NCBI RefSeq assembly: GCF_900536025.1 | Contig: NZ_UNOZ01000019.1 | Span: 62,001-126,000 of the forward strand | Origin: Pseudomonas reidholzensis | Lineage (GTDB): Bacteria > Pseudomonadota > Gammaproteobacteria > Pseudomonadales > Pseudomonadaceae | Direction: 5' to 3' | DNA length: 64,000 nucleotides | Shown: positions 1-64,000 of the stretch, in pieces | How positions within the stretch are numbered: the stretch's first letter is position 1 | Layout of the letters: each line of letters opens with the position of its first letter | Position numbers and translations under genes: made by a program | The notes under the pieces: model-generated | Told to the model about the DNA's origin: nothing | Database searches by the model: none | Seen by the model: the letters and a program-made list of their open reading frames with translations, nothing else

Positions 1-414
1 TTCTGTTGGGATCCACTTGTCTTCCTGTTTGACCAGGCGACGAACGGCTTCTGTGAAGAACGCTTCCGGGAGCTCTGGCATCGCCAGGCGCCTTGCTGAA
101 TTGCGAAAGCGTTTGGCATTTTCATTCGGCCGGAATAGCGCCGCGCGCCCATCAGGCAGCCGGTAGGCTTTCATGCCCTCGAAAATCTCCTGGGCGTAAT
201 GCAAGACCAGTGTGGCGGGATCCAGGCTGAGCGCTGTTCGAGGTTCGATTTTTGCGTCATGCCAGCCGGCGTCCGGTGAATACTTGATGGTCGCCATGTA
301 GTCGGTAAACACCCGACCAAAGCCAGGTGCTTGCAGCCTCTGCGAGCGCTGCGCGTCGTTGAGCGCTGCGGGGTTCTTTATATACTGGAAAGAAATAGCG
401 GTTGTTGTGTTCAC
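1..414 (-). CDS. ilvE: Branched-chain amino acid aminotransferase, N-terminal part (3' end outside window)
   Basis: PLP enzyme of fold type IV that exchanges the amino group between leucine, isoleucine or valine and 2-oxoglutarate in the cytosol. The visible 138 residues contain the family block FGRVFTDYMATIKY followed by GWHDAKIEPR, LDPATLVLHYAQEIFEGMKAYR-type sequence and FRPNENAKRF, which are typical of the longer BCAT group also found in actinobacteria and eukaryotes. The lysine that binds PLP lies beyond the left edge. I chose the GTG at 414 because GGAG sits six bases before it; an in-frame ATG at 426 has no Shine-Dalgarno. The gene is followed upstream on the same strand by panB, whose substrate is the 2-oxoisovalerate this enzyme makes from valine. 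Family certain; whether this is the main housekeeping copy cannot be seen. Confidence 0.85.
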   Translation of the reverse strand, partial: MNTTTAISFQYIKNPAALNDAQRSQRLQAPGFGRVFTDYMATIKYSPDAGWHDAKIEPRTALSLDPATLVLHYAQEIFEGMKAYRLPDGRAALFRPNENAKRFRNSARRLAMPELPEAFFTEAVRRLVKQEDKWIPTE

Positions 415-684
415 CTGAGTCTCCATCAACTGAGCCAATGATGCTTAGCACTGAGGAGATAAATTAATCGCTGTTCGCTGGTACAGGATTGCTTATGCTG
501 ATAGGCGAACGACGGACGTTGGTACGCAGTGCCACAAAGGCCTGAGTCTTGCGTCCAGGTGACCCCGAGTTGCTGAGTGGATGATCACCTAGCCGCGTGG
601 TGCGGGCGGCCAGCACATCGGTGAATGCTTTTATTGCAGAAACCGCCAGGGTCCCTGACAGTGGCATGCCCCGTGCGCTTAGCG

Positions 685-1518
685 TTAGAAGGTGTGCTCC
701 GGCCCTGGGAAGGTTCCCTCCGCGACGTCTGCCGCAAACGCCTGTGCCGCGTCGCCAAGCACCTTGCGCAGGTCGGCGTACTGTTTGACGAACCTTGGCA
801 GCGGGCCGCTGCGCAGCCCCGCCATGTCCTGCCAGACCAGCACCTGGGCATCGCACGCGTTGCCGGCGCCGATCCCTACGGTGGGGATCGAGACCGCCTC
901 GGTGATGCGCCCAGCCACTTCCCCCGGGACCATTTCGATCAACAAGGCGAAGGCGCCGGCGCCTTCGAAGGCCTTGGCCACCTCCACCAGGCGATCGCCG
1001 TCGTCGCCCTTGCCCTGGACCCGGTATCCGCCCAACTGGTGTTCGGCCTGGGGGGTGAAACCGATATGCGCCATGACCGGTATGCCCGCCGCGACGAGTT
1101 TTTCGACCTGTGCCAGCATCTCGATGCCGCCTTCCAGCTTCACCGCGTGCGCACCACCTTCCTTCATGAAGCGCACGGCAGTGTGGAAGCACTGCTCGGC
1201 AGACCCCTGGTATGACCCGAACGGCAAGTCGGCGATCACCAGTGCCCGTTCGGTGACGCGCGACACCGAACGCACCAAGGGCACCAGCTCATCGACCGTC
1301 ACCGCCAGGGTCGAGTCGTAGCCATAGACGTTGTTGGCGGCGGAATCACCGACCAGCAGCACCGGAATCCCAGCGTCTTCGAAGACCGCGGCGCTGTACA
1401 TGTCGTAGGCCGTGAGCATGGCCCACTTTTCGCCACGCACTTTCATGTCCCGCAGGTGGGGGATACGTACCCGTGCGGTAGGGCGCGTCACATAGGGGGC
1501 GTTTGATTGATCCGACAT
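685..1518 (-). CDS. panB: 3-methyl-2-oxobutanoate hydroxymethyltransferase (ketopantoate hydroxymethyltransferase)
   Basis: Transfers a hydroxymethyl group from 5,10-methylene-THF to 2-oxoisovalerate, giving ketopantoate for pantothenate and CoA. At 277 residues it has the full family length. Mg-binding residues are D58 (VGDSAAN), D97 (ADLPFGSY) and E129 (KLEGG), and the catalytic glutamate is E200 (VPGEVA). HIGFTPQ and IPTVGIGAG are also conserved. The sequence [12 protein letters not shown] and YGYDSTL looks more like actinobacterial PanB than the usual Pseudomonas PanB. The ATG at 1518 has GAGGAA upstream; a TTG-type start at 1539 is less likely. It is not beside panC here, so it is probably an additional copy. 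The partial BCAT downstream could supply its 2-oxoisovalerate. Confidence 0.93.
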
Positions 1519-1581
1519 CGTTGTTCCTCTATCAAGCAATCCGAAAGCATCCCTGCGTCAATGACCAGGCTGGCGCCTGGT

Positions 1582-2199
1582 TCAGCTCAGCGCCTGCTCG
1601 ATCAGCAGTACCAGCGCAATGATGATCATCGCCACCCCTGACACACGGCTGACCCATTGTGCCGCTGCAGGCCGGGTATGCAGGACCGCTCGCGAGCCAT
1701 AGCCGACCAGCAGGTAGACCACGCCACAGCTGAAGGTGTGCACCAGGCCCAGGGCGATAATCTGCAGCGGCATCGGCCAGCTGGCCGCAGGCGAGGTGAA
1801 TTGTGGCAGCAGCGCGAGAAACAGCAGGAACACCTTGGGGTTGAGCCCGCTGACGCACAGCCCTTTGAGCGCCCAGCGGGCGGCCGAGTCGGAATGCTGG
1901 TCCTCGCCGGCCTGAGGTATCGAAGGGTGAGCGAACATGTTGAAACCCAGCCACAGCAGATACGCCGCGCCCGCCACCGTCAGGACGGTCAGCGCGAAGG
2001 GCGTGCTGGCGACGATCCCGCCGACACCCGCGGCGACTACCAGCGTTGCGATCAGATGCCCCATCAGCAGCCCGACGACTGCCGGGATAACTACCCGGCC
2101 GTGCAAGCCAGCGGAGATGGCGTACGCCCAGTCCGCGCCCGGGGTTATGACGAACAGCAACGACACCGCCCAGAAGGCGGCAAACATACTCAAGGTCAT
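1582..2199 (-). CDS. LysE/RhtB family amino acid exporter
   Basis: Inner-membrane exporter of the LysE superfamily, 205 residues, the usual length. The N-terminal FVITPGADWAYAISAGLHGR matches the family signature (TPGPxxxxxxxxGxxxG), and the middle GLNPKVFLLFLALLPQF is the second diagnostic block. About six hydrophobic segments are visible. Substrate is not predictable; family members export lysine, threonine, homoserine or other amino acids. It is transcribed divergently from the Lrp-type gene at 2388, the standard arrangement for an exporter induced by its amino-acid substrate through an Lrp/AsnC regulator. AAGG lies nine bases before the ATG. Confidence 0.9.
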   Translation of the reverse strand: MTLSMFAAFWAVSLLFVITPGADWAYAISAGLHGRVVIPAVVGLLMGHLIATLVVAAGVGGIVASTPFALTVLTVAGAAYLLWLGFNMFAHPSIPQAGEDQHSDSAARWALKGLCVSGLNPKVFLLFLALLPQFTSPAASWPMPLQIIALGLVHTFSCGVVYLLVGYGSRAVLHTRPAAAQWVSRVSGVAMIIIALVLLIEQALS

Positions 2200-2337
2200 T
2201 GGGTACTACCTTTTACGTCGAATGTATTGGCCTGTTGCAGCAGGCGATCAGCCACCGAAAAACGCCCGCCACGCAGTGCAATTGGGTGTAAGGGACAATG
2301 TTCAGTGCCAATAGAATAATGGATATGCTGCGGTGTA

Positions 2338-2371
2338 TATTGTCTAATATTCTATGTTTGCCTATTGTCTA
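2338..2371. promoter_or_regulatory. Direct repeats TATTGTCTA in the exporter/Lrp divergent promoter
   Basis: Two identical 9-base copies of TATTGTCTA start at 2338 and 2363, 25 bp apart, just before the Lrp-type gene. A GGACAAT inverted partial copy lies near 2292. They are plausible binding sites for the adjacent Lrp/AsnC protein; this is inference from position and repetition. Confidence 0.5.
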
Positions 2372-2387
2372 GGGGAGAATATTCCAG

Positions 2388-2840
2388 TTGGATCATATCG
2401 ATAGAAAGATTCTTGCTGAGCTGCAACTGGACGGTCGATTGTCGGTCACCGAGTTGGCGGATCGCGTGGGGCTCAGTTTGTCGCCCTGCCATCGACGCGT
2501 GCGGGCACTGGAGCAGGCGGGGGTGATCTTGAGTTACCGGGCGCAGTTGGCGCCGCGGGCACTCAACCTGAATTTTTCCGCGATGGTGTTCGTGACGCTT
2601 CGCGAGGGCGACAGTAAAGCGGTCGAGGCTTTTGAAAACGCGCTCATCGATATCGCCCAGATCGTCGATGCGCAACGGCTGTTCGGCGAGCCCGACTACC
2701 TGCTGCACGTCATCACGGTCGACCTGCCGGCTTTTCAGAAGCTCTACGATGAACGCTTGTCGACACTGCCCAATGTGCAGCGGTTGACCTCGACCCTGGT
2801 GATGAAGCGTGTGGTGCATGACCGTGCGTTGCCGCTTTGA
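2388..2840 (+). CDS. Lrp/AsnC family transcriptional regulator
   Basis: Feast/famine regulator of 150 residues with an N-terminal winged HTH (DHIDRKILAELQLDGRLSVTELADRVGLSLSPCHRR) and a C-terminal RAM ligand domain ending in the LTSTLVMKRVV strand. The start is TTG at 2388, eleven bases after AGGGGAG; the protein would begin directly at the HTH as is normal in this family. It probably senses an amino acid and controls the divergent LysE-type exporter, and itself. Confidence 0.93.
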   Translation: MDHIDRKILAELQLDGRLSVTELADRVGLSLSPCHRRVRALEQAGVILSYRAQLAPRALNLNFSAMVFVTLREGDSKAVEAFENALIDIAQIVDAQRLFGEPDYLLHVITVDLPAFQKLYDERLSTLPNVQRLTSTLVMKRVVHDRALPL

Positions 2841-2846
2841 GGGCGG

Positions 2847-2878
2847 CCAGGTGGAGCGCCAAGCGGCGCTCCACCTGG
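2847..2878. terminator. Perfect 14-bp hairpin between convergent genes
   Basis: CCAGGTGGAGCGCC and its exact complement flank a four-base loop AAGC. It lies between the ends of the Lrp gene and the convergent symporter gene, so a bidirectional terminator role is likely, but there is no clear U-run on either side. Confidence 0.6.
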
Positions 2879-2885
2879 CAGGGGC

Positions 2886-4550
2886 TCAATGCTGAACGGC
2901 TTTATCGGCGCCCCAACCGGTTTGCGCACGGATGCATTGCGGCTCGAAGGCCGCACGTTCGACGACGCTGCGATTGCTCCGGTCAAGGCATGAGACGGCC
3001 CAGGCCGTTACGAATGCCAGCGGCATCGAGAACAGGGCAGGGTAATCATAGGGGAACAACGCCTGCGGCTGGCCCAGCACTTTGACCCATACCCCAGGTG
3101 ACAGCAGTACCAACACCAGCGCACTGATCAGCCCGATCAGGCCGCCGGAAATCGCGCCTCTGCTGGTCAGCCCTTTCCAGTACATCGCCAGCAGCAGAAT
3201 GGGAAAGTTGGATGACGCTGCGATGCCAAAGGCCAGGGCGACTAGGAACGCCACGTTCTGCCCCTTGAAGGCAATCCCCAGGAGCACGGCGACGACGCCC
3301 AGGCCCACGGTCGCCCAGCGGCTGACGCGCATTTCGGTCTTCGGGCATGGCGTGCCCTTGCACAAGACATTGGCGTACAGGTCGTGGGAAATCGCCGACG
3401 CGCCCGCAAGCGCCAGGCCCGCTACCACCGCGAGGATGGTGGCAAAGGCCACGGCGGCGAGGAAACCGAACATGAGGTCGCCGCCCAGCGCTTGCGCCAG
3501 ATGCATGATGGCCATGTTCACACCGCCCAGCAGCGGGCCGCCGATCACACCTTGTTCGAAGAACTGCGGCTGTTGCCCGACGATGCTGATTGCCGCCGTG
3601 CCCAGCACGCACACCAGAATGAAGAACAGGCCGATCAGCCCATAGGCGACCAGGACCGATTTACGCGCCGCCTTGGCGTCGGGCACGGTGAAGAAGCGCA
3701 TCATGATGTGCGGCAGGCCGGCAATCCCGAATACCAGGCCCAACGACAGGGAAATCATCGACAGCGGATCACTGGCGATCTTCAGCGGCCCGAGAATCTT
3801 CACGCCGCTCTGGTGGCTGGCCACCGCGGTATCGAGCATCTTCGTCACGCTGAAGCCGAAGTGCTGAAGCGCCAGGATTGTCAGCAGGATGCCACCGCTG
3901 AGCAACAAGACTGCCTTGATGATCTGCACCCAGGTGGTCGCGACCATGCCGCCGAAGGTAACGTACACGACCATCAGCACGCCGACGCAGACCACCGCGA
4001 TTTCGTAGTCCAGGCCGAACAGCAAGTTGATCAGTTGCCCCGCGCCGACCATCTGCACGATCAGGTAGAAACACACTACGACGAAGGAACTGAACGCGGA
4101 AAACAGCCGGGTGCCCACGGGGTCGAGGCGGTAGGCGATGATGTCTGCGAGGGTAAAACGGCCGAGATTGCGCAAACGCTCGGCAATCAGGAACATGATC
4201 AGCGGCCAGCCCAGGATGGCGCTGACGGAATAGATCATGCCGTCGAAACCGCTGGCAAAGACCATGCTGGAGACCCCCAGCAGCACGGCTGCCGACATGT
4301 AGTCGCCGGCAATCGCAAAGCCGTTCTGCATGCCGCTGATACCGCCCCCGGCCGAGTAGAAGTCCGCTGCCGAGCGGGTCTTGCCGGCGGCCCAGTAGGT
4401 GATCGCGATGGTCGACAGGACAAACGCCAGGAAGATAGTGATCGCCGTGTAGTTTGGCTGCTGGGCATGCCCGGTGACAGCGTCGGCCACGGCCATGGCG
4501 CTCCCGGAGCACAGGCCCAGCGCTGCGCCTGCTTGCAAGAGCCGTTTCAT
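2886..4550 (-). CDS. Sodium:solute symporter, ActP (acetate permease)-like
   Basis: Inner-membrane Na+/carboxylate symporter of the SSS family, 554 residues. It starts with a cleavable-looking segment (MKRLLQAGAALGLCSGSAMA), then TYWAAGKTRSAADFYSAGG, SGMQNGFAIAGDYMSAA and RFFTVPDAKAARKS, blocks typical of the ActP/acetate-propionate branch, followed by repeated hydrophobic helices. The ATG at 4550 overlaps the stop of the upstream DUF485 gene (ATGA), giving the classic yjcH-actP pair with translational coupling. Next to a valine/isobutyryl-CoA operon, short or branched carboxylates such as isobutyrate, propionate or 3-hydroxyisobutyrate are plausible substrates; that is inference. Acetate remains possible. 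Confidence 0.88.
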   Translation of the reverse strand: MKRLLQAGAALGLCSGSAMAVADAVTGHAQQPNYTAITIFLAFVLSTIAITYWAAGKTRSAADFYSAGGGISGMQNGFAIAGDYMSAAVLLGVSSMVFASGFDGMIYSVSAILGWPLIMFLIAERLRNLGRFTLADIIAYRLDPVGTRLFSAFSSFVVVCFYLIVQMVGAGQLINLLFGLDYEIAVVCVGVLMVVYVTFGGMVATTWVQIIKAVLLLSGGILLTILALQHFGFSVTKMLDTAVASHQSGVKILGPLKIASDPLSMISLSLGLVFGIAGLPHIMMRFFTVPDAKAARKSVLVAYGLIGLFFILVCVLGTAAISIVGQQPQFFEQGVIGGPLLGGVNMAIMHLAQALGGDLMFGFLAAVAFATILAVVAGLALAGASAISHDLYANVLCKGTPCPKTEMRVSRWATVGLGVVAVLLGIAFKGQNVAFLVALAFGIAASSNFPILLLAMYWKGLTSRGAISGGLIGLISALVLVLLSPGVWVKVLGQPQALFPYDYPALFSMPLAFVTAWAVSCLDRSNRSVVERAAFEPQCIRAQTGWGADKAVQH

Positions 4551-4858
4551 ACATTCACCTCGGTCAGGAGCGCGTGAGTCATCGAGTCGAAGGCGCCGTT
4601 GGCGCGTACGACATACAGGGCGGTGAGTAGCCAAGAGCCGACGATCAGCAGCAGTGCTGACCAGATCCCGGTGGTCAGGCCGAATACCGGGGGTTCTATC
4701 AACAGCAGGTCAGGCCGCCAGGACACTGCACTGACAAACAGCGAGTAGCACCCCAGGACGATAAACGTCAGGCTGAACGCCAGACGATTTCTGCGCTGCA
4801 CAAGTGTTTGGTAACCGGGATGTTTGCGAAGCATGTTGAGCGCATCGGAAGATGTCAT
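4547..4858 (-). CDS. DUF485 (YjcH-like) inner-membrane protein
   Basis: A 103-residue membrane protein with two hydrophobic segments (LAFSLTFIVLGCYSLFV and TTGIWSALLLIVGSWLLTALYVVRAN) and the DUF485 C-terminal pattern. In Pseudomonas and enterics such proteins precede ActP-type symporters and are thought to be accessory to them. A strong AAGGAG lies upstream of the ATG, and its stop overlaps the symporter start. The conserved 28-bp site at 5039-5066 is about 180 bp upstream. Confidence 0.88.
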   Translation of the reverse strand: MTSSDALNMLRKHPGYQTLVQRRNRLAFSLTFIVLGCYSLFVSAVSWRPDLLLIEPPVFGLTTGIWSALLLIVGSWLLTALYVVRANGAFDSMTHALLTEVNV

Positions 4859-5038
4859 TAAAAGCTCCTTATTACCTTTATATGTGGTTGGAGTTTTTTG
4901 TTATGGATACAGTTATTGCGTGGCGCGGGTGCAGCAGAACTCCCCGGGCCGACCAGGCGGCACGCAGAAGTTGGGGGATATATTGATACCGGATGGCGTT
5001 AGCTTAATGAGTCGAGGGGGACAACTGAATAACCCGAC

Positions 5039-5066
5039 CCGCCGATTGATTTGCATATTCCGCCAG
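5039..5066. promoter_or_regulatory. Copy 1 of a 28-bp site shared with the mmsA/AraC divergon
   Basis: CCGCCGATTGATTTGCATAT followed by TCCGCCAG matches 25 of 28 bases at 13008-13035. CGCC(A/G)-like half elements at both ends are 21 bp apart, two helical turns, as AraC-family dimer sites often are. It lies upstream of the DUF485-symporter pair, pointing to shared control with valine degradation. Confidence 0.65.
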
Positions 5067-5086
5067 CGTGTTGAGCCGGCTTGGCA

Positions 5087-5896
5087 TTACGCTTTGCGCA
5101 GGTTGCACCAGCGTGAGGGGGACAGTCCGAAGGCTTTCTTGAAGTGTCTGGACATATGGCTCTGATCAAAGAAACCGGCTTCGGGTGCAGCCTCCGCCAG
5201 TGCCTTGCCGGACAGCGCCAGTTGTTTGACCCGGTCCAGCCGGCGCAAGGTGAGGTAGCGGTGAGGGCTGGTGCCAAAGAAGGTCCGAAAGTCCTGTGAC
5301 AGGTTCCAGCGGTCGCGGCCGGCGCAGGCGGCGAGGTCATCCAGCGTTATCGGTTGATCGAGGTTGTCGTCCATGTACTCGCGCGCGAGCCCCGCGCTGG
5401 CAAAGTGCGCGGCGGCCTTGTCGATGGGCGCTCCACTGAGTTCTGCCATGAGGGTCATGAAGACCTGCAGCGCATCATCTTCGGCAAGCGGATCAAATGG
5501 CTCATCGAGCGCGCTGAGTAACGAGTCGGTGGCCTTGGCTATCCGCGAATCAGCGGTGACGCTCGCTGCGAAGAATGGCAATGGCTTGCCGCGCATGATC
5601 TCCTGTGCAAGCGCAGGGGGGATGTAGATACCTCGGTAGCGCAGTCCCAAGTCCGAGCCGGCACAGCCATCATGCTGTTCATCGGGGTGAATGATCATGG
5701 TTTCGCCCGCCAGGCATACCTTCGACTCGCCCCGGTAGCGAAAACGGTGTACGCCCGAAACGGTCCTGCCAATCGCGTAGGTATCATGGCGGTGAGGATC
5801 AAACGCGTGCGAGCCGAAGAATGCCTCGAAGCGCTCCACGCGTGCGTTCGGGTTCGCCAGTTTCACCCAGTCCTGCTTCGCTTGGTTGTCGTGCAT
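5087..5896 (-). CDS. AraC family transcriptional regulator
   Basis: A 269-residue regulator with an N-terminal cupin-like sensing domain (HRHDTYAIGRTVSGVHRFRYRG and PDEQHDG) and a C-terminal double HTH (LDDLAACAGRDRWNLSQDFRTFFG then AEAAPEAGFFDQSHMSRHFKKAFGLSPSRW). GGAG lies eight bases before the ATG. It follows the thiolase on the same strand and precedes the DUF485-symporter pair, so it may be the last gene of the degradation operon or the local regulator of the transporter. Ligand unknown. Confidence 0.92.
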   Translation of the reverse strand: MHDNQAKQDWVKLANPNARVERFEAFFGSHAFDPHRHDTYAIGRTVSGVHRFRYRGESKVCLAGETMIIHPDEQHDGCAGSDLGLRYRGIYIPPALAQEIMRGKPLPFFAASVTADSRIAKATDSLLSALDEPFDPLAEDDALQVFMTLMAELSGAPIDKAAAHFASAGLAREYMDDNLDQPITLDDLAACAGRDRWNLSQDFRTFFGTSPHRYLTLRRLDRVKQLALSGKALAEAAPEAGFFDQSHMSRHFKKAFGLSPSRWCNLRKA

Positions 5897-6025
5897 GATG
5901 AGCGCTCCAACGCGTGATCGACTGATAAGGGCACCGCGCGGCCTTATCCCTTTGCAAGTCTAAGGCTGCGATTCTGCGGATGGATAGTACGTTTGTGGTT
6001 CGCCAGCCGATAAACGGGCCTGGCC

Positions 6026-7204
6026 TTAAAGCCGTTCGATCACCATGGCGATGCCCTGACCACCGCCGATGCACAGGGTCACCAGGCCGTAGCGCCCACC
6101 CGTGCGGCGCAGCTCATGGATCGCCTTGATGGTGATGATCGCCCCTGTGGCACCCACCGGGTGGCCCAGCGAGATGCCAGAGCCGTTCGGGTTGACCTTG
6201 AGCGGGTCGAGCTCGAGTTGCTGGATCACCGCGCAGGCCTGGGCGGCAAACGCTTCGTTGGACTCGATGACGTCGATGTCGGCGATGGCCAGGCCCGCGT
6301 GCTTGAGGGCAAGCCGCGTTGCCGGTACCGGCCCCATGCCCATGTAGGCGGGGTCAACCCCTGCATGGCCGTAGGCGACCAAGCGTGCCAGCGGCTGCAA
6401 GCCATGCTGGCGCACCGCATCAGCGCCCGCAATGACCACGGCAGCGGCGCCATCGTTGAGGCTCGAGGCATTGCCAGCGGTAACCGAACCGCCGTCCTGA
6501 AACACCGCAGGCATGCTGGCCAGACGTTGCCGGTCGACCTGAGCACGAACATTTTCGTCAGTGTCAAACACGCTAGGGCCTTTGCGTGAGCGCAGCTCAA
6601 TCGGGACGATCTGCTCACGAAAACGCCCTTCGGCGATCGCCAGCGCGGCCCGCTGCTGACTCAGCGCTGCCAGTTCATCCTGCATCTCACGCGAGATATT
6701 GAAGCGCGCGGCCACGTTCTCGGCGGTCACGCCCATGTGAAACTGCTGCCACGGGTCGAGCAGGATCCCGTTCATGTAGTCGATGACCTGGGCGTCGCCC
6801 AACCGCGCGCCCCAGCGCATCGCTGGCAGCAGGTACGGACCGCGACTCATCGACTCGGCGCCGCCGGCAACGGCCAGCGTATAGTCACCGAGCTGGATGC
6901 CCTGGGCCGCCGAGACAATCGCCTGCAGGCCGGAACCACACAGGCGGTTCACGTTGAACGCCGGTACTGCCTGGGGGAGGCCGGCATTGATGGCGGCAAC
7001 GCGGGAGAGGTAGGCATCGCGTGGCTCCGTCGGTACCACGTTGCCCATCACCACATGGCCAATGGCGTCGGGCGCGACACCGGCGTGCGCCACCGCGCCG
7101 CGCATGACAGTGGTGGCAAGGTCGACCAAGGGGATGTCCTTCAGCGAACCGCCAAAACTGCCGATGGCGGTCCTCGCCGTGCCTACGAAAAACACGTCGT
7201 TCAT
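6026..7204 (-). CDS. Acetyl-CoA acetyltransferase (thiolase)
   Basis: Cytosolic thiolase of 392 residues that cleaves or condenses 3-ketoacyl-CoA. Active-site residues are C89 (VNRLCGSGLQA), the histidine of GISLGHPVGATGA and C378 (TLCIGGGQG); NEAFA is also present. The ATG at 7204 has AAGGAC upstream; the TTG six bases earlier is not needed. It lies 50 bp after the acyl-CoA dehydrogenase in the same operon. Valine breakdown does not need a thiolase, so it may serve isoleucine (2-methylacetoacetyl-CoA) or general short-chain thiolysis. Confidence 0.93.
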   Translation of the reverse strand: MNDVFFVGTARTAIGSFGGSLKDIPLVDLATTVMRGAVAHAGVAPDAIGHVVMGNVVPTEPRDAYLSRVAAINAGLPQAVPAFNVNRLCGSGLQAIVSAAQGIQLGDYTLAVAGGAESMSRGPYLLPAMRWGARLGDAQVIDYMNGILLDPWQQFHMGVTAENVAARFNISREMQDELAALSQQRAALAIAEGRFREQIVPIELRSRKGPSVFDTDENVRAQVDRQRLASMPAVFQDGGSVTAGNASSLNDGAAAVVIAGADAVRQHGLQPLARLVAYGHAGVDPAYMGMGPVPATRLALKHAGLAIADIDVIESNEAFAAQACAVIQQLELDPLKVNPNGSGISLGHPVGATGAIITIKAIHELRRTGGRYGLVTLCIGGGQGIAMVIERL

Positions 7205-7254
7205 GTGCAATTGTCCTTGTTGTCATGGGGCGCTGAATGGCCCGCAGCCGGGGG

Positions 7255-8406
7255 TTAGAAGGCGTAGTTGGCCAGTGCTCGGGCTATCACCAGGCGCTGG
7301 ATTTCGCTTGAGCCTTCGTAGATCTGGGTGATGCGCGCGTCGCGGTAAAAACGCTCGACCGGGTAGTCCTCCAGATAGCCGTAGCCTCCGTGGACCTGGA
7401 TGGCCTTGGAGCACACCCGCTCTGCCATTTCCGACGCAAACAGCTTGGCTTGGGACGCCTCGGACAGGCAGGGCAGGCCGGCGCTCTTCAGCCGCGCAGC
7501 GTGCAACACCAGCAGTCGGCTCGCGTTGATCTGGGTGTGCATGTCGGCCAGCATGTTGGCAATGCTTTGGTGCTCGGCGATCGGTTTGCCAAACTGGATA
7601 CGTTCACGGGCGTAGACCAGTGCCGCTTCAAAGGCCGCCCGGGCGATGCCCAGCGCCTGGGCCGCTATGCCAATGCGACCGCCTTCCAGGTTCGACAGGG
7701 CGATGGCCAGGCCTTTACCGCGCTCGCCTAGCAGGTTGCTTTCAGGGATTCGACAGTCACGCAGGGTCACCGCGCAGGTGTCGGACGCGCGTATGCCCAT
7801 CTTGTGTTCGCTACGATCTACCGCAAAGCCTGGGGTCTCGGTCGGCACCAGGAAGGCTGACAGGCCCTTCTTGCCAAGCGCTGGGTCGGTCACGGCGAAG
7901 ACGATCGCCAGCTTGGCCCGCTGGCCATTGCTGACGAACTGCTTCGCACCATTGAGTACCCATTCGCCGTTGTCGAGATGGGCCCGGGTCTTCAAGTTAT
8001 CGGCCTGAGAACCGGCCTGCGGCTCGGTCAGGCAGAAACAGCCGATGCTTTCGCCGCTGGCCAAGCTGCTCAGCCAGGTGTCCTTCTGGGCCTGGCTGCC
8101 GTAGTTCAGCACCGGGCCGCAGCCGACCGAGTTATGAATGCTCATCAAGGCGCCCACTGCGGCATCGCCCGCCGAAACCTCTTCGACCGCCAGTGCATAG
8201 GCGACATAGTCGATGTAGGTGCCGCCCCATTCCTCGGGGACGACCATGCCTAGCAGGCCCAACTGGCCCATCTGGGCGACCAGCGTGTCGTCGATCCAGC
8301 CGGCTTTTTCCATGGCTGCCGCGCGCGGGGCGATTTCGCCGCGGGCGAAGTCTCGCGCCATGTCACGGATCATCCGTTGTTCTTCGTTCAGTTCGAGGTC
8401 TTGCAT
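7255..8406 (-). CDS. Acyl-CoA dehydrogenase, probably isobutyryl-CoA/short branched-chain
   Basis: FAD-dependent dehydrogenase of 383 residues that introduces a double bond and passes electrons to ETF. Seen are the FAD/substrate block [15 protein letters not shown], the MGIRASDTC segment, and the C-terminal [16 protein letters not shown] containing the catalytic glutamate in the position used by short-chain members. Flanked by HIBYL-CoA hydrolase, mmsB and mmsA, the likely reaction is isobutyryl-CoA to methacrylyl-CoA; 2-methylbutyryl-CoA is also possible. The ATG at 8406 is preferred to a GTG nine bases earlier because AAGG is correctly spaced. Confidence 0.92.
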
Positions 8407-8423
8407 AGAGGTCACCTTTTTAC

Positions 8424-9509
8424 TCAGGCCGTACGCTGTTGGCTGACACCGTGCAGTGTTGCGTTGAACAGCGCCCGCACGTGTGCGGGTTCAAGCCCAG
8501 AAACGTGCGCAATGCGCCAGCGCGGCTGCTTGTCCTTGTCGATGATCAGGGCGCGGATGCCTTCAATCAGGTCGCCCTCGGCAAACCAGGCCGGGGCCAG
8601 CGCGAGCTCCTGCTGGAAACACGCGTGCAGCTCGAGCTGGCGACCTCTGCGCAACAGTTCGAGCGTGGTGGCCATGGCCAGCGGCGAACGGCTGTCGAGC
8701 AGCTCGGCGGTTTCCTCGGCCCAATCGGCATGCGCGGGGCCGGTTTCGCCGCGCAGCGAGCGGCAGATTGCGTGCAGTTCGCCCGCGGCAAAATGTCCAT
8801 CGATGGCGGCGCGCTGGGCTTTCAGTTCGGAGCCGGGCAGCTTGCGCACGCCGAGCGTGGCCAGCAGGGCCTGCAGCTCCTCGAGCGGACTGTCGCTCCA
8901 GCTCATGTTGTTCAGGCAGTGATCGAGCTCGGCGACCTGCGAACTGCCGATGCACCAGTCCGCCAGGCCGGCATACAGCGCATCCGCGGCTCGCACCTGG
9001 ATCCCGCTGAGGCCAAGGTAGGTGCCCAGCTCGCCGGGTAGTCGGGACAGGAAGTAGCTGCCGCCGACGTCCGGGAAGAAGCCGATCGCCACTTCCGGCA
9101 TGCCCATGCGCGTGCGTTCGGTGATCACCCGCAGGGCAGCCCCTTGGACCAGGCCCATGCCACCGCCAAGGACCAGGCCGTCGACCAGGGCGAGGATGGG
9201 TTTGCTGTAGGTATGGATGTGCTCGTCGAGCGCATACTCTTCTTCCAGGAACAGCAGGTGCTGGTCGCTGCCCGAGGTATGACTGTCGTAGAGCATGCGA
9301 ATGTCGCCCCCGGCGCAGAAGGCTTTTTCGCCTTCGGCGCGCAGCACTACAGCGACCACCTCGGCGTCTGCTTCCCAGGCGCGCAGTTGCTGCTGAAGCA
9401 GACGCACCATCTGCAGGTTGAGCGCGTTCAGGCCTTCGGGGCGGTTCAGGGTGAGGTGGCCGATGCGGTTGCGCACGTTGGCCAGCACCAGCGCTGGGCG
9501 GCTGCTCAT
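8424..9509 (-). CDS. 3-hydroxyisobutyryl-CoA hydrolase (crotonase superfamily)
   Basis: Hydrolyses 3-hydroxyisobutyryl-CoA to free 3-hydroxyisobutyrate in valine catabolism. At 361 residues it is longer than a hydratase and matches the HIBCH class: [26 protein letters not shown], then [23 protein letters not shown], where the E and D of the hydrolase active site lie. The C-terminal half has the HIBCH extension with [20 protein letters not shown] and [23 protein letters not shown]. It overlaps mmsB by four bases (ATGA), and lies 17 bases before the dehydrogenase, so it is within the operon. Confidence 0.92.
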
Positions 9510-10402
9510 AGGCTGGCCTTGCGGCGATACGTGTTGATGATCGCGGAGAAGTCCATGGCGCCGTTACCCTGGGTGCTGAAGCTCTGGTAGAGCTGCTGCG
9601 CCAGGCCGCCGAGCAGCACCGGCTGACCGATCTGCCGGGCCGCTTCAGTGGCCAGGCCCAGGTCCTTGAGCATCAGGTCGCTGCCGAACCCGCCGCTGTA
9701 GCCGCGCGCGGCGGGCGCCGTGGCGACTACGCCAGGGAACGGGTTGTAGACCTCCGAGCTCCAGCAGCGGCCACTGGAGGTGTTGATCACGCCGGCCAGC
9801 ACGCTGGCATCCATGCCCAAGGCAACGCCCAAGGCCATGGCCTCCGAGACGCCGGCCATGGAAATCCCCAGCAGCATGTTGTTGGCGATCTTGGCCACCT
9901 GGCCGTTGCCGACAGCGCCGCAGTGGACGATGTTCTTGCCCATGGCTTCGAGCACCGGGCGGGCGTGCTCGAAGTCGCTCGGCGTGCCGCCCACCATGAA
10001 CGTCAAGGTGCCGGCAGTGGCGCCACCGGTGCCGCCGGATACCGGTGCATCGAGCATCGGGTTGCCGTGGCTGGCGGCGGCTTTTGCCACTTCGCGGGCG
10101 GTCAGCGGGTCGATGGTCGAGCAGTCAAGCAGTACTACGCCGGGGCGCACATGGTTCAGCAGGCCTTCACTTGCCAGGTACACCGACTTCACGTGGGCGG
10201 CCGCCGGCAGCATCGTCACGATCATGTCCGGGTTGCCTTTGGCGATGGCCGCGGGGGAGGCGGCTGGCGTGGCGCCGGCGTCAACCAGCGTCGCCAGGGC
10301 AGCGGCCGAGAGGTCGAACACAGTCAATTGATGGCCGGCGTTGAGCAGGTTCAACGCCATTGGCGCACCCATGTTGCCCAGCCCGATAAATCCGATATTC
10401 AT
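9506..10402 (-). CDS. mmsB: 3-hydroxyisobutyrate dehydrogenase
   Basis: Oxidises 3-hydroxyisobutyrate to methylmalonate semialdehyde with NAD+. The 298-residue protein starts with the nucleotide-binding GFIGLGNMGAPMALNL (GLGNMG at 7-12), carries the substrate motif DAPVSGGTGGATAGTL (119-132) and the catalytic lysine K171 in GNGQVAKIANN. It lies between a crotonase and the HIBYL-CoA hydrolase, giving consecutive steps of valine degradation, and couples to the hydrolase by a four-base overlap. Confidence 0.95.
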   Translation of the reverse strand: MNIGFIGLGNMGAPMALNLLNAGHQLTVFDLSAAALATLVDAGATPAASPAAIAKGNPDMIVTMLPAAAHVKSVYLASEGLLNHVRPGVVLLDCSTIDPLTAREVAKAAASHGNPMLDAPVSGGTGGATAGTLTFMVGGTPSDFEHARPVLEAMGKNIVHCGAVGNGQVAKIANNMLLGISMAGVSEAMALGVALGMDASVLAGVINTSSGRCWSSEVYNPFPGVVATAPAARGYSGGFGSDLMLKDLGLATEAARQIGQPVLLGGLAQQLYQSFSTQGNGAMDFSAIINTYRRKASL

Positions 10403-10427
10403 GGTCTGTCCTTTTGTTCAGAGGGCG

Positions 10428-11201
10428 TTACTGGTGGGTGAACTGCGCAGCGCGCTTTTCCACGAATGCGGCCATGCCTTCTTTCTGGTCGGCCGTGGCA
10501 AACAGCGAATGGAACACCCGGCGCTCGAAGCGCACCCCTTCACTGAGGCTCGATTCGAATGCGCGGTTGACGCTTTCCTTGAGCAGCATGGTGGCCGGCA
10601 GGGAGCGCTCGGCGATGGCATTGGCGACTTTCAAGGTTTCTTCGAGCAGCGTCTCCAGCGGCAGCACGCGCGCCACCACGCCGGCCCGTTCCGCCTCGTG
10701 GGCGTCCATCTGGCGGCCACTGAGGCACATTTCCATGGCCTTGGCCTTGCCCACCGCCCGCGCCAGGCGTTGGGTGCCGCCAATGCCGGGTATCACCCCG
10801 AGGGAGATCTCCGGCAGGCCGAAGCGGGCGTTGTCGGCGGCATAGATGAAGTCGCACATCAGGGCGACCTCACAACCACCACCCAGTGCATAGCCGGCGA
10901 CGGCGGCAACAAGCGGTTTGCGTCGATTGGCGATGCGGTCGGCGGCAGAGAAGAAATCATCGAGGAACACCTGCGGATAGGTGAACTCGGCCATTTCCTT
11001 GATATCGGCACCGGCGGCGAACGCCTTGTTCGAGCCCGTGATGACCATGCAGCCGATCTGGGGATCGCTTTCCAGGCGATCCAGCGCCAGGTTCACTTCA
11101 TCGATCACTTGGCTGTTGATGGCATTCAGCGCCTTGGGCCGGTTGAGTGTGATCAGTCCGACGCGCTCATGGATTTCCAGCAGGATGGTTTCAAATTGCA
11201 T
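10428..11201 (-). CDS. Enoyl-CoA hydratase
   Basis: A 257-residue crotonase that adds water to 2-enoyl-CoA; here probably methacrylyl-CoA to 3-hydroxyisobutyryl-CoA. The oxyanion-hole segments are [11 protein letters not shown] and [15 protein letters not shown], and both catalytic glutamates of true hydratases are present (GGGCE and [18 protein letters not shown]). It sits between mmsA and mmsB with short gaps, so it belongs to the valine operon. Broader activity on other short enoyl-CoAs is likely. Confidence 0.94.
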
Positions 11202-11256
11202 GACAACGGCTCCGAGTCAGGCGCTTACCCCGTGGTGAGCGCCTGCGCTGTTCAGG

Positions 11257-12765
11257 TCACTTCAGGGTGATCGTGGTGTTGACGCTGCCAACCACTTCGT
11301 CTTCGTCGAACCAGCGCTCGGTGACGGTCTTGGTCTGGGTATAGAACTGCACCACCTGCTTGCCGTAAGGCCCCAGGTCGCCGAGTTTTGAAGCGCGTGA
11401 GCCGCTGAAGGAGAACAGTGGCACCGGCACCGGAATCGGTACGTTGATGCCGACCTGACCGATGTCGATTTCTTCCTGGAAGTGCCGTGCGGCGGCGCCT
11501 GAGCGGGTGAACAACGCGGTGCCGTTGCCGTTCGGGTTGGCGTTGATCAGCGCGATGGCTTCGGCAAACGTGTCCGCGGTGATCACGCACAGGACCGGGC
11601 CGAAGATCTCTTCGCGGTAGATGCTCATGTCGGTGGTCACGCCGGAGAAGATAGTCGGGCCGATGAAGTTGCCTTGCGGGTACCCAGGCACCTCGGGGTT
11701 GCGGCCGTCGAGCTCCAGTGTCGCGCCCTGCTCGATGCCGCTGGCGATATAGCCACTGATGCGGTCCAGCGCTGCGCGGGATACCACGGGGCCGACGTCG
11801 GTGCCGGCTTCAACGCCGGCGTTGATACTCAGGCTTCGGGATTTTTCGATCAGCTCAGGTACCCAGCTTTGCGCCTCACCGACCAGGACCACTACCGGCA
11901 GCGCCATGCAACGTTGGCCAGCGGCACCGAAGGCGGCGCCGAGCAGGCTGTTGATAGTCTGTTGCTTGTTGGCGTCGGGCAGCACGATGGCGTGGTTCTT
12001 GGCGCCCATCATGCATTGCGCGCGCTTGCCGTTCTGGGTGGCACGGTTGTACACGTGGGTGCCGACCGCGGTGGAGCCGACGAATGAAACAGCCTTGATA
12101 TCTGGGTGATCACAGATCAGGTTGACTGCCTCCACACCACCATGAATCACGTTCAGCACGCCGGCTGGCACCCCGGCCTGCAGCGCCAGCTCGGCCAGGC
12201 GCATGGTGACCATCGGATCCTGCTCGGAAGGTTTGAGGACAAACGTGTTGCCGGTGGCGATCGCCATCGGGAACATCCACAGCGGGATCATTGCCGGGAA
12301 GTTGAATGGGGTGATGCCCGCGCACACGCCAAGTGGTTGCAGCAGGGTAAAGGTGTCGACGCCGCCTGCTACGTTGTTGGCCAACTCGCCCAGTTGCAGG
12401 TTGCCGATGCTCGCGGCGTGTTCGACCACTTCGAGCCCGCGGAACACATCGCCCTCTGCATCAGGCAGGGTCTTGCCCTGTTCGGCGGTGAGGATGGCGG
12501 CCAGATCCTTGATGTTCTCGCGGATCAGCTGCTGGTACTTGAGGAAGATGCGTGCGCGGGCACCGATTGGCGTTTTACGCCAGGTCTTGAACGCCTGCTT
12601 GGCACTGGCCACGGCCGCGTTCATTTCTTCGGCGGTGGCGAACGGAACCCGCGCGAGCACTTCCTGAGTCGCTGGGTTGACCACATCACGCCATTGAGTC
12701 GTGCGTGACTCCACCAGTTTGCCGTCGATCAGCAGCTTGATGTTCGGAACGGAGCTAACGGTCAT
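11257..12765 (-). CDS. mmsA: Methylmalonate-semialdehyde dehydrogenase (CoA-acylating)
   Basis: Converts methylmalonate semialdehyde, CoA and NAD+ to propionyl-CoA, CO2 and NADH, the end of valine catabolism. The 502-residue ALDH has the catalytic cysteine C286 in [12 protein letters not shown] and the NAD-binding [28 protein letters not shown] has N where ordinary ALDHs carry the general-base glutamate, which is diagnostic of MMSDH. It is the first gene of a minus-strand operon and faces an AraC regulator across a 298-bp gap. A leader motif AACAAAAACAA 31 bases before the start suggests Crc/Hfq control. Confidence 0.96.
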
Positions 12766-12795
12766 GTTCTTGTCCTCGTATACCGTTTAGGAAAA

Positions 12796-12806
12796 TTGTT
12801 TTTGTT
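12796..12806 (-). promoter_or_regulatory. AAnAAnAAnAA leader motif of mmsA (Crc/Hfq-type)
   Basis: On the minus strand the leader reads AACAAAAACAA, matching the Hfq/Crc catabolite-activity motif of Pseudomonas, 31 bases before the mmsA start. The function is inferred. Confidence 0.45.
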
Positions 12807-13007
12807 TTCAGTTGTTTGTGAAAATTCATGGCGGTGCCAGCGGGCCCGACGTCGGCGCTGCCAGCCTCTCGGGTTTGTGCCCGCGAGAAGTTGCATTTGT
12901 GGCCACGTCCTAGCGTGCTGGCTGAGCGGAGCAGGGCTAGTGCTTGCGCCGGTGGCCTTGGTTGACCTAGCTTAGCGATCGCGGGCATGGCTTTTAAATC
13001 ACTCGAT

Positions 13008-13035
13008 CCGCCGAATGATTTGCATATCGCGCCAG
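13008..13035. promoter_or_regulatory. Copy 2 of the 28-bp shared site, in the mmsA/AraC divergent promoter
   Basis: CCGCCGAATGATTTGCATAT followed by CGCGCCAG differs from the copy at 5039-5066 at only three positions. It lies 29 bases before the AraC-family start and about 245 bases before mmsA. A likely target of that AraC protein, both for activation of mmsA and autoregulation. Confidence 0.65.
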
Positions 13036-13063
13036 TCAAGATAGATGCGAGGGGGTATTGCCA

Positions 13064-14089
13064 GTGGATCACTCAGTGGACAACACCTTGCCGATGACCT
13101 TTGTCCAGGGGTTGTTGCAAGGGGCGCAGAACATCTGCAGCGCGGCCGATATTCATCGGTTCGTCAGCGCGGCGGGTATTGCCGAGCACTTGCTCGATGC
13201 CCCTGGCGCGCGGGTGACGTACGACCAGTTCGTGCGCCTGTACCAGGAGGTTGCGCTGGGCAGCGACGACGAGATGATGGGCCAGTGCTCGCGGCGGATC
13301 CGCAGCGGTACGCTCAAGTACCTGTGCGCCAGCCTGCTCGACGCCAAGTCGCTGACCATCGCGATGTACCGCTTCACGCGCTTCTGGAACCTGTTGCTCG
13401 ACGACTATCGGTTCGACTGCGCCGAACAGTCGGGGCTGGTGGTGATCGCTTTGATACCCCGCGACGGCAGCGCCGACATGCAGCGCTTTGGCCATGAGCT
13501 GATGATGAAACTGGCCCATGGCATTGCGTCGTGGTTGATTGGCCAGGAGATCCCTCTGCACGCGGTGACGTTCTCCTTTGCTCGCCCGCAGTACGCTTCG
13601 GAGTACATGCACATGTTTCCGGCACCGGTGAGCTTCGAGCAGCCGCATACCGCGTTGAGCTTCGACGCGCACTGGGGGGCGATGAAGTTCAGTCGGAGCA
13701 AGGCCGAGTTGTTGCCGTTTCTCCAGGCGGCGCCGCGTTATTGGCTGTTTACCACCCTCAAGGAGCGCCTGGTGGCGCAACAGGTCCGTCAGCACGTGCT
13801 GCTCAACCCCAAGCAGGACTGCTGTATTCAGGATGCCGCCAATGCCTTGTTGCTCTCGACCCGAACGCTCACCCGCCGGCTCAAGGAGGAGGGCACCAGT
13901 TACCAGTTGGTCAAGGATGCCCTGCGCCGCGACATCGCTGTCCAGCAACTGATCCACACCGACCTGTCGATTGCGCACATTGCCCAGGGGTTGGGTTTTG
14001 ATTCGACGGCGGTGTTCCATCGGGCCTTTCGTGGCTGGACCGGCAGTACCCCGGGCGCCTATCGCCGGCGAGAGATCAATGGCTGCTGA
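13064..14089 (+). CDS. AraC family regulator with N-terminal arabinose-binding-type domain; probable regulator of the mms operon
   Basis: A 341-residue regulator of the branch with a roughly 220-residue N-terminal ligand domain (YDQFVRLYQEVALGSDDEMMG, SLTIAMYRFTRFWNLLL) and a C-terminal AraC DNA-binding domain (DAANALLLSTRTLTRRLKEEGTSYQ, IAHIAQGLGFDSTAVFHRAFRGWTGSTPGAYRR). The GTG at 13064 has GAGGGGG eight bases upstream; the TTG at 13058 is too close to it. Its position opposite mmsA is that of MmsR-type activators, though this subfamily is different in length from classical MmsR. Ligand unknown. Confidence 0.9.
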   Translation: MDHSVDNTLPMTFVQGLLQGAQNICSAADIHRFVSAAGIAEHLLDAPGARVTYDQFVRLYQEVALGSDDEMMGQCSRRIRSGTLKYLCASLLDAKSLTIAMYRFTRFWNLLLDDYRFDCAEQSGLVVIALIPRDGSADMQRFGHELMMKLAHGIASWLIGQEIPLHAVTFSFARPQYASEYMHMFPAPVSFEQPHTALSFDAHWGAMKFSRSKAELLPFLQAAPRYWLFTTLKERLVAQQVRQHVLLNPKQDCCIQDAANALLLSTRTLTRRLKEEGTSYQLVKDALRRDIAVQQLIHTDLSIAHIAQGLGFDSTAVFHRAFRGWTGSTPGAYRRREINGC

Positions 14090-14197
14090 GGCGCCTGCGC
14101 GACGCCAATCGGTTTTACCTACAAACGTACAAGCCGAGTGACACGGGTGACACGTAGAGTCGTTGTATTGCCCGTATTCGTTAATAAGGAAACCGAC

Positions 14198-14392
14198 GTG
14201 TTTGAATTCGTCAGCAACTTCATTCGGCCAGACTATGAAAAGAGTGATCGCTGTTTTCTAGTGCTGGCACTTATCGTCGGTTGCGGCTTCGGCACTGTAC
14301 TCGGCCACAAGATCTCCCTGAGTGTCGGGTTGCCCTTCAGCGTCGTTGCCTCGTTGGCGCTGTACTACCTCTGGCGCCGTCCTGGACGGTGA
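14198..14392 (+). CDS. Small two-helix membrane protein, unknown function
   Basis: A 64-residue protein starting at GTG with AAGGAA six bases upstream. It has two hydrophobic stretches (CFLVLALIVGCGFGTVLGH and SVGLPFSVVASLALYYLW) and ends in RRPGR. It is not related in any obvious way to its neighbours. An in-frame ATG at 14138 lacks a ribosome site and would add a non-hydrophobic tail. I do not recognise it. Confidence 0.6.
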   Translation: MFEFVSNFIRPDYEKSDRCFLVLALIVGCGFGTVLGHKISLSVGLPFSVVASLALYYLWRRPGR

Positions 14393-14441
14393 GCTAGCTG
14401 TATTGCCGAACATGAAAATACTCGCCTCCATGAACTAGGAA

Positions 14442-14462
14442 GGGTCGAAGCGTGCTCGACCC
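14442..14462. terminator. GGGTCGA inverted repeat after the small membrane protein
   Basis: GGGTCGA and TCGACCC are separated by seven bases. There is no U-run, so termination is uncertain. The 241-bp gap to the amine oxidase must also hold its promoter, which I could not identify. Confidence 0.35.
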
Positions 14463-14633
14463 TGCGGCGTTAAAACAACAATAACGTGCTGTTTTTTGTA
14501 AGGGGTGCTTCCCCGTACAACGTCCTGCCACCTGTAACTCGACCGTTCCCTTGGTTACCCGAGCGGCTGCCTGCCGTCTCGAGAAAAGGTCACGGCCGAG
14601 ACCGTTGGATTCATCCTGAGAGGAACTCTACAC

Positions 14634-16235
14634 ATGCAAGCGCACGCAATGCCCCTTAGCCGTCGCCAGGTGCTGCACTGGATTGGCGCCACTGCCGGTG
14701 CGGCGGCGATGTATCAGGCCATGGGTGCCCTGGCCTTTGCCGGGGAGACCCAGCATGACCGAAATTTTGCCCTGAGCGGCGCCCCGAAGGGGGCACGTAT
14801 CCTGATCCTCGGCGCCGGCTTGGCCGGCATGACCGCCGCCTACGAACTGCGCAAGGCCGGGTACCAGGTCAAGCTGCTGGAATACAACGCCAAACCGGGT
14901 GGCCGCTGCTGGACCCTGCGCGGCGGTGACCGCTTTGTCGAACTGGGCGGGGCAACGCAGGACTGCAAGTTCGATCCGGGGCTGTACCTGAACCCGGGAC
15001 CCTGGCGGATTCCCTACCACCACCATGCGGTGCTCGATTATTGCCACCGCTTCGGGGTCGCTCTGGAGCCGTTCATTCAAGTCAACTACAACGCCATGGT
15101 TCACTCGACCCAGGCGTTCGGCGGCAAGCCTGTGCGCTATCGCGCGGTGCAGGCTGATTTCCAGGGGCATATCGCCGAGCTGCTGAGCAAAGCGATCAAC
15201 CAGAATGCGCTCGACCAGGCGCTCACCGCCGAAGACCGCCAGCGCCTGCTCGAGGCGATGCGCAGCTGGGGCGCGCTGGACGCCAGCGGGAGTTACAAAA
15301 AGTCACTGGAGACCAGCTTGCGCCGCGGCTTCGCGGTCGATGCCGGTGGCGGCCTGATGAGTCAGCCGGCGCCCTCTGACCTGCTCGACCGCAAGGCTTT
15401 GCTCGACTCCAACCTCTGGCAGAGCATTGCCGTTGGGCAGGACTACGAGTTCCAGACCAGCCTGTTCCAGCCGGTCGGCGGCATGGACAAGATTGCCCAG
15501 GCGTTCGAGCGGCAGGTGGGTGACCTGATCCAGTACAACGCCAAGGTCACCGCGATCGAACAGAGCGACAACGGCGTGACGGTCACCTACCAGTCCAGTA
15601 CTGGTGGGGCGTCGGCGCAAGAAACCGCGGACTGGTGTGTCTGCACACTGCCGTTGTCGATCCTCGGGCAGCTCCCGGTGCAGGTCAGTGCGCCAATGAT
15701 GAGCGCTATCCGTGCGGTGCCCTACGAAGCCGCGGTCAAGGTCGGCTTGCAATTCAAGCGGCGTTTCTGGGAGCAGGACGAGCGCATCTACGGTGGCATC
15801 AGCTACACCGACACGCCCATCGGCAAGATCAGCTACCCCAGCACCGACTACGGCAAGCCCGGTAAAGGGGTGTTGCTGGGTGGTTATCTGTTCGGCCCCA
15901 ACGCCTACGAATTCACCGCGATGGCGCCAGAGGCACGGGTGCGCAAGGCCGTCGAGTACGGCGCCCTGGTGCACCCGCAGTACCACGATGAGTTCGACAA
16001 CGGCATCGCCGTCGGCTGGCACCGTGTGCCATGGACCAACGGCTGCTACGGCCTGTGGACGGAAACCCTGCGTGAGCAGCACTACCAGACCCTGTGCCAG
16101 ATCGACGGACGCATCGTCCTGGCCGGCGAGCACGCTTCACGTATCCCCGCGTGGATGGAGGGGGCGATCCTGTCGTCGCTCGACGCCATCAAGCGGCTGC
16201 ACACCCATATCGTCGCCAGCCACCAGGCGGCCTGA
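14634..16235 (+). CDS. Tat-exported flavin monoamine/L-amino acid oxidase
   Basis: FAD enzyme of 533 residues that would oxidise a primary amine or amino acid to an imine in the periplasm. A twin-arginine signal (LSRRQVLHWIGATAGAAA, R10-R11) precedes the dinucleotide-binding motif GAGLAG at 60-65, E83 for the ribose and PGGRCWTLRGG. The C-terminus has the FAD-contact block GRIVLAGEHASRIPAWMEGAI typical of L-amino acid oxidases. GAGGAA precedes the ATG. The next genes encode a c-type cytochrome and an exported RidA. By analogy with NicA2/CycN of P. putida S16, electrons may go to the cytochrome instead of O2; this is inference. Substrate unknown, amino acids likely. Confidence 0.9.
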   Translation: MQAHAMPLSRRQVLHWIGATAGAAAMYQAMGALAFAGETQHDRNFALSGAPKGARILILGAGLAGMTAAYELRKAGYQVKLLEYNAKPGGRCWTLRGGDRFVELGGATQDCKFDPGLYLNPGPWRIPYHHHAVLDYCHRFGVALEPFIQVNYNAMVHSTQAFGGKPVRYRAVQADFQGHIAELLSKAINQNALDQALTAEDRQRLLEAMRSWGALDASGSYKKSLETSLRRGFAVDAGGGLMSQPAPSDLLDRKALLDSNLWQSIAVGQDYEFQTSLFQPVGGMDKIAQAFERQVGDLIQYNAKVTAIEQSDNGVTVTYQSSTGGASAQETADWCVCTLPLSILGQLPVQVSAPMMSAIRAVPYEAAVKVGLQFKRRFWEQDERIYGGISYTDTPIGKISYPSTDYGKPGKGVLLGGYLFGPNAYEFTAMAPEARVRKAVEYGALVHPQYHDEFDNGIAVGWHRVPWTNGCYGLWTETLREQHYQTLCQIDGRIVLAGEHASRIPAWMEGAILSSLDAIKRLHTHIVASHQAA

Positions 16236-16249
16236 ATCCGGAGCTCATC

Positions 16250-16642
16250 ATGCACAAGCACTCATGGCTGGCACTGCTCATCGGCGCTCTCGGCAATGCT
16301 GGCGCCTGGGCCGCCGATGGCGATCTGTCGACGTCCGGCAAATTCGATGAACGCACCGGCGAAGCCTTGTTTCACCAGGTCTGCCAAGGCTGCCACATGC
16401 CTCAGGCACAAGGCGCCAGCGGTGCCGGTGCGTATCCAGCGCTGGCCGCCAACGCAAAACTGGCCGCCAAGGTCTACCCGGTGTTCATGGTCAGCTCGGG
16501 GCAAGGCGGCATGCCTGGCTTCAAGGACTCGATGTCCGACCAGCAGATCGCCGATGTCGTGAACTACGTCAGGAGCCACTTTGGCAACGCCTTTGCTGAC
16601 AGCGTCACGCTCGAGGATGTTCGCTCGGTGACGCAGCGCTAG
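16250..16642 (+). CDS. Periplasmic class I c-type cytochrome
   Basis: A 130-residue protein with a Sec signal (MHKHSWLALLIGALGNAGAWA), one haem-binding CQGCH at 45-49 and a likely axial methionine M88 in GQGGMPGF. SDQQIADVVNYVRSHFGN is the usual C-terminal helix of small cytochromes c. It starts 14 bases after the flavin oxidase with GGAG upstream, so it is co-transcribed and is the natural candidate electron acceptor. It would then pass electrons to the respiratory chain. Confidence 0.94.
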   Translation: MHKHSWLALLIGALGNAGAWAADGDLSTSGKFDERTGEALFHQVCQGCHMPQAQGASGAGAYPALAANAKLAAKVYPVFMVSSGQGGMPGFKDSMSDQQIADVVNYVRSHFGNAFADSVTLEDVRSVTQR

Positions 16643-16681
16643 CGCCGTGGATTGGCCGCAAGGCCCTCATTGGAGAAAGGA

Positions 16682-17191
16682 ATGGTCATGCTGAAAAACA
16701 TCGTACGCCCGCTGATGCTCTCGTCCATGGCGCTGCTGGCAGTGCCCGCAGTGCAGGCGGCCGAAGTCATCCGCCACAAGATCCCCAACTCGGACTTTCC
16801 CATCTCGCTGGCGATTGAAATCCCCGCTGGCGCCACCCTGGTCAACCTCAGTGGCGCGGTGCCGCCGGCCATCGATGCCAAGGCCGATGCACGAAGCCTT
16901 GCCGCGTATGGCGATACCGAAACCCAGACGGTCAGTGTGCTGAAAAGCATACAGGGCACGCTCGAGCACCTGGGGTTGAGCCTGGCGGATGTGGTGAAGA
17001 TGCAGGTCTACCTGGTCGGCTCGGCTGAAGCGGGCGGCAAGATGGATTACGCCGGTTTCATGCGGGGCTACACGCAGTTCTTCGGCACCGCCCAGCAGCC
17101 CAACTTGCCGACCCGTTCGGTGTTCCAGGTCGCGGGCCTGGCCAACCCCGGTTACCGGGTCGAGATCGAAGTGTCTGCCGTTCGCCGCTGA
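16682..17191 (+). CDS. Exported RidA (YjgF/UK114) family imine deaminase
   Basis: RidA proteins hydrolyse reactive imine/enamine products of amino-acid enzymes to 2-oxo acids and ammonia. This 169-residue form carries an N-terminal signal peptide (LMLSSMALLAVPAVQA), unlike cytosolic RidA. The core shows NLSGAVPP, the substrate-binding arginine in LPTRSVFQVAGL and the glutamate of VEIEVSAVRR. Directly after a periplasmic amine oxidase and its cytochrome, it would release the imine product in the same compartment. ATGs at 16682 and 16688 both have usable ribosome sites. Confidence 0.9.
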   Translation: MVMLKNIVRPLMLSSMALLAVPAVQAAEVIRHKIPNSDFPISLAIEIPAGATLVNLSGAVPPAIDAKADARSLAAYGDTETQTVSVLKSIQGTLEHLGLSLADVVKMQVYLVGSAEAGGKMDYAGFMRGYTQFFGTAQQPNLPTRSVFQVAGLANPGYRVEIEVSAVRR

Positions 17192-17242
17192 CCGATGTGT
17201 CGCAGCCGGGGGCGACCCGGTTGCGCATCCGCCTACAAATAC

Positions 17243-17250
17243 AAGAATAA
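17243..17250 (+). promoter_or_regulatory. AAGAATAA (AAnAAnAA) leader motif
   Basis: Matches the Crc/Hfq motif 32 bases before the indolepyruvate oxidoreductase start. A small CCCCT/AGGGG hairpin (17255-17269) follows, abutting the GGAG ribosome site. Confidence 0.4.
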
Positions 17251-17281
17251 GTTTCCCCTTAGCCAGGGGCGGAGTTGAATC

Positions 17282-20200
17282 ATGACGCTGAAAAAAGTCC
17301 AGCTGGACGACAAGTACCTGCTCGACGAAGGACGCATTTTCATTACCGGGACGCAGGCGCTGGTACGCCTTTCGATGAGCCAGCATCTGCGCGATCAACA
17401 AGCGGGCCACAACACTGCGGGGTTCATTTCCGGCTATCGCGGTTCGCCGCTGGGCGGGTTGGATGATCAGCTCGGCAAGGCCAAGCAGTACCTGTCGGCA
17501 CACAATGTGTTGTTCCAGCCCGGCATCAATGAAGACCTCGCGGCGACCACCCTCTGGGGAGCGCAACAGGCCCACCTGAGCGGTGAAGGCAAGTTCGACG
17601 GGGTGTTCGGCATGTGGTACGGCAAAGGCCCGGGTGTTGACCGTACCGGCGATGCCTTCCGCCATGCCAACCTGGCGGGCACGGCCGCGCTGGGCGGGGT
17701 GCTGGTACTGATGGGCGATGACCACACCTGTGAATCGTCCAGTACCTGCCACCAGAGCGAGTTCGCCATGGTCGATGCGATGATCCCGGTGCTCAGCCCG
17801 GCGGGGGTCCAGGAGATCCTCGACTTCGGCCTGATCGGCTGGGGCCTGTCGCGTTACAGCGGCTGCTGGGTGGGCATCAAGTGCGTGAAGGACACTGTCG
17901 AAGCTACTGCCACCATCGACGTCGATATCAATCGCGTGCAGATCGTCCAGCCCGTCGACTTCGTCCTGCCCGCAGAGGGTCTTAATATCCGCCAGCCCGA
18001 TACGCCCCATGCGCAGGAAGCGCGCCTGCATCGGTTCAAACTCGGTGCCGCACGGGCGTTTGCTCGGGTCAATGGGCTGGACAAGTGTGTGGTCGATTCG
18101 CCTCAGGCCCGGCTGGGTGTGATGACCCACGGCAAGAGCTATCTGGATGTCCTGCAGGCCTTGCAAGACCTGCAGCTGAGCGAGGCCGACGCAGCCGCAC
18201 TGGGGCTGCGCCTGTACAAGGTCGGCATGGTCTGGCCGCTCGAACCGGCGGGTGCTGCGCAGTTCTGCGAGGGGCTCGACAAGGTGCTGGTGGTCGAGGA
18301 AAAACGCAGCCTGCTGGAACTGCAGCTCAAGGAGCAGTTGTATGGCCGGTCAAGTGCACCGGTCATCGTCGGCAAACTCGATGAGCACGCCCAGGTGTTG
18401 TTCCAATCGGAGATGGCGCTGGACTCCAACCAGGTGGCCATCGCGTTGGGCGAGCGCCTGCTCGAGCTCCAGGACAATGCGCCGCTGCGTGCGCGTGTCG
18501 AGCGCCTGCGAGCCTATCAGCCGAGCAAAGGCAATGCCGATCTGCTCTCGCGCAGCTATTACTTCTGCAGCGGCTGCCCGCACAGTTCATCCACCGTGGT
18601 GCCCGAGGGCAGCAAAGCGTATGCCGGCATTGGCTGCCATTGGATGTCGCAGTCGATGGACCGCTCGACCCAGGGTTATACCCACATGGGTGGCGAGGGG
18701 ATGGTCTGGGTCGGCGAGGCGCCTTTTTCCAAGCGCACGCACATGTTCCAGAACATCGGTGACGGCACCTATTTCCATTCAGGCTTTCTGGGTATCCGCG
18801 CGGCAGTTGCCGCGGGCACCAACATCACCTTCAAGATCCTCTTCAACGATGCCGTGGCCATGACCGGCGGGCAAAAACACGACGGTACCTTGAACGTGCC
18901 GGCGATTGCCCATCAAGTCCATGCCGAGGGGGTCAAGCGCATCGTCGTGGTCACCGACGAACCGCTCAAATACCCCAGTGATACACGTTGGCCCGAAGGT
19001 TTGACGATCCATCACCGCGATGTGCTGGACAAGGTCCAGCGTGAACTGCGCGAAGTCACTGGCACCTCGATCCTGATCTATGACCAGACCTGTGCAGCCG
19101 AAAAGCGCCGCCGCCGCAAGCGTGGGACCTTCCCAGACCCCGCCAAGCGGGTGGTCATCAATGACCTGGTCTGCGAGGGCTGTGGCGATTGTGGTGTGCA
19201 GTCCAACTGTGTCTCGGTACAACCGCTGGAAACCGAGTTCGGTCGCAAGCGGGCCATCGACCAGTCTTCTTGCAACAAGGACTTCTCGTGTGTCAAAGGC
19301 TTCTGCCCCAGCTTCGTCACGGTATTGGGCGGTACGCTCAGGAAGCCTGGCCAGGTTGTCCAGGAGCACGTGCCGCTGTTGCCAGAACCGACCCGACCCA
19401 GCATCGACACCCAGGTCTACAGCATCCTGGTGGCCGGCATGGGCGGCACGGGCGTGGTGACCATTGGCGCCATTCTGGGCATGGCCGCGCACTTGGAAGG
19501 CCGTGGTTGCGGTTTGCTCGACATGGCAGGGCTGGCGCAGAAGGGCGGTTCGGTGTGGAGCCACCTGCGCTTCGGGCCTGACCCGCAGTCGATCAAGACC
19601 ATCCGCATCGCTGCCGGTGGCGCCGACCTGGTGCTCGGTTGCGACCTGATCGTGGCGGGCAACGCGAAAACCCTCGCGGCCACGCGTCATGGCAATACCC
19701 ACGTGCTCGCCAACACCCAGGAGACCATGCCCGGGGCCTTTACCCGCAACGCCGACATGCAATACCCGACGCAAGGGCTGCGCAGCAACATCATCGAAGC
19801 GGTCGGTCAGGACCATGCCGAATTCGTCGACGCCGGGAGGATTGCCACGGCGCTGCTCGGCGACAGCATCGCCAGCAACATGTTCATGCTCGGCTTTGCC
19901 TATCAGCGCGGGCTGATCCCGTTGACGGCGGTGTCCATCGAAGCCGCCATCGAGCTCAACGGTACGGCCAGGAAAATGAACACCGATGCCTTCCGCTGGG
20001 GGCGCCAGGCGGCGCTCGATCCACAGGCGGTGGAGCAGCGTCTGGCGGCCAGGTCAAATGCGCAGCTGGCCGGGGTGTCGCCTGCACCGGTCATTACCCT
20101 CGATGAGCAGATCAGTACGCGTCAGGCCTACCTGTCGGCGTACCAGAACGACGCCTATGCACAGCGCTACGTCAGCCTGGTGCAACGGGTTCGAAACCTG

Positions 20201-20767
20201 GAGCAGTCGCTGTCGGGGCAGCACGATGACCTGACCCGCGCGGTGGCCAAGTACTACTTCAAGTTGCTGGCGATCAAGGATGAGTACGAAGTCGCTCGCC
20301 TGCACACCGAAAGTGGTTTCCTGCAGCGGATCTCCGAGCAGTTCGAAGGTGATTACAAGCTGGTCTTCAATCTTGCGCCGCCGATGCTCTCCAAGCGTGA
20401 CGGCGATACCGGCCTGGCGAAGAAGTCGGAGTTCGGCGCTTGGGTCCTTCCCGCCTTCCGGGTCTTGGCCAAGCTGCGCTTTCTGCGCGGCAGCCTGTTC
20501 GATCCGTTTGGCTACACCCATGAGCGGCGCCAGGAGCGTGCGCTGATCGAACGCTATGAAACGGTGGTCGAGGAAGTCCTTGGCACCCTGACCCAGCAGG
20601 GGGGGGATTCGCACCATCAAACGGCCGTGAAGCTCGCCTCGTTGCCCGAGCAGATTCGTGGCTATGGCCATGTCAAAGCGCGCGCGATGGAGGCCGCCTT
20701 CGCTCAGGAGGCGGTCTTGCTGGATATCTTGCGTGGGCGTGTGATTGCGCTGAAGAAGGTCGCCTGA
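17282..20767 (+). CDS. Indolepyruvate ferredoxin oxidoreductase family protein (fused IorA-IorB type)
   Basis: A 1161-residue 2-oxoacid:acceptor oxidoreductase that would decarboxylate aryl- or branched-chain 2-oxo acids to acyl-CoA, using TPP and Fe-S clusters. The N-terminal half has pyrimidine- and TPP-binding regions (GFISGYRGSPLGGLD near 45, GMWYGKGPGVDRTGDAFRHAN near 115, GIGCHWMSQSMD and NDAVAMTGGQKHDG). Near residues 630-641 is the cysteine cluster CEGCGDCGVQSNC, with SCNKDFSCVKGFCPSF after it. The gamma domain starts with VAGMGGTGVVTIGAIL near 718. It lies 90 bp after the exported RidA; the 2-oxo acid released there is a plausible substrate. Real substrate (phenylpyruvate, indolepyruvate, branched) is not determinable. 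Confidence 0.93.
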   Translation: MTLKKVQLDDKYLLDEGRIFITGTQALVRLSMSQHLRDQQAGHNTAGFISGYRGSPLGGLDDQLGKAKQYLSAHNVLFQPGINEDLAATTLWGAQQAHLSGEGKFDGVFGMWYGKGPGVDRTGDAFRHANLAGTAALGGVLVLMGDDHTCESSSTCHQSEFAMVDAMIPVLSPAGVQEILDFGLIGWGLSRYSGCWVGIKCVKDTVEATATIDVDINRVQIVQPVDFVLPAEGLNIRQPDTPHAQEARLHRFKLGAARAFARVNGLDKCVVDSPQARLGVMTHGKSYLDVLQALQDLQLSEADAAALGLRLYKVGMVWPLEPAGAAQFCEGLDKVLVVEEKRSLLELQLKEQLYGRSSAPVIVGKLDEHAQVLFQSEMALDSNQVAIALGERLLELQDNAPLRARVERLRAYQPSKGNADLLSRSYYFCSGCPHSSSTVVPEGSKAYAGIGCHWMSQSMDRSTQGYTHMGGEGMVWVGEAPFSKRTHMFQNIGDGTYFHSGFLGIRAAVAAGTNITFKILFNDAVAMTGGQKHDGTLNVPAIAHQVHAEGVKRIVVVTDEPLKYPSDTRWPEGLTIHHRDVLDKVQRELREVTGTSILIYDQTCAAEKRRRRKRGTFPDPAKRVVINDLVCEGCGDCGVQSNCVSVQPLETEFGRKRAIDQSSCNKDFSCVKGFCPSFVTVLGGTLRKPGQVVQEHVPLLPEPTRPSIDTQVYSILVAGMGGTGVVTIGAILGMAAHLEGRGCGLLDMAGLAQKGGSVWSHLRFGPDPQSIKTIRIAAGGADLVLGCDLIVAGNAKTLAATRHGNTHVLANTQETMPGAFTRNADMQYPTQGLRSNIIEAVGQDHAEFVDAGRIATALLGDSIASNMFMLGFAYQRGLIPLTAVSIEAAIELNGTARKMNTDAFRWGRQAALDPQAVEQRLAARSNAQLAGVSPAPVITLDEQISTRQAYLSAYQNDAYAQRYVSLVQRVRNLEQSLSGQHDDLTRAVAKYYFKLLAIKDEYEVARLHTESGFLQRISEQFEGDYKLVFNLAPPMLSKRDGDTGLAKKSEFGAWVLPAFRVLAKLRFLRGSLFDPFGYTHERRQERALIERYETVVEEVLGTLTQQGGDSHHQTAVKLASLPEQIRGYGHVKARAMEAAFAQEAVLLDILRGRVIALKKVA

Positions 20768-20832
20768 CGGCGGTGTGATCACCCAGGGGATCGGCTGTCA
20801 GCGGCCGGTCGCCCTGCGTGCACACAGTATCT

Positions 20833-21849
20833 CTAACCTCGCGGCATGCTCGCGAAGCGATTTCGATACGCCGCCGGTGTAGCCCCCACATGCTGGCGGA
20901 ACAGGCGTGTGAAGGAACTGGCGTTCTGGTAGCCGACCTGGTTGGCAATCTCCTCGATGCTCAGGTCACCGCTTTCGAGCAGCTTCATGGAAATTTCGAT
21001 GCGCAGGTTCTGCAGGTAGGCCAGCGGCGTCGTCCCCAGCACATCGTTGAAATGGCGAATCAGCGTGCGCACGCTGACCGACAGCGCGGCGGCCAGTTGC
21101 GGCATGCTGACGTCTTCAGCGAAGTGCTTGAGCAACCAGTGTTGCGCCTTGGCCACCATGGTATCGCTGTGCACCGACCCCATCTGCAACGGCAGGTAGG
21201 GCAACTGGGTGGTCTGGCTGGTGTCGATGAGCATGGTCTTGGCGGTCAGCGTGGCGGTGTTGGCCCCGCAGAAGTGCTCGACCATGCGCACCGCCTGGAG
21301 CAGGTAGGAGGCCGACGCGCCCGCGCACCAGAGCCGATCCTGCTCGGTCACCATCGAGCGCAATTGCAGGTCGACATTGGGGTTGCGCTCGCGGAACAGT
21401 TTTTCCAGCCACCAGGTGGTAGTGGCCTGGCGACCATCCAGCAAACGGGTTTCTGCCAGCAGGAAGGTGCCGGTGCAGTTGGCCGCCACTACCGCGCCCT
21501 TGCGCCACTGCGCCTCCAGCCATTCACGCTGAGGCCGTGCGTTGTCCAGGCTACGCAGAAACGCATCGTGCCCTGAGTAGTAAAGCCCCGGTATGAAGAT
21601 GATGTCGTACGGCTCGCTGGACAGTGCCACGGTGCTGTTCACCGTCAGCCCATTGCAGGCCGTGACGGGCTTGCCTTGATGGGAGACGAACTCCCAGCTG
21701 AACGGGCGCGACATGGCGCCACCGGTCTTGTGTTGCTGGCGGCTCAAGTGCGCATTGGTGACATGCAGGACATCGCCAAAGCCGGCCAGACTGGACGCGT
21801 AACAGCCGTCGATGGCGAGAATCGCGGCGCGAAGGGGCAGTGTTTTCAT
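20833..21849 (-). CDS. GlxA family transcriptional regulator (DJ-1/PfpI domain plus AraC HTH)
   Basis: A 338-residue regulator: residues 1 to about 190 form a DJ-1/PfpI-like domain (AAILAIDGCYASSLAGFGDVL, DIIFIPGLY, AVVAANCTGTFLLAETRLLDGR), and the end is an AraC double HTH (MPQLAAALSVSVRTLIRHFNDVLG, IEEIANQVGYQNASSFTRLFRQHVG). The ATG at 21849 is chosen as domain start; its ribosome site is weak. One half of the inverted element at 21851-21887 abuts the start codon, consistent with autoregulation. It is divergent from the quinone reductase operon, and the same element occurs before the ligase at 27302. Confidence 0.91.
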   Translation of the reverse strand: MKTLPLRAAILAIDGCYASSLAGFGDVLHVTNAHLSRQQHKTGGAMSRPFSWEFVSHQGKPVTACNGLTVNSTVALSSEPYDIIFIPGLYYSGHDAFLRSLDNARPQREWLEAQWRKGAVVAANCTGTFLLAETRLLDGRQATTTWWLEKLFRERNPNVDLQLRSMVTEQDRLWCAGASASYLLQAVRMVEHFCGANTATLTAKTMLIDTSQTTQLPYLPLQMGSVHSDTMVAKAQHWLLKHFAEDVSMPQLAAALSVSVRTLIRHFNDVLGTTPLAYLQNLRIEISMKLLESGDLSIEEIANQVGYQNASSFTRLFRQHVGATPAAYRNRFASMPRG

Positions 21850-21850
21850 G

Positions 21851-21887
21851 TTGGCAAAAAACGCATAAAAATAGTCAATATTGCCAA
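21851..21887. promoter_or_regulatory. Operator copy 1: TTGGCAA-N23-TTGCCAA
   Basis: TTGGCAA at 21851 and TTGCCAA at 21881 form an inverted pair with 30-bp start-to-start spacing. GTCAATATTGCCAATGT (21874-21890) matches 15 of 17 bases at 27131-27147. Probable site of the GlxA-type regulator, between its own gene and the quinone reductase operon. Confidence 0.6.
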
Positions 21888-21944
21888 TGTAGCAGCGCCT
21901 TGGCACTCCGTACAGTGGAGCCATCACTGACCCAGGGAGCTGTT

Positions 21945-22661
21945 ATGAACGTACTGATTGTCCACGCGCACCATGAGCCGCAATCCTTCAACACGGCCAT
22001 GCTGAACCTGGCCGTCGAGGTTCTCGAAGGGCAGGGGCACGCTGTAGTGGTGTCTGACCTGTATGCGATGAACTTCAACCCGGTCGCCACTGCCGATGAC
22101 TTCCATCAGCGGGCCAACAGCGAGCACTTGATCTACGCCCTCGAACAACGCAACGGCTACAACACCGGCACGCTGGCAGCTGACATCACCCAGGAGCTGG
22201 AAAAGCTCAAGTGGGCTGACCTGATCATCCTCAACTTCCCCATCTACTGGTTCAGCATGCCCGCGATCCTCAAGGGCTGGATCGACCGCGTGTTCATTTC
22301 CGGCTTCTGCTATGGCGGCGTGCGCATCTACGACCGGGGTGGCCTCAAGGGCAAGAAGGCCATGCTCGCGTTCTCCCTGGGTGGGCAGGACCACATGTTT
22401 GGCCCAGAGGCCATCCACGGCGAGCTGGATACCTTGCTGCGGCCCATCCAGCGCGGCGTGCTGGGCTACGTCGGGCTTTCGGTATTGCCACCGTTTGTCG
22501 CCTTCCATGTGCCTTACATCAGCGTCGAAGCGCGCCGTGACTACCTCGAGCAATACCGCCAGCACCTGTTGACGCTGGATGATCGTCCGTCGCTGACGTT
22601 CCCCTCGCTGGATGACTACGACGACATGTTGCACCCCAAGACGACGCTGGCGACGGCGTGA
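21945..22661 (+). CDS. NAD(P)H:quinone oxidoreductase, flavodoxin-fold (NQO1/KefF-type)
   Basis: A 238-residue FMN/FAD flavoprotein of the NAD(P)H dehydrogenase (quinone) family that performs two-electron reduction of quinones. Seen are VLIVHAHHEPQSFNTAML (phosphate-binding start), DLIILNFPIYWFSMPAILKGWIDRVF and AFSLGGQDHMFGP. GGGAG precedes the ATG. First gene of an operon with a GST, an HCCA-isomerase-like protein, a crotonase and an SDR, which suggests handling of an aromatic or quinone intermediate. Confidence 0.9.
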   Translation: MNVLIVHAHHEPQSFNTAMLNLAVEVLEGQGHAVVVSDLYAMNFNPVATADDFHQRANSEHLIYALEQRNGYNTGTLAADITQELEKLKWADLIILNFPIYWFSMPAILKGWIDRVFISGFCYGGVRIYDRGGLKGKKAMLAFSLGGQDHMFGPEAIHGELDTLLRPIQRGVLGYVGLSVLPPFVAFHVPYISVEARRDYLEQYRQHLLTLDDRPSLTFPSLDDYDDMLHPKTTLATA

Positions 22662-22709
22662 CGCGCGCCTTGCAGCACACGACGAACGCGCCTGATCTGG
22701 AGGTTTTTG

Positions 22710-23393
22710 GTGATTGAACTCTACAGTTGGCCAGCCCCGAACGGGCAGAAGATACACCTGTTGCTCGAAGAGCTCGGGGTCTCCTACCGCACCCTGCCGA
22801 TCGACATCACGCGCGGCGCTCAGCACCAGCCCCGGTATCGCGCGATCAACCCGAACGGCAAGATCCCGGCGATCATCGACCATGCCCCGCTTGGCGGCGG
22901 GGCACCGATCACGCTGTTCGAGAGCGGCGCGATCATGGTCTATCTGGCAGAAAAAACCGGCATGTTCCTGCCCGGCGACCTGCGCGGTCGGACGGAAACA
23001 CTGCAGTGGCTGTTCTGGCAGGTGGGCGGGCTGGGTCCGATGATGGGCCAGGCGCAGCATTTTTTCCGCTACGCCGCAGCACCGGTGCCCTACGCGATCG
23101 AGCGCTATCAGACGGAAACGCGGCGACTGCTGAAGCTGCTCGACGAGCGTCTGGCAGGCCGCAAATACATCTGCGGCGACTACGGCATCGTCGACATGGC
23201 GTGCTTCCCGTGGATCCGCGTGCACAAGATGACCGGTGTCACCCTGGACGACTATCCGCAGCTCAAAGCCTGGTACGCACGGGTGCGTGGCCGGCCGGCA
23301 GTGGGCCGGGCGTTGGACCTGTTGCGCGATCAGTGGGTGGATGTCGCCAGCTCCGCGCAAGCCAAACACAACCTGTTCCAGGTGCAGGAGTAG
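22710..23393 (+). CDS. Glutathione S-transferase family protein (YfcG/YghU-like)
   Basis: A 227-residue GST with a thioredoxin-fold N-terminus (IELYSWPAPNGQKIHLLLEELG, NPNGKIPAIID, LFESGAIMVYLAEKTG) and an all-helical C-terminus (YICGDYGIVDMACFPWI). The APNGQK block resembles nu-class disulfide-bond oxidoreductases, where N rather than Y or S contacts glutathione. GTG at 22710 is chosen because GGAGG lies six bases upstream; TTG at 22707 is less likely. Paired with another glutathione-type enzyme downstream. Confidence 0.9.
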   Translation: MIELYSWPAPNGQKIHLLLEELGVSYRTLPIDITRGAQHQPRYRAINPNGKIPAIIDHAPLGGGAPITLFESGAIMVYLAEKTGMFLPGDLRGRTETLQWLFWQVGGLGPMMGQAQHFFRYAAAPVPYAIERYQTETRRLLKLLDERLAGRKYICGDYGIVDMACFPWIRVHKMTGVTLDDYPQLKAWYARVRGRPAVGRALDLLRDQWVDVASSAQAKHNLFQVQE

Positions 23394-23396
23394 CCC

Positions 23397-24026
23397 ATGA
23401 GCCTTGCTGATGGCGTGGTCATAGACGCCTTTATCGACCTGCGCAGCCCGTATTCCTACCTGGCCATCGAGCCGGCGCGTGAGCTGGCCCGGCGCAGCGG
23501 CGTGCGGATCGACTGGTGGCCGTACATCACGGACTTCCGCTCGGCCTATGGCGGGGAGGTTGAACAACGGCCACCGCGTGAAGTGGCCAAGCTCAAGTAC
23601 CTGTACATGGATTGTCGCCGCCTGGCCGAACGGCAAGGGCGTACGATCCGGGCCACGCAAAAACTCTGGGACGCCGAACTGGCAAGCCAGGCCCTGCTGT
23701 TTGCCAAGACGCAGAACACCCTGTGGGATTTTTGCCTGCCGTTGCTCGAACGCTTCTGGAACCAGGACTTCGACCTCGAAAGCCCTCAGGCCATCGAGGC
23801 GCTACTGGCCCAGGTCGGCCTGGCCCCTGCGCTGTGGCAGGCGTACCGAGCCAAGCACGCAGAGGCCGCACTGAGCGCCAGCCTGGCGCGTGCCGAGCGT
23901 CTGGGGGTGTTCGGCGCGCCCACCTTCATTTATCGCGGCGAGCTGTTCTGGGGCGGTGATCGGCTTGAGCTGCTCGCTCAGCGCTTGGGCCGCGACACGC
24001 CCACAGCGTGCAAGGAGATGCCATGA
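23397..24026 (+). CDS. 2-hydroxychromene-2-carboxylate isomerase-like protein (DsbA superfamily)
   Basis: A 209-residue member of the glutathione-dependent HCCA isomerase family, which includes NahD of naphthalene degradation. The start AFIDLRSPYSYLAIEPARELA carries the serine in the place of the DsbA cysteine, and LGVFGAPTFIYRGELFWGGDRL is the typical end. It begins three bases after the GST stop and its own stop overlaps the following crotonase (ATGA). Actual substrate unknown; glutathione-dependent isomerisation is the family chemistry. Confidence 0.88.
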   Translation: MSLADGVVIDAFIDLRSPYSYLAIEPARELARRSGVRIDWWPYITDFRSAYGGEVEQRPPREVAKLKYLYMDCRRLAERQGRTIRATQKLWDAELASQALLFAKTQNTLWDFCLPLLERFWNQDFDLESPQAIEALLAQVGLAPALWQAYRAKHAEAALSASLARAERLGVFGAPTFIYRGELFWGGDRLELLAQRLGRDTPTACKEMP

Positions 24027-24847
24027 ATAACCGGCTGCTCAACCCGGCGCAGGCTGCCGGTATCCATGTGCAATACCAGCAGGGTATCGCCTTTATAAAC
24101 CTCGACCGTCCTGCCACCCGAAACAGCTTCGACCTGTCCATGGGGGTGGCGCTGCGCGACTGTGTGCGCAGCCTGGTCGCCCGGCCGCCACGCGTGGTCG
24201 TGCTGCGCAGCACCGGTGAGCATTTCATGGTGGGAGGCGATGTCCGTCACTTCCAGACCTTGCTTGACGAATCGAAGGCGGCCTGCGCCGAGGAGCTTGA
24301 GTTACTGATCGACGCGGTCAATGAAGCGGTTATCGGCCTGACCGAGCTGCCGTGCCCGGTACTCGGCCTGATCAATGGCTCGGTCGCCGGCTTCGGCCTG
24401 TCGCTGGCGCTGGCGTGCGACATCCTGGTCGCCGCCGAAGACGCGCAGTTGCTGTTGGCCTATGGCGCGATTGGCGCGACTCCTGACGGCGGCGCTAGCT
24501 GGCATCTGCCGCGTCATCTGGGCTTGCACCGCGCGTTGGCCATGGCCCTGTTGCACACAAAACTGGATGCGCATCAGGCGCACGCGCTCGGCCTGGTGGT
24601 TCAGGTGGTGCCACCGGCTGGCCTGCCGGCCGCTGGGCTGGCGATTGCCACGCGTTTGGCGAACGGTGCGGCCGCCGCCCAGGCAGGCGTCAAACGCCTG
24701 CTGCGCGAAGGTTTGCAGACGGATCTGACGGGCACGCTGGAGGCAGAGAAAGCCCAGTTTGTCGCGCTGTCTTCAACCGACGATTTCGCCGAGGGCGTCA
24801 ATGCCTTCTGTCAGCGGCGGTCCGCCAACTTCACTGCAACGCATTAA
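24023..24847 (+). CDS. Enoyl-CoA hydratase/isomerase (PaaG-like isomerase type)
   Basis: A 274-residue crotonase. Oxyanion-hole segments are EHFMVGGDVRHFQ and GLINGSVAGFGLSLALACD. Instead of hydratase glutamates it has LLAYGAIGATPDGGASWHLPRHLG, with aspartate in the position used by isomerases such as PaaG and ECI. It is translationally coupled to the HCCA-isomerase-like gene, with AAGGAG upstream. A double-bond isomerisation or ring rearrangement of a CoA ester is likely; the substrate is unknown. Confidence 0.88.
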   Translation: MNNRLLNPAQAAGIHVQYQQGIAFINLDRPATRNSFDLSMGVALRDCVRSLVARPPRVVVLRSTGEHFMVGGDVRHFQTLLDESKAACAEELELLIDAVNEAVIGLTELPCPVLGLINGSVAGFGLSLALACDILVAAEDAQLLLAYGAIGATPDGGASWHLPRHLGLHRALAMALLHTKLDAHQAHALGLVVQVVPPAGLPAAGLAIATRLANGAAAAQAGVKRLLREGLQTDLTGTLEAEKAQFVALSSTDDFAEGVNAFCQRRSANFTATH

Positions 24848-24865
24848 CACGGATGGAGGTTTTTA

Positions 24866-25633
24866 ATGAAGATCGAAGGGTGTGTATTTCTGATTACCGG
24901 TGGTGCCTCCGGCCTCGGCGCAGCTACCGCGCGGCACTTGCTCAAGGCCGGTGCAAGCGTGGTCCTGGCGGACCTCAACGCCGCCAGCGGCGAAGCGTTG
25001 GCAGACCAATTGGGGCCCAAGGCGGCGTTCATCCGCACGGATGTGGTGGATGAAGGCTCGATGCAGGCGGCCGTGGACCTGGCGGTGGTTCGCTTTGGTG
25101 CAGTGCATGGGCTGATCTGCTGTGCCGGCATTGCCCCAGGCGAAAAAGTCCTCGGCAAAGCGGGGCCGCACGCCCTCGACAGCTTTACCCGCGGGGTGAT
25201 GATCAACCTGGTCGGGACCTTCAACGCCATTCGCCTGGCTGTCGAAGCGATCAACCTCAATGCCCCCAACGTCGACGGTGAGCGGGGCGTGGTGGTGACG
25301 ACCGCATCGGTGGCGGCGTTCGATGGCCAGATCGGCCAGGCAGCGTATGCCGCATCCAAAGCCGGCGTGGTTGGCATGACCCTGCCGATTGCCCGCGAGT
25401 TGGCACGCTTCGGCATCCGGGTCATGAGCATCGCCCCGGGCATTTTCGAAACGCCCATGCTGCTTGGCCTGCCGCAGGATGTTCAGGACTCGCTGGGCAA
25501 GACCGTACCGTTCCCACCCCGGCTGGGGCGCGGCTGCGAGTTTTCTCAACTGGTCCAGTCGATTGTCGAGAACCCGATGCTCAACGGTGAAGTCATCCGG
25601 CTCGACGGCGCGCTGCGGATGACCGCCAAGTAA
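24866..25633 (+). CDS. SDR 3-hydroxyacyl-CoA dehydrogenase (HSD17B10-like)
   Basis: A 255-residue NAD-dependent short-chain dehydrogenase with TGGASGLG (NAD binding), the CAG motif and YAASK catalytic pair. The C-terminal [25 protein letters not shown] is characteristic of type II 3-hydroxyacyl-CoA / 2-methyl-3-hydroxybutyryl-CoA dehydrogenases. It follows the crotonase by 18 bases with GGAGG, so it is likely the oxidation step of a beta-oxidation-type route. Confidence 0.91.
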
Positions 25634-25737
25634 ACGATCAGCAAGCGTCGCCGTCGTGCAGTGAACAGTGAACGACTCGGTAGTGTGCCACCTGCTCGGC
25701 AGAGCGGGCGGCGCGGGTGTGTGTGCAAGTCCGTCGT

Positions 25738-25770
25738 AAAACAACAATAACCGCGACAACAATAATAATA
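25738..25770 (+). promoter_or_regulatory. Double AAnAAnAA leader motif before the OprD-type porin
   Basis: AAAACAACAATAA (25738-25750) and AACAATAATAATA (25758-25770) both match the Crc/Hfq motif and end just before the AGGAAG ribosome site. Confidence 0.55.
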
Positions 25771-25782
25771 GGAAGACTGCGA

Positions 25783-27048
25783 ATGCCGATTAACGCGAAA
25801 GTGTCTGTTCATCTACTTTGCCTGGCACCTGTGCTGGGCTTGGCCACCGGCGCCCAGGCGGCGTTCCTTGACGACAGCAAGGGCAGCCTGGACTTACGAA
25901 ACTTCTACATGAACCGTGACTTTCGCCAAGGCAACGCGACCCAGGCGAAAGCGGAGGAGTGGGGCCAGGGTTTCCAGTTGCGCTTCGAATCCGGCTTCAC
26001 GCCGGGGGCGCTGGGGTTTGGCCTGGATGCCACCGGCCTGCTCGGGCTCAAGCTTGACTCCAGCCCGGACCGGGTTGGCACCGGCTTGCTCAAGAGCGAC
26101 AAGGAGGCGCCGCGCCGTGCGCAGGATGAATACGGCGAACTCGCCGTGACGGCGAAGGTGCGGCTGGCCAAGAGCACCCTGAAGGTGGGCACGCTGCAGC
26201 CCATCTTACCGCCCTTGATGCGCAATGATTCTCGCCTGCTGCCGCAGACCTACCGCGGCGCCTGGTTGACCAGCAACGATGTGGACAACCTGACCCTCGA
26301 CGTTGCCAAGCTCGACCGGGTGAACCAGCGGGACTCTTCAGACAATGAAGAACTCACCGTCTATAACGCTGGCAAGCGCAACATCGTCCTCGGCAGAGCG
26401 ACCACCAGCGATGACTTCCTCTTCGCCGGTGGCAAGTATCAATGGTCGCCCGAGCTTTCGGGCAGCTATTACTACGGCGCGCTGGACGGGATCTACCAGC
26501 AGCACCTGGTCAACCTGGTGCACCTGTTGCCGCTGGGCCCAGGCCAGAGCTTCAAGTCGGACATCCGCTTCGCGCGCTCAGTCGACGATGGCGGCAGCAA
26601 TGTCGACAACGATGCGATTGGCGCGCTGTTCACCTACCGAACCGGTGCCCATGCGTTCAGCGCCGGCTACCAGTACCTGGCGGGTGATACCGGCTTTGCC
26701 TTCGTCAACGGTGCGGATAACGCTTTGCTCAATCAGGTGCAGATCAACGACTTCGGCAACAAGGACGAGCAGTCGTGGCAGATTCGCTATGACTACGACT
26801 TCGTTGCCTGGGGCATCCCCGGGCTGACCCTGATGACCCGCTACCTTTCGGGTGACAACGTTGACCGCGGCCCTGGCCTGGACGACGGCAAGACCTGGGA
26901 GCGCAACACGGACCTCGGCTATGTGATCCAGAGCGGGCCCCTGAAGAACCTCGCAATCAAGTGGCGCAACGCGACTACGCGAAGCAATTTTCTGGGTGAT
27001 CTGGATGAGAACCGGCTGTTCTTCACCTACACCCTGCCGCTCTGGTAA
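25783..27048 (+). CDS. OprD family outer-membrane porin
   Basis: A 421-residue outer-membrane beta-barrel for entry of small carboxylates or amino acids. It has a signal peptide (MPINAKVSVHLLCLAPVLGLATGAQA) and mature start AFLDDSKGSLDLRNFYMNRDF, the OprD/OccK signature. Further hallmarks are GVKPDS-like GALGFGLDATGLLGLKLDSS and the aromatic end FFTYTLPLW. It lies 150 bp after the SDR and probably imports the substrate of the island. Which carboxylate cannot be told. Confidence 0.94.
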   Translation: MPINAKVSVHLLCLAPVLGLATGAQAAFLDDSKGSLDLRNFYMNRDFRQGNATQAKAEEWGQGFQLRFESGFTPGALGFGLDATGLLGLKLDSSPDRVGTGLLKSDKEAPRRAQDEYGELAVTAKVRLAKSTLKVGTLQPILPPLMRNDSRLLPQTYRGAWLTSNDVDNLTLDVAKLDRVNQRDSSDNEELTVYNAGKRNIVLGRATTSDDFLFAGGKYQWSPELSGSYYYGALDGIYQQHLVNLVHLLPLGPGQSFKSDIRFARSVDDGGSNVDNDAIGALFTYRTGAHAFSAGYQYLAGDTGFAFVNGADNALLNQVQINDFGNKDEQSWQIRYDYDFVAWGIPGLTLMTRYLSGDNVDRGPGLDDGKTWERNTDLGYVIQSGPLKNLAIKWRNATTRSNFLGDLDENRLFFTYTLPLW

Positions 27049-27107
27049 GTCGCATCGACTCTAGCCGGCGTTTGGTGGCCACTGGGCACTGCGGCAGGGT
27101 GGGGGGA

Positions 27108-27144
27108 TTGGCGAAAGCGGCACAGTTATCGTCAAAATTGCCAA
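27108..27144. promoter_or_regulatory. Operator copy 2: TTGGCGA-N23-TTGCCAA
   Basis: TTGGCGA at 27108 and TTGCCAA at 27138 have the same 30-bp spacing as at 21851/21881, and GTCAAAATTGCCAATAT (27131-27147) differs from that copy at two bases. It lies about 155 bp before the ligase start, so the GlxA-type protein probably controls the ligase unit too. Confidence 0.6.
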
Positions 27145-27294
27145 TATCCCCTCCGCCCACTTGCTCGTAGAGTGGAGGGGTCGATCAAACGCCGTTATCG
27201 ATACTTGGAGTCAATGTTGACGGACGAGCGCAGGCAACAACGCTCGGCTTCGTAGCGACCCTGCGATGCCAAAACTGTGAACCAAGGTTGAGAC

Positions 27295-27302
27295 AATAAT
27301 AA
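27295..27302 (+). promoter_or_regulatory. AATAATAA motif overlapping the ligase start codon
   Basis: The AAnAAnAA element runs into the ATG at 27302, where bound Hfq/Crc would block initiation directly. The only Shine-Dalgarno-like AAGG is 14 bases upstream. Confidence 0.45.
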
Positions 27303-28987
27303 TGAATACCGACAACGCGAGTTACGCGCGGGGTGCCACTGACACCCCCTTGATCGAATCTACCGTAGGTGCGTGGTTCGACCACATTGCGGCGCAGTAC
27401 CCCGACAATGAAGCGGTGGTGTCCTGCCATCAGGGGGTGCGCTTGAGTTACCGGCAACTGCAGGGCCAGTGCGATGTGTTGGCCAGTGCCTTGCTCGCGC
27501 TTGGGCTGCAGCCGCATGACCGACTCGGCCTGTGCCTCAACAACAGTGCCGAGTGGCTGATGATCCAGATCGCTGCCGCCAAGATCGGTGTGGTGCTGGT
27601 CAATCTGAACCCGGCGTATCGCTCGGCCGAGCTTGAGTACGCCTTGCACAAATCGGGGTGTAAAGCCCTGATCAGCATGGCCCGCTTCAAGACCACCGAC
27701 TATCTGGACTTGCTCAGGGCGGTGTTGCCCGAGCTCGACCGGTCGACCCCCGGTGCGCTGCAGGCCAAGCGCCTACCCGAGCTGAAGACGGTGATCCAGG
27801 TCAGCCACGAAGACGTGCCTGGGTGCCTCAGCTTCGTCGACCTGATGGCCCGGGGCAGCACCTGCGATCCGGCGCTCAAGGCCGTGAGCGGGTCGCTTGC
27901 GGCCAACGATGTGATGAACATCCAGTTCACCAGTGGCACCACCGGTTTGCCCAAGGGCGCCGCACTGACCCATCGCGGGGTGTTGAACAATGGCTTCTTC
28001 CTGGGCAAGGCGATCACGCTGAGCGCACAGGACCGTCTGTGCATCCCGGTGCCGCTGTTCCATTGTTTCGGCATGGTGGTGGGTAACCTGGCCGCGCTTT
28101 CGCATGGCGCCACCATTGTCTACCCGAATGATTCTTTCGACCCGGTCGCGGTGCTGCAAGCTGTTCAGGAAGAACGTTGTACCGCCTTGCACGGCGTGCC
28201 GACGATGTTCATCACCGAGCTGGACGATCCGCGATTCCACGAGTTCGACCTGACCACGCTGCGTACCGGCATCATGGCCGGCACCGCCTGCCCGATCGAG
28301 GTGATGAAGCGCGTGGAGCGTGAGATGCACATGCGCGAGGTGACAATCGCCTACGGCATGACCGAAACCAGCCCGGCGAGTTATCAAAGCACGACCGATA
28401 CGCCGCTTGAAAAGCGCGTGTCGACGATCGGCAGGGTTCATCCTCATCTGGAGTCCAAGATCATCGATCCGCTGACCGCAAGCATCGTCCCGTTGGGTAC
28501 CGTGGGCGAACTGTGTATCCGTGGCTACTCGTTGATGCAAGGCTATTGGGACGAGCCGGAAAAGACCGCTGAAACGATCGATGGCGAGGGCTGGATCCAC
28601 AGTGGCGACCTGGCGACGATGGACGCCGAGGGCTATGTGAGCATCACCGGACGGATCAAGGACATGGTCATACGCGGTGGCGAAAACATCTCCCCGCGCG
28701 AAATCGAGGAGTTCCTCTACCGCCATCCGGCCATCCAGGACGCTCAAGTGATTGGCGTGCCCGATCCGGTCTATGGCGAAGAGTTGTGCGTGTGGATCAT
28801 TACCCGTGCGGGCAAAAGCCTCTGCGAAGAGGACGTCAGGCAGTTCTGCGAGGGCCAGATCGCCCGCTACAAGATCCCTCGGTACATCCGCTTTGTGACG
28901 TGCTACCCCATGACCCTCTCGGGGAAAGTACAGAAGTTCAAGATGCGCGAGATGATGAGCGAAGAGATCAACCTCATTGCGTGCTGA
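27302..28987 (+). CDS. AMP-binding acyl-CoA synthetase (medium/fatty-acyl type)
   Basis: ANL-superfamily ligase of 561 residues that activates a carboxylic acid to acyl-AMP and then acyl-CoA. P-loop motif A3 is [16 protein letters not shown] (209-224), A5 is [14 protein letters not shown]7 [12 protein letters not shown]8 [16 protein letters not shown] and A10 [12 protein letters not shown] with the catalytic lysine. The overall type is that of fatty-acyl and medium-chain CoA ligases. It starts a unit with a crotonase and an amidohydrolase. Confidence 0.92.
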
Positions 28988-29047
28988 CCCACCTTCCAAC
29001 TGACAGTGATTGCCGCAGTGTCGGCAGGCGAGAACAGGAGTAGTCAC

Positions 29048-29818
29048 ATGGCTTGGCAAATTGACGTGATCGATGGTTGCGCCGTTGTGCGCATGAACAG
29101 CAACAAGGTCAACGTGCAGAACGCGACCTTCTTCAAGGACCTGCATGATGCGTTCGACCGACTGGAGGAAGAGTTCAGTGAACTGCCGGTCATCCTCACC
29201 GGGCAGGGCAACGTATTCTCGGCCGGTATCGACTTCAAATACAGTTTCGAGGTGTTTGGCAGCCTCGACCAGGAACGTATCCGCCAGTGGTACGCCGAGT
29301 ACCGTGCCACCAACCTGCGGATCTTCCAGTACCCACGGCCGACCGTCGCGGCGATCAATGGCCACGCCATTGCGGGCGGGCTGATTACCGCGCTGGATTG
29401 TGATTTCCGGATTGCCGCGCGCAAGCCGGCCAAGTTCGGCCTCAACGAGGTGCCGATTGGTATTCCGATGCCCGCTGCCTACGTGGAGATCATCAAGTAT
29501 GCGCTGGGCACCCAGGTGGGCGCGCTGACCACCCTCAAGGGCGAGTTGTATTCCTTGGAGGAGGCGCAAAAGCTCGGCTTCTTCCATGAGGTGGTCGAGG
29601 AGGCCGAACTGCTGTCACGGGCGATCGCCTACGCCCGCTGCATTACCCCGGATTGCAACGTTGCCTATGCGATGTCGAAAAAAGCCCTGCAGGACGCTGT
29701 CATTCAACAGATCGAACAGCGCACCACGCTGCTCGATGCCGAACTTCCAGCCGGCATGAGTGATGCAGGCAACCGCCGCGCGCAGGACCTGCGGCGTAAG
29801 GAAATCATGGGCGCCTGA
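29048..29818 (+). CDS. Enoyl-CoA hydratase/isomerase family protein
   Basis: A divergent crotonase of 256 residues. NVFSAGIDFKYSFEV and NGHAIAGGLITALDCDFRIAA form the CoA/oxyanion region, and FGLNEVPIGIPMPAAYVEI carries one glutamate at a hydratase position, while the first glutamate is replaced (GLITALDCD). AGGAG precedes the ATG. It is 60 bases after the ligase and probably acts on its product. Chemistry (hydration, isomerisation or hydrolysis) is not certain. Confidence 0.87.
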   Translation: MAWQIDVIDGCAVVRMNSNKVNVQNATFFKDLHDAFDRLEEEFSELPVILTGQGNVFSAGIDFKYSFEVFGSLDQERIRQWYAEYRATNLRIFQYPRPTVAAINGHAIAGGLITALDCDFRIAARKPAKFGLNEVPIGIPMPAAYVEIIKYALGTQVGALTTLKGELYSLEEAQKLGFFHEVVEEAELLSRAIAYARCITPDCNVAYAMSKKALQDAVIQQIEQRTTLLDAELPAGMSDAGNRRAQDLRRKEIMGA

Positions 29819-29833
29819 GGCCTCATGGCGAGT

Positions 29834-29860
29834 CCCGCGACGCAGGTGTGGCGTCGCGGG
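29834..29860. other. 10-bp perfect intercistronic hairpin
   Basis: CCCGCGACGC and GCGTCGCGGG with a seven-base loop lie between the crotonase and amidohydrolase genes. No U-run follows; it may stabilise mRNA or attenuate rather than terminate. Confidence 0.45.
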
Positions 29861-29878
29861 TGGCAGCGAGGGAAGTAG

Positions 29879-30712
29879 ATGACTGAAATTATCGATGCCT
29901 GGATGCAGATTCCTTCCAGGTCGTTTCTGCGCGACCCGCTGTTCGCGTCGCTCAGACGTTGGCCAACGGCCTGGCAAGGCCTGGCCGAGAAAGACCGCGA
30001 CCTCGAGTGTGATGAAGTGCTGCAGGGTTTCAGCGAACAGGGGGTATCCAAGGTGTTTGCCAGCGCTTGGGTCGGACCACGCGGTGAGCTGATTTCCAAT
30101 GAAAGTGTCGCACTGGCGGTACAGCGGCGACCTGAGCAGGTGTTCGGCATCGCATCGGTCGATATTCGCCAGCCGATGGCCGCGGTCAGGGTGTTGAGGC
30201 AATACGTGAAAAACCACGGTTTCAAGGGTTTGCGCATCTTGCCTTGGCTGTGGGGGCTACCGCCCGACGATCGCCGGTTCTACCCACTCTATGCGGAATG
30301 CATCGAACTGGATGTCACCCTTTGTGTGCAGGTCGGGCACGCGGGGCCCTTGATGCCCTCGGAGCCGGGCCGGCCTATTCCGTACCTGGATTATGTGGCC
30401 CATGAGTTTCCGGAATTGCGCATTGTCGCGGGGCATATCGGGTTCCCCTGGGTCTGCGAAATGATCTCGCTGATGATGAAGTACCCCAATGTCTATGTGG
30501 ATACTTCAGCCTACAAAGCCAGCCGTTATCCCGATGAACTGGTCAAGTACCTGCGTGGGGCAGGGGGCGGCAAGGTCTTGTTCGGTACCAACTATCCGAT
30601 GTTGACTGCGGCCGACTGCCTGCAGGACCTGGCCTCACTCGAGCTCGGCGACGAGGTAGCGCGGCTGTTTCTGGCAGGCAATGCGCGGCGAGCCTTCAAA
30701 CTGCCCGATTGA
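29879..30712 (+). CDS. Amidohydrolase-2 family protein with altered metal site
   Basis: A 277-residue TIM-barrel protein of the ACMSD/amidohydrolase-2 family (PF04909), whose members decarboxylate, hydrolyse or hydrate carboxylates. The N-terminal HxH metal motif is replaced by IIDAWMQIPS, and the late aspartate (usually GSDYP) reads GTNYP. Histidines remain in CVQVGHAG and VAGHIGFPW. It may be metal-free, bind metal differently, or have lost catalysis. It ends the ligase-crotonase unit. The paralogue at 30960 keeps more of the site. Confidence 0.82.
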   Translation: MTEIIDAWMQIPSRSFLRDPLFASLRRWPTAWQGLAEKDRDLECDEVLQGFSEQGVSKVFASAWVGPRGELISNESVALAVQRRPEQVFGIASVDIRQPMAAVRVLRQYVKNHGFKGLRILPWLWGLPPDDRRFYPLYAECIELDVTLCVQVGHAGPLMPSEPGRPIPYLDYVAHEFPELRIVAGHIGFPWVCEMISLMMKYPNVYVDTSAYKASRYPDELVKYLRGAGGGKVLFGTNYPMLTAADCLQDLASLELGDEVARLFLAGNARRAFKLPD

Positions 30713-30773
30713 TGGCCGGCTGACAGCTGCACGCCAGACAATCCCTTCTGACGAACGACCCTTCGTGATCAAC

Positions 30774-30805
30774 TGAAAGCGGCCTTGCAGCGCAGGCTGC
30801 TTTCA
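30774..30805. terminator. 12-bp hairpin after the first ligase unit
   Basis: TGAAAGCGGCCT pairs with AGGCTGCTTTCA (one G-U) around an eight-base loop. It is a possible terminator between the two units, but without a clear U-tract. Confidence 0.4.
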
Positions 30806-30886
30806 CGTTCATGCGCACTGCGCTGACGGGTATTTGCCCCGTCAACGTCCTCACGCTTTGCCCCAGGATTCAATCACAGGTCGATC

Positions 30887-30915
30887 TTGACAGGGCTTCG
30901 CCTGCGCCCTATAAA
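30887..30915 (+). promoter_or_regulatory. Sigma-70 promoter TTGACA-N17-TATAAA
   Basis: A near-consensus -35 (30887-30892) and -10 (30910-30915) with 17-bp spacing, 45 bases before the amidohydrolase start at 30960. The operator palindrome follows immediately. Confidence 0.75.
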
Positions 30916-30926
30916 GAACATGTTCA
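30915..30926. promoter_or_regulatory. TetR-type operator AGAACATGTTCA
   Basis: The GAACATGTTC palindrome (30916-30925) abuts the -10, where a bound repressor would block initiation. The same core recurs at 34665-34674 beside the tetR gene. Confidence 0.65.
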
Positions 30927-30935
30927 TAAATGATC

Positions 30936-30947
30936 AACAACAAAAAA
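30936..30947 (+). promoter_or_regulatory. AACAACAAAAAA leader motif
   Basis: Crc/Hfq-type AAnAAnAA sequence directly before the AAAGG ribosome site of the amidohydrolase gene. Confidence 0.5.
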
Positions 30948-30959
30948 GGCTATGATCAT

Positions 30960-31799
30960 ATGCGTCGCATCGACCTTCATTGCTACCCCAACACCCAACG
31001 TTGGATCGACTGCCAAGGCCCGTACGTAGACGCGTTGGCCAAGTACTGGCACCGCGAGTGGAAAGCCAAGACCGAGGAAGAGGTGGTGGACGAGTTCCAG
31101 AGCGCGGGCATCGAAGCCGTGCTGGTGGCGCTGGACCTGCGCGCCACGATCAACACCGTCCCGTGCGACAACGACTATGTCGCGGCAATGCGCGATCGCC
31201 ACGACTGCATCATCCAGGCCTGGGGCGCGGTCGAGCCGGCCATGGGCCAGGTCGCCATCGACGAAGCCAAGCACGCGATCCGCGACCTGAACATGCTCGG
31301 CTTCCACTTCCACCCGATCATGCAGCACTTCAGTGTCGACGATCAGCGCTACTACCCGCTGTGGGAGGAGATCAACGCGCTGAAGGTGCCGGTGATGATC
31401 GATGTCGGCATGACCGGCATGGGCGCGGGCATGCCCGGCGGCATGGGCGCCAAGACCCGCCATGCGCACCCGTCCTCGATCGACAACCTGGCGGCAGACT
31501 TCCCTGACCTGACGATCATCATGGCGCACCCGGGTTACCCCTGGATCGACGAGACCACGGTGTGCGCGCTGCACAAAGGCAACGTGTTCTGGGAGATGTC
31601 GGGCTGGGCACCCAAGTACCTGCCCGAAGCACTCAAGCGCGACATCCGCGGGCGTCTCAAGCACAAGGTGATGTTTGGCAGCGACTACCCGAGCATCCCC
31701 CACGAGCGGCTGTTCAAGGAGTGGAATGAGCTGGGCTACTCCGACGAAGTGCTCGAGCTGTTCTTCCACAAGAACGCCGAACGCGTGCTGGGGCTCTGA
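30960..31799 (+). CDS. Amidohydrolase-2 family protein
   Basis: A 279-residue TIM-barrel protein related to ACMSD and other PF04909 enzymes. The N-terminal motif is IDLHCYP, keeping the first histidine of HxH but not the second. FHFHPIMQHF, IIMAHPGYPW and FGSDYPSIPH supply further metal-site candidates, including the aspartate. The ATG at 30960 is preferred (AAAGG upstream, direct start at MRRIDLH); an in-frame ATG at 30930 lies within the leader motif. It is the first gene after the TetR-controlled promoter and is followed by a crotonase one base after its stop. Possible role: decarboxylation or C-C hydrolysis; not established. Confidence 0.87.
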   Translation: MRRIDLHCYPNTQRWIDCQGPYVDALAKYWHREWKAKTEEEVVDEFQSAGIEAVLVALDLRATINTVPCDNDYVAAMRDRHDCIIQAWGAVEPAMGQVAIDEAKHAIRDLNMLGFHFHPIMQHFSVDDQRYYPLWEEINALKVPVMIDVGMTGMGAGMPGGMGAKTRHAHPSSIDNLAADFPDLTIIMAHPGYPWIDETTVCALHKGNVFWEMSGWAPKYLPEALKRDIRGRLKHKVMFGSDYPSIPHERLFKEWNELGYSDEVLELFFHKNAERVLGL

Positions 31800-31800
31800 C

Positions 31801-32604
31801 ATGGACGGCGCGCTGCAGCCTGTGCTGACCGAGCGGCGAGGGCATGTCCTCTATATACGCATCAACCGCCCCGAGGTGCGCAATGCCCTCGACCCACTGA
31901 CCTACCACCAACTGAGCCTGGCCTGCGATGAACTCGAAGCCGACCCCGACTTGTGGCTGGGGGTGCTGACCGGGGAGGGCGAACAGGCCTTCAGCGCCGG
32001 CCGCGACCTCAAGCAACTGGCGGCGATGGCGGTAGCCCCGCAGGCGGACGTGGAGGCCGAAGCGGCGTTATGGCAACGCACCACGCGCCTCACCGACCGC
32101 TTCACCTTCTCCAAGCCGCTGATCGCCCGGCTCAACGGTTCGGCCTACGGCGGCGGGCTGGAGCTGGCCCTGGCGTGCGACATCATCGTCGCGGCCGAGC
32201 ACGCCCAGCTGAGCTTGCCCGAGCCTCGGCGCGGGCTGATCGCTACCGCGGGCGGGGTGCACCGGCTGCCGCGGCAGATCGGCCTGAAGACCGCCATGGG
32301 CTATCTGCTGACGGGGCGTGCCATGAGCGCGGAGCGCGGTTACCAACTGGGCCTGATCAACGAGGTCGTGCCGGCGCATTTGCTGGACGAGGCCGTCGAG
32401 CAGTGGGTGGCGGACATCCTCCGTTGCGCGCCGCTGGCGGTGCGTGCGACCAAGGCCTGCGCCATGCAAGGCCTCGACCTGCCGTTGGCCGAGGCGGTCA
32501 GCCAACGCTACGAGGCCGAGGAGCGCCGCAAGGTCAGCGCCGACAGCCTCGAAGGCCCGCGCGCGTTCGCCGAAAAACGACAGCCGCACTGGCGCGGCTG
32601 CTGA
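31801..32604 (+). CDS. Enoyl-CoA hydratase
   Basis: A 267-residue crotonase: INRPEVRNALDP, AFSAGRDLKQLAAM, GSAYGGGLELALACDIIVA and LPEPRRGLIATAGGVHRLPRQIG, with a glutamate at each of the two catalytic positions (GGLE and LPEP). The start lies one base after the amidohydrolase stop. It is followed by the MFS permease in the same TetR-controlled unit. Confidence 0.91.
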   Translation: MDGALQPVLTERRGHVLYIRINRPEVRNALDPLTYHQLSLACDELEADPDLWLGVLTGEGEQAFSAGRDLKQLAAMAVAPQADVEAEAALWQRTTRLTDRFTFSKPLIARLNGSAYGGGLELALACDIIVAAEHAQLSLPEPRRGLIATAGGVHRLPRQIGLKTAMGYLLTGRAMSAERGYQLGLINEVVPAHLLDEAVEQWVADILRCAPLAVRATKACAMQGLDLPLAEAVSQRYEAEERRKVSADSLEGPRAFAEKRQPHWRGC

Positions 32605-32661
32605 ATCACTGCACCGGTTTTCACCCGATACGGTACCCTCATACGGCGGTACCGCTACCTG

Positions 32662-32672
32662 AATAACAATAA
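32662..32672 (+). promoter_or_regulatory. AATAACAATAA leader motif before the MFS permease
   Basis: AAnAAnAA-type motif 17 bases before the permease ATG; likely Crc/Hfq target. Confidence 0.5.
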
Positions 32673-32688
32673 TCACAGGTAACAGGCA

Positions 32689-33993
32689 ATGAATACGTCG
32701 CGCATGTTTTATGGCTGGTGGGTCGTGATTGCGTCGATCATCGGCATGATCGTCAGCCAGGGCCCGGTACTGGTCTTTACCTTCGGCATCTTCATGAAGC
32801 CCCTGAGCGCCGAGTTCGGCTGGAGCCGCTCGCAGGTGTCGCTGGGGCTGACCATTGCGATTCTCTCGGCCGCCTTGTGCACGCCCTGGATCGGTCGCCT
32901 GATCGACCGCAAGGGCGCACGCCAGGTGGCGATTCCGGCCTTGCTGCTGTTTGGCGTCGGGGTCATGGCGCTGGGCTTTCTGCCCGGCAACCTGGTGCTG
33001 TTCTACCTGGCGTTCTGTGTGATCGGCCTGCTGTCCACCGGCGGCACGCCGACGGCGTACGCGATGGCGGTCAGTTGCTGGTTCGTGCGCCGGCGGGGCT
33101 TGGCGCTGGGCTTGAGCATGGCCGGGATCGGCGTCGGCGCGGCGTTGATGCCGATGCTCGCCCAGCATGCCGTGGCGGCGCTGGGCTGGCGCCTGGCGTA
33201 TGCGGTGATGGGCGTGGTGATCGTGCTGGGCGCCGTTGGCGTGGCCTGGCGGCTGGTCAACAAACCCGCTGACCTTGGCCTGTTCCCGGACAACCAGCCG
33301 ACCGCCGATGGCTTGCCGCACGCACCGGACAAACTCGGCCTGAGCGTCGGCGAGGCGGTGCGCAGCCGTGCGTTCTGGCTGATCGGCAGTGCGTTCTTCC
33401 TCGCGGCCCTGGCCATCAATGGCTGCTCGGTGCACTTCGTGCCGCTGCTCACCGACCGTGGCGTGCCCGCTGCCGAAGCGGCAGGGATTGCCTCGATCAT
33501 CGGCATTGCCCTGATCGTCGGCCGGGTCGGCGCGGGTTACCTGCTCGACTACCTGTTCGCGCCCTTCGTCACGGTGTTCTTCTTCATTGGCCCGGTGATC
33601 GGCATTCTCTTGCTGTACAGCGGCGCCACCGGCACCACGGCGATGTTCTGCGCCGCGCTGATTGGCCTGGGGGTCGGCGCCGAGGTCGACCTGATCGCCT
33701 ACCTGATCGCCCGCTACTTCGGCTTGCGCGCCTTCGGTGAAATCTACGGCTACCTGTTCGGCCTGTTCTGCCTGGGCACCGCCTTCGGGCCGCTGCTGAT
33801 GGGCGTGGGCCAGACCCTGCAGGGCAGCTACGACAGCGTGCTGCTGCTGTTCGCCGGGTGCATGGTGGTGGCCTGCGTGCTGATGCTCTGCGTGGGGCGT
33901 TATCCAAACCTGCAGACGCTGGGCCAGGCGTCTGCGGTCAGCCCGCCTGCAGGCCGTGCATTATCAGGCTCAGGCGCTTCATCAGCTCATTGA
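32689..33993 (+). CDS. MFS transporter, monocarboxylate/oxalate-formate antiporter type
   Basis: A 434-residue inner-membrane permease with about twelve hydrophobic helices. FGIFMKPLSAEFGWSRSQVS in the first loop and GRLIDRKGAR in the 2-3 loop are typical of the MCT/OFA branch, which carries carboxylates. The 3' end overlaps the convergent tetR gene by 56 bases. It is the likely importer for the acid activated by the ligase at 35555. Confidence 0.92.
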   Translation: MNTSRMFYGWWVVIASIIGMIVSQGPVLVFTFGIFMKPLSAEFGWSRSQVSLGLTIAILSAALCTPWIGRLIDRKGARQVAIPALLLFGVGVMALGFLPGNLVLFYLAFCVIGLLSTGGTPTAYAMAVSCWFVRRRGLALGLSMAGIGVGAALMPMLAQHAVAALGWRLAYAVMGVVIVLGAVGVAWRLVNKPADLGLFPDNQPTADGLPHAPDKLGLSVGEAVRSRAFWLIGSAFFLAALAINGCSVHFVPLLTDRGVPAAEAAGIASIIGIALIVGRVGAGYLLDYLFAPFVTVFFFIGPVIGILLLYSGATGTTAMFCAALIGLGVGAEVDLIAYLIARYFGLRAFGEIYGYLFGLFCLGTAFGPLLMGVGQTLQGSYDSVLLLFAGCMVVACVLMLCVGRYPNLQTLGQASAVSPPAGRALSGSGASSAH

Positions 33994-34567
33994 GGCCGTC
34001 TTCCGGCGCCTGTGAGTCGTCGGCCAGCCACATGCGGATCTCCGCTGCCAGCAGGTAGAACATGGTCTTGGCGATCATGCCGTCATCCTCCCGGCAGCGC
34101 ACCTCACCCTGGGCCCGGGCGTGGCCGAGCAGGGTGGCGATGGAGTCGATGGTGCGGGCCCGGGTGGCCTGGAAGCGTTCGCTCTGCATCCCCGTCGTAT
34201 AGAAGGTGATCTCGCGGGTCAGGTCGCGCGAGATCACTTTGTCTTGCCCGTAGAACTCGAAGAAATGCCGCAAGGCGTTGCGCAGGTTGTCCAGCAGCGG
34301 CGCGTCGGCGCGGCAGTCGGCGAAGGCGCGGGTGGTCAGCGCGTCGAGGTCATCGTTGAACACCAGGAACAGCAGGTCGCGCTTGTCGGTGGCGTAGAGA
34401 AACAGGGTCGACAGGCCGACATCTGCTTCCTGGGCAATCTGCCGCGTGGTGGTCGGCTCGAAGCCGTTTTCGGTGAAGAGTTTTTTCGATGCGGCACGGA
34501 TCCGCAAGAATTTGTCGAGTTTGTTGCGTTCACGCAAACCCAACGGCGCAGGCGCTTTCTCGGTCAT
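33938..34567 (-). CDS. TetR family transcriptional regulator
   Basis: A 209-residue repressor with N-terminal HTH (RIRAASKKLFTENGFEPTTTRQIAQEADVGLSTLFLYATDKRDLL) and a variable ligand domain. It is divergent from the SDR-ligase operon. The perfect palindrome TGAACATGTTCA lies in this gap and its core recurs at the 30916 promoter, so both units are probably repressed by it. The inducer may be an acyl-CoA; this is a guess. Confidence 0.93.
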   Translation of the reverse strand: MTEKAPAPLGLRERNKLDKFLRIRAASKKLFTENGFEPTTTRQIAQEADVGLSTLFLYATDKRDLLFLVFNDDLDALTTRAFADCRADAPLLDNLRNALRHFFEFYGQDKVISRDLTREITFYTTGMQSERFQATRARTIDSIATLLGHARAQGEVRCREDDGMIAKTMFYLLAAEIRMWLADDSQAPEDGLNELMKRLSLIMHGLQAG

Positions 34568-34634
34568 GTCAGGCCTTTGATTGTTCTGGTTTTGTCGAAG
34601 TTCGAAGGCTTCATGTTAAGTGATGGACCAGGCG

Positions 34635-34663
34635 TTGACAAACATTATGATCACGTCTAAAAA
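34635..34663 (+). promoter_or_regulatory. Sigma-70 promoter TTGACA-N17-TAAAAA
   Basis: Perfect -35 at 34635-34640 and a weaker -10 at 34658-34663, before the SDR gene. The geometry matches the promoter at 30887. Confidence 0.6.
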
Positions 34664-34675
34664 TGAACATGTTCA
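34664..34675. promoter_or_regulatory. TetR-type operator TGAACATGTTCA
   Basis: A perfect 12-bp palindrome directly after the -10 of the SDR promoter and 97 bases upstream of the tetR start. It shares the 11-base stretch GAACATGTTCA with 30916-30926. Confidence 0.7.
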
Positions 34676-34681
34676 CTTAAA

Positions 34682-34689
34682 AACAACAA
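34682..34689 (+). promoter_or_regulatory. AACAACAA leader motif before the SDR
   Basis: Crc/Hfq-type motif that runs into the GAGG ribosome site. Confidence 0.5.
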
Positions 34690-34700
34690 CGAGGTAGAAC

Positions 34701-35465
34701 ATGTCCACAGCTCAAAAGGTCGCACTGGTCACCGGCTCCGCCTCCGGCATCGGCGCGACGGTCGCCGTGGCACTGGCCACCGCCGGTTACGACGTGATCG
34801 TCAACTACAGCCGTAGCGAAGCCTCGGCCCGCGCCACCGTCGAGGCCTGCGAGGCCGCCGGTGCGCGGACCATGCTGCTGCAATGCGACGTGTCGGACGA
34901 AACCAGCGTCAAGGCCATGGTCGCCGCCATCAGCGAGCGCTACAGCCACCTCGACGTAGTCTGCAGCAACGCTGGCGTATCGATCGACACCCCGCCGAAG
35001 CAGTTCGACCTGATCGACGTGGAAGACTGGGACCGGGTGTTCGCGGTCAACGTGCGCGGGCTGTTCCTGATTGCCAAGCACACCAAGGCACTGCTGTTCG
35101 AAGCGCCGCGCCCGTGCATGGTCAACACCGCCTCGATCGTCGGCATGCGCCCCGGCGCGCAGCCGTTGCCGTACTCCGCGTCCAAGGCGGCGGTGATCAG
35201 CATGACCCAGACCCTGGCCAACGCCCTGGGTCCCAAGGTGCGGGTCAACGCCATCGCACCGGGCTGGATGGAGGGCGAGTGGATGGAATGGATGCTCGGC
35301 GACAACTACGACAAGCTGATGACCCGCCGCGCCCGCGCCACGCCGCTGCAGCGCTGCGTGACCATGCCGGACGTGGCCGAAGTGGTGCTGACCCTGATCG
35401 AGCACATGCACTTCGTCACCGGCGAAACCATCGTCATCGACGGCGGTTTCGCCAAGACCACCTGA
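34701..35465 (+). CDS. SDR family oxidoreductase
   Basis: A 254-residue NAD(P)-dependent short-chain dehydrogenase: VTGSASGIGATVA nucleotide motif, SNAGVSIDTPP, the serine of VNTASIVGMRPG and the catalytic YSASK. GEWMEWMLGDNYDKLMTRRARATPLQR is a variable substrate region. First gene of the TetR-controlled operon with the aryl-CoA ligase, crotonase and thiolase; likely a hydroxyacyl-CoA or ring-alcohol dehydrogenase step. Exact substrate unknown. Confidence 0.91.
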   Translation: MSTAQKVALVTGSASGIGATVAVALATAGYDVIVNYSRSEASARATVEACEAAGARTMLLQCDVSDETSVKAMVAAISERYSHLDVVCSNAGVSIDTPPKQFDLIDVEDWDRVFAVNVRGLFLIAKHTKALLFEAPRPCMVNTASIVGMRPGAQPLPYSASKAAVISMTQTLANALGPKVRVNAIAPGWMEGEWMEWMLGDNYDKLMTRRARATPLQRCVTMPDVAEVVLTLIEHMHFVTGETIVIDGGFAKTT

Positions 35466-35524
35466 GCCACGGCTGAGCCCGCTTTGCGGGCCGGCGCTGG
35501 GCGTCGGCCCGACCTGATCCTTCC

Positions 35525-35532
35525 AACAATAA
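35525..35532 (+). promoter_or_regulatory. AACAATAA leader motif before the aryl ligase
   Basis: Crc/Hfq-type motif 23 bases before the ligase start. Confidence 0.45.
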
Positions 35533-35554
35533 CGACAACATCGAGGACATTTCC

Positions 35555-37204
35555 ATGATGGGATTCGTGCCGTTTCCAGAAAACTTCACCGCCCACTACC
35601 GCGCCAAGGGTTACTGGCAAGACCAGACCCTGGCCAACACCTTCAGCGCCGTGTGCCGGCAGTACGCCGAGCGCATTGCCGTGTGCGATGCCCACCGCGA
35701 AGTCAGCTACGCCGAGCTCGACCAGATCGCCACGCGCCTGGGCCTGAACCTGCTGGACGCCGGGCTGGTGCCGGGCGACATCGTCGTGCTGCAGCTGGGC
35801 AATGTGCTGGAGTTCGTGTTCGTCTACCTGGCCCTGCAGAAGATCGGGGTGCGCCCGATCATGGCGCTGCATACCCATCGCTACCGCGAGCTGAGCCAGT
35901 TCGTCGAGCTGTCGGGCGCCACCGCGACGATTACCGCCGACCGCTCCAAGGACTGCGACTTCATCGACATCGTCAACCGCGTGCAGGCCAACACCGGCAG
36001 TATCCGCCGCAAGTTCGTACTCGGCGCCCCGGCCCAAGGCTTCGTCTCGCTGGCTGACCTGCTGGAGCGCGAATCTGCGCGTGACCCCAGTGAAATCGAC
36101 GCGATCCAGGCGGCCATCGACCCCTGCAGCCCGGCGTTGTTCCTGCTGTCGGGCGGCACCACCGGCATCCCCAAGATGATCCCGCGTTCGCACAACGACT
36201 ACGCCTGCAATTCGCGGCTGGCGGCGCGCTACACCGGTATCGACGAGCACTCGGTGCTGCTCGATATCTTGCCGATCGCCCACAACCTGCCGCTGGCCTG
36301 CCCGGGTCTGCAAGGCTTCATGCTCTGCGGGGCCAAGGTGGTGCTGCACGCCAGCACCCGCGCCGAAGAGGTGTTCGCCCTGATCGAGCGGTTCAAGGTC
36401 ACGCATATCCATGTGGTGCCGGCGCTGCTGATCATGTGGATGAACGACCCCCAGGTCGGCGCCTTCAACCTGGACAGCGTGCGGGTGATCCAGTCGGGTG
36501 GCCAGTGCCTGCAACCGGAAACCCGCGCACTCACCGAGCAGGTGCTGCGCAACTGCACCGTGCAGGAAAACTTCGGCATGGCCGAGGGCCTGCTGATGTT
36601 CGTGCGCCTCGACGACCCGCTGGACGTGCGCCGCGAGTCGGTGGGGCGGCCGGTGTGCGAGGACGACGAGATCATGCTCCTGGGGGAAGACGACCAGCCG
36701 GTGCCGCTGGGCATGCCCGGTGAGTTGTGCTGCCGCGGGCCGTACACCTTGCGCGGCTACTTCAATGCGCCCGAGCACAACGCCCGGGCCTTCACCCCCG
36801 AGGGCTTCTACCGCTCCGGCGACATGATGCGCAAGCTGCCGTCGGGCAACTACGTGGTCGAAGGGCGCAAGAAAGACCTGATCAACCGCGGCGGTGAAAA
36901 GATCTCCGCTGAAGAAATCGAAAACCTGGTGCTGGCGCACCCTGCGGTGACCAATGTCGCCTGCGTGGCCATGCCCGACCCGGTGCTGGGCGAGAAGATG
37001 TGTGCCTTCGTCATCCTCAAACCAGCGGCGCAACTGAGCCTGGAAGAGCTGGTCGGCTACCTGCAGCACCAGGAAATCGCCCGCTTCAAGCTTCCCGAGC
37101 GCCTGGAACTGGTGGACAGCTTCCCGTTGTCGACCTTTGGCAAGGTGTCGAAGAAGGACCTGGTCGAGCGGGTCAGTGCCAAGCTCAAGGAAGAGGCCGC
37201 CTGA
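35555..37204 (+). CDS. Aryl/acyl-acid AMP ligase (2,3-dihydroxybenzoate-AMP ligase-like)
   Basis: A 549-residue ANL ligase of the EntE/DhbE-like branch. LLSGGTTGIPKMIPRSH (198-214) is the P-loop, and DILPIAHNLPLACPG (238-251) matches the HN-P motif by which DhbE-type enzymes hold an aromatic carboxylate. GRKKDLINRGGEKISAEEIE and LSTFGKVSKKDL with the catalytic lysine complete it. With no carrier protein nearby and crotonase and thiolase downstream, formation of a CoA thioester is more likely than siderophore synthesis. Benzoate- or salicylate-like acids are possible. The salicylate link to the distant siderophore operon is probably coincidental. Confidence 0.89.
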   Translation: MMGFVPFPENFTAHYRAKGYWQDQTLANTFSAVCRQYAERIAVCDAHREVSYAELDQIATRLGLNLLDAGLVPGDIVVLQLGNVLEFVFVYLALQKIGVRPIMALHTHRYRELSQFVELSGATATITADRSKDCDFIDIVNRVQANTGSIRRKFVLGAPAQGFVSLADLLERESARDPSEIDAIQAAIDPCSPALFLLSGGTTGIPKMIPRSHNDYACNSRLAARYTGIDEHSVLLDILPIAHNLPLACPGLQGFMLCGAKVVLHASTRAEEVFALIERFKVTHIHVVPALLIMWMNDPQVGAFNLDSVRVIQSGGQCLQPETRALTEQVLRNCTVQENFGMAEGLLMFVRLDDPLDVRRESVGRPVCEDDEIMLLGEDDQPVPLGMPGELCCRGPYTLRGYFNAPEHNARAFTPEGFYRSGDMMRKLPSGNYVVEGRKKDLINRGGEKISAEEIENLVLAHPAVTNVACVAMPDPVLGEKMCAFVILKPAAQLSLEELVGYLQHQEIARFKLPERLELVDSFPLSTFGKVSKKDLVERVSAKLKEEAA

Positions 37205-37205
37205 G

Positions 37206-37976
37206 ATGAGTGACTTTATCCAGTACGCCTTCGATGAGGGCATCGTCACCCTGACCCTGAACGCCCCCGAACAACACAACGCGCTGAGCGAGCAGGCGCA
37301 CTTCGATGCCTTCGCCGCGGTGTGTGCGCGCATCAACCGCGACCCGAGCGTGTCGGTGGTGATCCTCACCGGCGCCGGCAAGTCGTTCTGTGCCGGGGGC
37401 AACGTCAAGGACATGAAAGCCCGCACCGGGCTGTTCGCCGGCAGCCCGTATGAGCTGCGCGACGGCTATCGGCACGGTATCCAGCAGATTCCGCTGGCGG
37501 TCTACCACCTCGAAGTGCCGACCATCGCCGCCGTCAATGGCGCTGCGATTGGCGCCGGCTGCGACCTGGCGCTGATGTGCGACATCCGCATCGCCTCGCA
37601 ACAGGCGCGCTTCGCCGAAAGCTTCGTGCGCCTGGGCATCGTGCCCGGTGACGGCGGCGCCTGGCTGCTGCCGCGCGCACTGAACAACCTGTCACGCGCC
37701 TATGAGCTGTCGTTCACCGGCGAAACCGTGTCGGCGCAACAGGCGCTCGAGTACGGCCTGGTGTCGCGGGTGGTCGAGCCGCAGGACTTGTTGGCGACCG
37801 CCCAGGACCTCGCCCGGCGCATTGCGGCCAACCCCGGGCATGCCCTGCGCTTGACCAAGAAGCTGCTGCGCGAGGGCCAGCATACGCGTCTTGAGCCGCT
37901 GCTTGAGCTGTCTGCGGCCTACCAGGCGCTGTCCCATCACACCGAAGCCCACCAGGCCATCGTCCAGGCGCTTTGA
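37206..37976 (+). CDS. Enoyl-CoA hydratase family protein
   Basis: A 256-residue crotonase: SFCAGGNVKDMKA, NGAAIGAGCDLALMCDIRIA, FAESFVRLGIVPGDGGAWLLPRAL. The first catalytic glutamate position holds aspartate (GAGCD) and the second area has E in AESF, so hydratase or isomerase chemistry are both possible. It begins one base after the ligase stop (TGAGATG), showing tight co-translation. Confidence 0.9.
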   Translation: MSDFIQYAFDEGIVTLTLNAPEQHNALSEQAHFDAFAAVCARINRDPSVSVVILTGAGKSFCAGGNVKDMKARTGLFAGSPYELRDGYRHGIQQIPLAVYHLEVPTIAAVNGAAIGAGCDLALMCDIRIASQQARFAESFVRLGIVPGDGGAWLLPRALNNLSRAYELSFTGETVSAQQALEYGLVSRVVEPQDLLATAQDLARRIAANPGHALRLTKKLLREGQHTRLEPLLELSAAYQALSHHTEAHQAIVQAL

Positions 37977-38018
37977 TCGCAGCCGGGCGCTGCTTGCAGC
38001 GTTCGGCCGGAGGTTTTC

Positions 38019-39212
38019 ATGCACGACGCAGTCATCGTTGCTTACGCGCGGTCCGCCATTGGCAAGGCGTACCGCGGCGCGTTCAACCACACGCCGATGC
38101 CCAGCCTGGCGGCGCCGATCATCCAGGCGGGGCTCGCCCGGGCCGACCTGGCGGGCGCCGAGGTCGACGAGCTGGTGTTCGGCTGCGGCCGTCCCGAGGG
38201 CACCCAGGGCAAGAACGTCGCCCGGCTCAGCGCCTTGCGTGCCGGCCTGCCCGACAGTGTCGCCGCGCAGACGGTCAGCCGCCATTGCGCGTCGGGGCTG
38301 CAGGCCATCGCCAGCGCTGCGCAGCGCATTCAACTGGGCGAGTGTGGGGTGATGCTGGCGGTGGGCGGCGAGTCCATCAGCCTGGTGCAGAACGCCCAGA
38401 CCAACGAGCACTATGGCCAGGACCCATGGCTGTTGCAGCAGCGCCCGGATGCCTACATCAGCATGCTTGAAACAGCGGAACGGGTGGCCTTGCGCTACGG
38501 CGTCAGCCGCGCCGACCAGGACGACTACGCCCTGACCAGCCAGCAGCGCGTGGCCCAGGCACAGCGTGATGGCCTGTTCGATGCCGAGATCGTGCCGCTG
38601 GAAGTGGTCTCGCGGGCCTTGGACAAGGCCTGCTACGAGTACTACGACAAGGCCGTGCGGCTGGACCGTGACGAATGCAACCGGCCCGGCACCCAGGCCA
38701 CGCAACTGGCCGCGCTGGCGCCGGTGCTCGAAGGCGCGCAGCACACGGTCACCGCCGGCAACGCCTCGCAGCTCAGCGACGGCGTCGCGGCGTGCGTGCT
38801 GATGAGCGCCGAGCAGGCCCGCGCGCGTGGGCTCAAGCCGCTGGGCGTGTTCAAGGGCTTTGCCAGCGCCGGCTGTGCCCCGGATGAAATGGGCATCGGC
38901 CCGGTCCTGGCGGTGCCTCAGCTGTTAGCTCGGTACGGCCTGGGCATCGGCGATATCGACTTGTGGGAACTCAACGAAGCCTTCGCTTCGCAGGTGCTGT
39001 ATTGCCAGCGCCAGTTGGGGATTTCGCTGCAGCGCCTCAACGTCAATGGCGGTGCCATCGCCCTGGGCCATCCGTACGGCATGTCCGGCGCGCGCATGGC
39101 CGGGCACGTGCTGCTCGAAGGGCGTCGGCGCGGCGCACGGTTCGTCGTGGTCACCATGTGCGTAGGGGGCGGGCAGGGCGCCGCGGCGTTGTTCGAGGTG
39201 TGCCATGACTGA
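38019..39212 (+). CDS. Thiolase family protein (acetyl-CoA C-acyltransferase)
   Basis: A 397-residue thiolase with all catalytic residues: C90 ([11 protein letters not shown]), H351 ([12 protein letters not shown]), C381 (TMCVGGGQG), and NEAFA at 319. GGAGG lies five bases before the ATG. It would complete the ligase-hydratase-dehydrogenase series by cleaving acetyl-CoA or another acyl-CoA from the chain. Ends the TetR-controlled operon before the outer-membrane channel. Confidence 0.94.
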
Positions 39213-39251
39213 CGGCTGAAGCGCTGGGCCGCTGGATCGCTGTGTCTCTAC

Positions 39252-39262
39252 AACAACAAAAA
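39252..39262 (+). promoter_or_regulatory. AACAACAAAAA leader motif before the channel gene
   Basis: Crc/Hfq-type motif overlapping the GAGGGA ribosome site region. Confidence 0.5.
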
Positions 39263-39274
39263 GAGGGACGTTCA

Positions 39275-40213
39275 ATGAAGGCTGTTCACGTTCGTGTACT
39301 GCAAGCCGCCGCTGTGCTGATCTGCCTGCAAGGCACTGCCAGCGCTACCGAGGGCAATGGCAACTCGTACCCGCTGGGTGTCGAGACCAACATGTCCGGG
39401 ATGATGATGCCCGAGGGCCTCACCGCCCTGTTGTACTACACCCATTACGAAGCCACCCACGTCAAGGGCAACGACGGCCGCGACAACCCCAATATCGCCC
39501 GCTATCGCCTCAAGTCCGACACTGTCTCACTGCGCCTGAGCTACGTGTGGCCCGGGGTCAAATGGCTGGGGGCGAACGTCGAGACCCGCGCCGCCCTCGC
39601 GGTGCCGACCCTCGACCTGACCCTCGACGTTGCCCGGCCTGCGCCGCTGGCACCCTTGGACAAAGGCGGCACCTCGACCAACCTCGGCGACCTCAGTTTT
39701 GCCCCGGTGCTGCTCGGCTGGCATGGCCGCACCCTGCACCAGACCGCCGGCATCGAGACCTTCCTGCCCACGGGGGATTACGACAAGGACGAGCCGGTGA
39801 ACACCGGTCGCAACTATTACCAGATCGCGCCGTTCTACGCGCTGACCTGGCTGCCCTCGGAGCAGTGGGAGGCCAGCGCCAAGCTGCGCTATGGCATGAA
39901 CACCCGCAACGAGAAGACCGATTACCGTTCGGGCGATGAGCTGACCCTGGAGTTCAGTGGGGGTTACCGTTTCAACCAGGCGCTGAGTGCGGGGATCAAC
40001 GGCTATGTGTACCGCCAGACCACGGATGACCGGCTCAATGGCGACGCGGTGAACGGCAATGGCAACCGCGGCTCGGTGAATGCCGCCGGGCCTTATGTCA
40101 TGTACCGGTTCAGCAAGGACTTCGCCGTGGTGGCCAAGCTGCAGGAAGAGTTTGGCGCGAAGAACAAGGCTGAAGGGACGCGGTTGTGGTTGCAGGCGCG
40201 TTTGCCGTTTTGA
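39275..40213 (+). CDS. Outer-membrane channel of the phenol-degradation/SphA type (PF13557-like)
   Basis: A 312-residue exported beta-barrel. Signal peptide MKAVHVRVLQAAAVLICLQGTASA, mature start TEGNGNSYPLGVETNMSG, and the barrel blocks NLGDLSFAPVLLGWH, TFLPTGDYD and YYQIAPFYALTWLP, which mark the putative MetA-pathway phenol-degradation transporter family. Ends in aromatic LPF. It follows the thiolase and probably takes up a hydrophobic or aromatic substrate of the pathway. Confidence 0.9.
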   Translation: MKAVHVRVLQAAAVLICLQGTASATEGNGNSYPLGVETNMSGMMMPEGLTALLYYTHYEATHVKGNDGRDNPNIARYRLKSDTVSLRLSYVWPGVKWLGANVETRAALAVPTLDLTLDVARPAPLAPLDKGGTSTNLGDLSFAPVLLGWHGRTLHQTAGIETFLPTGDYDKDEPVNTGRNYYQIAPFYALTWLPSEQWEASAKLRYGMNTRNEKTDYRSGDELTLEFSGGYRFNQALSAGINGYVYRQTTDDRLNGDAVNGNGNRGSVNAAGPYVMYRFSKDFAVVAKLQEEFGAKNKAEGTRLWLQARLPF

Positions 40214-40532
40214 GTTCGAGCGCTTCAAGGTGGGCTGCGATCACCTCCGGCTTTGGGTAGCTGGAGGCACAGCCTCTCGGGCCTTGATTCGCATTCTTCG
40301 AAGGCGGAGTGCACGGCCTCCACAACACAGTGCGCGAGGCGGGGAAACGCTATTACGTACTGTAATTTGATAACAAATAGGGCATTCCGGTGTAAAACGC
40401 TAACGAAGATGTCGTAATGATGGCCAGCTGTCCGATTACCCCCGCATTGTCCCCATCCTGGCGTTGCATCCGCTGCGCCGAGAGCTATGGTGGAATGACA
40501 ATGTACTAAGACTAAAGTCGTAGGGGGCGGGC
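40214..40532. other. 319-bp gap without a gene
   Basis: No convincing coding sequence. It contains ATTAC-N5-GTAAT (40352-40366), an imperfect candidate protein-binding palindrome, and AT-richer sequence to about 40510 that may hold the promoter for the next small gene. No terminator after the channel gene was recognised. Confidence 0.4.
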
Positions 40533-40841
40533 ATGCGGATTCGCGGTGAGGTGTTTTGGCGTTGGGCTGATCCGGCGCTTGATCATCGGACTCACGACGA
40601 GACCCTGGATGACGGCACGCGCATCGATGTGCAGGTCAGGTTGTCGCGAACAGGACAGACGCAAATGTTCGTCGGCGTCTACGCGCCAGGCGGCATGCTG
40701 CTGCATGAGCAGGCCTTTGATTCAAGGCCAGGCGAATCGATGAGCCGGGCATTGGCGTGGGGAGTGGGGCTGGCCAGGCGCAAGGCCACGGAAGGCATGC
40801 AACCACGGGATCGGCTGACTGCAGTAGCGTTGAAAGGCTAG
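40533..40841 (+). CDS. Hypothetical 102-residue protein
   Basis: A soluble protein with no signal or membrane segment. It has alternating beta-like stretches (TRIDVQVRLSRTGQTQMFVGVYAPGGMLLHEQAFD) followed by a basic helix (SRALAWGVGLARRKATEG). AGGGGG precedes the ATG, and codon use looks like its neighbours. I do not recognise the family. Confidence 0.6.
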   Translation: MRIRGEVFWRWADPALDHRTHDETLDDGTRIDVQVRLSRTGQTQMFVGVYAPGGMLLHEQAFDSRPGESMSRALAWGVGLARRKATEGMQPRDRLTAVALKG

Positions 40842-40958
40842 GCAGCATCGTGACTAGTGGGTTGCTTGAGTGACTGGGACCTCAGCTTGTAAGCCTTGGG
40901 AGGGCACCGCAGTCTGGATTATCCTGCGCGGTCTGTAGCGAGGCTCACAAGGACGTCC

Positions 40959-41978
40959 ATGATCCCTATCGACCCGCTGGCCATGATGGTCGGTTACCTG
41001 ATCTACCTGTTTTCCCAAGTATTCCTCTGGCTACTGATTGCAGGCCTGCTGGCCTTGCTGTTTACCCGTTGCAGGCGCTATATGCTGGCGCGGCGTTGGC
41101 GGTTCGCCCTGCTGGCCGTTGGCCTGGCGATAGGGAGTGTGCCGTTTGCCAAGATAGAATTCGCTCAGCGGGCTGACCAACGCGCGCATCAACCGCGTCT
41201 GGAGCATGAAGAAGTGCTGGGCGACCTGGTGCTGCCGGCGGGCACGCAGGTTCGTCTGGACAGGCTCGAGCCCATGAACGACCTCAGTGGCAATCCCGTG
41301 CCCTATGGCTTGCAGAGCCTGAAACATGCCGATTTCGACCGCACGCTCGGCGACATCATGGGCATGCGCGTGCGCAGCCTCGCGCTGTGGCAAGGGCATG
41401 GGTCGGCGACGGTGGAGTCGCTGACGGCGAGCGAGGTTCAAGGCTGGAGCTGTTTGCCGGGAGAGATCGAATTCCGCTTTCCGTTCGGGGCGCATTTCAA
41501 TTTCTCCGAGTGGCGGCTGGAGCGTTGTACGCTGGCATCGGGCGTTGAGGTCGGGGGTGTCGCCTGGCCGCCAGGGAGCCAGGTGCGGGCTATTGAGCTT
41601 GGGCGTTGGCGGGTGACTGGCGACGGGACGCCCATGCGCTTCGAGACAGTGGACTTGAGCAATCTAGACCTGACGCTGAGTGACAAGGACCGCACGGTGT
41701 TCAGCTGGGAAGGCCAGCTGCACCAGCCACTTGAACGGGGTCCTATGCAGTACCTCGCCGGGACCCTGGTGTCTGGCTATCGTGACAACCTGCTGTTCAC
41801 ACCCACTGAGGCTGCACCAGCGCATGACCTGCGTACCGGGCAGCCTGTCGAACCGGGCTTTTCGGTTGAGCAGAGCCGGGCAGGGGAGGTGCTGGGCATG
41901 CATAGCGCTCGCGATGTCAGGTGCTATTACTGGAAAAGATGGTGGCCTGGGGATGAGCACCCTGCGGTGTGTGAATAG
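40959..41978 (+). CDS. Hypothetical membrane-anchored protein
   Basis: A 339-residue protein with two N-terminal hydrophobic segments (MMVGYLIYLFSQVFLWLLIAGLLALLF and FALLAVGLAIGSVPFAKI) and a long soluble C-terminal part rich in beta-type repeats with LPAGTQVRLDRLE and WPPGSQVRAIELG-like blocks. ATG at 40959 has AAGGA upstream. The repeated xPxGxxVR elements suggest a repeated beta fold exposed to the periplasm. Function unknown. Confidence 0.68.
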   Translation: MIPIDPLAMMVGYLIYLFSQVFLWLLIAGLLALLFTRCRRYMLARRWRFALLAVGLAIGSVPFAKIEFAQRADQRAHQPRLEHEEVLGDLVLPAGTQVRLDRLEPMNDLSGNPVPYGLQSLKHADFDRTLGDIMGMRVRSLALWQGHGSATVESLTASEVQGWSCLPGEIEFRFPFGAHFNFSEWRLERCTLASGVEVGGVAWPPGSQVRAIELGRWRVTGDGTPMRFETVDLSNLDLTLSDKDRTVFSWEGQLHQPLERGPMQYLAGTLVSGYRDNLLFTPTEAAPAHDLRTGQPVEPGFSVEQSRAGEVLGMHSARDVRCYYWKRWWPGDEHPAVCE

Positions 41979-42018
41979 TGGTTTGCCACAGAACGTCTTC
42001 TTTGCTCTCGACCTATCC

Positions 42019-43401
42019 TCAAAGCCGCGGGCTCAGCAAATGAGCCTCAAGATGCCGAAGGCGATAATGCAGACGAACGCCCATCAGCACAGTAATCGCG
42101 CAGAATCCAATGGCGAGCCCTGTCCAGATTCCGGCTATGCCGAAACCTAGAATAAATCCGAAAACGTATCCACATCCTAGCCCCACGATCCAGTACCCGA
42201 AGAACGCGATCAGCACCGGGATGTACTCATCGCGCGTTGCCCGAATGGCATGATAGAGAACAGTTTGGGTTGCATCAAAAAGCAGCGACAAGCTAGCGGC
42301 GACAACGAAGGTGGCGAGCACGGCACGCACGTCATCTTCAGAGGGGCTGTTATCGCCCGATAGAAATAGGGCAGAAATCAAGCCTGGCGAGAGCACTAGG
42401 GCGCTTGACATTATCGCTGCAATCACAATGCTGAATACAAGGGCTATTCCGCAAACCCGGTAAGCCATGACATAGTTGTTGATCCCTATGCTATTTGCGA
42501 CGCGAATCATAGTGCCTTCGCCAAAGCCAAGCACGATAAGGATGCACAGTTCCAATACCGCATACACCATGTTGTGAGCTGCCAATGCCTCCACGGACAG
42601 CGACCCTACCAGCACCGCAACAACGGCAAACATGCCGTTCTCAAGTAGTGTAATCACACCTTGGCCGCCACCCACGTGCAAGAGGTGTTTTAGTATCTTA
42701 TGCTCCACCTTCAAGAAGTTGGCCTTCAGGGCGCTATACATAGTTGGCATTTGTCTGCGCAGATAGATTGACAACGCGACAAACATCGCCAAGTTTACGA
42801 GTGCAGTCGCGTAGCCCGCACCTGCAACGCCATAGCCTGGTAACGGACCCATCCCAAAAACAAGCATCATACTGAGCGCCACGTTAGTCGGCACCGCTAT
42901 GATTGCTATCAGGGTGATTGGGGTCAATATTTCGATCCCTGTAAAAATGCTTCTTAGCCACGCGAAAAGAAGTGCTGGCGCAAGCGCCCAAACGACAGCG
43001 TGGGTGTAGGCTTCGATGTGGGGGAGCAGTTCACGTTGTAATCCGGTAAGCGTCAGGAAATCTGACATAAACCCTATTGCCGGTGCGAGGATTACGATCA
43101 TCAGGATGCACACCCAAAGACCGTGCGCTCCGTAAAGGCCGGTCTCATCCTCTTGCACGGCAAATGCGCATTTTTCAGCAATGAGAACGCCGATTACCGA
43201 GATAACAGATATCCCAACCACTACGAATGTCCAAAAGAACGTGATCGCCAGTCCCACCGCTGCAAACTCCAGTGCGCCGAGTCTGCCAACGATAATGAGA
43301 TCGGTCAGGACGAGAAGGTGGCCTACGGCTTCAATCATCCCAATGGGAATGGCAATGTTAAGTAGTTTTCTGGTCTGATCGAACGGTCGTGTGTGCAGCA
43401 T
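42019..43401 (-). CDS. MATE family efflux transporter
   Basis: A 460-residue Na+ or H+ coupled multidrug/toxin exporter with about twelve hydrophobic helices in two halves; LLNIAIPIGMIEAVGHLLVLTDLIIVGRLG is the usual N-terminal helix, and the second half has LLHVGGGQGVITLLENGMFAVVAVLVGSL. The coding sequence is visibly poorer in G+C at third positions than all neighbours, which suggests recent acquisition. It stands alone, convergent with the hypothetical gene before it. Substrate unknown. Confidence 0.9.
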   Translation of the reverse strand: MLHTRPFDQTRKLLNIAIPIGMIEAVGHLLVLTDLIIVGRLGALEFAAVGLAITFFWTFVVVGISVISVIGVLIAEKCAFAVQEDETGLYGAHGLWVCILMIVILAPAIGFMSDFLTLTGLQRELLPHIEAYTHAVVWALAPALLFAWLRSIFTGIEILTPITLIAIIAVPTNVALSMMLVFGMGPLPGYGVAGAGYATALVNLAMFVALSIYLRRQMPTMYSALKANFLKVEHKILKHLLHVGGGQGVITLLENGMFAVVAVLVGSLSVEALAAHNMVYAVLELCILIVLGFGEGTMIRVANSIGINNYVMAYRVCGIALVFSIVIAAIMSSALVLSPGLISALFLSGDNSPSEDDVRAVLATFVVAASLSLLFDATQTVLYHAIRATRDEYIPVLIAFFGYWIVGLGCGYVFGFILGFGIAGIWTGLAIGFCAITVLMGVRLHYRLRHLEAHLLSPRL

Positions 43402-43638
43402 TTCATGTCCGCCAACTGTTCTGTCAAAAAACTACTCTGCAGGTGTGTTCCATGCAAACGACGACTGTTGCAGCATATTGGTTTCGGTACGCGCGCGGGG
43501 GCGGCCTAGAACCTGCGCGCGATTATAGGCCGGGTAGGAGTGGGCGGTTATTAAACATATTGCTAAATGCCACTACCCATAGTGCAGTTCCTGATTTCTA
43601 CGCCTGAACTCGGCCACGCTCACTCGGCACTTTCATGC

Positions 43639-44436
43639 TCAGCGGGCATCGCTGTCGGTGGCTTTGTACATGCCCGAGAGCCTCATCGGGTCCAGGCAGT
43701 CAGGCGTCAGGGCCTGCACCTTCTTGAAATAGCCGCGCGCTGCCTCACCGTCGACTTCGCCCTTGAACGCCAGCAAGTAGTAGCCGTCCGCACGAAACTG
43801 GTCAAAATCGAGCACCGTCGGTGTATAGGCATCCGCCAGGGTCGACAGCGGTCGTTCACCATTGATTACGGGTACCTTCAGTTCTTTGAAACACAGTGAG
43901 TTCAGTGCAGGCAGCGGGTAGTGGTCCGCGAACGCATCGGGTTGTTGCAGCGCCTTGAGCAGTTGGCGCTGCAGCCGTAGCAACTCAGGGTCGTCGAACT
44001 TGAAGCGCCGTGACGCGGTTTCACATTCACGCAGCAGCGTCACCGCCCCGGCCAGCAAACCTTGATCCGTGGCCGTCTGGTACAGCGCGCAGGCTTGCGC
44101 ATGGCTGGCGGTCGCGTCTTTTGCGGCGAAGTGTTTACGGCTTTCCTGCAGGTTGCCCAGCAGGTAAGTGGCGACTGCATGCCCGCCGTCGCTGGCTTTG
44201 CGCAGTTCAGCCTCGTAGGCCTGGATGCTCTGCGTGAGGACTGCCATGGTATCGAGCAGAACCTGTTTATCGAGGTGCCCTTGTTGCTCCTGGTCGATCA
44301 ACTGCTCCAGCCGTTGCTGGTTGGCGTCGGCCATACGCAGCGCATTGTCGAAGGCTGTTTCGGCCTCGGCGGTGACAGCGGCCTGTGCGGTACCGCATAG
44401 AGCAAGGCTGAGCAAAAGGGCTGAAAGGCTGCGCAT
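43639..44436 (-). CDS. Hypothetical exported protein
   Basis: A 265-residue protein with signal peptide MRSLSALLLSLALCGTAQA, then a mostly helical domain (AETAFDNALRMADANQQRLEQLIDQEQQGHLDKQVLLD, GGHAVATYLLGNLQESRKHF, ACALYQTATDQGLLAGAV), reminiscent of Sel1/TPR-type repeats. The ATG at 44436 has AAGGAGG upstream; the longer frame to 44529 is not supported. Several cysteines occur. Function not known. Confidence 0.72.
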   Translation of the reverse strand: MRSLSALLLSLALCGTAQAAVTAEAETAFDNALRMADANQQRLEQLIDQEQQGHLDKQVLLDTMAVLTQSIQAYEAELRKASDGGHAVATYLLGNLQESRKHFAAKDATASHAQACALYQTATDQGLLAGAVTLLRECETASRRFKFDDPELLRLQRQLLKALQQPDAFADHYPLPALNSLCFKELKVPVINGERPLSTLADAYTPTVLDFDQFRADGYYLLAFKGEVDGEAARGYFKKVQALTPDCLDPMRLSGMYKATDSDAR

Positions 44437-44606
44437 CAATGGTGTTTCCTCCTTGAATAACCGCGTGGGCGTTTGCACGGTCTGGGTCGCCGGCATGATA
44501 ACCCGCAAAGGGGCCACCCTCGCGGCCACTGCGTTGGTCGCCCGGCTGAAACCTCGCCTTCAAAGCCGGCTCACAAGGGAATGACAACCAGAAGAGGGTG
44601 TGACTC

Positions 44607-45149
44607 ATGTCGCACACCGACGTGATCGACGGATCAGGCGCCCCCGCACAGACCCTGCGCTTCGAGGACGATGGCGCGACGCCCAACAGTGTATTGCCGG
44701 TGCTGTTGTATCGGCTGAAGCTGGACCGTTCGGTCGATAAGGCCGAGGCGTTCGAAGCGCTGTTCGCCGCGCATGGCTGGACTCCGCTGTGGCGTGACGG
44801 GATCTTCGACTATCACCACTTCCACCCCAATGCGCACGAGGCACTGGGCGTCGCCCGCGGGCAGGCACGCGTGACGCTGGGCGGTGAAGCGGGCCAGACG
44901 CTGACCGTAAAGGCTGGCGATGTGCTGGTGTTGCCGGCCGGCACCGGCCATCGCTGCGTGCACTGCAGCGACGATTTTCTGGTGGTCGGTGCCTATCCGC
45001 AGGGTCAGGAGGATTACGACATCCAGCGGCCTGATGCGCGTTTGCACAAGGCGGCGCTGGCGCGCATTGCCCGAGTGGCAAAGCCGCAACAGGATCCGGT
45101 CGCCGGCGAGCGAGGCGCGCTGCTCACTGAGTGGCGCCTGGACGGCTGA
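44607..45149 (+). CDS. Cupin domain protein (YjlB-like)
   Basis: A 180-residue cupin. The metal-site motif 1 is YHHFHPNAHEALGVARGQARV and motif 2 is AGDVLVLPAGTGHRCV. RYxxRPD-like PDARLHKA near the end. Members of this YjlB group lack a defined substrate. It is convergent with the exported hypothetical gene that follows. Enzyme or sensor role cannot be decided. Confidence 0.82.
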   Translation: MSHTDVIDGSGAPAQTLRFEDDGATPNSVLPVLLYRLKLDRSVDKAEAFEALFAAHGWTPLWRDGIFDYHHFHPNAHEALGVARGQARVTLGGEAGQTLTVKAGDVLVLPAGTGHRCVHCSDDFLVVGAYPQGQEDYDIQRPDARLHKAALARIARVAKPQQDPVAGERGALLTEWRLDG

Positions 45150-45176
45150 TCCTGCCGGCCAGGCGTGCGCTGGATA

Positions 45177-45530
45177 TTAGCGATGTTGGTTGTGCTGGGC
45201 CTGAACATGATGGCGCTGTTGTTCACGACGGCGCTCGGCGTCCTTGCGGGCCTGCTCTTTGCGCAGCTTGGCCCGGCGCAGGTCTTCCTTGTGCGAGTGC
45301 CAGCGGCCGTCGCGCCAGTAGCGGTCATTCTGGGCCAGCTGTGGGCCGGCTTGCCGGGCGTCCTGGCTGGCCAGGCTTGGCCAAGGGGAGTCGCTGGTGT
45401 GGGGCGTGACCCGCGCAGCCGAGCGCTCGGTCGATGCGGCTGCCTGGGACGGTTTCATCTGGGCTGCCGATGCGCTGCCCACTGCAACCAGGGCGAACAG
45501 ACCAGCGAGGAGGAGGGCATGGGATTTCAT
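45177..45530 (-). CDS. Hypothetical exported basic protein
   Basis: A 117-residue protein with signal peptide MKSHALLLAGLFALVAVGSASA, a low-complexity middle, and a strongly charged C-terminal helix (KEDLRRAKLRKEQARKDAERRREQQ) that may form a coiled coil. It is possibly RcnB-like or a small periplasmic protein, but I do not recognise it. Codon use is ordinary. Confidence 0.6.
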   Translation of the reverse strand: MKSHALLLAGLFALVAVGSASAAQMKPSQAAASTERSAARVTPHTSDSPWPSLASQDARQAGPQLAQNDRYWRDGRWHSHKEDLRRAKLRKEQARKDAERRREQQRHHVQAQHNQHR

Positions 45531-45792
45531 CGTGAAGGACCTCGGTAAGTGGACACAGGGCTGTTCGGCTGAGAGGCACCACGCGGGTGCGTTTCTCAGC
45601 CAGCCTGTCCCAATAGACCCGAGGACGCTCGAAAGTTCGTCGGTTTATGGAAAAATCCTAATACAAATCAGTAATTTACAATTAACTGACATTGATCTGA
45701 CTGTTCCTTGAACAACGGCGCATGGCGCGTTGCGCGAGCATCTCCAAACAGGCGCGCTCCAGCGACGCAATGTCGAGTGTGCCAACGGCCGA

Positions 45793-46554
45793 TCAGGCGA
45801 AGCCTCCGTTGGCGCGCACCACTTGGGCGTTGACCCAGCCACCCTCAGCGCCAACCAGAAACGCCACCACGCGGGCGATATCGTCGGGCTCGCCAAGGCG
45901 CTCGAGGGGTGGCACCTTGCTGAGCTGGGCAATCTGCTGGTCGGTCTTGCCTTCGAGAAACAGCTCGGTAGCGACAGGCCCCGGCGCGACCGCATTGACG
46001 GTGATAGCGCGCCCGCGCAATTCGTTGGCGAGCACCCGCACCAGGCCCTCGACGCCGGCCTTGGCCGCGATGTACGGGCCGTACTCGGGGAAGGACTTGG
46101 CGATCACGCTGGTGGACAGCGCCACGATACGGCCGCCGGCGTGCACGTGCTGGGCTGCCTGCGCCATTACCAGGAAGGCCCCGCGCAGGTTGGTCTGAAC
46201 CACACGGTCGAAGACCTCGATACTGTCAGGTGTGATCGCGGCCAGGTGCATCACCGCGGCGCTGTGCACAACGGCACTGACAGCGCCGAAGGCCTCCTGG
46301 GTCGTGGCGAACAGCCGCTGCACGTCTGCGGCGTCAGATACATCCGCCTGCACGCTGATCGCCTCGCCGCCCGCCGCCTGGATAGCCGCGACTACCTCCT
46401 GGGCCTTGGCCGCGTTACCCGAGTAGTGGACGGCGACCTTCAGGCCGTCTGCGGCCAGGCGCAGCGCAATGGCTCGGCCGATACCTCCGGAGGCGCCGGT
46501 GATGATGGCGGTTTGCACGGGCGCGGATGCGCTGCATGAGTCGTGAGCAGTCAT
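45793..46554 (-). CDS. SDR family oxidoreductase
   Basis: A 253-residue short-chain dehydrogenase with ITGASGGIG nucleotide motif, HSAAVM, STSV and catalytic YIAAK; the end LERLGEPDDIARVVAFLVGAEGGWVNAQVVRANGG is like 3-oxoacyl-ACP reductase/glucose dehydrogenase-type SDRs. It is divergent from a LysR gene 118 bp away, so it is probably that regulator's target. Substrate unknown. Confidence 0.91.
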   Translation of the reverse strand: MTAHDSCSASAPVQTAIITGASGGIGRAIALRLAADGLKVAVHYSGNAAKAQEVVAAIQAAGGEAISVQADVSDAADVQRLFATTQEAFGAVSAVVHSAAVMHLAAITPDSIEVFDRVVQTNLRGAFLVMAQAAQHVHAGGRIVALSTSVIAKSFPEYGPYIAAKAGVEGLVRVLANELRGRAITVNAVAPGPVATELFLEGKTDQQIAQLSKVPPLERLGEPDDIARVVAFLVGAEGGWVNAQVVRANGGFA

Positions 46555-46672
46555 GATGATTTCCTTGAAGTGGCAAAGTGGACCTCGGGGGCTAGGATGT
46601 CGGTTGACCGCCTATGGATAAAGCAGGTGAAATTGGCTAGTCAATTCAACAAACCACAACAATAGGAGGTTC

Positions 46673-47626
46673 ATGGACCGCTTCGATGCATTGCAACTGT
46701 TCACCCGGATCGTAGAGCTCGGCAGCTTTACCCAAGCCGCGGGCGCGCTGAACATCCCGCGCGCCACCGCAACCCACGCGATCAAGGCGCTTGAGCAGCG
46801 GCTTGGGGCGCGCCTGCTCGATCGCACCACGCGCCAGGTCACGCCCACCCTCGACGGGCAGGCCTTCTATGCGCGGAGCAAGCGCGTCCTGGCCGAGCTG
46901 GAAGACGCCGAAACCTGCCTCAGCACCCAGGTCGCCAACCCCCACGGCACGCTGCGGCTAGACCTGCACGGGGTGCACGCGACCCTGATCATCCTGCCGC
47001 GGATTGGCGAGTTCAGGGCGCGTTACCCGCAGATCGAGGTGGTCATCAGCAGCGGTGACAGGCTGGTGGACCTGGTCAAGGAAGGCATCGATTGCGTGGT
47101 CCGTGCCGGTCAGCCCCGCGACTCGTCGCTGGTGGTCAGGCGGTTGGCAGACATGCCTGAGATCATCTGCGCCAGCCCGGACTACCTGGCGCGACATGGC
47201 ACGCCCAGCCACCCGCGCGAATTGGCGCACCATCAAGCGGTCGGCTTTTTCGCCCGCGGCAATGACAGCCGCTATCCGTTCACCGTCATCGTTGACGGCA
47301 AGGTCATGGAGGTAGAAGCGAGCGGCTGGATTTCAGTGAGCGATGCTGAGTGCTACACCAGCGCCGCGCTCGCCGGGTGCGGGCTGATCCAGGTGCCGCG
47401 TTTTCGCCTGGAGGCGCATCTGCAGGCCGGGCGACTGGTCCAGGTGCTGCCTGAATGGACCTGCCCGGACCTGCCGGTCTGTGCGCTGTACCCGTTCCAT
47501 CGGCAACTGTCGCCCCGGGTGCGGGTATTCATCGATTGGGCGCGCGAGTTGTACGAGGAAAAATTCGGCGGCCGGGAGCCACGGCGCGTCGCTCAGTTGG
47601 ACGACGGCCGACCGACCCGCCAGTAG
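46673..47626 (+). CDS. LysR family transcriptional regulator
   Basis: A 317-residue LTTR: N-terminal HTH (MDRFDALQLFTRIVELGSFTQAAGALNIPRATATHAIKALEQ, of the CrgA/AaeR-like group) and a C-terminal periplasmic-binding-like domain starting near 92. It is divergent from the SDR gene. GGAGG precedes the ATG, and ACAACAATAGG lies in the leader. Its 3' end overlaps the convergent membrane protein gene by 34 bases. Confidence 0.93.
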   Translation: MDRFDALQLFTRIVELGSFTQAAGALNIPRATATHAIKALEQRLGARLLDRTTRQVTPTLDGQAFYARSKRVLAELEDAETCLSTQVANPHGTLRLDLHGVHATLIILPRIGEFRARYPQIEVVISSGDRLVDLVKEGIDCVVRAGQPRDSSLVVRRLADMPEIICASPDYLARHGTPSHPRELAHHQAVGFFARGNDSRYPFTVIVDGKVMEVEASGWISVSDAECYTSAALAGCGLIQVPRFRLEAHLQAGRLVQVLPEWTCPDLPVCALYPFHRQLSPRVRVFIDWARELYEEKFGGREPRRVAQLDDGRPTRQ

Positions 47627-47955
47627 AGATAGGCGAGCCCCAGGGGTGCGATGAAGATGGCCAGGAACCAGCACATCAACATGGTCACGGCCTTGACCAC
47701 CAGCATGAGCAGCGCGTTCACGAAGAACACGTTGTTGCCCATGATGAAGCCCACGACGCTTTCATACACGAAGCGCGCATAGGGGTAGAGCAGGGTGCTG
47801 ATCAGCGCCAGGCAGATTTCGCCGTACGGCACACCGGTTGGGGCACTGAGTTTCGCGCTGATGAACAGTGCGCCGATGACCGCACCGAACACCAGATGGC
47901 GCACGTAGTAGCCTGTTTTCATACTGCCAAAGATCGCGGCTTTGAGCCTGTCCAT
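47593..47955 (-). CDS. Small membrane protein, unknown function
   Basis: A 120-residue protein with two or three hydrophobic helices (VRHLVFGAVIGALFISAKL, NNVFFVNALLMLVVKAVTMLMCWFLAIFIAPLGLAYLYW). The start at 47955 (MDRLKAAIF) follows GAGGGA; the longer frame to 48036 lacks support. It ends in RVGRPSSN. No family recognised. Confidence 0.72.
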   Translation of the reverse strand: MDRLKAAIFGSMKTGYYVRHLVFGAVIGALFISAKLSAPTGVPYGEICLALISTLLYPYARFVYESVVGFIMGNNVFFVNALLMLVVKAVTMLMCWFLAIFIAPLGLAYLYWRVGRPSSN

Positions 47956-48084
47956 AAGATCCCTCTTAGACGTGTGGGTTGATAACGCGCGCACGTTACC
48001 AAGATGTAACGCGTCAAACAATGTGGTTGTGGCCACCGCAACGTGCTCGCGCTGAGGTGAGCTAGACGCCGCTCGACAGCGCCG

Positions 48085-48112
48085 AGCCCTGCACAGCGCA
48101 GGGCTTTCTTTT
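48085..48112 (+). terminator. Rho-independent-type terminator
   Basis: AGCCCTGC and GCAGGGCT with a five-base loop, then TTCTTTT. It is oriented for the plus strand and lies 20-50 bases past the stop of the convergent Lrp gene; no plus-strand gene ends immediately before it. Confidence 0.65.
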
Positions 48113-48135
48113 GCGTGCCGTACAGCCGTGACGGT

Positions 48136-48618
48136 TCACTCGACCGGTATCCGCGTCTCGGCTTTGACTTCCCTCAACGCCAGGCTCGACTGGATCGACA
48201 CGATTCCAGGCTGGCGTCTCAGCACGTCTTCGACGAATTGCCCATAACTGTCGAGGTCCTGCGCCAGCACCGTCAGCACGTAGTCCGCCTCGCCGGTGAC
48301 CTTGTGGCAGGACAGCACCTCGGGCAGCGCAAGAATCACCCGCTCGAACTTCTCAGGCGCATCGGCCGAGTGGTTGTCGAAACGGATCTGGGCGAACGCC
48401 ATGACATTGAAACCCAGCTTGCGACGGTCAAGATTGGCCTGGTAATCGCGGATCACCCCCAGGTCTTCAAGGCGCTTTCTGCGCCGCCAGCACGGTGTCA
48501 CCGTCAGTGCCAGATGCTCCCCGAGTGCAGCACTGGAGAGGCTGCCATCGCGCTGCAACAGCGTCAGCAATTGCTTGTCTACCGCGTCCAGCTCAACCGT
48601 TTGGTCAGTCTTTCTCAT
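48136..48618 (-). CDS. Lrp/AsnC family transcriptional regulator
   Basis: A 160-residue feast/famine regulator: HTH at LDAVDKQLLTLLQRDGSLSSAALGEHLALTVTPCWRRRKRLED and RAM domain (VTGEADYVLTVLAQDLDSYGQFVED). It is divergent from the deacetylase gene at 48742, the likely target. An amino acid or amine is the probable ligand. Confidence 0.93.
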   Translation of the reverse strand: MRKTDQTVELDAVDKQLLTLLQRDGSLSSAALGEHLALTVTPCWRRRKRLEDLGVIRDYQANLDRRKLGFNVMAFAQIRFDNHSADAPEKFERVILALPEVLSCHKVTGEADYVLTVLAQDLDSYGQFVEDVLRRQPGIVSIQSSLALREVKAETRIPVE

Positions 48619-48741
48619 AAAGTCGAGTTCCTTCGAATACCTTTGCTGTCCAGCGAGTGTTTCGTGAGTCTAAAGCAAAGAAATTTCCCGTGCTTGAAGC
48701 GAAAATCTTCCATCGACAACGTCCACGGAGGATTCATTCGC

Positions 48742-49776
48742 ATGCTGACCGTCTTCAGTCACAATCACCGCCTGCACCATGGCTCGGAATTGAAGGATGG
48801 CGCCGTCAAGCCCTCGTTCGAAAACCCGCAGAGGGCCGACACCGTGCTCGCCCGGATCACCCGCGAAAGGCTCGGTGAGGTCATTGCCGAGCAGCGCTTC
48901 GACCGCGCCTGTTACGTGGCGGCGCACAGTGAGCGCTACGTGAGTTTCCTGGAGAACGCCTGGACCGAATGGGCCGCGACCGGCAAGACCCATGATGCGT
49001 TGCCGCTGGTATGGCCGGTGCGTGACCTGGCCATCGACCAGGAACCCGGCTTCATCGACGGCAAGCTCGGCTTTTACGCCATGGACGCCGGCGCACCGAT
49101 TACCGCGGGCACCTGGCAAGCCGTGCGCAGCAGTGCGGATGTGGCGCTGACCGGCATGGAGCAGATCATTGCCGGCGCGCGCGGCGCGTTCGCGCTGTGC
49201 CGCCCGCCTGGCCACCACGCCGCGCGGGAGTACATGGGCGGCTACTGCTACCTGAACAACGCGGCGATCGCTGCGCAACACTGCCTGGCCCGTGGCGCAA
49301 AGCGGGTGGCGATCCTCGATGTGGACTTCCATCACGGCAACGGTACGCAAAACATCTTCTACGATCGCGACGACGTCCTGTTTGTGTCGATCCACGGCGA
49401 TCCGTTTACCGCCTACCCGTATTTTTCCGGATTCGCCAACGAGCAAGGTGTTGGCCGGGGTCTGGGGTACAACGTCAACTACCCGCTGGCGAAGGGTACC
49501 GATTGGGCCAGCTACCAGGTTGCACTGGGCGAGGCACTGAAACGGGTCGAGGGTTACCAGCCAGATGCGCTGGTCATCTCCTTGGGGGTGGACACGTTCG
49601 AGCACGACCCGATCAGCCACTTCCGCCTGACCAGCACTGACTTCATCCGGCTGGGTGAGTCGATCGCCGGTGTGGGCGTGCCGACGCTGTTCGTCATGGA
49701 AGGTGGCTACATGGTCGACGAGATCGGCATCAACGCGGTCAACACCTTGCAGGGTTACGACGGTGTCACCCGCTAG
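48742..49776 (+). CDS. Histone deacetylase-family amidohydrolase, acetylpolyamine-type
   Basis: A 344-residue zinc arginase-fold deacetylase. RPPGHHA (H158, H159), zinc ligands D195 and H197 (DVDFHHGNG) and D284 (GVDTFEHDP), and the transition-state tyrosine Y323 (GGYMVDE) are all present. Length and the loop RLHHGSELKDGAVKPSFENPQRAD fit acetylpolyamine aminohydrolases, which release putrescine or related amines for catabolism. It is divergent from an Lrp regulator, next to citrulline/ornithine genes. Convergent terminator follows. Confidence 0.91.
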   Translation: MLTVFSHNHRLHHGSELKDGAVKPSFENPQRADTVLARITRERLGEVIAEQRFDRACYVAAHSERYVSFLENAWTEWAATGKTHDALPLVWPVRDLAIDQEPGFIDGKLGFYAMDAGAPITAGTWQAVRSSADVALTGMEQIIAGARGAFALCRPPGHHAAREYMGGYCYLNNAAIAAQHCLARGAKRVAILDVDFHHGNGTQNIFYDRDDVLFVSIHGDPFTAYPYFSGFANEQGVGRGLGYNVNYPLAKGTDWASYQVALGEALKRVEGYQPDALVISLGVDTFEHDPISHFRLTSTDFIRLGESIAGVGVPTLFVMEGGYMVDEIGINAVNTLQGYDGVTR

Positions 49777-49785
49777 CGCTGACGA

Positions 49786-49816
49786 AAACGCCCCGCCTGT
49801 ATTGGGCGGGGCGTTT
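49786..49816. terminator. Bidirectional terminator
   Basis: Perfect 12-bp stem AAACGCCCCGCC / GGCGGGGCGTTT between the convergent deacetylase and CtlX genes, with T-rich ends in both directions. Confidence 0.85.
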
Positions 49817-49837
49817 GCTTGTGCGTCGGCTGCGGGT

Positions 49838-50776
49838 TTATCGCCTCGGCGAGAGATGGATCCCGGCAATCATGCAACGCACCGAGCCACCCGCCATTTC
49901 GATGGTGGGTACATCGAGTGGCACCAACCGGGCGGAGCGTTCGATGCGCTGGCGTTGCGCCTCGTCAAGGCTGTTGAATGCCCGACGCGAGAGGGCAAGG
50001 ATTCGTCCATCGTGACCCGACAGCTCAATGGCGTTGCCGGCGAACTGGTTGATCTGCTGGTTGCTCAGGTCGATCACATCGCGCCCCGACTCCATCAGCC
50101 GCACCCGCACGTCTTCGGCACGTGCCTTGTTGGTGAACGTGCCGAAGCCAACCAGGGCGAACTCGGTGGCGACGCACATCAGCACGTTGGTGTGGTAGAT
50201 CGGCGTGCCTTGCTCATCGGCCGTGTCGAACACCATCGGCTCAAAGTTGAAGTGCGTGCTGAAGCGCTCCAGGGCGATTGGATCAGCGCGGTTGGAACGT
50301 GCGGTGTAGGCGACCCGGGACAGGTGGTCGAAGACCATCGCGCCCGTGCCTTCGAGAAACAGCTCATCCTGCTCCAGGCCCGAGTAGTCGATCACGTCCT
50401 GCACGCGGTACTCGTGCTTGAGCATCTCGATGACATCCGCACGGCGCTCGCGTCGGCGGTTTTGCGAGTACATCGAGTAAATCGCCACATGGCCACCGGG
50501 GTGGGTGGAGAACCAGTTGTTGGGGAACACCGAGTCGGGCGTGTTGTGCTCACCAAAGTCATCGAACAGGTGCACGCGCACACCTTCGGCTTCAAGCCGG
50601 CCTACGGCCTGGGTCACCTCGTCACGGGCCACCTCAGCGAGTGCCTGGGCCGCGAGGTCAGGGTTGGAGCTCTGGAACGAATTGTCTGCGGCTGTTTCCG
50701 GGTTGGGCGTAAACGCATGGGGCCTGACCATCACCACCGCAGCGGGAGCTTGAATCGAACGCGTTGGAAGTCGCAT
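49838..50776 (-). CDS. ctlX: Citrulline utilization hydrolase CtlX-type (guanidino-modifying superfamily)
   Basis: A 312-residue arginine-deiminase-related hydrolase. FPNNWFSTH (84-92) is diagnostic; the catalytic histidine is H195 (IYHTNVLM) and the nucleophilic cysteine C301 (GGSVRCMI). CtlX of Francisella hydrolyses citrulline to ornithine, CO2 and ammonia. The ATG at 50776 starts 34 bases after the ornithine cyclodeaminase stop on the same strand, so citrulline to ornithine to proline is a natural sequence. A dimethylarginine-type activity is the main alternative. Confidence 0.85.
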   Translation of the reverse strand: MRLPTRSIQAPAAVVMVRPHAFTPNPETAADNSFQSSNPDLAAQALAEVARDEVTQAVGRLEAEGVRVHLFDDFGEHNTPDSVFPNNWFSTHPGGHVAIYSMYSQNRRRERRADVIEMLKHEYRVQDVIDYSGLEQDELFLEGTGAMVFDHLSRVAYTARSNRADPIALERFSTHFNFEPMVFDTADEQGTPIYHTNVLMCVATEFALVGFGTFTNKARAEDVRVRLMESGRDVIDLSNQQINQFAGNAIELSGHDGRILALSRRAFNSLDEAQRQRIERSARLVPLDVPTIEMAGGSVRCMIAGIHLSPRR

Positions 50777-50809
50777 CTGGGAATACCGGTCTGTGAGCTG
50801 GGGCAAACG

Positions 50810-51862
50810 TCAGGCGACGCGTCGGATGTGGCGCTTGGCTGCGCGGCCACGGGTGTGGCTGAACAGGTCCTTGGGGTCGTCTTCTACCCAGGGCACCAGG
50901 TCGATCTTGGTCCCCATGCCGCGTTTTTGCGCTTGATCGAGCACGTAGCGCAGTACGGTGTAGTCTTCCAGGGCAAAGCCTACCGAGTCGAACACGGTCA
51001 CCTGGCTGTCGCTTTGCCGGCCGTCCACTTCGCCGCAGAGCACGCGCCACAGGTCAACCACCGGGAAGTCGGCGGGCAACTGCTGAATGTCGCCCTCGAT
51101 GCGCGTTTGCGGTTCGTATTCAACGAAGACCCTGGCCTTGCGCAGCACATCGGCGTGCAGTTCGGTCTTGCCTGGGCAGTCACCGCCCACGGCGTTCAAG
51201 TGCATGCCGGGCTCGAGCATCTCTGGGGTGATGATGGTGGCGTAGGCTTTGTCGGCAGTGACGGTGGTGATGATGTCGACACCTTTGACGGCCTCGGCCA
51301 CCGAGCCGGCCTTGCGGATCGTCAGCCCTGGGTAGTCCTGCAGGTTGCGGATCAGCTTGGCCGTGGCGAGCGGGTCGGTGTCATAGGCGACGATCTCTTC
51401 GATGCCCAGGTGCTTGTGGAATGCCAGCGCCTGGAACTCGCTCTGGGCACCGTTGCCAATCAGGGCCATCTTGCGCGAGTTGGGGCGTGCCAGGGCTTGG
51501 GCCGCCATCAAGGAGGTCGCGGCAGTGCGCAGCGCCGTGGCGATGGTCAGTTCAGACAACAGTACGGGATACCCACTGTCGACATCGGCCAATACCCCAA
51601 ATGCCATCACGGTGTGCAGGTCACGCGCGGTATTAGCAGGATGACCATTAACATACTTGAAGGCATAGCGGTGGGTGTCTGCCACCGGCATCAGTTCAAT
51701 AACACCTAATTGCGAATGGCTAGCCACCCGCGCCGACTTGTCGAACTCCGGCCAGCGTTTGAAGTCTTCGCGCAGGGCGGCGGCCATTTCGCCAATGAAG
51801 GGCGCTACGCCGATATCGTGAACAAGATCGGACATAGTGGGGACATCGATAAAGTAAGTCAT
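50810..51862 (-). CDS. Ornithine cyclodeaminase
   Basis: Converts L-ornithine to L-proline and ammonia with bound NAD. The 350-residue protein is of the mu-crystallin/OCD family: FKYVNGHPAN substrate block, LIGNGAQSEFQALAFHKHLG nucleotide motif and FDSVGFALEDYTVLRYV with the conserved aspartate. It is the first gene of the minus-strand pair with ctlX and is divergent from an Lrp gene, the probable regulator. Confidence 0.93.
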   Translation of the reverse strand: MTYFIDVPTMSDLVHDIGVAPFIGEMAAALREDFKRWPEFDKSARVASHSQLGVIELMPVADTHRYAFKYVNGHPANTARDLHTVMAFGVLADVDSGYPVLLSELTIATALRTAATSLMAAQALARPNSRKMALIGNGAQSEFQALAFHKHLGIEEIVAYDTDPLATAKLIRNLQDYPGLTIRKAGSVAEAVKGVDIITTVTADKAYATIITPEMLEPGMHLNAVGGDCPGKTELHADVLRKARVFVEYEPQTRIEGDIQQLPADFPVVDLWRVLCGEVDGRQSDSQVTVFDSVGFALEDYTVLRYVLDQAQKRGMGTKIDLVPWVEDDPKDLFSHTRGRAAKRHIRRVA

Positions 51863-51995
51863 GACTGTGCACCTGGTGAGTGCGTTTTCGCAGCTGAGGG
51901 GCCGCGTATACGCTTGAGATTATTGGGTGTTCTCCGCTGTGAAAATTCTGATGAAAGATTGAGTCAATATGAACCCTACAGGTTGCCATTTTTGC

Positions 51996-52009
51996 TGTCT
52001 TTCTAGACA
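51996..52009. promoter_or_regulatory. TGTCT-N4-AGACA inverted repeat in the OCD/Lrp divergent region
   Basis: A perfect 5+5 palindrome 45 bases before the Lrp start. Likely binding site of the adjacent Lrp/AsnC protein; similar to TATTGTCTA repeats at 2338-2371. Confidence 0.45.
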
Positions 52010-52053
52010 ATCTGTTCACTAATAATAGCAATATGAGCGGTTGAGTCGTCATC

Positions 52054-52476
52054 ATGGATAATGTGGATCGGGAGCTTATCGCTCTGCTGCGGGACAATGC
52101 CCGCACCCCCGTCTTGACCTTGGCCAAGAAACTGAAGGTCGCCAGGGCCACGGTGCAAAACCGCATCACCAAGCTCGAAGAGCAGGGCATCATCATCGGC
52201 TACACCGTCCGCCTGCGCTCCGACGCGCTGGACCAGGGCGTCCGCGCGATCACCAGCATCGGCATCAGCGGCCATCATGCCGCCGAGGTCAAGCATTCGC
52301 TGCGGGGGCACCCTAATGTCGTCGCCATCCATACCACCAACGGCCGCTGGGACCTGATGGCAGAGTTGCGTGCAGATACCCTCGAGGCCTTTGATCGGGC
52401 GTTGAACACCATTCGCTCGATACCGCACATCGAGAACACCGAAACGAGCATTCTGCTCTCGACGATCAAAATGTAA
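52054..52476 (+). CDS. Lrp/AsnC family transcriptional regulator
   Basis: A 140-residue regulator with HTH (DNVDRELIALLRDNARTPVLTLAKKLKVARATVQNRITKLE) and RAM domain. It is divergent from the ornithine cyclodeaminase-ctlX pair. The ATG follows a weak ribosome site. Ligand probably ornithine, citrulline or arginine; inferred from context. Confidence 0.93.
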   Translation: MDNVDRELIALLRDNARTPVLTLAKKLKVARATVQNRITKLEEQGIIIGYTVRLRSDALDQGVRAITSIGISGHHAAEVKHSLRGHPNVVAIHTTNGRWDLMAELRADTLEAFDRALNTIRSIPHIENTETSILLSTIKM

Positions 52477-52815
52477 GGGCTTTGCCACACGCGTTTGAAG
52501 GGTGTTGTAGAACACACTGTCAGGTGCACCTATCACTTTGTAAGCATATTGAATGCCCATGAGCACTTTGTAGCGTTCCGATTGACCCCTGTGGCTGGCA
52601 AAATGAGTCGCGCTGTTAGTGGCGTCTTGTTTTTAAATGGGTGGGCTACGGATTAACGATCAGAACATGTGACGCCTACACGGTGTGCCTTCAATGTGCA
52701 TAGTTGCCGAGGCCTTGAAGTTCGCGAGAGTGGCGAATATCTGCACTAACGTCCCGATAAAGACGGCGGTGCAGGAAGTGCCGAGGTGTTTCAGAAAAAG
52801 AATAAGAGGTCAGTT
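52477..52815. other. 339-bp gap without a gene
   Basis: No supported coding sequence; the short frame at 52685 lacks a ribosome site. The region must carry the permease promoter. It ends in AAAAAGAATAA (52795-52805), an AAnAAnAA-type motif, beside the permease ribosome site. Confidence 0.4.
52795..52805 (+). promoter_or_regulatory. AAAAAGAATAA leader motif before the amino-acid permease
   Basis: Crc/Hfq-type motif that abuts GAGG and lies ten bases before the ATG at 52816. Confidence 0.45.
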
Positions 52816-54240
52816 ATGCATCAGACGTGCAACTCGCAAGACGCTACAGCCCATGATGGCCGGGTATTGAAGCGACGGCTCGAAAACCGACACATTCAAC
52901 TTATATCAATCAGCGGCGCGATCGGTACCGGCCTGTTCATGGGCTCGGGCAAGATTATCGCGCTGTCCGGGACCTCGATCATCCTGGTCTACGCGATCAT
53001 CGGTTTCTTCGTTTTCTGCATCATGCGTGCGATGGGCGAGATGCTCCTTGCCGACTTGAACATGGGCTCGTTTGCCGACCTCGTCCACCATTACCTGGGG
53101 CCACGCGCCGGGTATATCCTCAGTTGGTCATACTGGCTCAGTTGGGTGGTGGCGGCCGTTGGCGATGTGGTGGTCGTTGCGGGTTTTCTGCAGTACTGGT
53201 ACCCCGACGTACCGACCTGGCTGCCGGCATTTGCCACCATGTTCATCCTGTTGGCGCTCAACATGCTCGCGGTGAAGGCATTCGGTGAGGTCGAGTTCTG
53301 GTTTGGCCTGATCAAGGTGGTCGCCATCGTGCTCCTGGTGATGACGGGGTTGGTCATGGTCGCGACGTCCTATACCTCGCCTGGCGGGGTGACGGCGTCG
53401 TTCAGCCACCTGGTGGCGCCGGGGGTGATGATGCCGCACGGTATCGTCGGCTTCCTGGCGGGTTTCCAGATCGCCATCTTCTCGTTTGTCGGGACCGAGC
53501 TCATCGGCACGGCGGCAGCCGAGGCCAAGGACCCGGAAAAGACCCTGCCCAAGGCGATCAACACGATCCCTGTGCGCATCCTGCTGTTCTACATCGCATC
53601 GCTGGTGTGCATCATCAGTGTGATTTCCTGGGCCAACGTGCCGGCCAATCGCAGCCCGTTCGTGGAGCTGTTCCTGCTGGGCGGCTTGCCGGCGGCGGCG
53701 GGCATCATCAACTTCGTGGTGCTGACGTCGGCGGCATCGTCGGCCAACAGCGGCGTCTATTCGGGCTCGCGGATGCTCTACGGCCTGTCGCATCAAAGCC
53801 AGGCGCATCCCGCGTTCGGCCGCCTTTCGGGCTCGGGTACTCCGGTGCGCGCGCTGATGTTCTCGGGCGCGTGCATGGCCATCGCGCTGACGTTGCTGTT
53901 CGTGATCCCTGATGTGATGACTGTGTTCACCCTGGTCTCGACCATTTCGGCGGTGATGATCATCGTCACCTGGTCGCTGATCCTGATGTCGTACTTCGCC
54001 TACCGTCGGGAAAATGCCCAGGCTCACCAGCGCAGCACGTTCAAGCTGCCCGGGGGCAAGGTCACCGCAGCGTTGTCGCAGCTGTTCCTGATCTTCGTCC
54101 TGTGCCTGCTGGCGCTGGAGCCTGATACCCGTTCGGCGCTGTATGTGATGCCGCTGTGGTACATCGGCTTGCTGCTGGCGTATCAACGCCGGGCGAAAGT
54201 GACTGCTCGCCAGCTGGCGGCAGGTGCTGCTGCGAGCTGA
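52816..54240 (+). CDS. Amino acid permease (APC superfamily, CycA/AnsP-like)
   Basis: A 474-residue inner-membrane permease with twelve hydrophobic helices. KRRLENRHIQLISISGAIGTGLFMGSGK is the AAT-family signature, and TELIGTAAAEAKDPEKTLPKAINTI is the second. The family includes the D-serine/D-alanine/glycine carrier CycA, AroP, GabP and others. Close to ornithine and citrulline genes, it may carry those, but this is inference. Terminator follows. Confidence 0.92.
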   Translation: MHQTCNSQDATAHDGRVLKRRLENRHIQLISISGAIGTGLFMGSGKIIALSGTSIILVYAIIGFFVFCIMRAMGEMLLADLNMGSFADLVHHYLGPRAGYILSWSYWLSWVVAAVGDVVVVAGFLQYWYPDVPTWLPAFATMFILLALNMLAVKAFGEVEFWFGLIKVVAIVLLVMTGLVMVATSYTSPGGVTASFSHLVAPGVMMPHGIVGFLAGFQIAIFSFVGTELIGTAAAEAKDPEKTLPKAINTIPVRILLFYIASLVCIISVISWANVPANRSPFVELFLLGGLPAAAGIINFVVLTSAASSANSGVYSGSRMLYGLSHQSQAHPAFGRLSGSGTPVRALMFSGACMAIALTLLFVIPDVMTVFTLVSTISAVMIIVTWSLILMSYFAYRRENAQAHQRSTFKLPGGKVTAALSQLFLIFVLCLLALEPDTRSALYVMPLWYIGLLLAYQRRAKVTARQLAAGAAAS

Positions 54241-54249
54241 CGGGAACAG

Positions 54250-54276
54250 AGCCCCGCCGAGCGCGGGGCTTGTTTG
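54250..54276 (+). terminator. Rho-independent terminator of the permease gene
   Basis: AGCCCCGC / GCGGGGCT, five-base loop, then TGTTTG, just after the permease stop. Confidence 0.8.
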
Positions 54277-54406
54277 TCTAGCGGGGCGCTCAAAATCGGC
54301 ATTAGGGCCTATAATCGCTTGTGGCGTCGGTCGCATTTAGCTTGATTTTGAGCCGCCGCCCTGTATAACGTGATTCGTATGAATCAGCGAATTTGGGTGA
54401 TCCAAG

Positions 54407-54589
54407 ATGACAGTCAAAGAAGCTGCTCAACGCCGCTCCAACGTAGCCCACGTCCAGGCCACCAATAACCTCGAGGGCGCCCGCTTGAGCGCCTACATGT
54501 CTTCCAAGATGGCCGACTACGAGAAAGGACGGATCAACTCGGCAGAGCTCGTAGCCGCCGCGAAGGCCCGCTACGGCATCAATGGCTGA
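54407..54589 (+). CDS. VbhA-like antitoxin of a Fic toxin
   Basis: A 60-residue antitoxin. It has the inhibitory motif (S/T)xxxE(G/N) as T19-NNL-E23-G24 in QATNNLEGARLSAY, by which VbhA-type antitoxins put a glutamate into the Fic active site and block ATP orientation. The C-terminal part (ADYEKGRINSAELVAAAKARYG) is typical of the family. It overlaps the fic gene by eight bases. Confidence 0.87.
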   Translation: MTVKEAAQRRSNVAHVQATNNLEGARLSAYMSSKMADYEKGRINSAELVAAAKARYGING

Positions 54590-55250
54590 ACCTAGTGATC
54601 CGCCTCACGGACCGGGCGTAGACGATCACTACTACGTCGCAGGCTATACCGTTGAAGACGATCCTTTCGTCGACGCAAACGGCGTACTCCTCAATAACCT
54701 TGGGCTCACCGACACTGCTTCGTTAAGTGTCGCGGAAGCTGACCTTTCCTCCGCTCGCTTGATCGAGTTGCTTGAGAACCCCATTAAAGGGGAGTTCTCG
54801 CTGGCGCACCTTTGCGCTATCCATGGTCACATCTTTCAGGATGTGTATCCCTGGGCGGGTCAACCTCGGCTGGTTGATACCGGAAAAGGCGATACCATGT
54901 TTCTCCCTCACCAGCTGATTGAAGAGCGATTCCGTGGGGTGACTGAAAGGCTCTCACGCACGAGGTTTCTGAGTGACCTCCATGGCGACCTGGAGGCGTT
55001 CAGTAATGAAGCGGGGACAGTCTTTGCCGAGATCAACCATATCCATACCTTTCGTGAAGGGAATGGCCGCACCCAGCGGGAGTTCCTGGCGTTATTGGCA
55101 GCTCGAGCTGGCTTTGAGATTAGCTGGGCAGGTGTCTCAGATCGCGCGATGATTGAGGCCTGCGCTGAAGCTCGGCAACTGCATGAGCCATCCTGTCGGA
55201 AGCTGATCCGCCTCATCAAGTTGAACGCTACGCGACTCGTAACTTATTGA
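54582..55250 (+). CDS. Fic family AMP-transferase toxin (FicT/VbhT-like)
   Basis: A 222-residue Fic protein that would transfer AMP from ATP to target proteins. The catalytic motif HxFx(D/E)GNGRxxR is complete (H155 to R166, HTFREGNGRTQR), and the flap and helices precede it (LCAIHGHIFQDVYPWAGQPR). Class I organisation, with the separate antitoxin upstream. DNA gyrase and topoisomerase IV are known targets of FicT toxins; not shown here. G+C is somewhat lower than the neighbours, in keeping with mobile toxin-antitoxin genes. Confidence 0.92.
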   Translation: MAEPSDPPHGPGVDDHYYVAGYTVEDDPFVDANGVLLNNLGLTDTASLSVAEADLSSARLIELLENPIKGEFSLAHLCAIHGHIFQDVYPWAGQPRLVDTGKGDTMFLPHQLIEERFRGVTERLSRTRFLSDLHGDLEAFSNEAGTVFAEINHIHTFREGNGRTQREFLALLAARAGFEISWAGVSDRAMIEACAEARQLHEPSCRKLIRLIKLNATRLVTY

Positions 55251-55360
55251 TGCTTCGATACGGTCTTGCGAATTCTCCAGGTTAACGCTTAGCCCCGGCC
55301 GTCCTTGTTTTCTATGTGACGACACGGGGGGAGGGGGCAGAGCGAATCTGCCCCCCATTA

Positions 55361-57604
55361 TCAGAAGTCTACCGTCGCCGACAATTCGTAAGTCCGCGGC
55401 GCTCCCAGCCCCAGGGTCTGCGTCAGCGGTACGCCCCAATAGTCCTTGTCGCCCAGGTTCGAGATGTTCGCGCGCAAGGTGACTGGCCGGCTGGCAACGT
55501 GCGTGGCGAACCGGGCGCCAACGTCGAAGATCGTGTACCCGGGAATCGACAGGCTGTTGTCGGCACTGATGTACTGCTTGGACTGCGAGGTGGCGTTACC
55601 GGTCAGGGTCAGCCCGTCCACGGCCGGAATGTCCCATTCCACGCCCAGCTTGCCTTGCAGTTTCGGGTAGGCGGTGGCGGTCTTGCCTTCGTTGACGCCG
55701 CCTTCGGTCTTGGTCAACGTCGGGTCGACATAGGCTACGCCACCCATCAGGCGTACATCGGCCCGGGGCGCGCCGAAGAAGCTCCACTCCACGCCGCGGT
55801 TACGCTGCTCGCCGCCAAACGAAAAGACATTGGTGACCGGGTCGGTATAGCTGCTCGGCCGCTCGATCTGGTACAGCGCCAGGGTGTGGCTGAACGTGCC
55901 CAGGTCGAGCTTCAGGCCGACCTCCTTCTGCTTGGATTTGTAGGGCGCGAACACCTCGCCGTAGTTGGCGGCTGTGATCGGTGCGGAGGCGCCCTTGCTC
56001 AGGCCTTCGATGTAGTTGGCGTACAGCGACAACTCATCGGTCAGCTTGAACAGGATCGCACCGGCGGGCGTGGTGGCGTGGGTGTCGTAGCCGGGCTTGT
56101 TGCGCGCGCCGGTGGCGACGTTGAAGGTGTCGGTGATGACTTCCTGACGACGTACGCCCAGGGTCAGTTGCACACGCTCGTCCAGCACCGACAAGGTGTC
56201 GGCAATGCCGTAGCTCTTCAGGTCGTTTTCGGTGTGGGCGATCTGCGGCCAGGCCTCGGAGACTTTCGGGCCCCAGACCGGCGCATAGATGTTGGTCGTC
56301 CAGTTGGAGCCCGTAGCGCGGCGGCCGAAGTCCTTTTGCGTGTCGCTGTACTGGGTGGCGTTGAGCGACCACTGATGGCCGATGCCGACGGTGTCGAAGT
56401 GGCCACGCAGCCCTACCTCGGCGGAGGTCTTGTGGATCTGCATCTGCAACTGCCCCATGGCAGTTGTGAAGTCGCCCGCGTTGTTGTTCACCGTGGCGGT
56501 CAGCGCGCCGCTGTACTGGTAATCGGTCTTGCTGGTACCGACCGCGCCGTAGGCCAGCAACTGGTCGGTCAGTTCGTACTCGCCGCGCAGGATGACGCCT
56601 TTGTCCTGTGTTTCGACGTAGGCCCAGTCCGGGTTGAGTAGCGCGGTGTTCTTGGGCGGCTTGGGTACTGCGACACCACTCGCCAGGCCCATGCCGCGGT
56701 TCTGCCCGCGGATATGGTCGTCGGTGTCGAACAGGTCGAGCGACAACCGCGCGCGCTCGCCACGCCAGTCCAGGGCCAGGGACGACAGCACGTTGCGCTG
56801 GCCCTGGTGGTCAATGGCGGTGTCACCGTCGCGGTACATGCCGTTGAAGCGCACGCCGAACTGATTGCCCTCACCGAAGCGCCGGCCGACGTCCACATGC
56901 CCGCCGAACTGCGCGTCGGAGGCGTAGGTGGCGGTCAGCCGGGTCAGTGGCGTGTCACCGGCGCGCTTGGGGATGAGGTTGACGATACCGCCCACCGAGC
57001 CGCCGGGTGGCATGCCGTTGAGCAGGGCCGAAGGGCCTTTGAGCACTTCGATGCGTTCGTACATCTCCGGCGAGGCGCGGTAGTAGGGGGCCATGCCGAA
57101 CAGGCCGTCGACGGTCATGTCGCTGACGCTGGTCTGGAAGCCGCGGATCGAGTAGTTCTCGCTGTAGGTACCGGTCAGCCCGTTGCTGAACACGGCCGGG
57201 TCGGTGGCGGCGATGACGTCGGTGATGTCCTTGGCCTGCAGGTCCTGGATGTAGGTGTCGGTGTAACTGACGGTGCTGAACGGCGTTTCCATGAAGTCCT
57301 TGTTGCCCAGCAGACCGACACGGCCGCCGGTGGCCACCTGGCCGCCAGCGTATACCGGTGGCAGTGGGTCGGCGGCGGGGGCTTGGGCGTCGATCAGCGT
57401 CGCGGCCAGTTCTGCCGCTGCGGGTTTTTCGGCAGCGGCCAGGGGCGCTTCTGGGCGGCTGTGAGCGGGTGTTTCGGCGCGTGCGGGCTTCGCCGACAGC
57501 GCGCAGGCCGTCAGTGTCAGGCCCACCAGCACGGCGTGTGCCAGTGGCGTGCGGTGCAGGGACAGGGCAGGGGTTGGGCGGGTGTGGAAGGAACGGTGAG
57601 ACAC
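55361..57604 (-). CDS. TonB-dependent siderophore receptor
   Basis: A 747-residue outer-membrane receptor. Long signal region (LAHAVLVGLTLTACALSAKPARA), plug domain beginning near FMETPFSTVSYTD and YSIRGFQTSVSDMTVDG, then a barrel ending in TVDF aromatic. There is no N-terminal signalling (STN) domain. GTG at 57604 has GGAGC seven bases upstream; an ATG at 57676 is less well supported. It is the last gene of the siderophore import operon, the position bauA holds in the acinetobactin cluster. Confidence 0.92.
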   Translation of the reverse strand: MSHRSFHTRPTPALSLHRTPLAHAVLVGLTLTACALSAKPARAETPAHSRPEAPLAAAEKPAAAELAATLIDAQAPAADPLPPVYAGGQVATGGRVGLLGNKDFMETPFSTVSYTDTYIQDLQAKDITDVIAATDPAVFSNGLTGTYSENYSIRGFQTSVSDMTVDGLFGMAPYYRASPEMYERIEVLKGPSALLNGMPPGGSVGGIVNLIPKRAGDTPLTRLTATYASDAQFGGHVDVGRRFGEGNQFGVRFNGMYRDGDTAIDHQGQRNVLSSLALDWRGERARLSLDLFDTDDHIRGQNRGMGLASGVAVPKPPKNTALLNPDWAYVETQDKGVILRGEYELTDQLLAYGAVGTSKTDYQYSGALTATVNNNAGDFTTAMGQLQMQIHKTSAEVGLRGHFDTVGIGHQWSLNATQYSDTQKDFGRRATGSNWTTNIYAPVWGPKVSEAWPQIAHTENDLKSYGIADTLSVLDERVQLTLGVRRQEVITDTFNVATGARNKPGYDTHATTPAGAILFKLTDELSLYANYIEGLSKGASAPITAANYGEVFAPYKSKQKEVGLKLDLGTFSHTLALYQIERPSSYTDPVTNVFSFGGEQRNRGVEWSFFGAPRADVRLMGGVAYVDPTLTKTEGGVNEGKTATAYPKLQGKLGVEWDIPAVDGLTLTGNATSQSKQYISADNSLSIPGYTIFDVGARFATHVASRPVTLRANISNLGDKDYWGVPLTQTLGLGAPRTYELSATVDF

Positions 57605-57714
57605 GCTGTAGCTCCAGGGATGGCAGGGGTGATTTTTGGTTTTAGTAAGCGAAGAGGTAAGGCTGTTGAGAATCATCCGCTGACGTGACTAATGGCTTCC
57701 GTGCCGGCTGCGGC

Positions 57715-58704
57715 TTAGGGCTGATAACCCTTGATGACGTCGTCGACGATCAATGCCAGCGACGTCGGGCTGGCGCCGGTGACGTACCAGGCCTCGGGGT
57801 CGACGAACACCACGCGGCTGTTTTTCCAGGCGTTGGTCTGGCGCAGTAGCGGGTTGCCGAGGGTGTCTGCGGTCATCAGCGGGCGGTGCTCCATCACCGC
57901 CGTGCGGTCCACCACGTAGAGGATGTCGGGGTTGGCCTGCTGGATGAATTCGCTGGAGATCGGCTGGCCATGCAGGCCGGTGTCCTGGGTGGCGGTGGCC
58001 GGTTTGACGCCCAGGTCGTTGAAGATGAAGCCGTAGCGCGAGTGCACGCCAAAGGCGCTGAAGGCGCCGTTGTTGTGCAGGACCACCAGGGCCCGCTCGG
58101 GGCGGTCGCGGGTAACGTTGCGCGCCTGCGCGAGCTTGGCCTCCAGTGCCGCGACTTTCTGCCGGGCCAGGTCCTGCTTGCCGAACACCTCGCCCAGGCT
58201 GGCCAGGTGCTGCTTGACCAGCGCAACGTGCCCGGCCTCGCTGTCGCGGTAGTCGACATCGAAGTGCAGGGTCGGCGCCATGTCGCTCAGTTCGGCGAAG
58301 TGGTTGGCCTGCAGGGAGGTGATCAGGATCAGGTCGGGGCGGGCGGCATGCACCCGCTCCAGGTTGGGCTGCACGATCGAGCCGACATCGGCGGTTTGCC
58401 CGGCGTCCTTGTAGCGCGCCAGAAAGTGCGGCACGAAGTCCTTGGGCATGCCAGCCACCGCGACGTTCAGCTGGTCGAGGAAGTCGACCTCGTTCATGTC
58501 CAGGGCCACGGCGCGCTGTGGGCGCTGGCTGATCACCGTGGTGCCTAGTTTGTGCTGCACCGTGACGGCTGCGTAGGGGCTGTCGCCCGCCGTTTTTACC
58601 GGCGTTGCGGTTGCCGTCGAGGGCTCGTTGCAGCCGTGCAGTGCCAAGGTTGCGCCTAGCAGCAGCACCAACGGCCAGCGGCCGGCGGGGAGGGTGTGGT
58701 TCAT
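57715..58704 (-). CDS. Siderophore ABC transporter substrate-binding lipoprotein (CeuE/FatB/BauB-like)
   Basis: A 329-residue periplasmic binding lipoprotein: lipobox LHGC at C25, then VALDMNEVDFLDQLNVAVAGMPKDF and the diagnostic end VFVDPEAWYVTGASPTSLALIVDDVIKGY. The WYVTG block matches binding proteins for catecholate or mixed siderophores. Its ATG at 58704 overlaps the ATPase stop (ATGA). Confidence 0.92.
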   Translation of the reverse strand: MNHTLPAGRWPLVLLLGATLALHGCNEPSTATATPVKTAGDSPYAAVTVQHKLGTTVISQRPQRAVALDMNEVDFLDQLNVAVAGMPKDFVPHFLARYKDAGQTADVGSIVQPNLERVHAARPDLILITSLQANHFAELSDMAPTLHFDVDYRDSEAGHVALVKQHLASLGEVFGKQDLARQKVAALEAKLAQARNVTRDRPERALVVLHNNGAFSAFGVHSRYGFIFNDLGVKPATATQDTGLHGQPISSEFIQQANPDILYVVDRTAVMEHRPLMTADTLGNPLLRQTNAWKNSRVVFVDPEAWYVTGASPTSLALIVDDVIKGYQP

Positions 58705-59477
58705 CGTTGTTGTCCCGGTGGGTTGAAGTAGTTGCACAGCCGGCCACGCGCGCCGTGGGTGATTTCGAAGTCCAGCCCGTACAGCGCTTGCAGCCGTTGT
58801 TCGGTGACCACCTCGGCGACGCTGCCGGCGTACTGCACCTGGCCGCCTTGCAGGGCGACGATGCGGTCCGAGTAGCTGGCGGCGAAGTTGATGTCGTGCA
58901 CCACCAGGATCACCGTGCGCCCGTGTTCGTCGCAGAGCTGGCGCAGCGCGCGCATGATCTGCACCGCATGGCGCATGTCGAGGTTGTTCAGCGGCTCGTC
59001 GAGCAGCAGGTAATCGGTCTGCTGGGCGATGGTCATGGCCAGGAACGCCATTTGCCGTTGGCCACCGCTGAGCTCGTCGAGGTAGGCCTGGCGCAGCGGC
59101 TCGAGGCCCAGGAAGGCGATCGCCTCGTCGATCGCCCGCCGGTCATCCCGGGTGAGCGCGCCGCGGCTGTAGGGGAAGCGGCCAAACGCGACCAGCTCGT
59201 CGACGGTCAGCCGCAGGTTGAAATCGACCGACTGGCGCAGGGTGGCAACCCGTCGCGCGTAGTCGCCGATGGCCATGCCGCCGATGCTGTGCCCGTCCAG
59301 GCGGATGTCACCGCTGTCGGGCTCCAGCAGCCGCGCGAGCATCATCAGCAAGGTGGTCTTGCCCGCGCCGTTGGGGCCGATCAGCGAGGTCAGGCGCTGG
59401 CGCGGGAAGCTCGCGTCGACGCCGGCTAGCACCGGCTTGCCGGCGTAGGACTTGTGCAGGTTGTGGACGCTGATCAT
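58701..59477 (-). CDS. Siderophore ABC transporter ATP-binding protein
   Basis: A 258-residue ATPase of the FecE/BtuD type. Walker A GPNGAGKTT, signature LSGGQRQMAFLAMTIAQ, Walker B DYLLLDEPLNNLD and H-loop VVHDINFA. It pairs with the two FecCD-type permeases upstream. Starts at ATG 59477, overlapping the permease stop. Confidence 0.95.
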   Translation of the reverse strand: MISVHNLHKSYAGKPVLAGVDASFPRQRLTSLIGPNGAGKTTLLMMLARLLEPDSGDIRLDGHSIGGMAIGDYARRVATLRQSVDFNLRLTVDELVAFGRFPYSRGALTRDDRRAIDEAIAFLGLEPLRQAYLDELSGGQRQMAFLAMTIAQQTDYLLLDEPLNNLDMRHAVQIMRALRQLCDEHGRTVILVVHDINFAASYSDRIVALQGGQVQYAGSVAEVVTEQRLQALYGLDFEITHGARGRLCNYFNPPGQQR

Positions 59478-60415
59478 GCGGCTCCCCGGGTACGTACCAT
59501 CAAGGCAAGGAAGTAAGTGCCACACACCAGGTTCACGAGGATGCCGACGGTGGTCCTGTAGTTGAAGACATGCTCGACCAGCAACTGGGCGGCAATGAAC
59601 ACGGCGATGGCCACGGCACTGCCCAGCGCCAGGGTGACCCGGTGCCTGAACGTGCCGGCCACGGCGTAGGTGATGTTGGCGACGAACACGCCCATGAACG
59701 CCGTGGGCCCGAGCAGGCTGGTCGACACCGCGACCAGTGCCGCGATCACCGCCAGGTGCAGGCGCACGCTGCGCCGCTGGTCCACGCCCAGGGAGATCGC
59801 CTGGTCACGCCCCAGCGCCAGCACATCGAGCACCGCCGTGGCCCTGGCCAGCACCGCGCACAGCGCCGCGACCAGCAAGGCCGAACCAAGCAGCAGCGGC
59901 GCCGAAACCCGGTTGAAGGAGGCCTGGGTGTAGGCCTGCAGCATCGAGAATTCGCCAGGGCTGACCTTCAGCTGGACGAACTGGGTGAGGGTGCCCATGA
60001 CCATCGTCAGCACCAGCCCCACCAGCAGCAGGAAGTACAGGTTGTGGCTGCCGTCCGCCAACAGCCAGCGGTGCAGCGCCCACGAATAGCCGAGCATCAG
60101 CAGCATCGACAGCAGGAAATTGCCCTCGCCGCCGAGCAGCAGCTGCCCTTGCACCCCCATGGCCAGCACCAGTAATGCCTGCAGCAGCAGGTACACCGCC
60201 TCGTAGCCCATGATCGCCGGCGTCAGGATGCGGTTGCCCGAGAGGGTCTGGAAGGCGATGGCGGAGCAGGCCACGCAGACGCCGCCGATGACCATGGCGG
60301 CCAGGCGTGCGAGGCGCTTGGGGATCACGTAGTCGAAGTCCATCCCGGCGTTGGCGAACAGGAACACCAAGGCCAGGGCGATAACCACCACCCACACCAC
60401 ACGTGGGCCTCTCAT
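59474..60415 (-). CDS. Iron-siderophore ABC permease, FecCD family (second)
   Basis: A 313-residue inner-membrane permease with about nine hydrophobic helices; RLARLAAMVIGGVCVACSAIAFQTLSGNRILTPAIMGYEAVYLLLQ and STSLLGPTAFMGVFVANITYAV are family blocks. Its start overlaps the first permease by four bases. Partner of that permease, forming the heterodimeric channel. Confidence 0.94.
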   Translation of the reverse strand: MRGPRVVWVVVIALALVFLFANAGMDFDYVIPKRLARLAAMVIGGVCVACSAIAFQTLSGNRILTPAIMGYEAVYLLLQALLVLAMGVQGQLLLGGEGNFLLSMLLMLGYSWALHRWLLADGSHNLYFLLLVGLVLTMVMGTLTQFVQLKVSPGEFSMLQAYTQASFNRVSAPLLLGSALLVAALCAVLARATAVLDVLALGRDQAISLGVDQRRSVRLHLAVIAALVAVSTSLLGPTAFMGVFVANITYAVAGTFRHRVTLALGSAVAIAVFIAAQLLVEHVFNYRTTVGILVNLVCGTYFLALMVRTRGAA

Positions 60416-61350
60416 CGCTGCCTCCAGACAATCAGCCCGAGGAAGATCAGCCCACCCAGGCCGCCGGCGGTCAGGCCAATCGGCACTTCGAACGGGTGGA
60501 TCACCAGCCTCCCGACCAGGTCGCAGACCAGCAGCAGGGTTGCGCCTCCCAGCGCCACGAGGGGCAGGGTGCGACGCAGGTTGTCGCCGTATCGCAGGGC
60601 AACCAGGTGAGGCACCACCAGGCCGACAAAGGGGATCGAACCGACGGCGATGACGCTGGCAGACACCGTGACCGCCACCAGCATCAGGCCCAGTGCCACG
60701 TTGGCGGTGTAGTTCAGGCCGAGGCTGGTGGCCATGCCTTCACCCATGCCGAGCACCGTGAAGCGCTGCGCGTACAGGTAGGTGAGCAGGATGATCGGCA
60801 GGATCACGTAGAGGATTTCGTAGTGGCCTTGCACCACCTTGGAAAAGTCGCCCAGCAACCAGCCCTGCATGCTTTGAAGCAGGTTGAAGCGGTAGGCGTA
60901 GAACTCCGCCAGCGCGCTCAGGACGCCGCCGTACATCAGGCCGATCACCGGCACCAGCACCGCATTGCGGGCGCGGATATGGCGAATGATGGCGACGAAC
61001 AGCAGGCTGGCGGCAAAGCATACAGCCAGGGCGAACAGCAGGCGCAGCAGCGTGCCAGCCTGGGGCAGCAGGCCCAGTGACAGCAGGATGCCAAGCTTGG
61101 CCGCGTCCAGTCCGCCAGAGGTCGCGGGCTCGACGAAGCGGTTGCGCACGATCTGCTGCAGGATTACCCCGCACACCGCCAGCCCGATGCCGACCAGGAT
61201 CAACGCCGCCAGGCGTGGCAAGCGGCTGGCGGTGAGCGTCAGCCAGGTGTCGCCGTCCAGCCTGATCAGTTGGGACCACGCCAGCTCGCGGGCGCCGACC
61301 GCGAGCGAGGCCAGGCATAACAGGATGAACAGCAGCCACGACACACGCAT
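60412..61350 (-). CDS. Iron-siderophore ABC permease, FecCD family (first)
   Basis: A 312-residue permease: RLPRLAALILVGIGLAVCGVILQQIVRNRFVEPATSG and IPFVGLVVPHLVALRYGDNLRRTLP are typical of FecCD. Its ATG overlaps the stop of the ABC half-transporter upstream (TGATG), so translation is coupled. Confidence 0.95.
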   Translation of the reverse strand: MRVSWLLFILLCLASLAVGARELAWSQLIRLDGDTWLTLTASRLPRLAALILVGIGLAVCGVILQQIVRNRFVEPATSGGLDAAKLGILLSLGLLPQAGTLLRLLFALAVCFAASLLFVAIIRHIRARNAVLVPVIGLMYGGVLSALAEFYAYRFNLLQSMQGWLLGDFSKVVQGHYEILYVILPIILLTYLYAQRFTVLGMGEGMATSLGLNYTANVALGLMLVAVTVSASVIAVGSIPFVGLVVPHLVALRYGDNLRRTLPLVALGGATLLLVCDLVGRLVIHPFEVPIGLTAGGLGGLIFLGLIVWRQR

Positions 61351-63107
61351 CAGGGCTGTTCCACTTTCGCCGCGGCGATCCGCCAGCCACTGGCGGCGTG
61401 ACGCTGCTGTACGAAGCGTGCGTAGCGCCCGCCGCTGGCCAGCAATGCCGCGGGCGAGCCTTGCTCGACGATGTGGCCGGCCTCGAGCACCACGATCTGG
61501 TCGGCCATGGCCACGGTGCTGAGTTGGTGCGCAATCACCACCTGCGTGCAGCGCCCGCGCAGGCTGTGCAGGGTGGCGGCGATCACAGCCTGGTTCTCGG
61601 CATCGAGGGCGGCGGTGGCTTCGTCCACCAGCAGGATCGGGGCTTGCTTGATCAGCGCGCGGGCAATGGTCACGCGCTGGCGCTCGCCGCCGGAGAGCCG
61701 GGCACCGCCTTCACCTACTGGGGTATCGAGGCCACGCGGCAGGCGCTGCATGACTTCTATGAGGCCGGCCAGCTCGGCGGCCTGGAGAATATCGGCGTCG
61801 CTGGCTTCGGGTTTGCCGATGCGGATGTTGTCGGCAATGCTGCCTTGGAACAGCCACGTGTCCTGGAGGATCTGGCTGACCGTGTGGGTCAGGGTTGCGC
61901 GGGGGATCTGCCGTACATCCACGCCGCCAATGCGTACGCTGCCCCCGCTAGCCTCGAAGCTGCGGGCGATGAGGCGCACCAGCGACGATTTGCCGGAGCC
62001 CGAAGCACCGATGATGGCAGTGATGCCGCCTGCCGGAATCTGTAAATCGACGCCACGCAGCACGTCGGGGCCGCCGCTGGAGTAGCGCAGGCTGACACCG
62101 CGCAGCTCGATTGAAGCGTCCTGGGGGACCTGTGGCGCAACGGCTTCCGGCAGGGGCTCGGCACTGAGGATTCGCTCGACCTCCTGCAGCTGCCCCTGCG
62201 CACCCCGCAGGATCTCGACATGGCTGGCCACGTCCTGCAGCGGGTCGATGAAGCGACAGGCCAACGCCAGTGCCACGATCACCGCCATCACCTCCTGCGG
62301 CTGACGTTCAGCCTGGCCGGCGAACCACAGCCCTGCGGCCACCAGCAGGGCGGCGAACGTCGCCTGCACGGCCCAGCTGTTGAGCAGTGCCGACAGCGTA
62401 GAGCGCAGGATAAGGCCCATGCCGCTGCTGCGCTGGCGCTCCAGGCTGTGCTCCAGCAGTCGCGTGCCGCTGCCCGCGCCGTTGAACGCGCGCAGCACCG
62501 ATTGGGCCTGGGCGAACTCGAGCATGCGCTGGCTGGATTCGGCAAAGTGCTGGTGATAGGTCTGGTCGGCCCGGCGCCCCAGGCGTGCGCTGAGCAGCAT
62601 CAGCGCGGCCAGGGCCGGCAGTGCCAGCAGCGCGATCAGGCCCAGCGGCGGGTGCAGGGCGAACAGCGCGAGCACGACCACCAACGGCGTCACTGCGCCG
62701 CTGATCAGCGGGGTGAGTACATGCGCCGGCAACTGCGCCACGGCCATCATCCCCTGAGTGATCACATGCCCCAGGCGGGCGGTGTTGCCAGGGGTGAACC
62801 AGCCCAGCGGCAGTTGCGCCACGTGCGCACCGATGTGCTGGCGACCGGTCTGCAGCACGGCCACCGCCAGGGCGATGCCCGCCTGCTCGACAGGCCGGCG
62901 CCATGCCCAGCACAGGGCCGTGCCGGCTGCCAGCGCGCCCAGCCAGAGGCAGGCACCGCGCGTATCACCGCTCAGCAGGCGCAGCATGATCGGCGCAAGG
63001 GTGCTGATCGTCAGGCCGCTGAGCACGCCGTACACCACGGTCATCAGCAGGTAGCGGCGCCAGACCGGGGCACTGTCGCCCAGCAGTCGAATGAAGGTGT
63101 TCAGCAT
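61350..63107 (-). CDS. ABC half-transporter (permease plus ATPase), YbtQ/BarB-like
   Basis: A 585-residue type-IV ABC protein. N-terminal six-helix domain (LNTFIRLLGDSAPVWRRYLLMTVVYGVLSG to about 310), then ATPase: Walker A IGASGSGKSS, signature LSGGERQRVTIARALI, Walker B PILLVDEATAALD, H-loop IAHQLS. Paired with a second half-transporter upstream it would form a YbtPQ/IrtAB- or BarAB-like heterodimer, which in siderophore clusters either exports the ligand or imports its iron form. Overlaps that gene by seven bases. Confidence 0.92.
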   Translation of the reverse strand: MLNTFIRLLGDSAPVWRRYLLMTVVYGVLSGLTISTLAPIMLRLLSGDTRGACLWLGALAAGTALCWAWRRPVEQAGIALAVAVLQTGRQHIGAHVAQLPLGWFTPGNTARLGHVITQGMMAVAQLPAHVLTPLISGAVTPLVVVLALFALHPPLGLIALLALPALAALMLLSARLGRRADQTYHQHFAESSQRMLEFAQAQSVLRAFNGAGSGTRLLEHSLERQRSSGMGLILRSTLSALLNSWAVQATFAALLVAAGLWFAGQAERQPQEVMAVIVALALACRFIDPLQDVASHVEILRGAQGQLQEVERILSAEPLPEAVAPQVPQDASIELRGVSLRYSSGGPDVLRGVDLQIPAGGITAIIGASGSGKSSLVRLIARSFEASGGSVRIGGVDVRQIPRATLTHTVSQILQDTWLFQGSIADNIRIGKPEASDADILQAAELAGLIEVMQRLPRGLDTPVGEGGARLSGGERQRVTIARALIKQAPILLVDEATAALDAENQAVIAATLHSLRGRCTQVVIAHQLSTVAMADQIVVLEAGHIVEQGSPAALLASGGRYARFVQQRHAASGWRIAAAKVEQP

Positions 63108-64000
63108 ACTGGCAGCGCCTTTTTCACGGTGTCCGGGTAATGCCCTTGCGCCCACAGCTGGGCATACACCCCTTGCCGTGCGAGCAACTCGGCATGGCGG
63201 CCCTGCTCGCACACACGGCCTTGGTCGAGCACCAGGATCTGCTCGGCATGCATCACCGTATCCAGCCGGTGGGCGATGACCAGCAAGGTGCGGCCCTGGG
63301 CAAACCGTGCCAGGGCATCCTGGATCGCGGCTTCGCTTTCGGCGTCGGCGGCGGCGGTGGCCTCATCGAGCACCAGCACTGGCGGGTCGAGCAACACGGC
63401 CCGGGCGATACTCAGGCGCTGCTGCTCACCCCCGGACAGCTGCGCGTCCTCGCCGATGACCGAGTCATAGCCGCGTGGCAGTTGCAGGATGCGCGTGTGG
63501 ATGTTGGCCAGGCGGGCAGCGGCTTCGATCTGCTCGCGGGTCGCCGTTGGCCGGCCCAGGGCAATGTTCTCGGCGACGCTGGCGTGGATCAGCCGCACCT
63601 CTTGCAGCACGAAGCCGATGCGCCGGTACAGCTCGCGGCTCTCGATCTGGCGCAGGTCGACGCCGCCGAGGCTGATGCGCCCGCTGTCTGGGTCGAAGAA
63701 GCGCAGCAGCAGCCGGGCCAGGGTCGACTTGCCCGCGCCAGACGGGCCGACGATGGCCGTGGTGGTGCCGGGTGCCAGGGTGAAGCTGACGTCGCTGATG
63801 ACGTTGTGGCCGGGCGTGTAGGCATGGCTGAGCTGTTCCGCACGCACTTCGCAGCCGTTTGGCCAGCCCCCTGGAGTGGGCTGCGGCAATACCGGGGTGT
63901 CCAGCAGCGCCAACACCCGCTGGGCTGCGCCGACCGCGTTGTTGAGGTCGTGGGTGATGTAGTGCAACAGCTGCAACGGGGCACACAGGCCTGGCGTCAC
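63101..64000 (-). CDS. ABC half-transporter, YbtP/BarA-like (5' end outside window)
   Basis: The last 299 residues of a permease-ATPase half-transporter. The sequence enters at the end of the membrane domain, then ATPase: Walker A VGPSGAGKST, signature LSGGEQQRLSIARAVL, Walker B PVLVLDEATAAADAES, H-loop IAHRLD. Both cassettes of the pair look catalytically complete. The frame stays open to the right edge, so the true start lies beyond it. Confidence 0.92.
   Translation of the reverse strand: MTPGLCAPLQLLHYITHDLNNAVGAAQRVLALLDTPVLPQPTPGGWPNGCEVRAEQLSHAYTPGHNVISDVSFTLAPGTTTAIVGPSGAGKSTLARLLLRFFDPDSGRISLGGVDLRQIESRELYRRIGFVLQEVRLIHASVAENIALGRPTATREQIEAAARLANIHTRILQLPRGYDSVIGEDAQLSGGEQQRLSIARAVLLDPPVLVLDEATAAADAESEAAIQDALARFAQGRTLLVIAHRLDTVMHAEQILVLDQGRVCEQGRHAELLARQGVYAQLWAQGHYPDTVKKALPVC

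Follow-up and report, generated by a model that had tools for sequence, protein, structure and literature searches.

A predicted periplasmic L-amino-acid dehydrogenase module with its own cytochrome c, an exported Rid protein and an attached 2-oxoacid oxidoreductase gene in Pseudomonas

In Pseudomonas reidholzensis, genes for a flavin oxidase, a cytochrome c and a RidA-family protein, all three with export-type N-termini, follow one another on a 64,000-nucleotide stretch of DNA (the window), with a large 2-oxoacid:acceptor oxidoreductase gene behind them. The arrangement raises the question of which acceptor the flavoenzyme uses, what an exported RidA would do beside it, and whether the fourth gene belongs to the same system and hints at its substrate. 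We consider it quite likely that the trio is a periplasmic L-amino-acid dehydrogenase module that would deliver electrons to respiration and have its imine cleared by the exported Rid, with the oxidoreductase attached. The basis for this reading is gene order, export signals (called by rule), protein families, conservation across genomes and orthology to the published cluster lao-cccA-ridA.

Organization of the Locus

The oxidase gene (14634-16235, + strand) encodes 533 amino acids beginning with MQAHAMPLSRRQVLHW and matches Pfam Amino_oxidase at 4.5e-60. The cytochrome c gene (16250-16642, + strand; 130 amino acids) starts 14 bases downstream; its product has one CQGCH motif, a hydrophobic N-terminus and a match to Pfam Cytochrome_CBB3 (1.2e-12, obtained with the frame taken from 16244). 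After a further 39 bases comes the RidA-family gene (16682-17191, + strand), whose open frame begins with a TTG at 16652; counted from the ATG at 16682, the protein has 169 amino acids, the N-terminus MVMLKNIVRPLMLSSMALLAVPAVQAAE and a match to Pfam Ribonuc_L-PSP (8.7e-15). A gap of 90 bases leads to the oxidoreductase gene (17282-20767, + strand; 1161 amino acids), which falls under NCBIfam PRK13029/PRK13030, ‘indolepyruvate ferredoxin oxidoreductase family’. Upstream of the oxidase lies an AraC-type regulator with an arabinose-binding-like N domain (13058..14089, + strand; Pfam PF12625 and PF12833) and, divergent from it, a set of valine-type acyl-CoA genes named by NCBIfam (6029..12765, − strand). 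The four genes, the 14-base gap and the export-type N-termini described in the initial annotation are all present in the sequence. No terminator-like site was found on the + strand between 15881 and 20767, such sites being no commoner than chance (5 found versus 5.2 expected from shuffles), and no promoter-like site was found within 14000-21000.

The Flavoenzyme and Its Cytochrome

Export signals of the oxidase, cytochrome and RidA were called by a home-made rule. By this rule, the oxidase N-terminus has a Tat-like context, with a twin arginine (SRRQV) and, after it, a stretch free of D, E, K and R. In a PDB sequence search, its best solved relative is the L-amino acid oxidase 2jae (E 1e-88, residues 48-527), which we take to be the enzyme of Rhodococcus opacus, known as an oxidase. 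Fourteen of the top 15 matches are named L-amino acid or L-glutamate oxidases or their reconstructed ancestors, the remaining one, 5ts5, being named ‘Amine oxidase’ only; the original label of amine oxidase is corrected in this sense. A NicA2-like amine dehydrogenase as nearest kin was provisionally set aside on the same grounds, and no nicotine oxidoreductase appears by name among the best 60 of 88 PDB matches (5ts5 and 8i6i are both called just ‘Amine oxidase’). The arginine of a GPWRIP motif aligns with L-amino acid oxidases and is unchanged throughout two alignments (17/17 and 19/19 sequences); the Arg of GxxR(I/L)P presumably binds the substrate carboxylate in these enzymes. A lysine near the flavin is also retained (aligned K364, invariant in the alignment), which does not discriminate between an oxidase and a dehydrogenase. 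The predicted structure (mean pLDDT 61.9) is of too low quality to support a fold search. Taken from its sequence, the protein is probably a Tat-exported flavoenzyme of the L-amino-acid-oxidase type that works as a dehydrogenase.

The cytochrome c is predicted to be Sec-exported and monohaem, and is presumably the electron acceptor of the oxidase. Its gene lies directly 3' of the oxidase gene in 79 of 80 named relatives and in all 15 further close relatives, and oxidase relatives lacking such a gene cluster apart, as 18 rows of the oxidase tree. This tree holds 84 of 124 available rows, with 41 of the 80 named loci included and L102 left out; one supported clade unites the window, the Gluconacetobacter diazotrophicus-type locus L236 and other monohaem-cytochrome rows. 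The cytochrome of L098 is dihaem by profile (dihaem profile 307 vs. 23 bits), though the cytochrome rule gave ‘mono’, and the tree thus contains three c4 rows, L098 included.

An Exported Rid3-like Protein

The RidA-family protein fits an exported Rid3-like imine deaminase. Its solved Rid matches at E 1e-5 or better are PSPTO3006 and PFL1385, with no others in the PDB sequence search. The Rid3 signature, in which the catalytic Arg and Glu are kept and Ile replaces Tyr17 (PMC4433059), is found in the window protein. Among aligned Rid neighbors, Arg is conserved in 76/76, Glu in 75/76 and Ile at the Tyr17 position in 74/76, with E. coli RidA as the reference. The solved PSPTO3006 chain (144 residues) looks, by eye, like the signal-less Rid of the L034 group.

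According to the home-made rule, RidA carries an export signal in 58 of 59 trios (the 59 include the dihaem row L098) versus none of the seven other RidA-family genes of this genome. Export of RidA, as originally proposed, therefore stands as far as sequence allows, and a cytosolic RidA is unsupported. In one Pseudomonas clade, the Tat signal of the oxidase and the signal of RidA look as if they had been lost together, again by rule.

The trio keeps its order and strand among relatives, with RidA in the slot behind the oxidase in 44 of 80 named and 9 of 15 further relatives. With 11 RidA-family genes spread over the 6.16 Mb of this genome, chance alone would place a same-strand RidA within the 1.7 kb behind a gene ~0.0015 times per locus; the trio is therefore far beyond chance, and the conservation anticipated for it was found for both the cytochrome and RidA. 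RidA is absent behind the oxidase in the other 36 named relatives (two of these contigs end within 1.5 kb), and its presence and absence need ~16 changes on the oxidase tree, which argues that it is not indispensable.

The Fourth Gene and Its Neighbors

The oxidoreductase passes both curated NCBIfam cut-offs (1657 bits vs. 952 and 1618 vs. 816 for PRK13029/PRK13030) and belongs to the fused indolepyruvate ferredoxin oxidoreductase family; it would presumably catalyze a cytosolic next step. The four-part line had been taken for a unit, and as a conserved operon it is rejected: oxidoreductase and AraC genes stand beside the oxidase only in the window and in L030, a locus of the same genus, among 110 other loci (stretches of ~9 kb on each side as a rule, some contigs shorter, and not all loci trio-type), and not one of the 80 named loci has the oxidoreductase beside the oxidase. 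In L030, the valine genes, AraC gene, trio and oxidoreductase gene are syntenic with the window at about 72-88% identity, the AraC counterpart (81%) occupying the same place. The valine gene set is absent from 109 of the 110 other loci, apart from one hydrolase-like match in L224, and a P. fragi locus (L147) with an 81% identical oxidase has the trio without oxidoreductase, AraC or valine genes.

Several genes of the valine-type set pass curated cut-offs, namely those for 3-hydroxyisobutyrate dehydrogenase, methylmalonate-semialdehyde dehydrogenase, 3-hydroxyisobutyryl-CoA hydrolase, enoyl-CoA hydratase and a BktB-type thiolase, and the acyl-CoA dehydrogenase passes no listed one. These genes are neighbors and candidate members of the system only, their membership being unproven. 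The AraC-type protein is a possible regulator of the cassette; its identification as a common Pseudomonas regulator was discarded, non-self proteins among the matches listed in 149 genomes of the genus (without G151) being at most 37% identical.

Of 18 genomes that have the oxidase–cytochrome pair, 12 also have an oxidoreductase gene (unlinked in 11 of the 12), versus 63 of 249 genomes of the phylum; the two sets differ in taxonomy and genome size, and nothing is concluded from them about a general partner encoded elsewhere. Leucine genes beside oxidoreductase relatives were considered in L252, L254 and L255 and set aside: NCBIfam names one gene of L254 a gamma-carboxygeranoyl-CoA hydratase, indicating terpene rather than leucine metabolism, and L252 and L255 were judged by resemblance only.

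A Model for the Module and Its Rivals

In the model that we favor, the Tat-exported flavoenzyme would oxidize an L-amino acid by hydride removal at its alpha-carbon, and the reduced flavin would give two single electrons, one at a time, to the monohaem cytochrome c encoded by the next gene, which would feed the respiratory chain. In the same compartment, the exported Rid3-type protein would hydrolyze the released 2-imino acid, yielding ammonia and a 2-oxo acid. In the window strain and in that of L030, the 2-oxo acid would be taken up and turned into acyl-CoA by the attached cytosolic oxidoreductase. We infer what the window's own proteins catalyze and on which substrate, that the oxo acid is taken up, and what the fourth gene does. 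The central proposal of the initial annotation, a periplasmic flavoenzyme coupled to its own cytochrome c with an exported RidA acting on the imine, holds up well because the anatomy, the conservation of the trio, the published orthologous cluster and related oxidase–cytochrome pairs all fit it. A broader idea, which we offer tentatively and at somewhat short of even chances, is that Rid3 is a dedicated imine-clearing partner that follows L-amino-acid oxidoreductases into their compartment, while the acceptor is swapped (monohaem c, dihaem c4-type or none nearby). In the window's version, a 2-oxoacid oxidoreductase would be linked in as well, and a single amino acid would supply electrons to respiration on the outside and, presumably, to a low-potential carrier on the inside.

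The main rival for the acceptor is oxygen: the enzyme would be a periplasmic O2-using oxidase, and the cytochrome a peroxide scavenger or minor acceptor. The nearest solved relative is, after all, named an oxidase, and published work on Tat-oxidases lends the idea some substance, since most tested enzymes without a nearby cytochrome are fast with O2 (relatives without a cytochrome gene group apart here), and one tested pair (B. anthina, by the tabulated values) uses O2 and cytochrome at comparable rates (PMC12224317). Against this stand the near-universal cytochrome gene of the close relatives, the published finding that a nearby cytochrome predicts dehydrogenase function more strongly, and the 5% of auxin reported for cytochrome c maturation mutants of G. 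diazotrophicus (PMC5053998). Oxygen as the principal acceptor is unlikely.

As to the substrate, the initial annotation suggested a branched-chain amino acid, a proposal supported by local adjacency in two genomes only. On such a valine route, the oxidoreductase would supply isobutyryl-CoA to the divergent valine genes and AraC would control both sides. The L030 synteny and the 3-hydroxyisobutyrate, 3-hydroxyisobutyryl-CoA and methylmalonate-semialdehyde enzymes agree with it, as does a gene of the Leu/Trp-dehydrogenase kind beside oxidoreductase relatives in L251 (370 bits with the Trp dehydrogenase model, cut-off 600) and, by resemblance, in L253. The route is nevertheless doubtful, given the rarity of the gene set, its absence even from the P. 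fragi locus, a BkdA1-type gene in both genomes, the window's and that of L030, and the tryptophan phenotype published for the orthologue lao (PMC5053998). That phenotype speaks instead for an aromatic route, to which we give almost an even chance: Trp, Phe or Tyr would yield an arylpyruvate in the periplasm and an arylacetyl-CoA through the indolepyruvate-type oxidoreductase, the valine genes being mere neighbors. The family name and the passed cut-off of the oxidoreductase point the same way, although the name is annotation only, and 4 of the 26 loci with its relatives have aromatic-acid genes nearby (4-hydroxyphenylpyruvate dioxygenase in three, an aromatic transaminase in one). In the other 22 loci, however, no aromatic neighbor was found, one of the dioxygenases is nearly 6 kb away, and the valine synteny in L030 is left unexplained. 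Overall, aromatic or broad L-amino acids would be likelier substrates than valine alone.

Comparison with Known Systems

Among Tat-oxidases, pairs with a cytochrome c have been shown to be dehydrogenases (Akram et al. 2025, PMC12224317). Members of clades 2 and 3 react with their own cytochrome at 10^4-10^6 per M per s, and clade-1 pairs, which have dihaem c4 cytochromes, show a modest reaction with the cytochrome only (PMC12224317). The window shares both signposts of these FAO-CytC dehydrogenases, the Tat signal and the adjacent Sec-exported monohaem cytochrome c; their substrates are mostly unknown and Rid was not considered there. Similarly, NicA2/Pnao-CycN of Pseudomonas putida S16 combines a Tat flavoenzyme and a Sec cytochrome c in one operon and functions in the same manner, but acts on amines (nicotine) rather than amino acids, and Rid is not mentioned (PMC12224317). 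The nearest solved sequence, 2jae, is itself named an oxidase.

A periplasmic L-amino acid oxidase with a RIDA drawn in the same compartment is also known from Chlamydomonas reinhardtii, where LAO1, with LAO2/RIDA, converts Trp to indole-3-pyruvate (PMC10805672). Unlike the window, this is a eukaryotic system with a peroxide-forming oxidase, and its cluster is described with oxidase and RidA genes only (PMC10805672). The Rid3 proteins PSPTO_3006 and PFL_1385, whose Rid3 residues the window Rid shares, lower the trapping of imine when the oxidase is supplied with Leu, Gln, Phe, Met or His (PMC5619798).

The closest system is lao-cccA-ridA of Gluconacetobacter diazotrophicus PAL5, of which the window trio is, by sequence, the orthologous counterpart. 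Insertions in lao abolish auxin formation from tryptophan (Rodrigues et al. 2016, PMC5053998), and the authors already suggested that the oxidase is exported by Tat, that cytochrome c is its redox partner and that RidA hydrolyzes the imine (PMC5053998). A lao insertion also lowered the cccA and ridA transcripts (PMC5053998), so the roles of the three genes are not separated in that organism. Locus L236, which matches every one of the six published primers without a mismatch, contains these three genes in the same order and strand, at 57/54/52% identity to the window; the published oxidase is reported with a Tat signal and the Rid of L236 has an N-terminal signal, as in the window. The work there concerned auxin formation, and the 13-kb stretch of L236 has no match to the oxidoreductase or AraC, both present in the window. 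The earlier statement that the line had not been described thus fails for the trio, published in 2016, and can apply at most to the four-part line. The trio itself is not new; what is unusual here is mainly the oxidoreductase gene attached behind it, which gives a starting point for identifying the substrate used by this strain.

Organization of the Cassette

The cassette comprises four genes on one strand, separated by intergenic gaps of 14, 39, and 90 bases: an oxidase with a twin-arginine N-terminus (14634-16235, + strand), a cytochrome c with one haem (16250-16642, +), a RidA-family protein (Rid) with a hydrophobic N-terminus (16682-17191, +), and an oxidoreductase of 1161 residues from the indolepyruvate ferredoxin oxidoreductase family (17282-20767, +). 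Upstream lies an AraC gene (13058..14089, +), from which valine-type acyl-CoA genes (6029..12765, −) diverge. The sequence bears out the initial annotation's description of the four genes, and a search for + strand terminator-like sites between them found none. In the gap that separates the AraC gene from the oxidase, a GTG-start frame of 64 codons with hydrophobic stretches was read by eye (14198-14392). The genome is 6.16 Mb; among the best 80 of at least 571 named-genome relatives, the nearest named match of the oxidase is P. fragi (81%).

Distribution and Neighbors of the Oxidase

The named-genome scan yielded at least 571 oxidase relatives, and neighborhoods were counted in the best 80. 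A cytochrome gene lies directly 3′ of the oxidase in 79 of these 80 loci, the exception being L226 (Bradyrhizobium tropiciagri), where broken frames stand in its place and no intact cytochrome is present. RidA is also present in 44/80, and the oxidoreductase in none. These loci include much close kin (several Xanthomonas, Bradyrhizobium, Dyella, and Paraburkholderia) and are therefore not 80 independent events. Fifteen further loci (L073-L087; 52–63% identity, one per genome) have the cytochrome in every case and RidA in nine. Across a phylum sample of 398 genomes, 27 gave oxidase matches, 16 of them (the window's own included) at ≥52%. The genus sample gave matches in 51/199 genomes, with the trio-type enzyme only in the window genome and one other (G151); the remaining matches reach no more than 39% identity across long stretches, or 42% for a fragment.

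The window genome carries a second oxidase (L029, C44:182500-184573) with 35% identity; behind it lie an exported RidA and a TonB-dependent receptor-like gene, and a search there for a cytochrome match found none. Receptor-like genes of this kind, identified by eye from sequence (e.g., L161-L190, L079-L095, and the genus loci L029-L039 and L102), occur in the stretch in 12/80 named loci, 4/15 of L073-L087, 8/14 of L088-L101, and 11/12 genus loci. M20-type hydrolase genes lie near the oxidase in L149 (7644-8990), L074, L097, L100, L182, L185, L186, L191, L193, L195, and L200. Some of their products start with a signal-like N-terminus, as would suit a cleavage of peptides or N-acyl amino acids ahead of oxidation. 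By profile, such genes occur in 7/80 best named loci; NCBIfam names the L149 gene an amidohydrolase and the L097 gene M20 type.

Export Signals and Catalytic Residues

By rule, the RR motif is present in the oxidases of 119/123 loci; L097, L101, and L190 show it by eye, and the L187 frame lacks an intact N-terminus. The signal rule is passed by 95 of 100 cytochromes (failing: L080, L098, L157, L172, and L188). For Rid, the rule required a start codon, a hydrophobic 11-mer with a mean of at least 1.5, and no acidic residue up to the 11-mer. It is passed by 72/78 Rid neighbors and by 58/59 of those in oxidase–cytochrome–Rid sets (L098 included). A loose lipobox pattern flags 14 Rid proteins as possible lipoproteins. 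The Rid of the window genome's second oxidase pair also passes, versus none of the seven read as a control among that genome's nine other RidA-family genes.

Six Rid proteins fail. That of L224, from a metagenome bin, was matched in two pieces; the others (L031, L032, L034, L037, and L102) belong to the window's genus, the four in the tree form one clade, and the five probably reflect one evolutionary event. Their oxidases keep RR, with two to three charged residues, some acidic, in the stretch that follows, and their Rid resembles, by eye, the solved PSPTO3006 chain. At least two charges after RR occur in 5/6 loci without a Rid signal vs. 6/70 with one (Fisher p 1.4e-4; two more Rid-signal loci had no countable RR motif). 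The probable single origin of the five limits this statistic, and the six exceptions, which carry such charges yet have a Rid signal, make the count a weak marker. The group of five is a candidate for a joint return of oxidase and Rid to the cytosol. The L102 oxidase is split over two frames.

The window oxidase keeps GPWRIP, whose arginine aligns with RIP of the solved L-amino acid oxidase 2jae and is invariant in 17/17 and 19/19 aligned oxidase sequences; we take it to be the binder of the substrate carboxylate. A looser motif count over all loci also hit other positions in some rows and is left aside. Rid rows keep the catalytic Arg in 76/76 and Glu in 75/76, with Ile at the Tyr17 position in 74/76, a combination described as the Rid3 pattern by Niehaus 2015 (PMC4433059).

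Electron Acceptor and Rid on the Oxidase Tree

On a quick tree of 84 oxidase rows, built with the signal region excluded, the cytochrome state changes three times, vs. ~20 in shuffles (dihaem L098 scored as monohaem). Three groups emerge: one large monohaem group holding the window and the Gluconacetobacter diazotrophicus-type row; a small group with dihaem c4-type cytochromes, of three rows counting L098; and 18 rows without a nearby cytochrome. L101, also without one, stands apart from the 18 on a long branch, and the placement of the long-branch rows L101, L096, L040, and L098 relative to each other is unsure. RidA is found in each of the three groups, at a cost of ~16 changes, so the Rid partner is not bound to a single electron acceptor.

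The Fourth Gene and the Substrate

The four-part line put forward in the initial annotation is real in the window, but as far as searched it is confined to one small lineage. Among the loci searched, two have the oxidoreductase beside the oxidase: the window's own and the same-genus locus L030, which also has the AraC and valine genes in place (neighbor matches at E 1e-15 and >35% identity); L224 has one hydrolase-like match to the valine genes. Both genomes with the line carry a BkdA1-type gene. Relatives of the oxidoreductase occur in 47/149 genus genomes (own included). Among 26 oxidoreductase loci hand-picked from the matches for neighborhood reading (L241-L266), an Lrp-type regulator lies within the stretch in 18; the window has the AraC type instead. 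Neighbors include 4-hydroxyphenylpyruvate dioxygenase in three (one slightly under 6 kb away, one accompanied by maleylacetoacetate isomerase), an aromatic transaminase in one, a Leu/Trp-dehydrogenase-like gene in two, and terpene-type genes in three, with one of each of the last two kinds named by NCBIfam and the others by resemblance. We lean toward an aromatic or broad substrate for the window system. The open-access literature searched yielded no paper on the four-part line, an absence that is no proof.

Comparison with Known Systems

In Akram 2025 (PMC12224317), pairs of a Tat-oxidase with a cytochrome are shown to be dehydrogenases in clades 2 and 3, and those of clade 1, with dihaem c4 cytochromes, react only modestly; 'rid' does not occur there as a word start. 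The counterpart of the trio is the lao-cccA-ridA cluster of G. diazotrophicus, described by Rodrigues 2016 (PMC5053998). As reported in that paper, auxin was abolished in two independent lao insertions, with much tryptophan left unused and low indole-3-pyruvate levels persisting; transcripts of lao, cccA, and ridA were all lower in one mutant, and cytochrome c maturation mutants cited there made auxin at 5%. As a test of orthology, 397 genomes of the Belnapia (L219) family were scanned with the published lao primer; 16 matched with at most two mismatches, and two of these with none. All six published primers match L236 exactly, and five match L235 exactly, the sixth with a single mismatch; by these primer matches, L236 would be G. 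diazotrophicus. Both loci share the window's order of oxidase, cytochrome, and Rid (57/54/52% identical), and their Rid has an N-terminal signal. The trio mechanism suggested in the initial annotation, in which a periplasmic flavin oxidase would use the cytochrome and an exported RidA would release the imine product, is well supported but not new: Rodrigues 2016 had already proposed a probably periplasmic oxidase assisted by cytochrome c and RidA.
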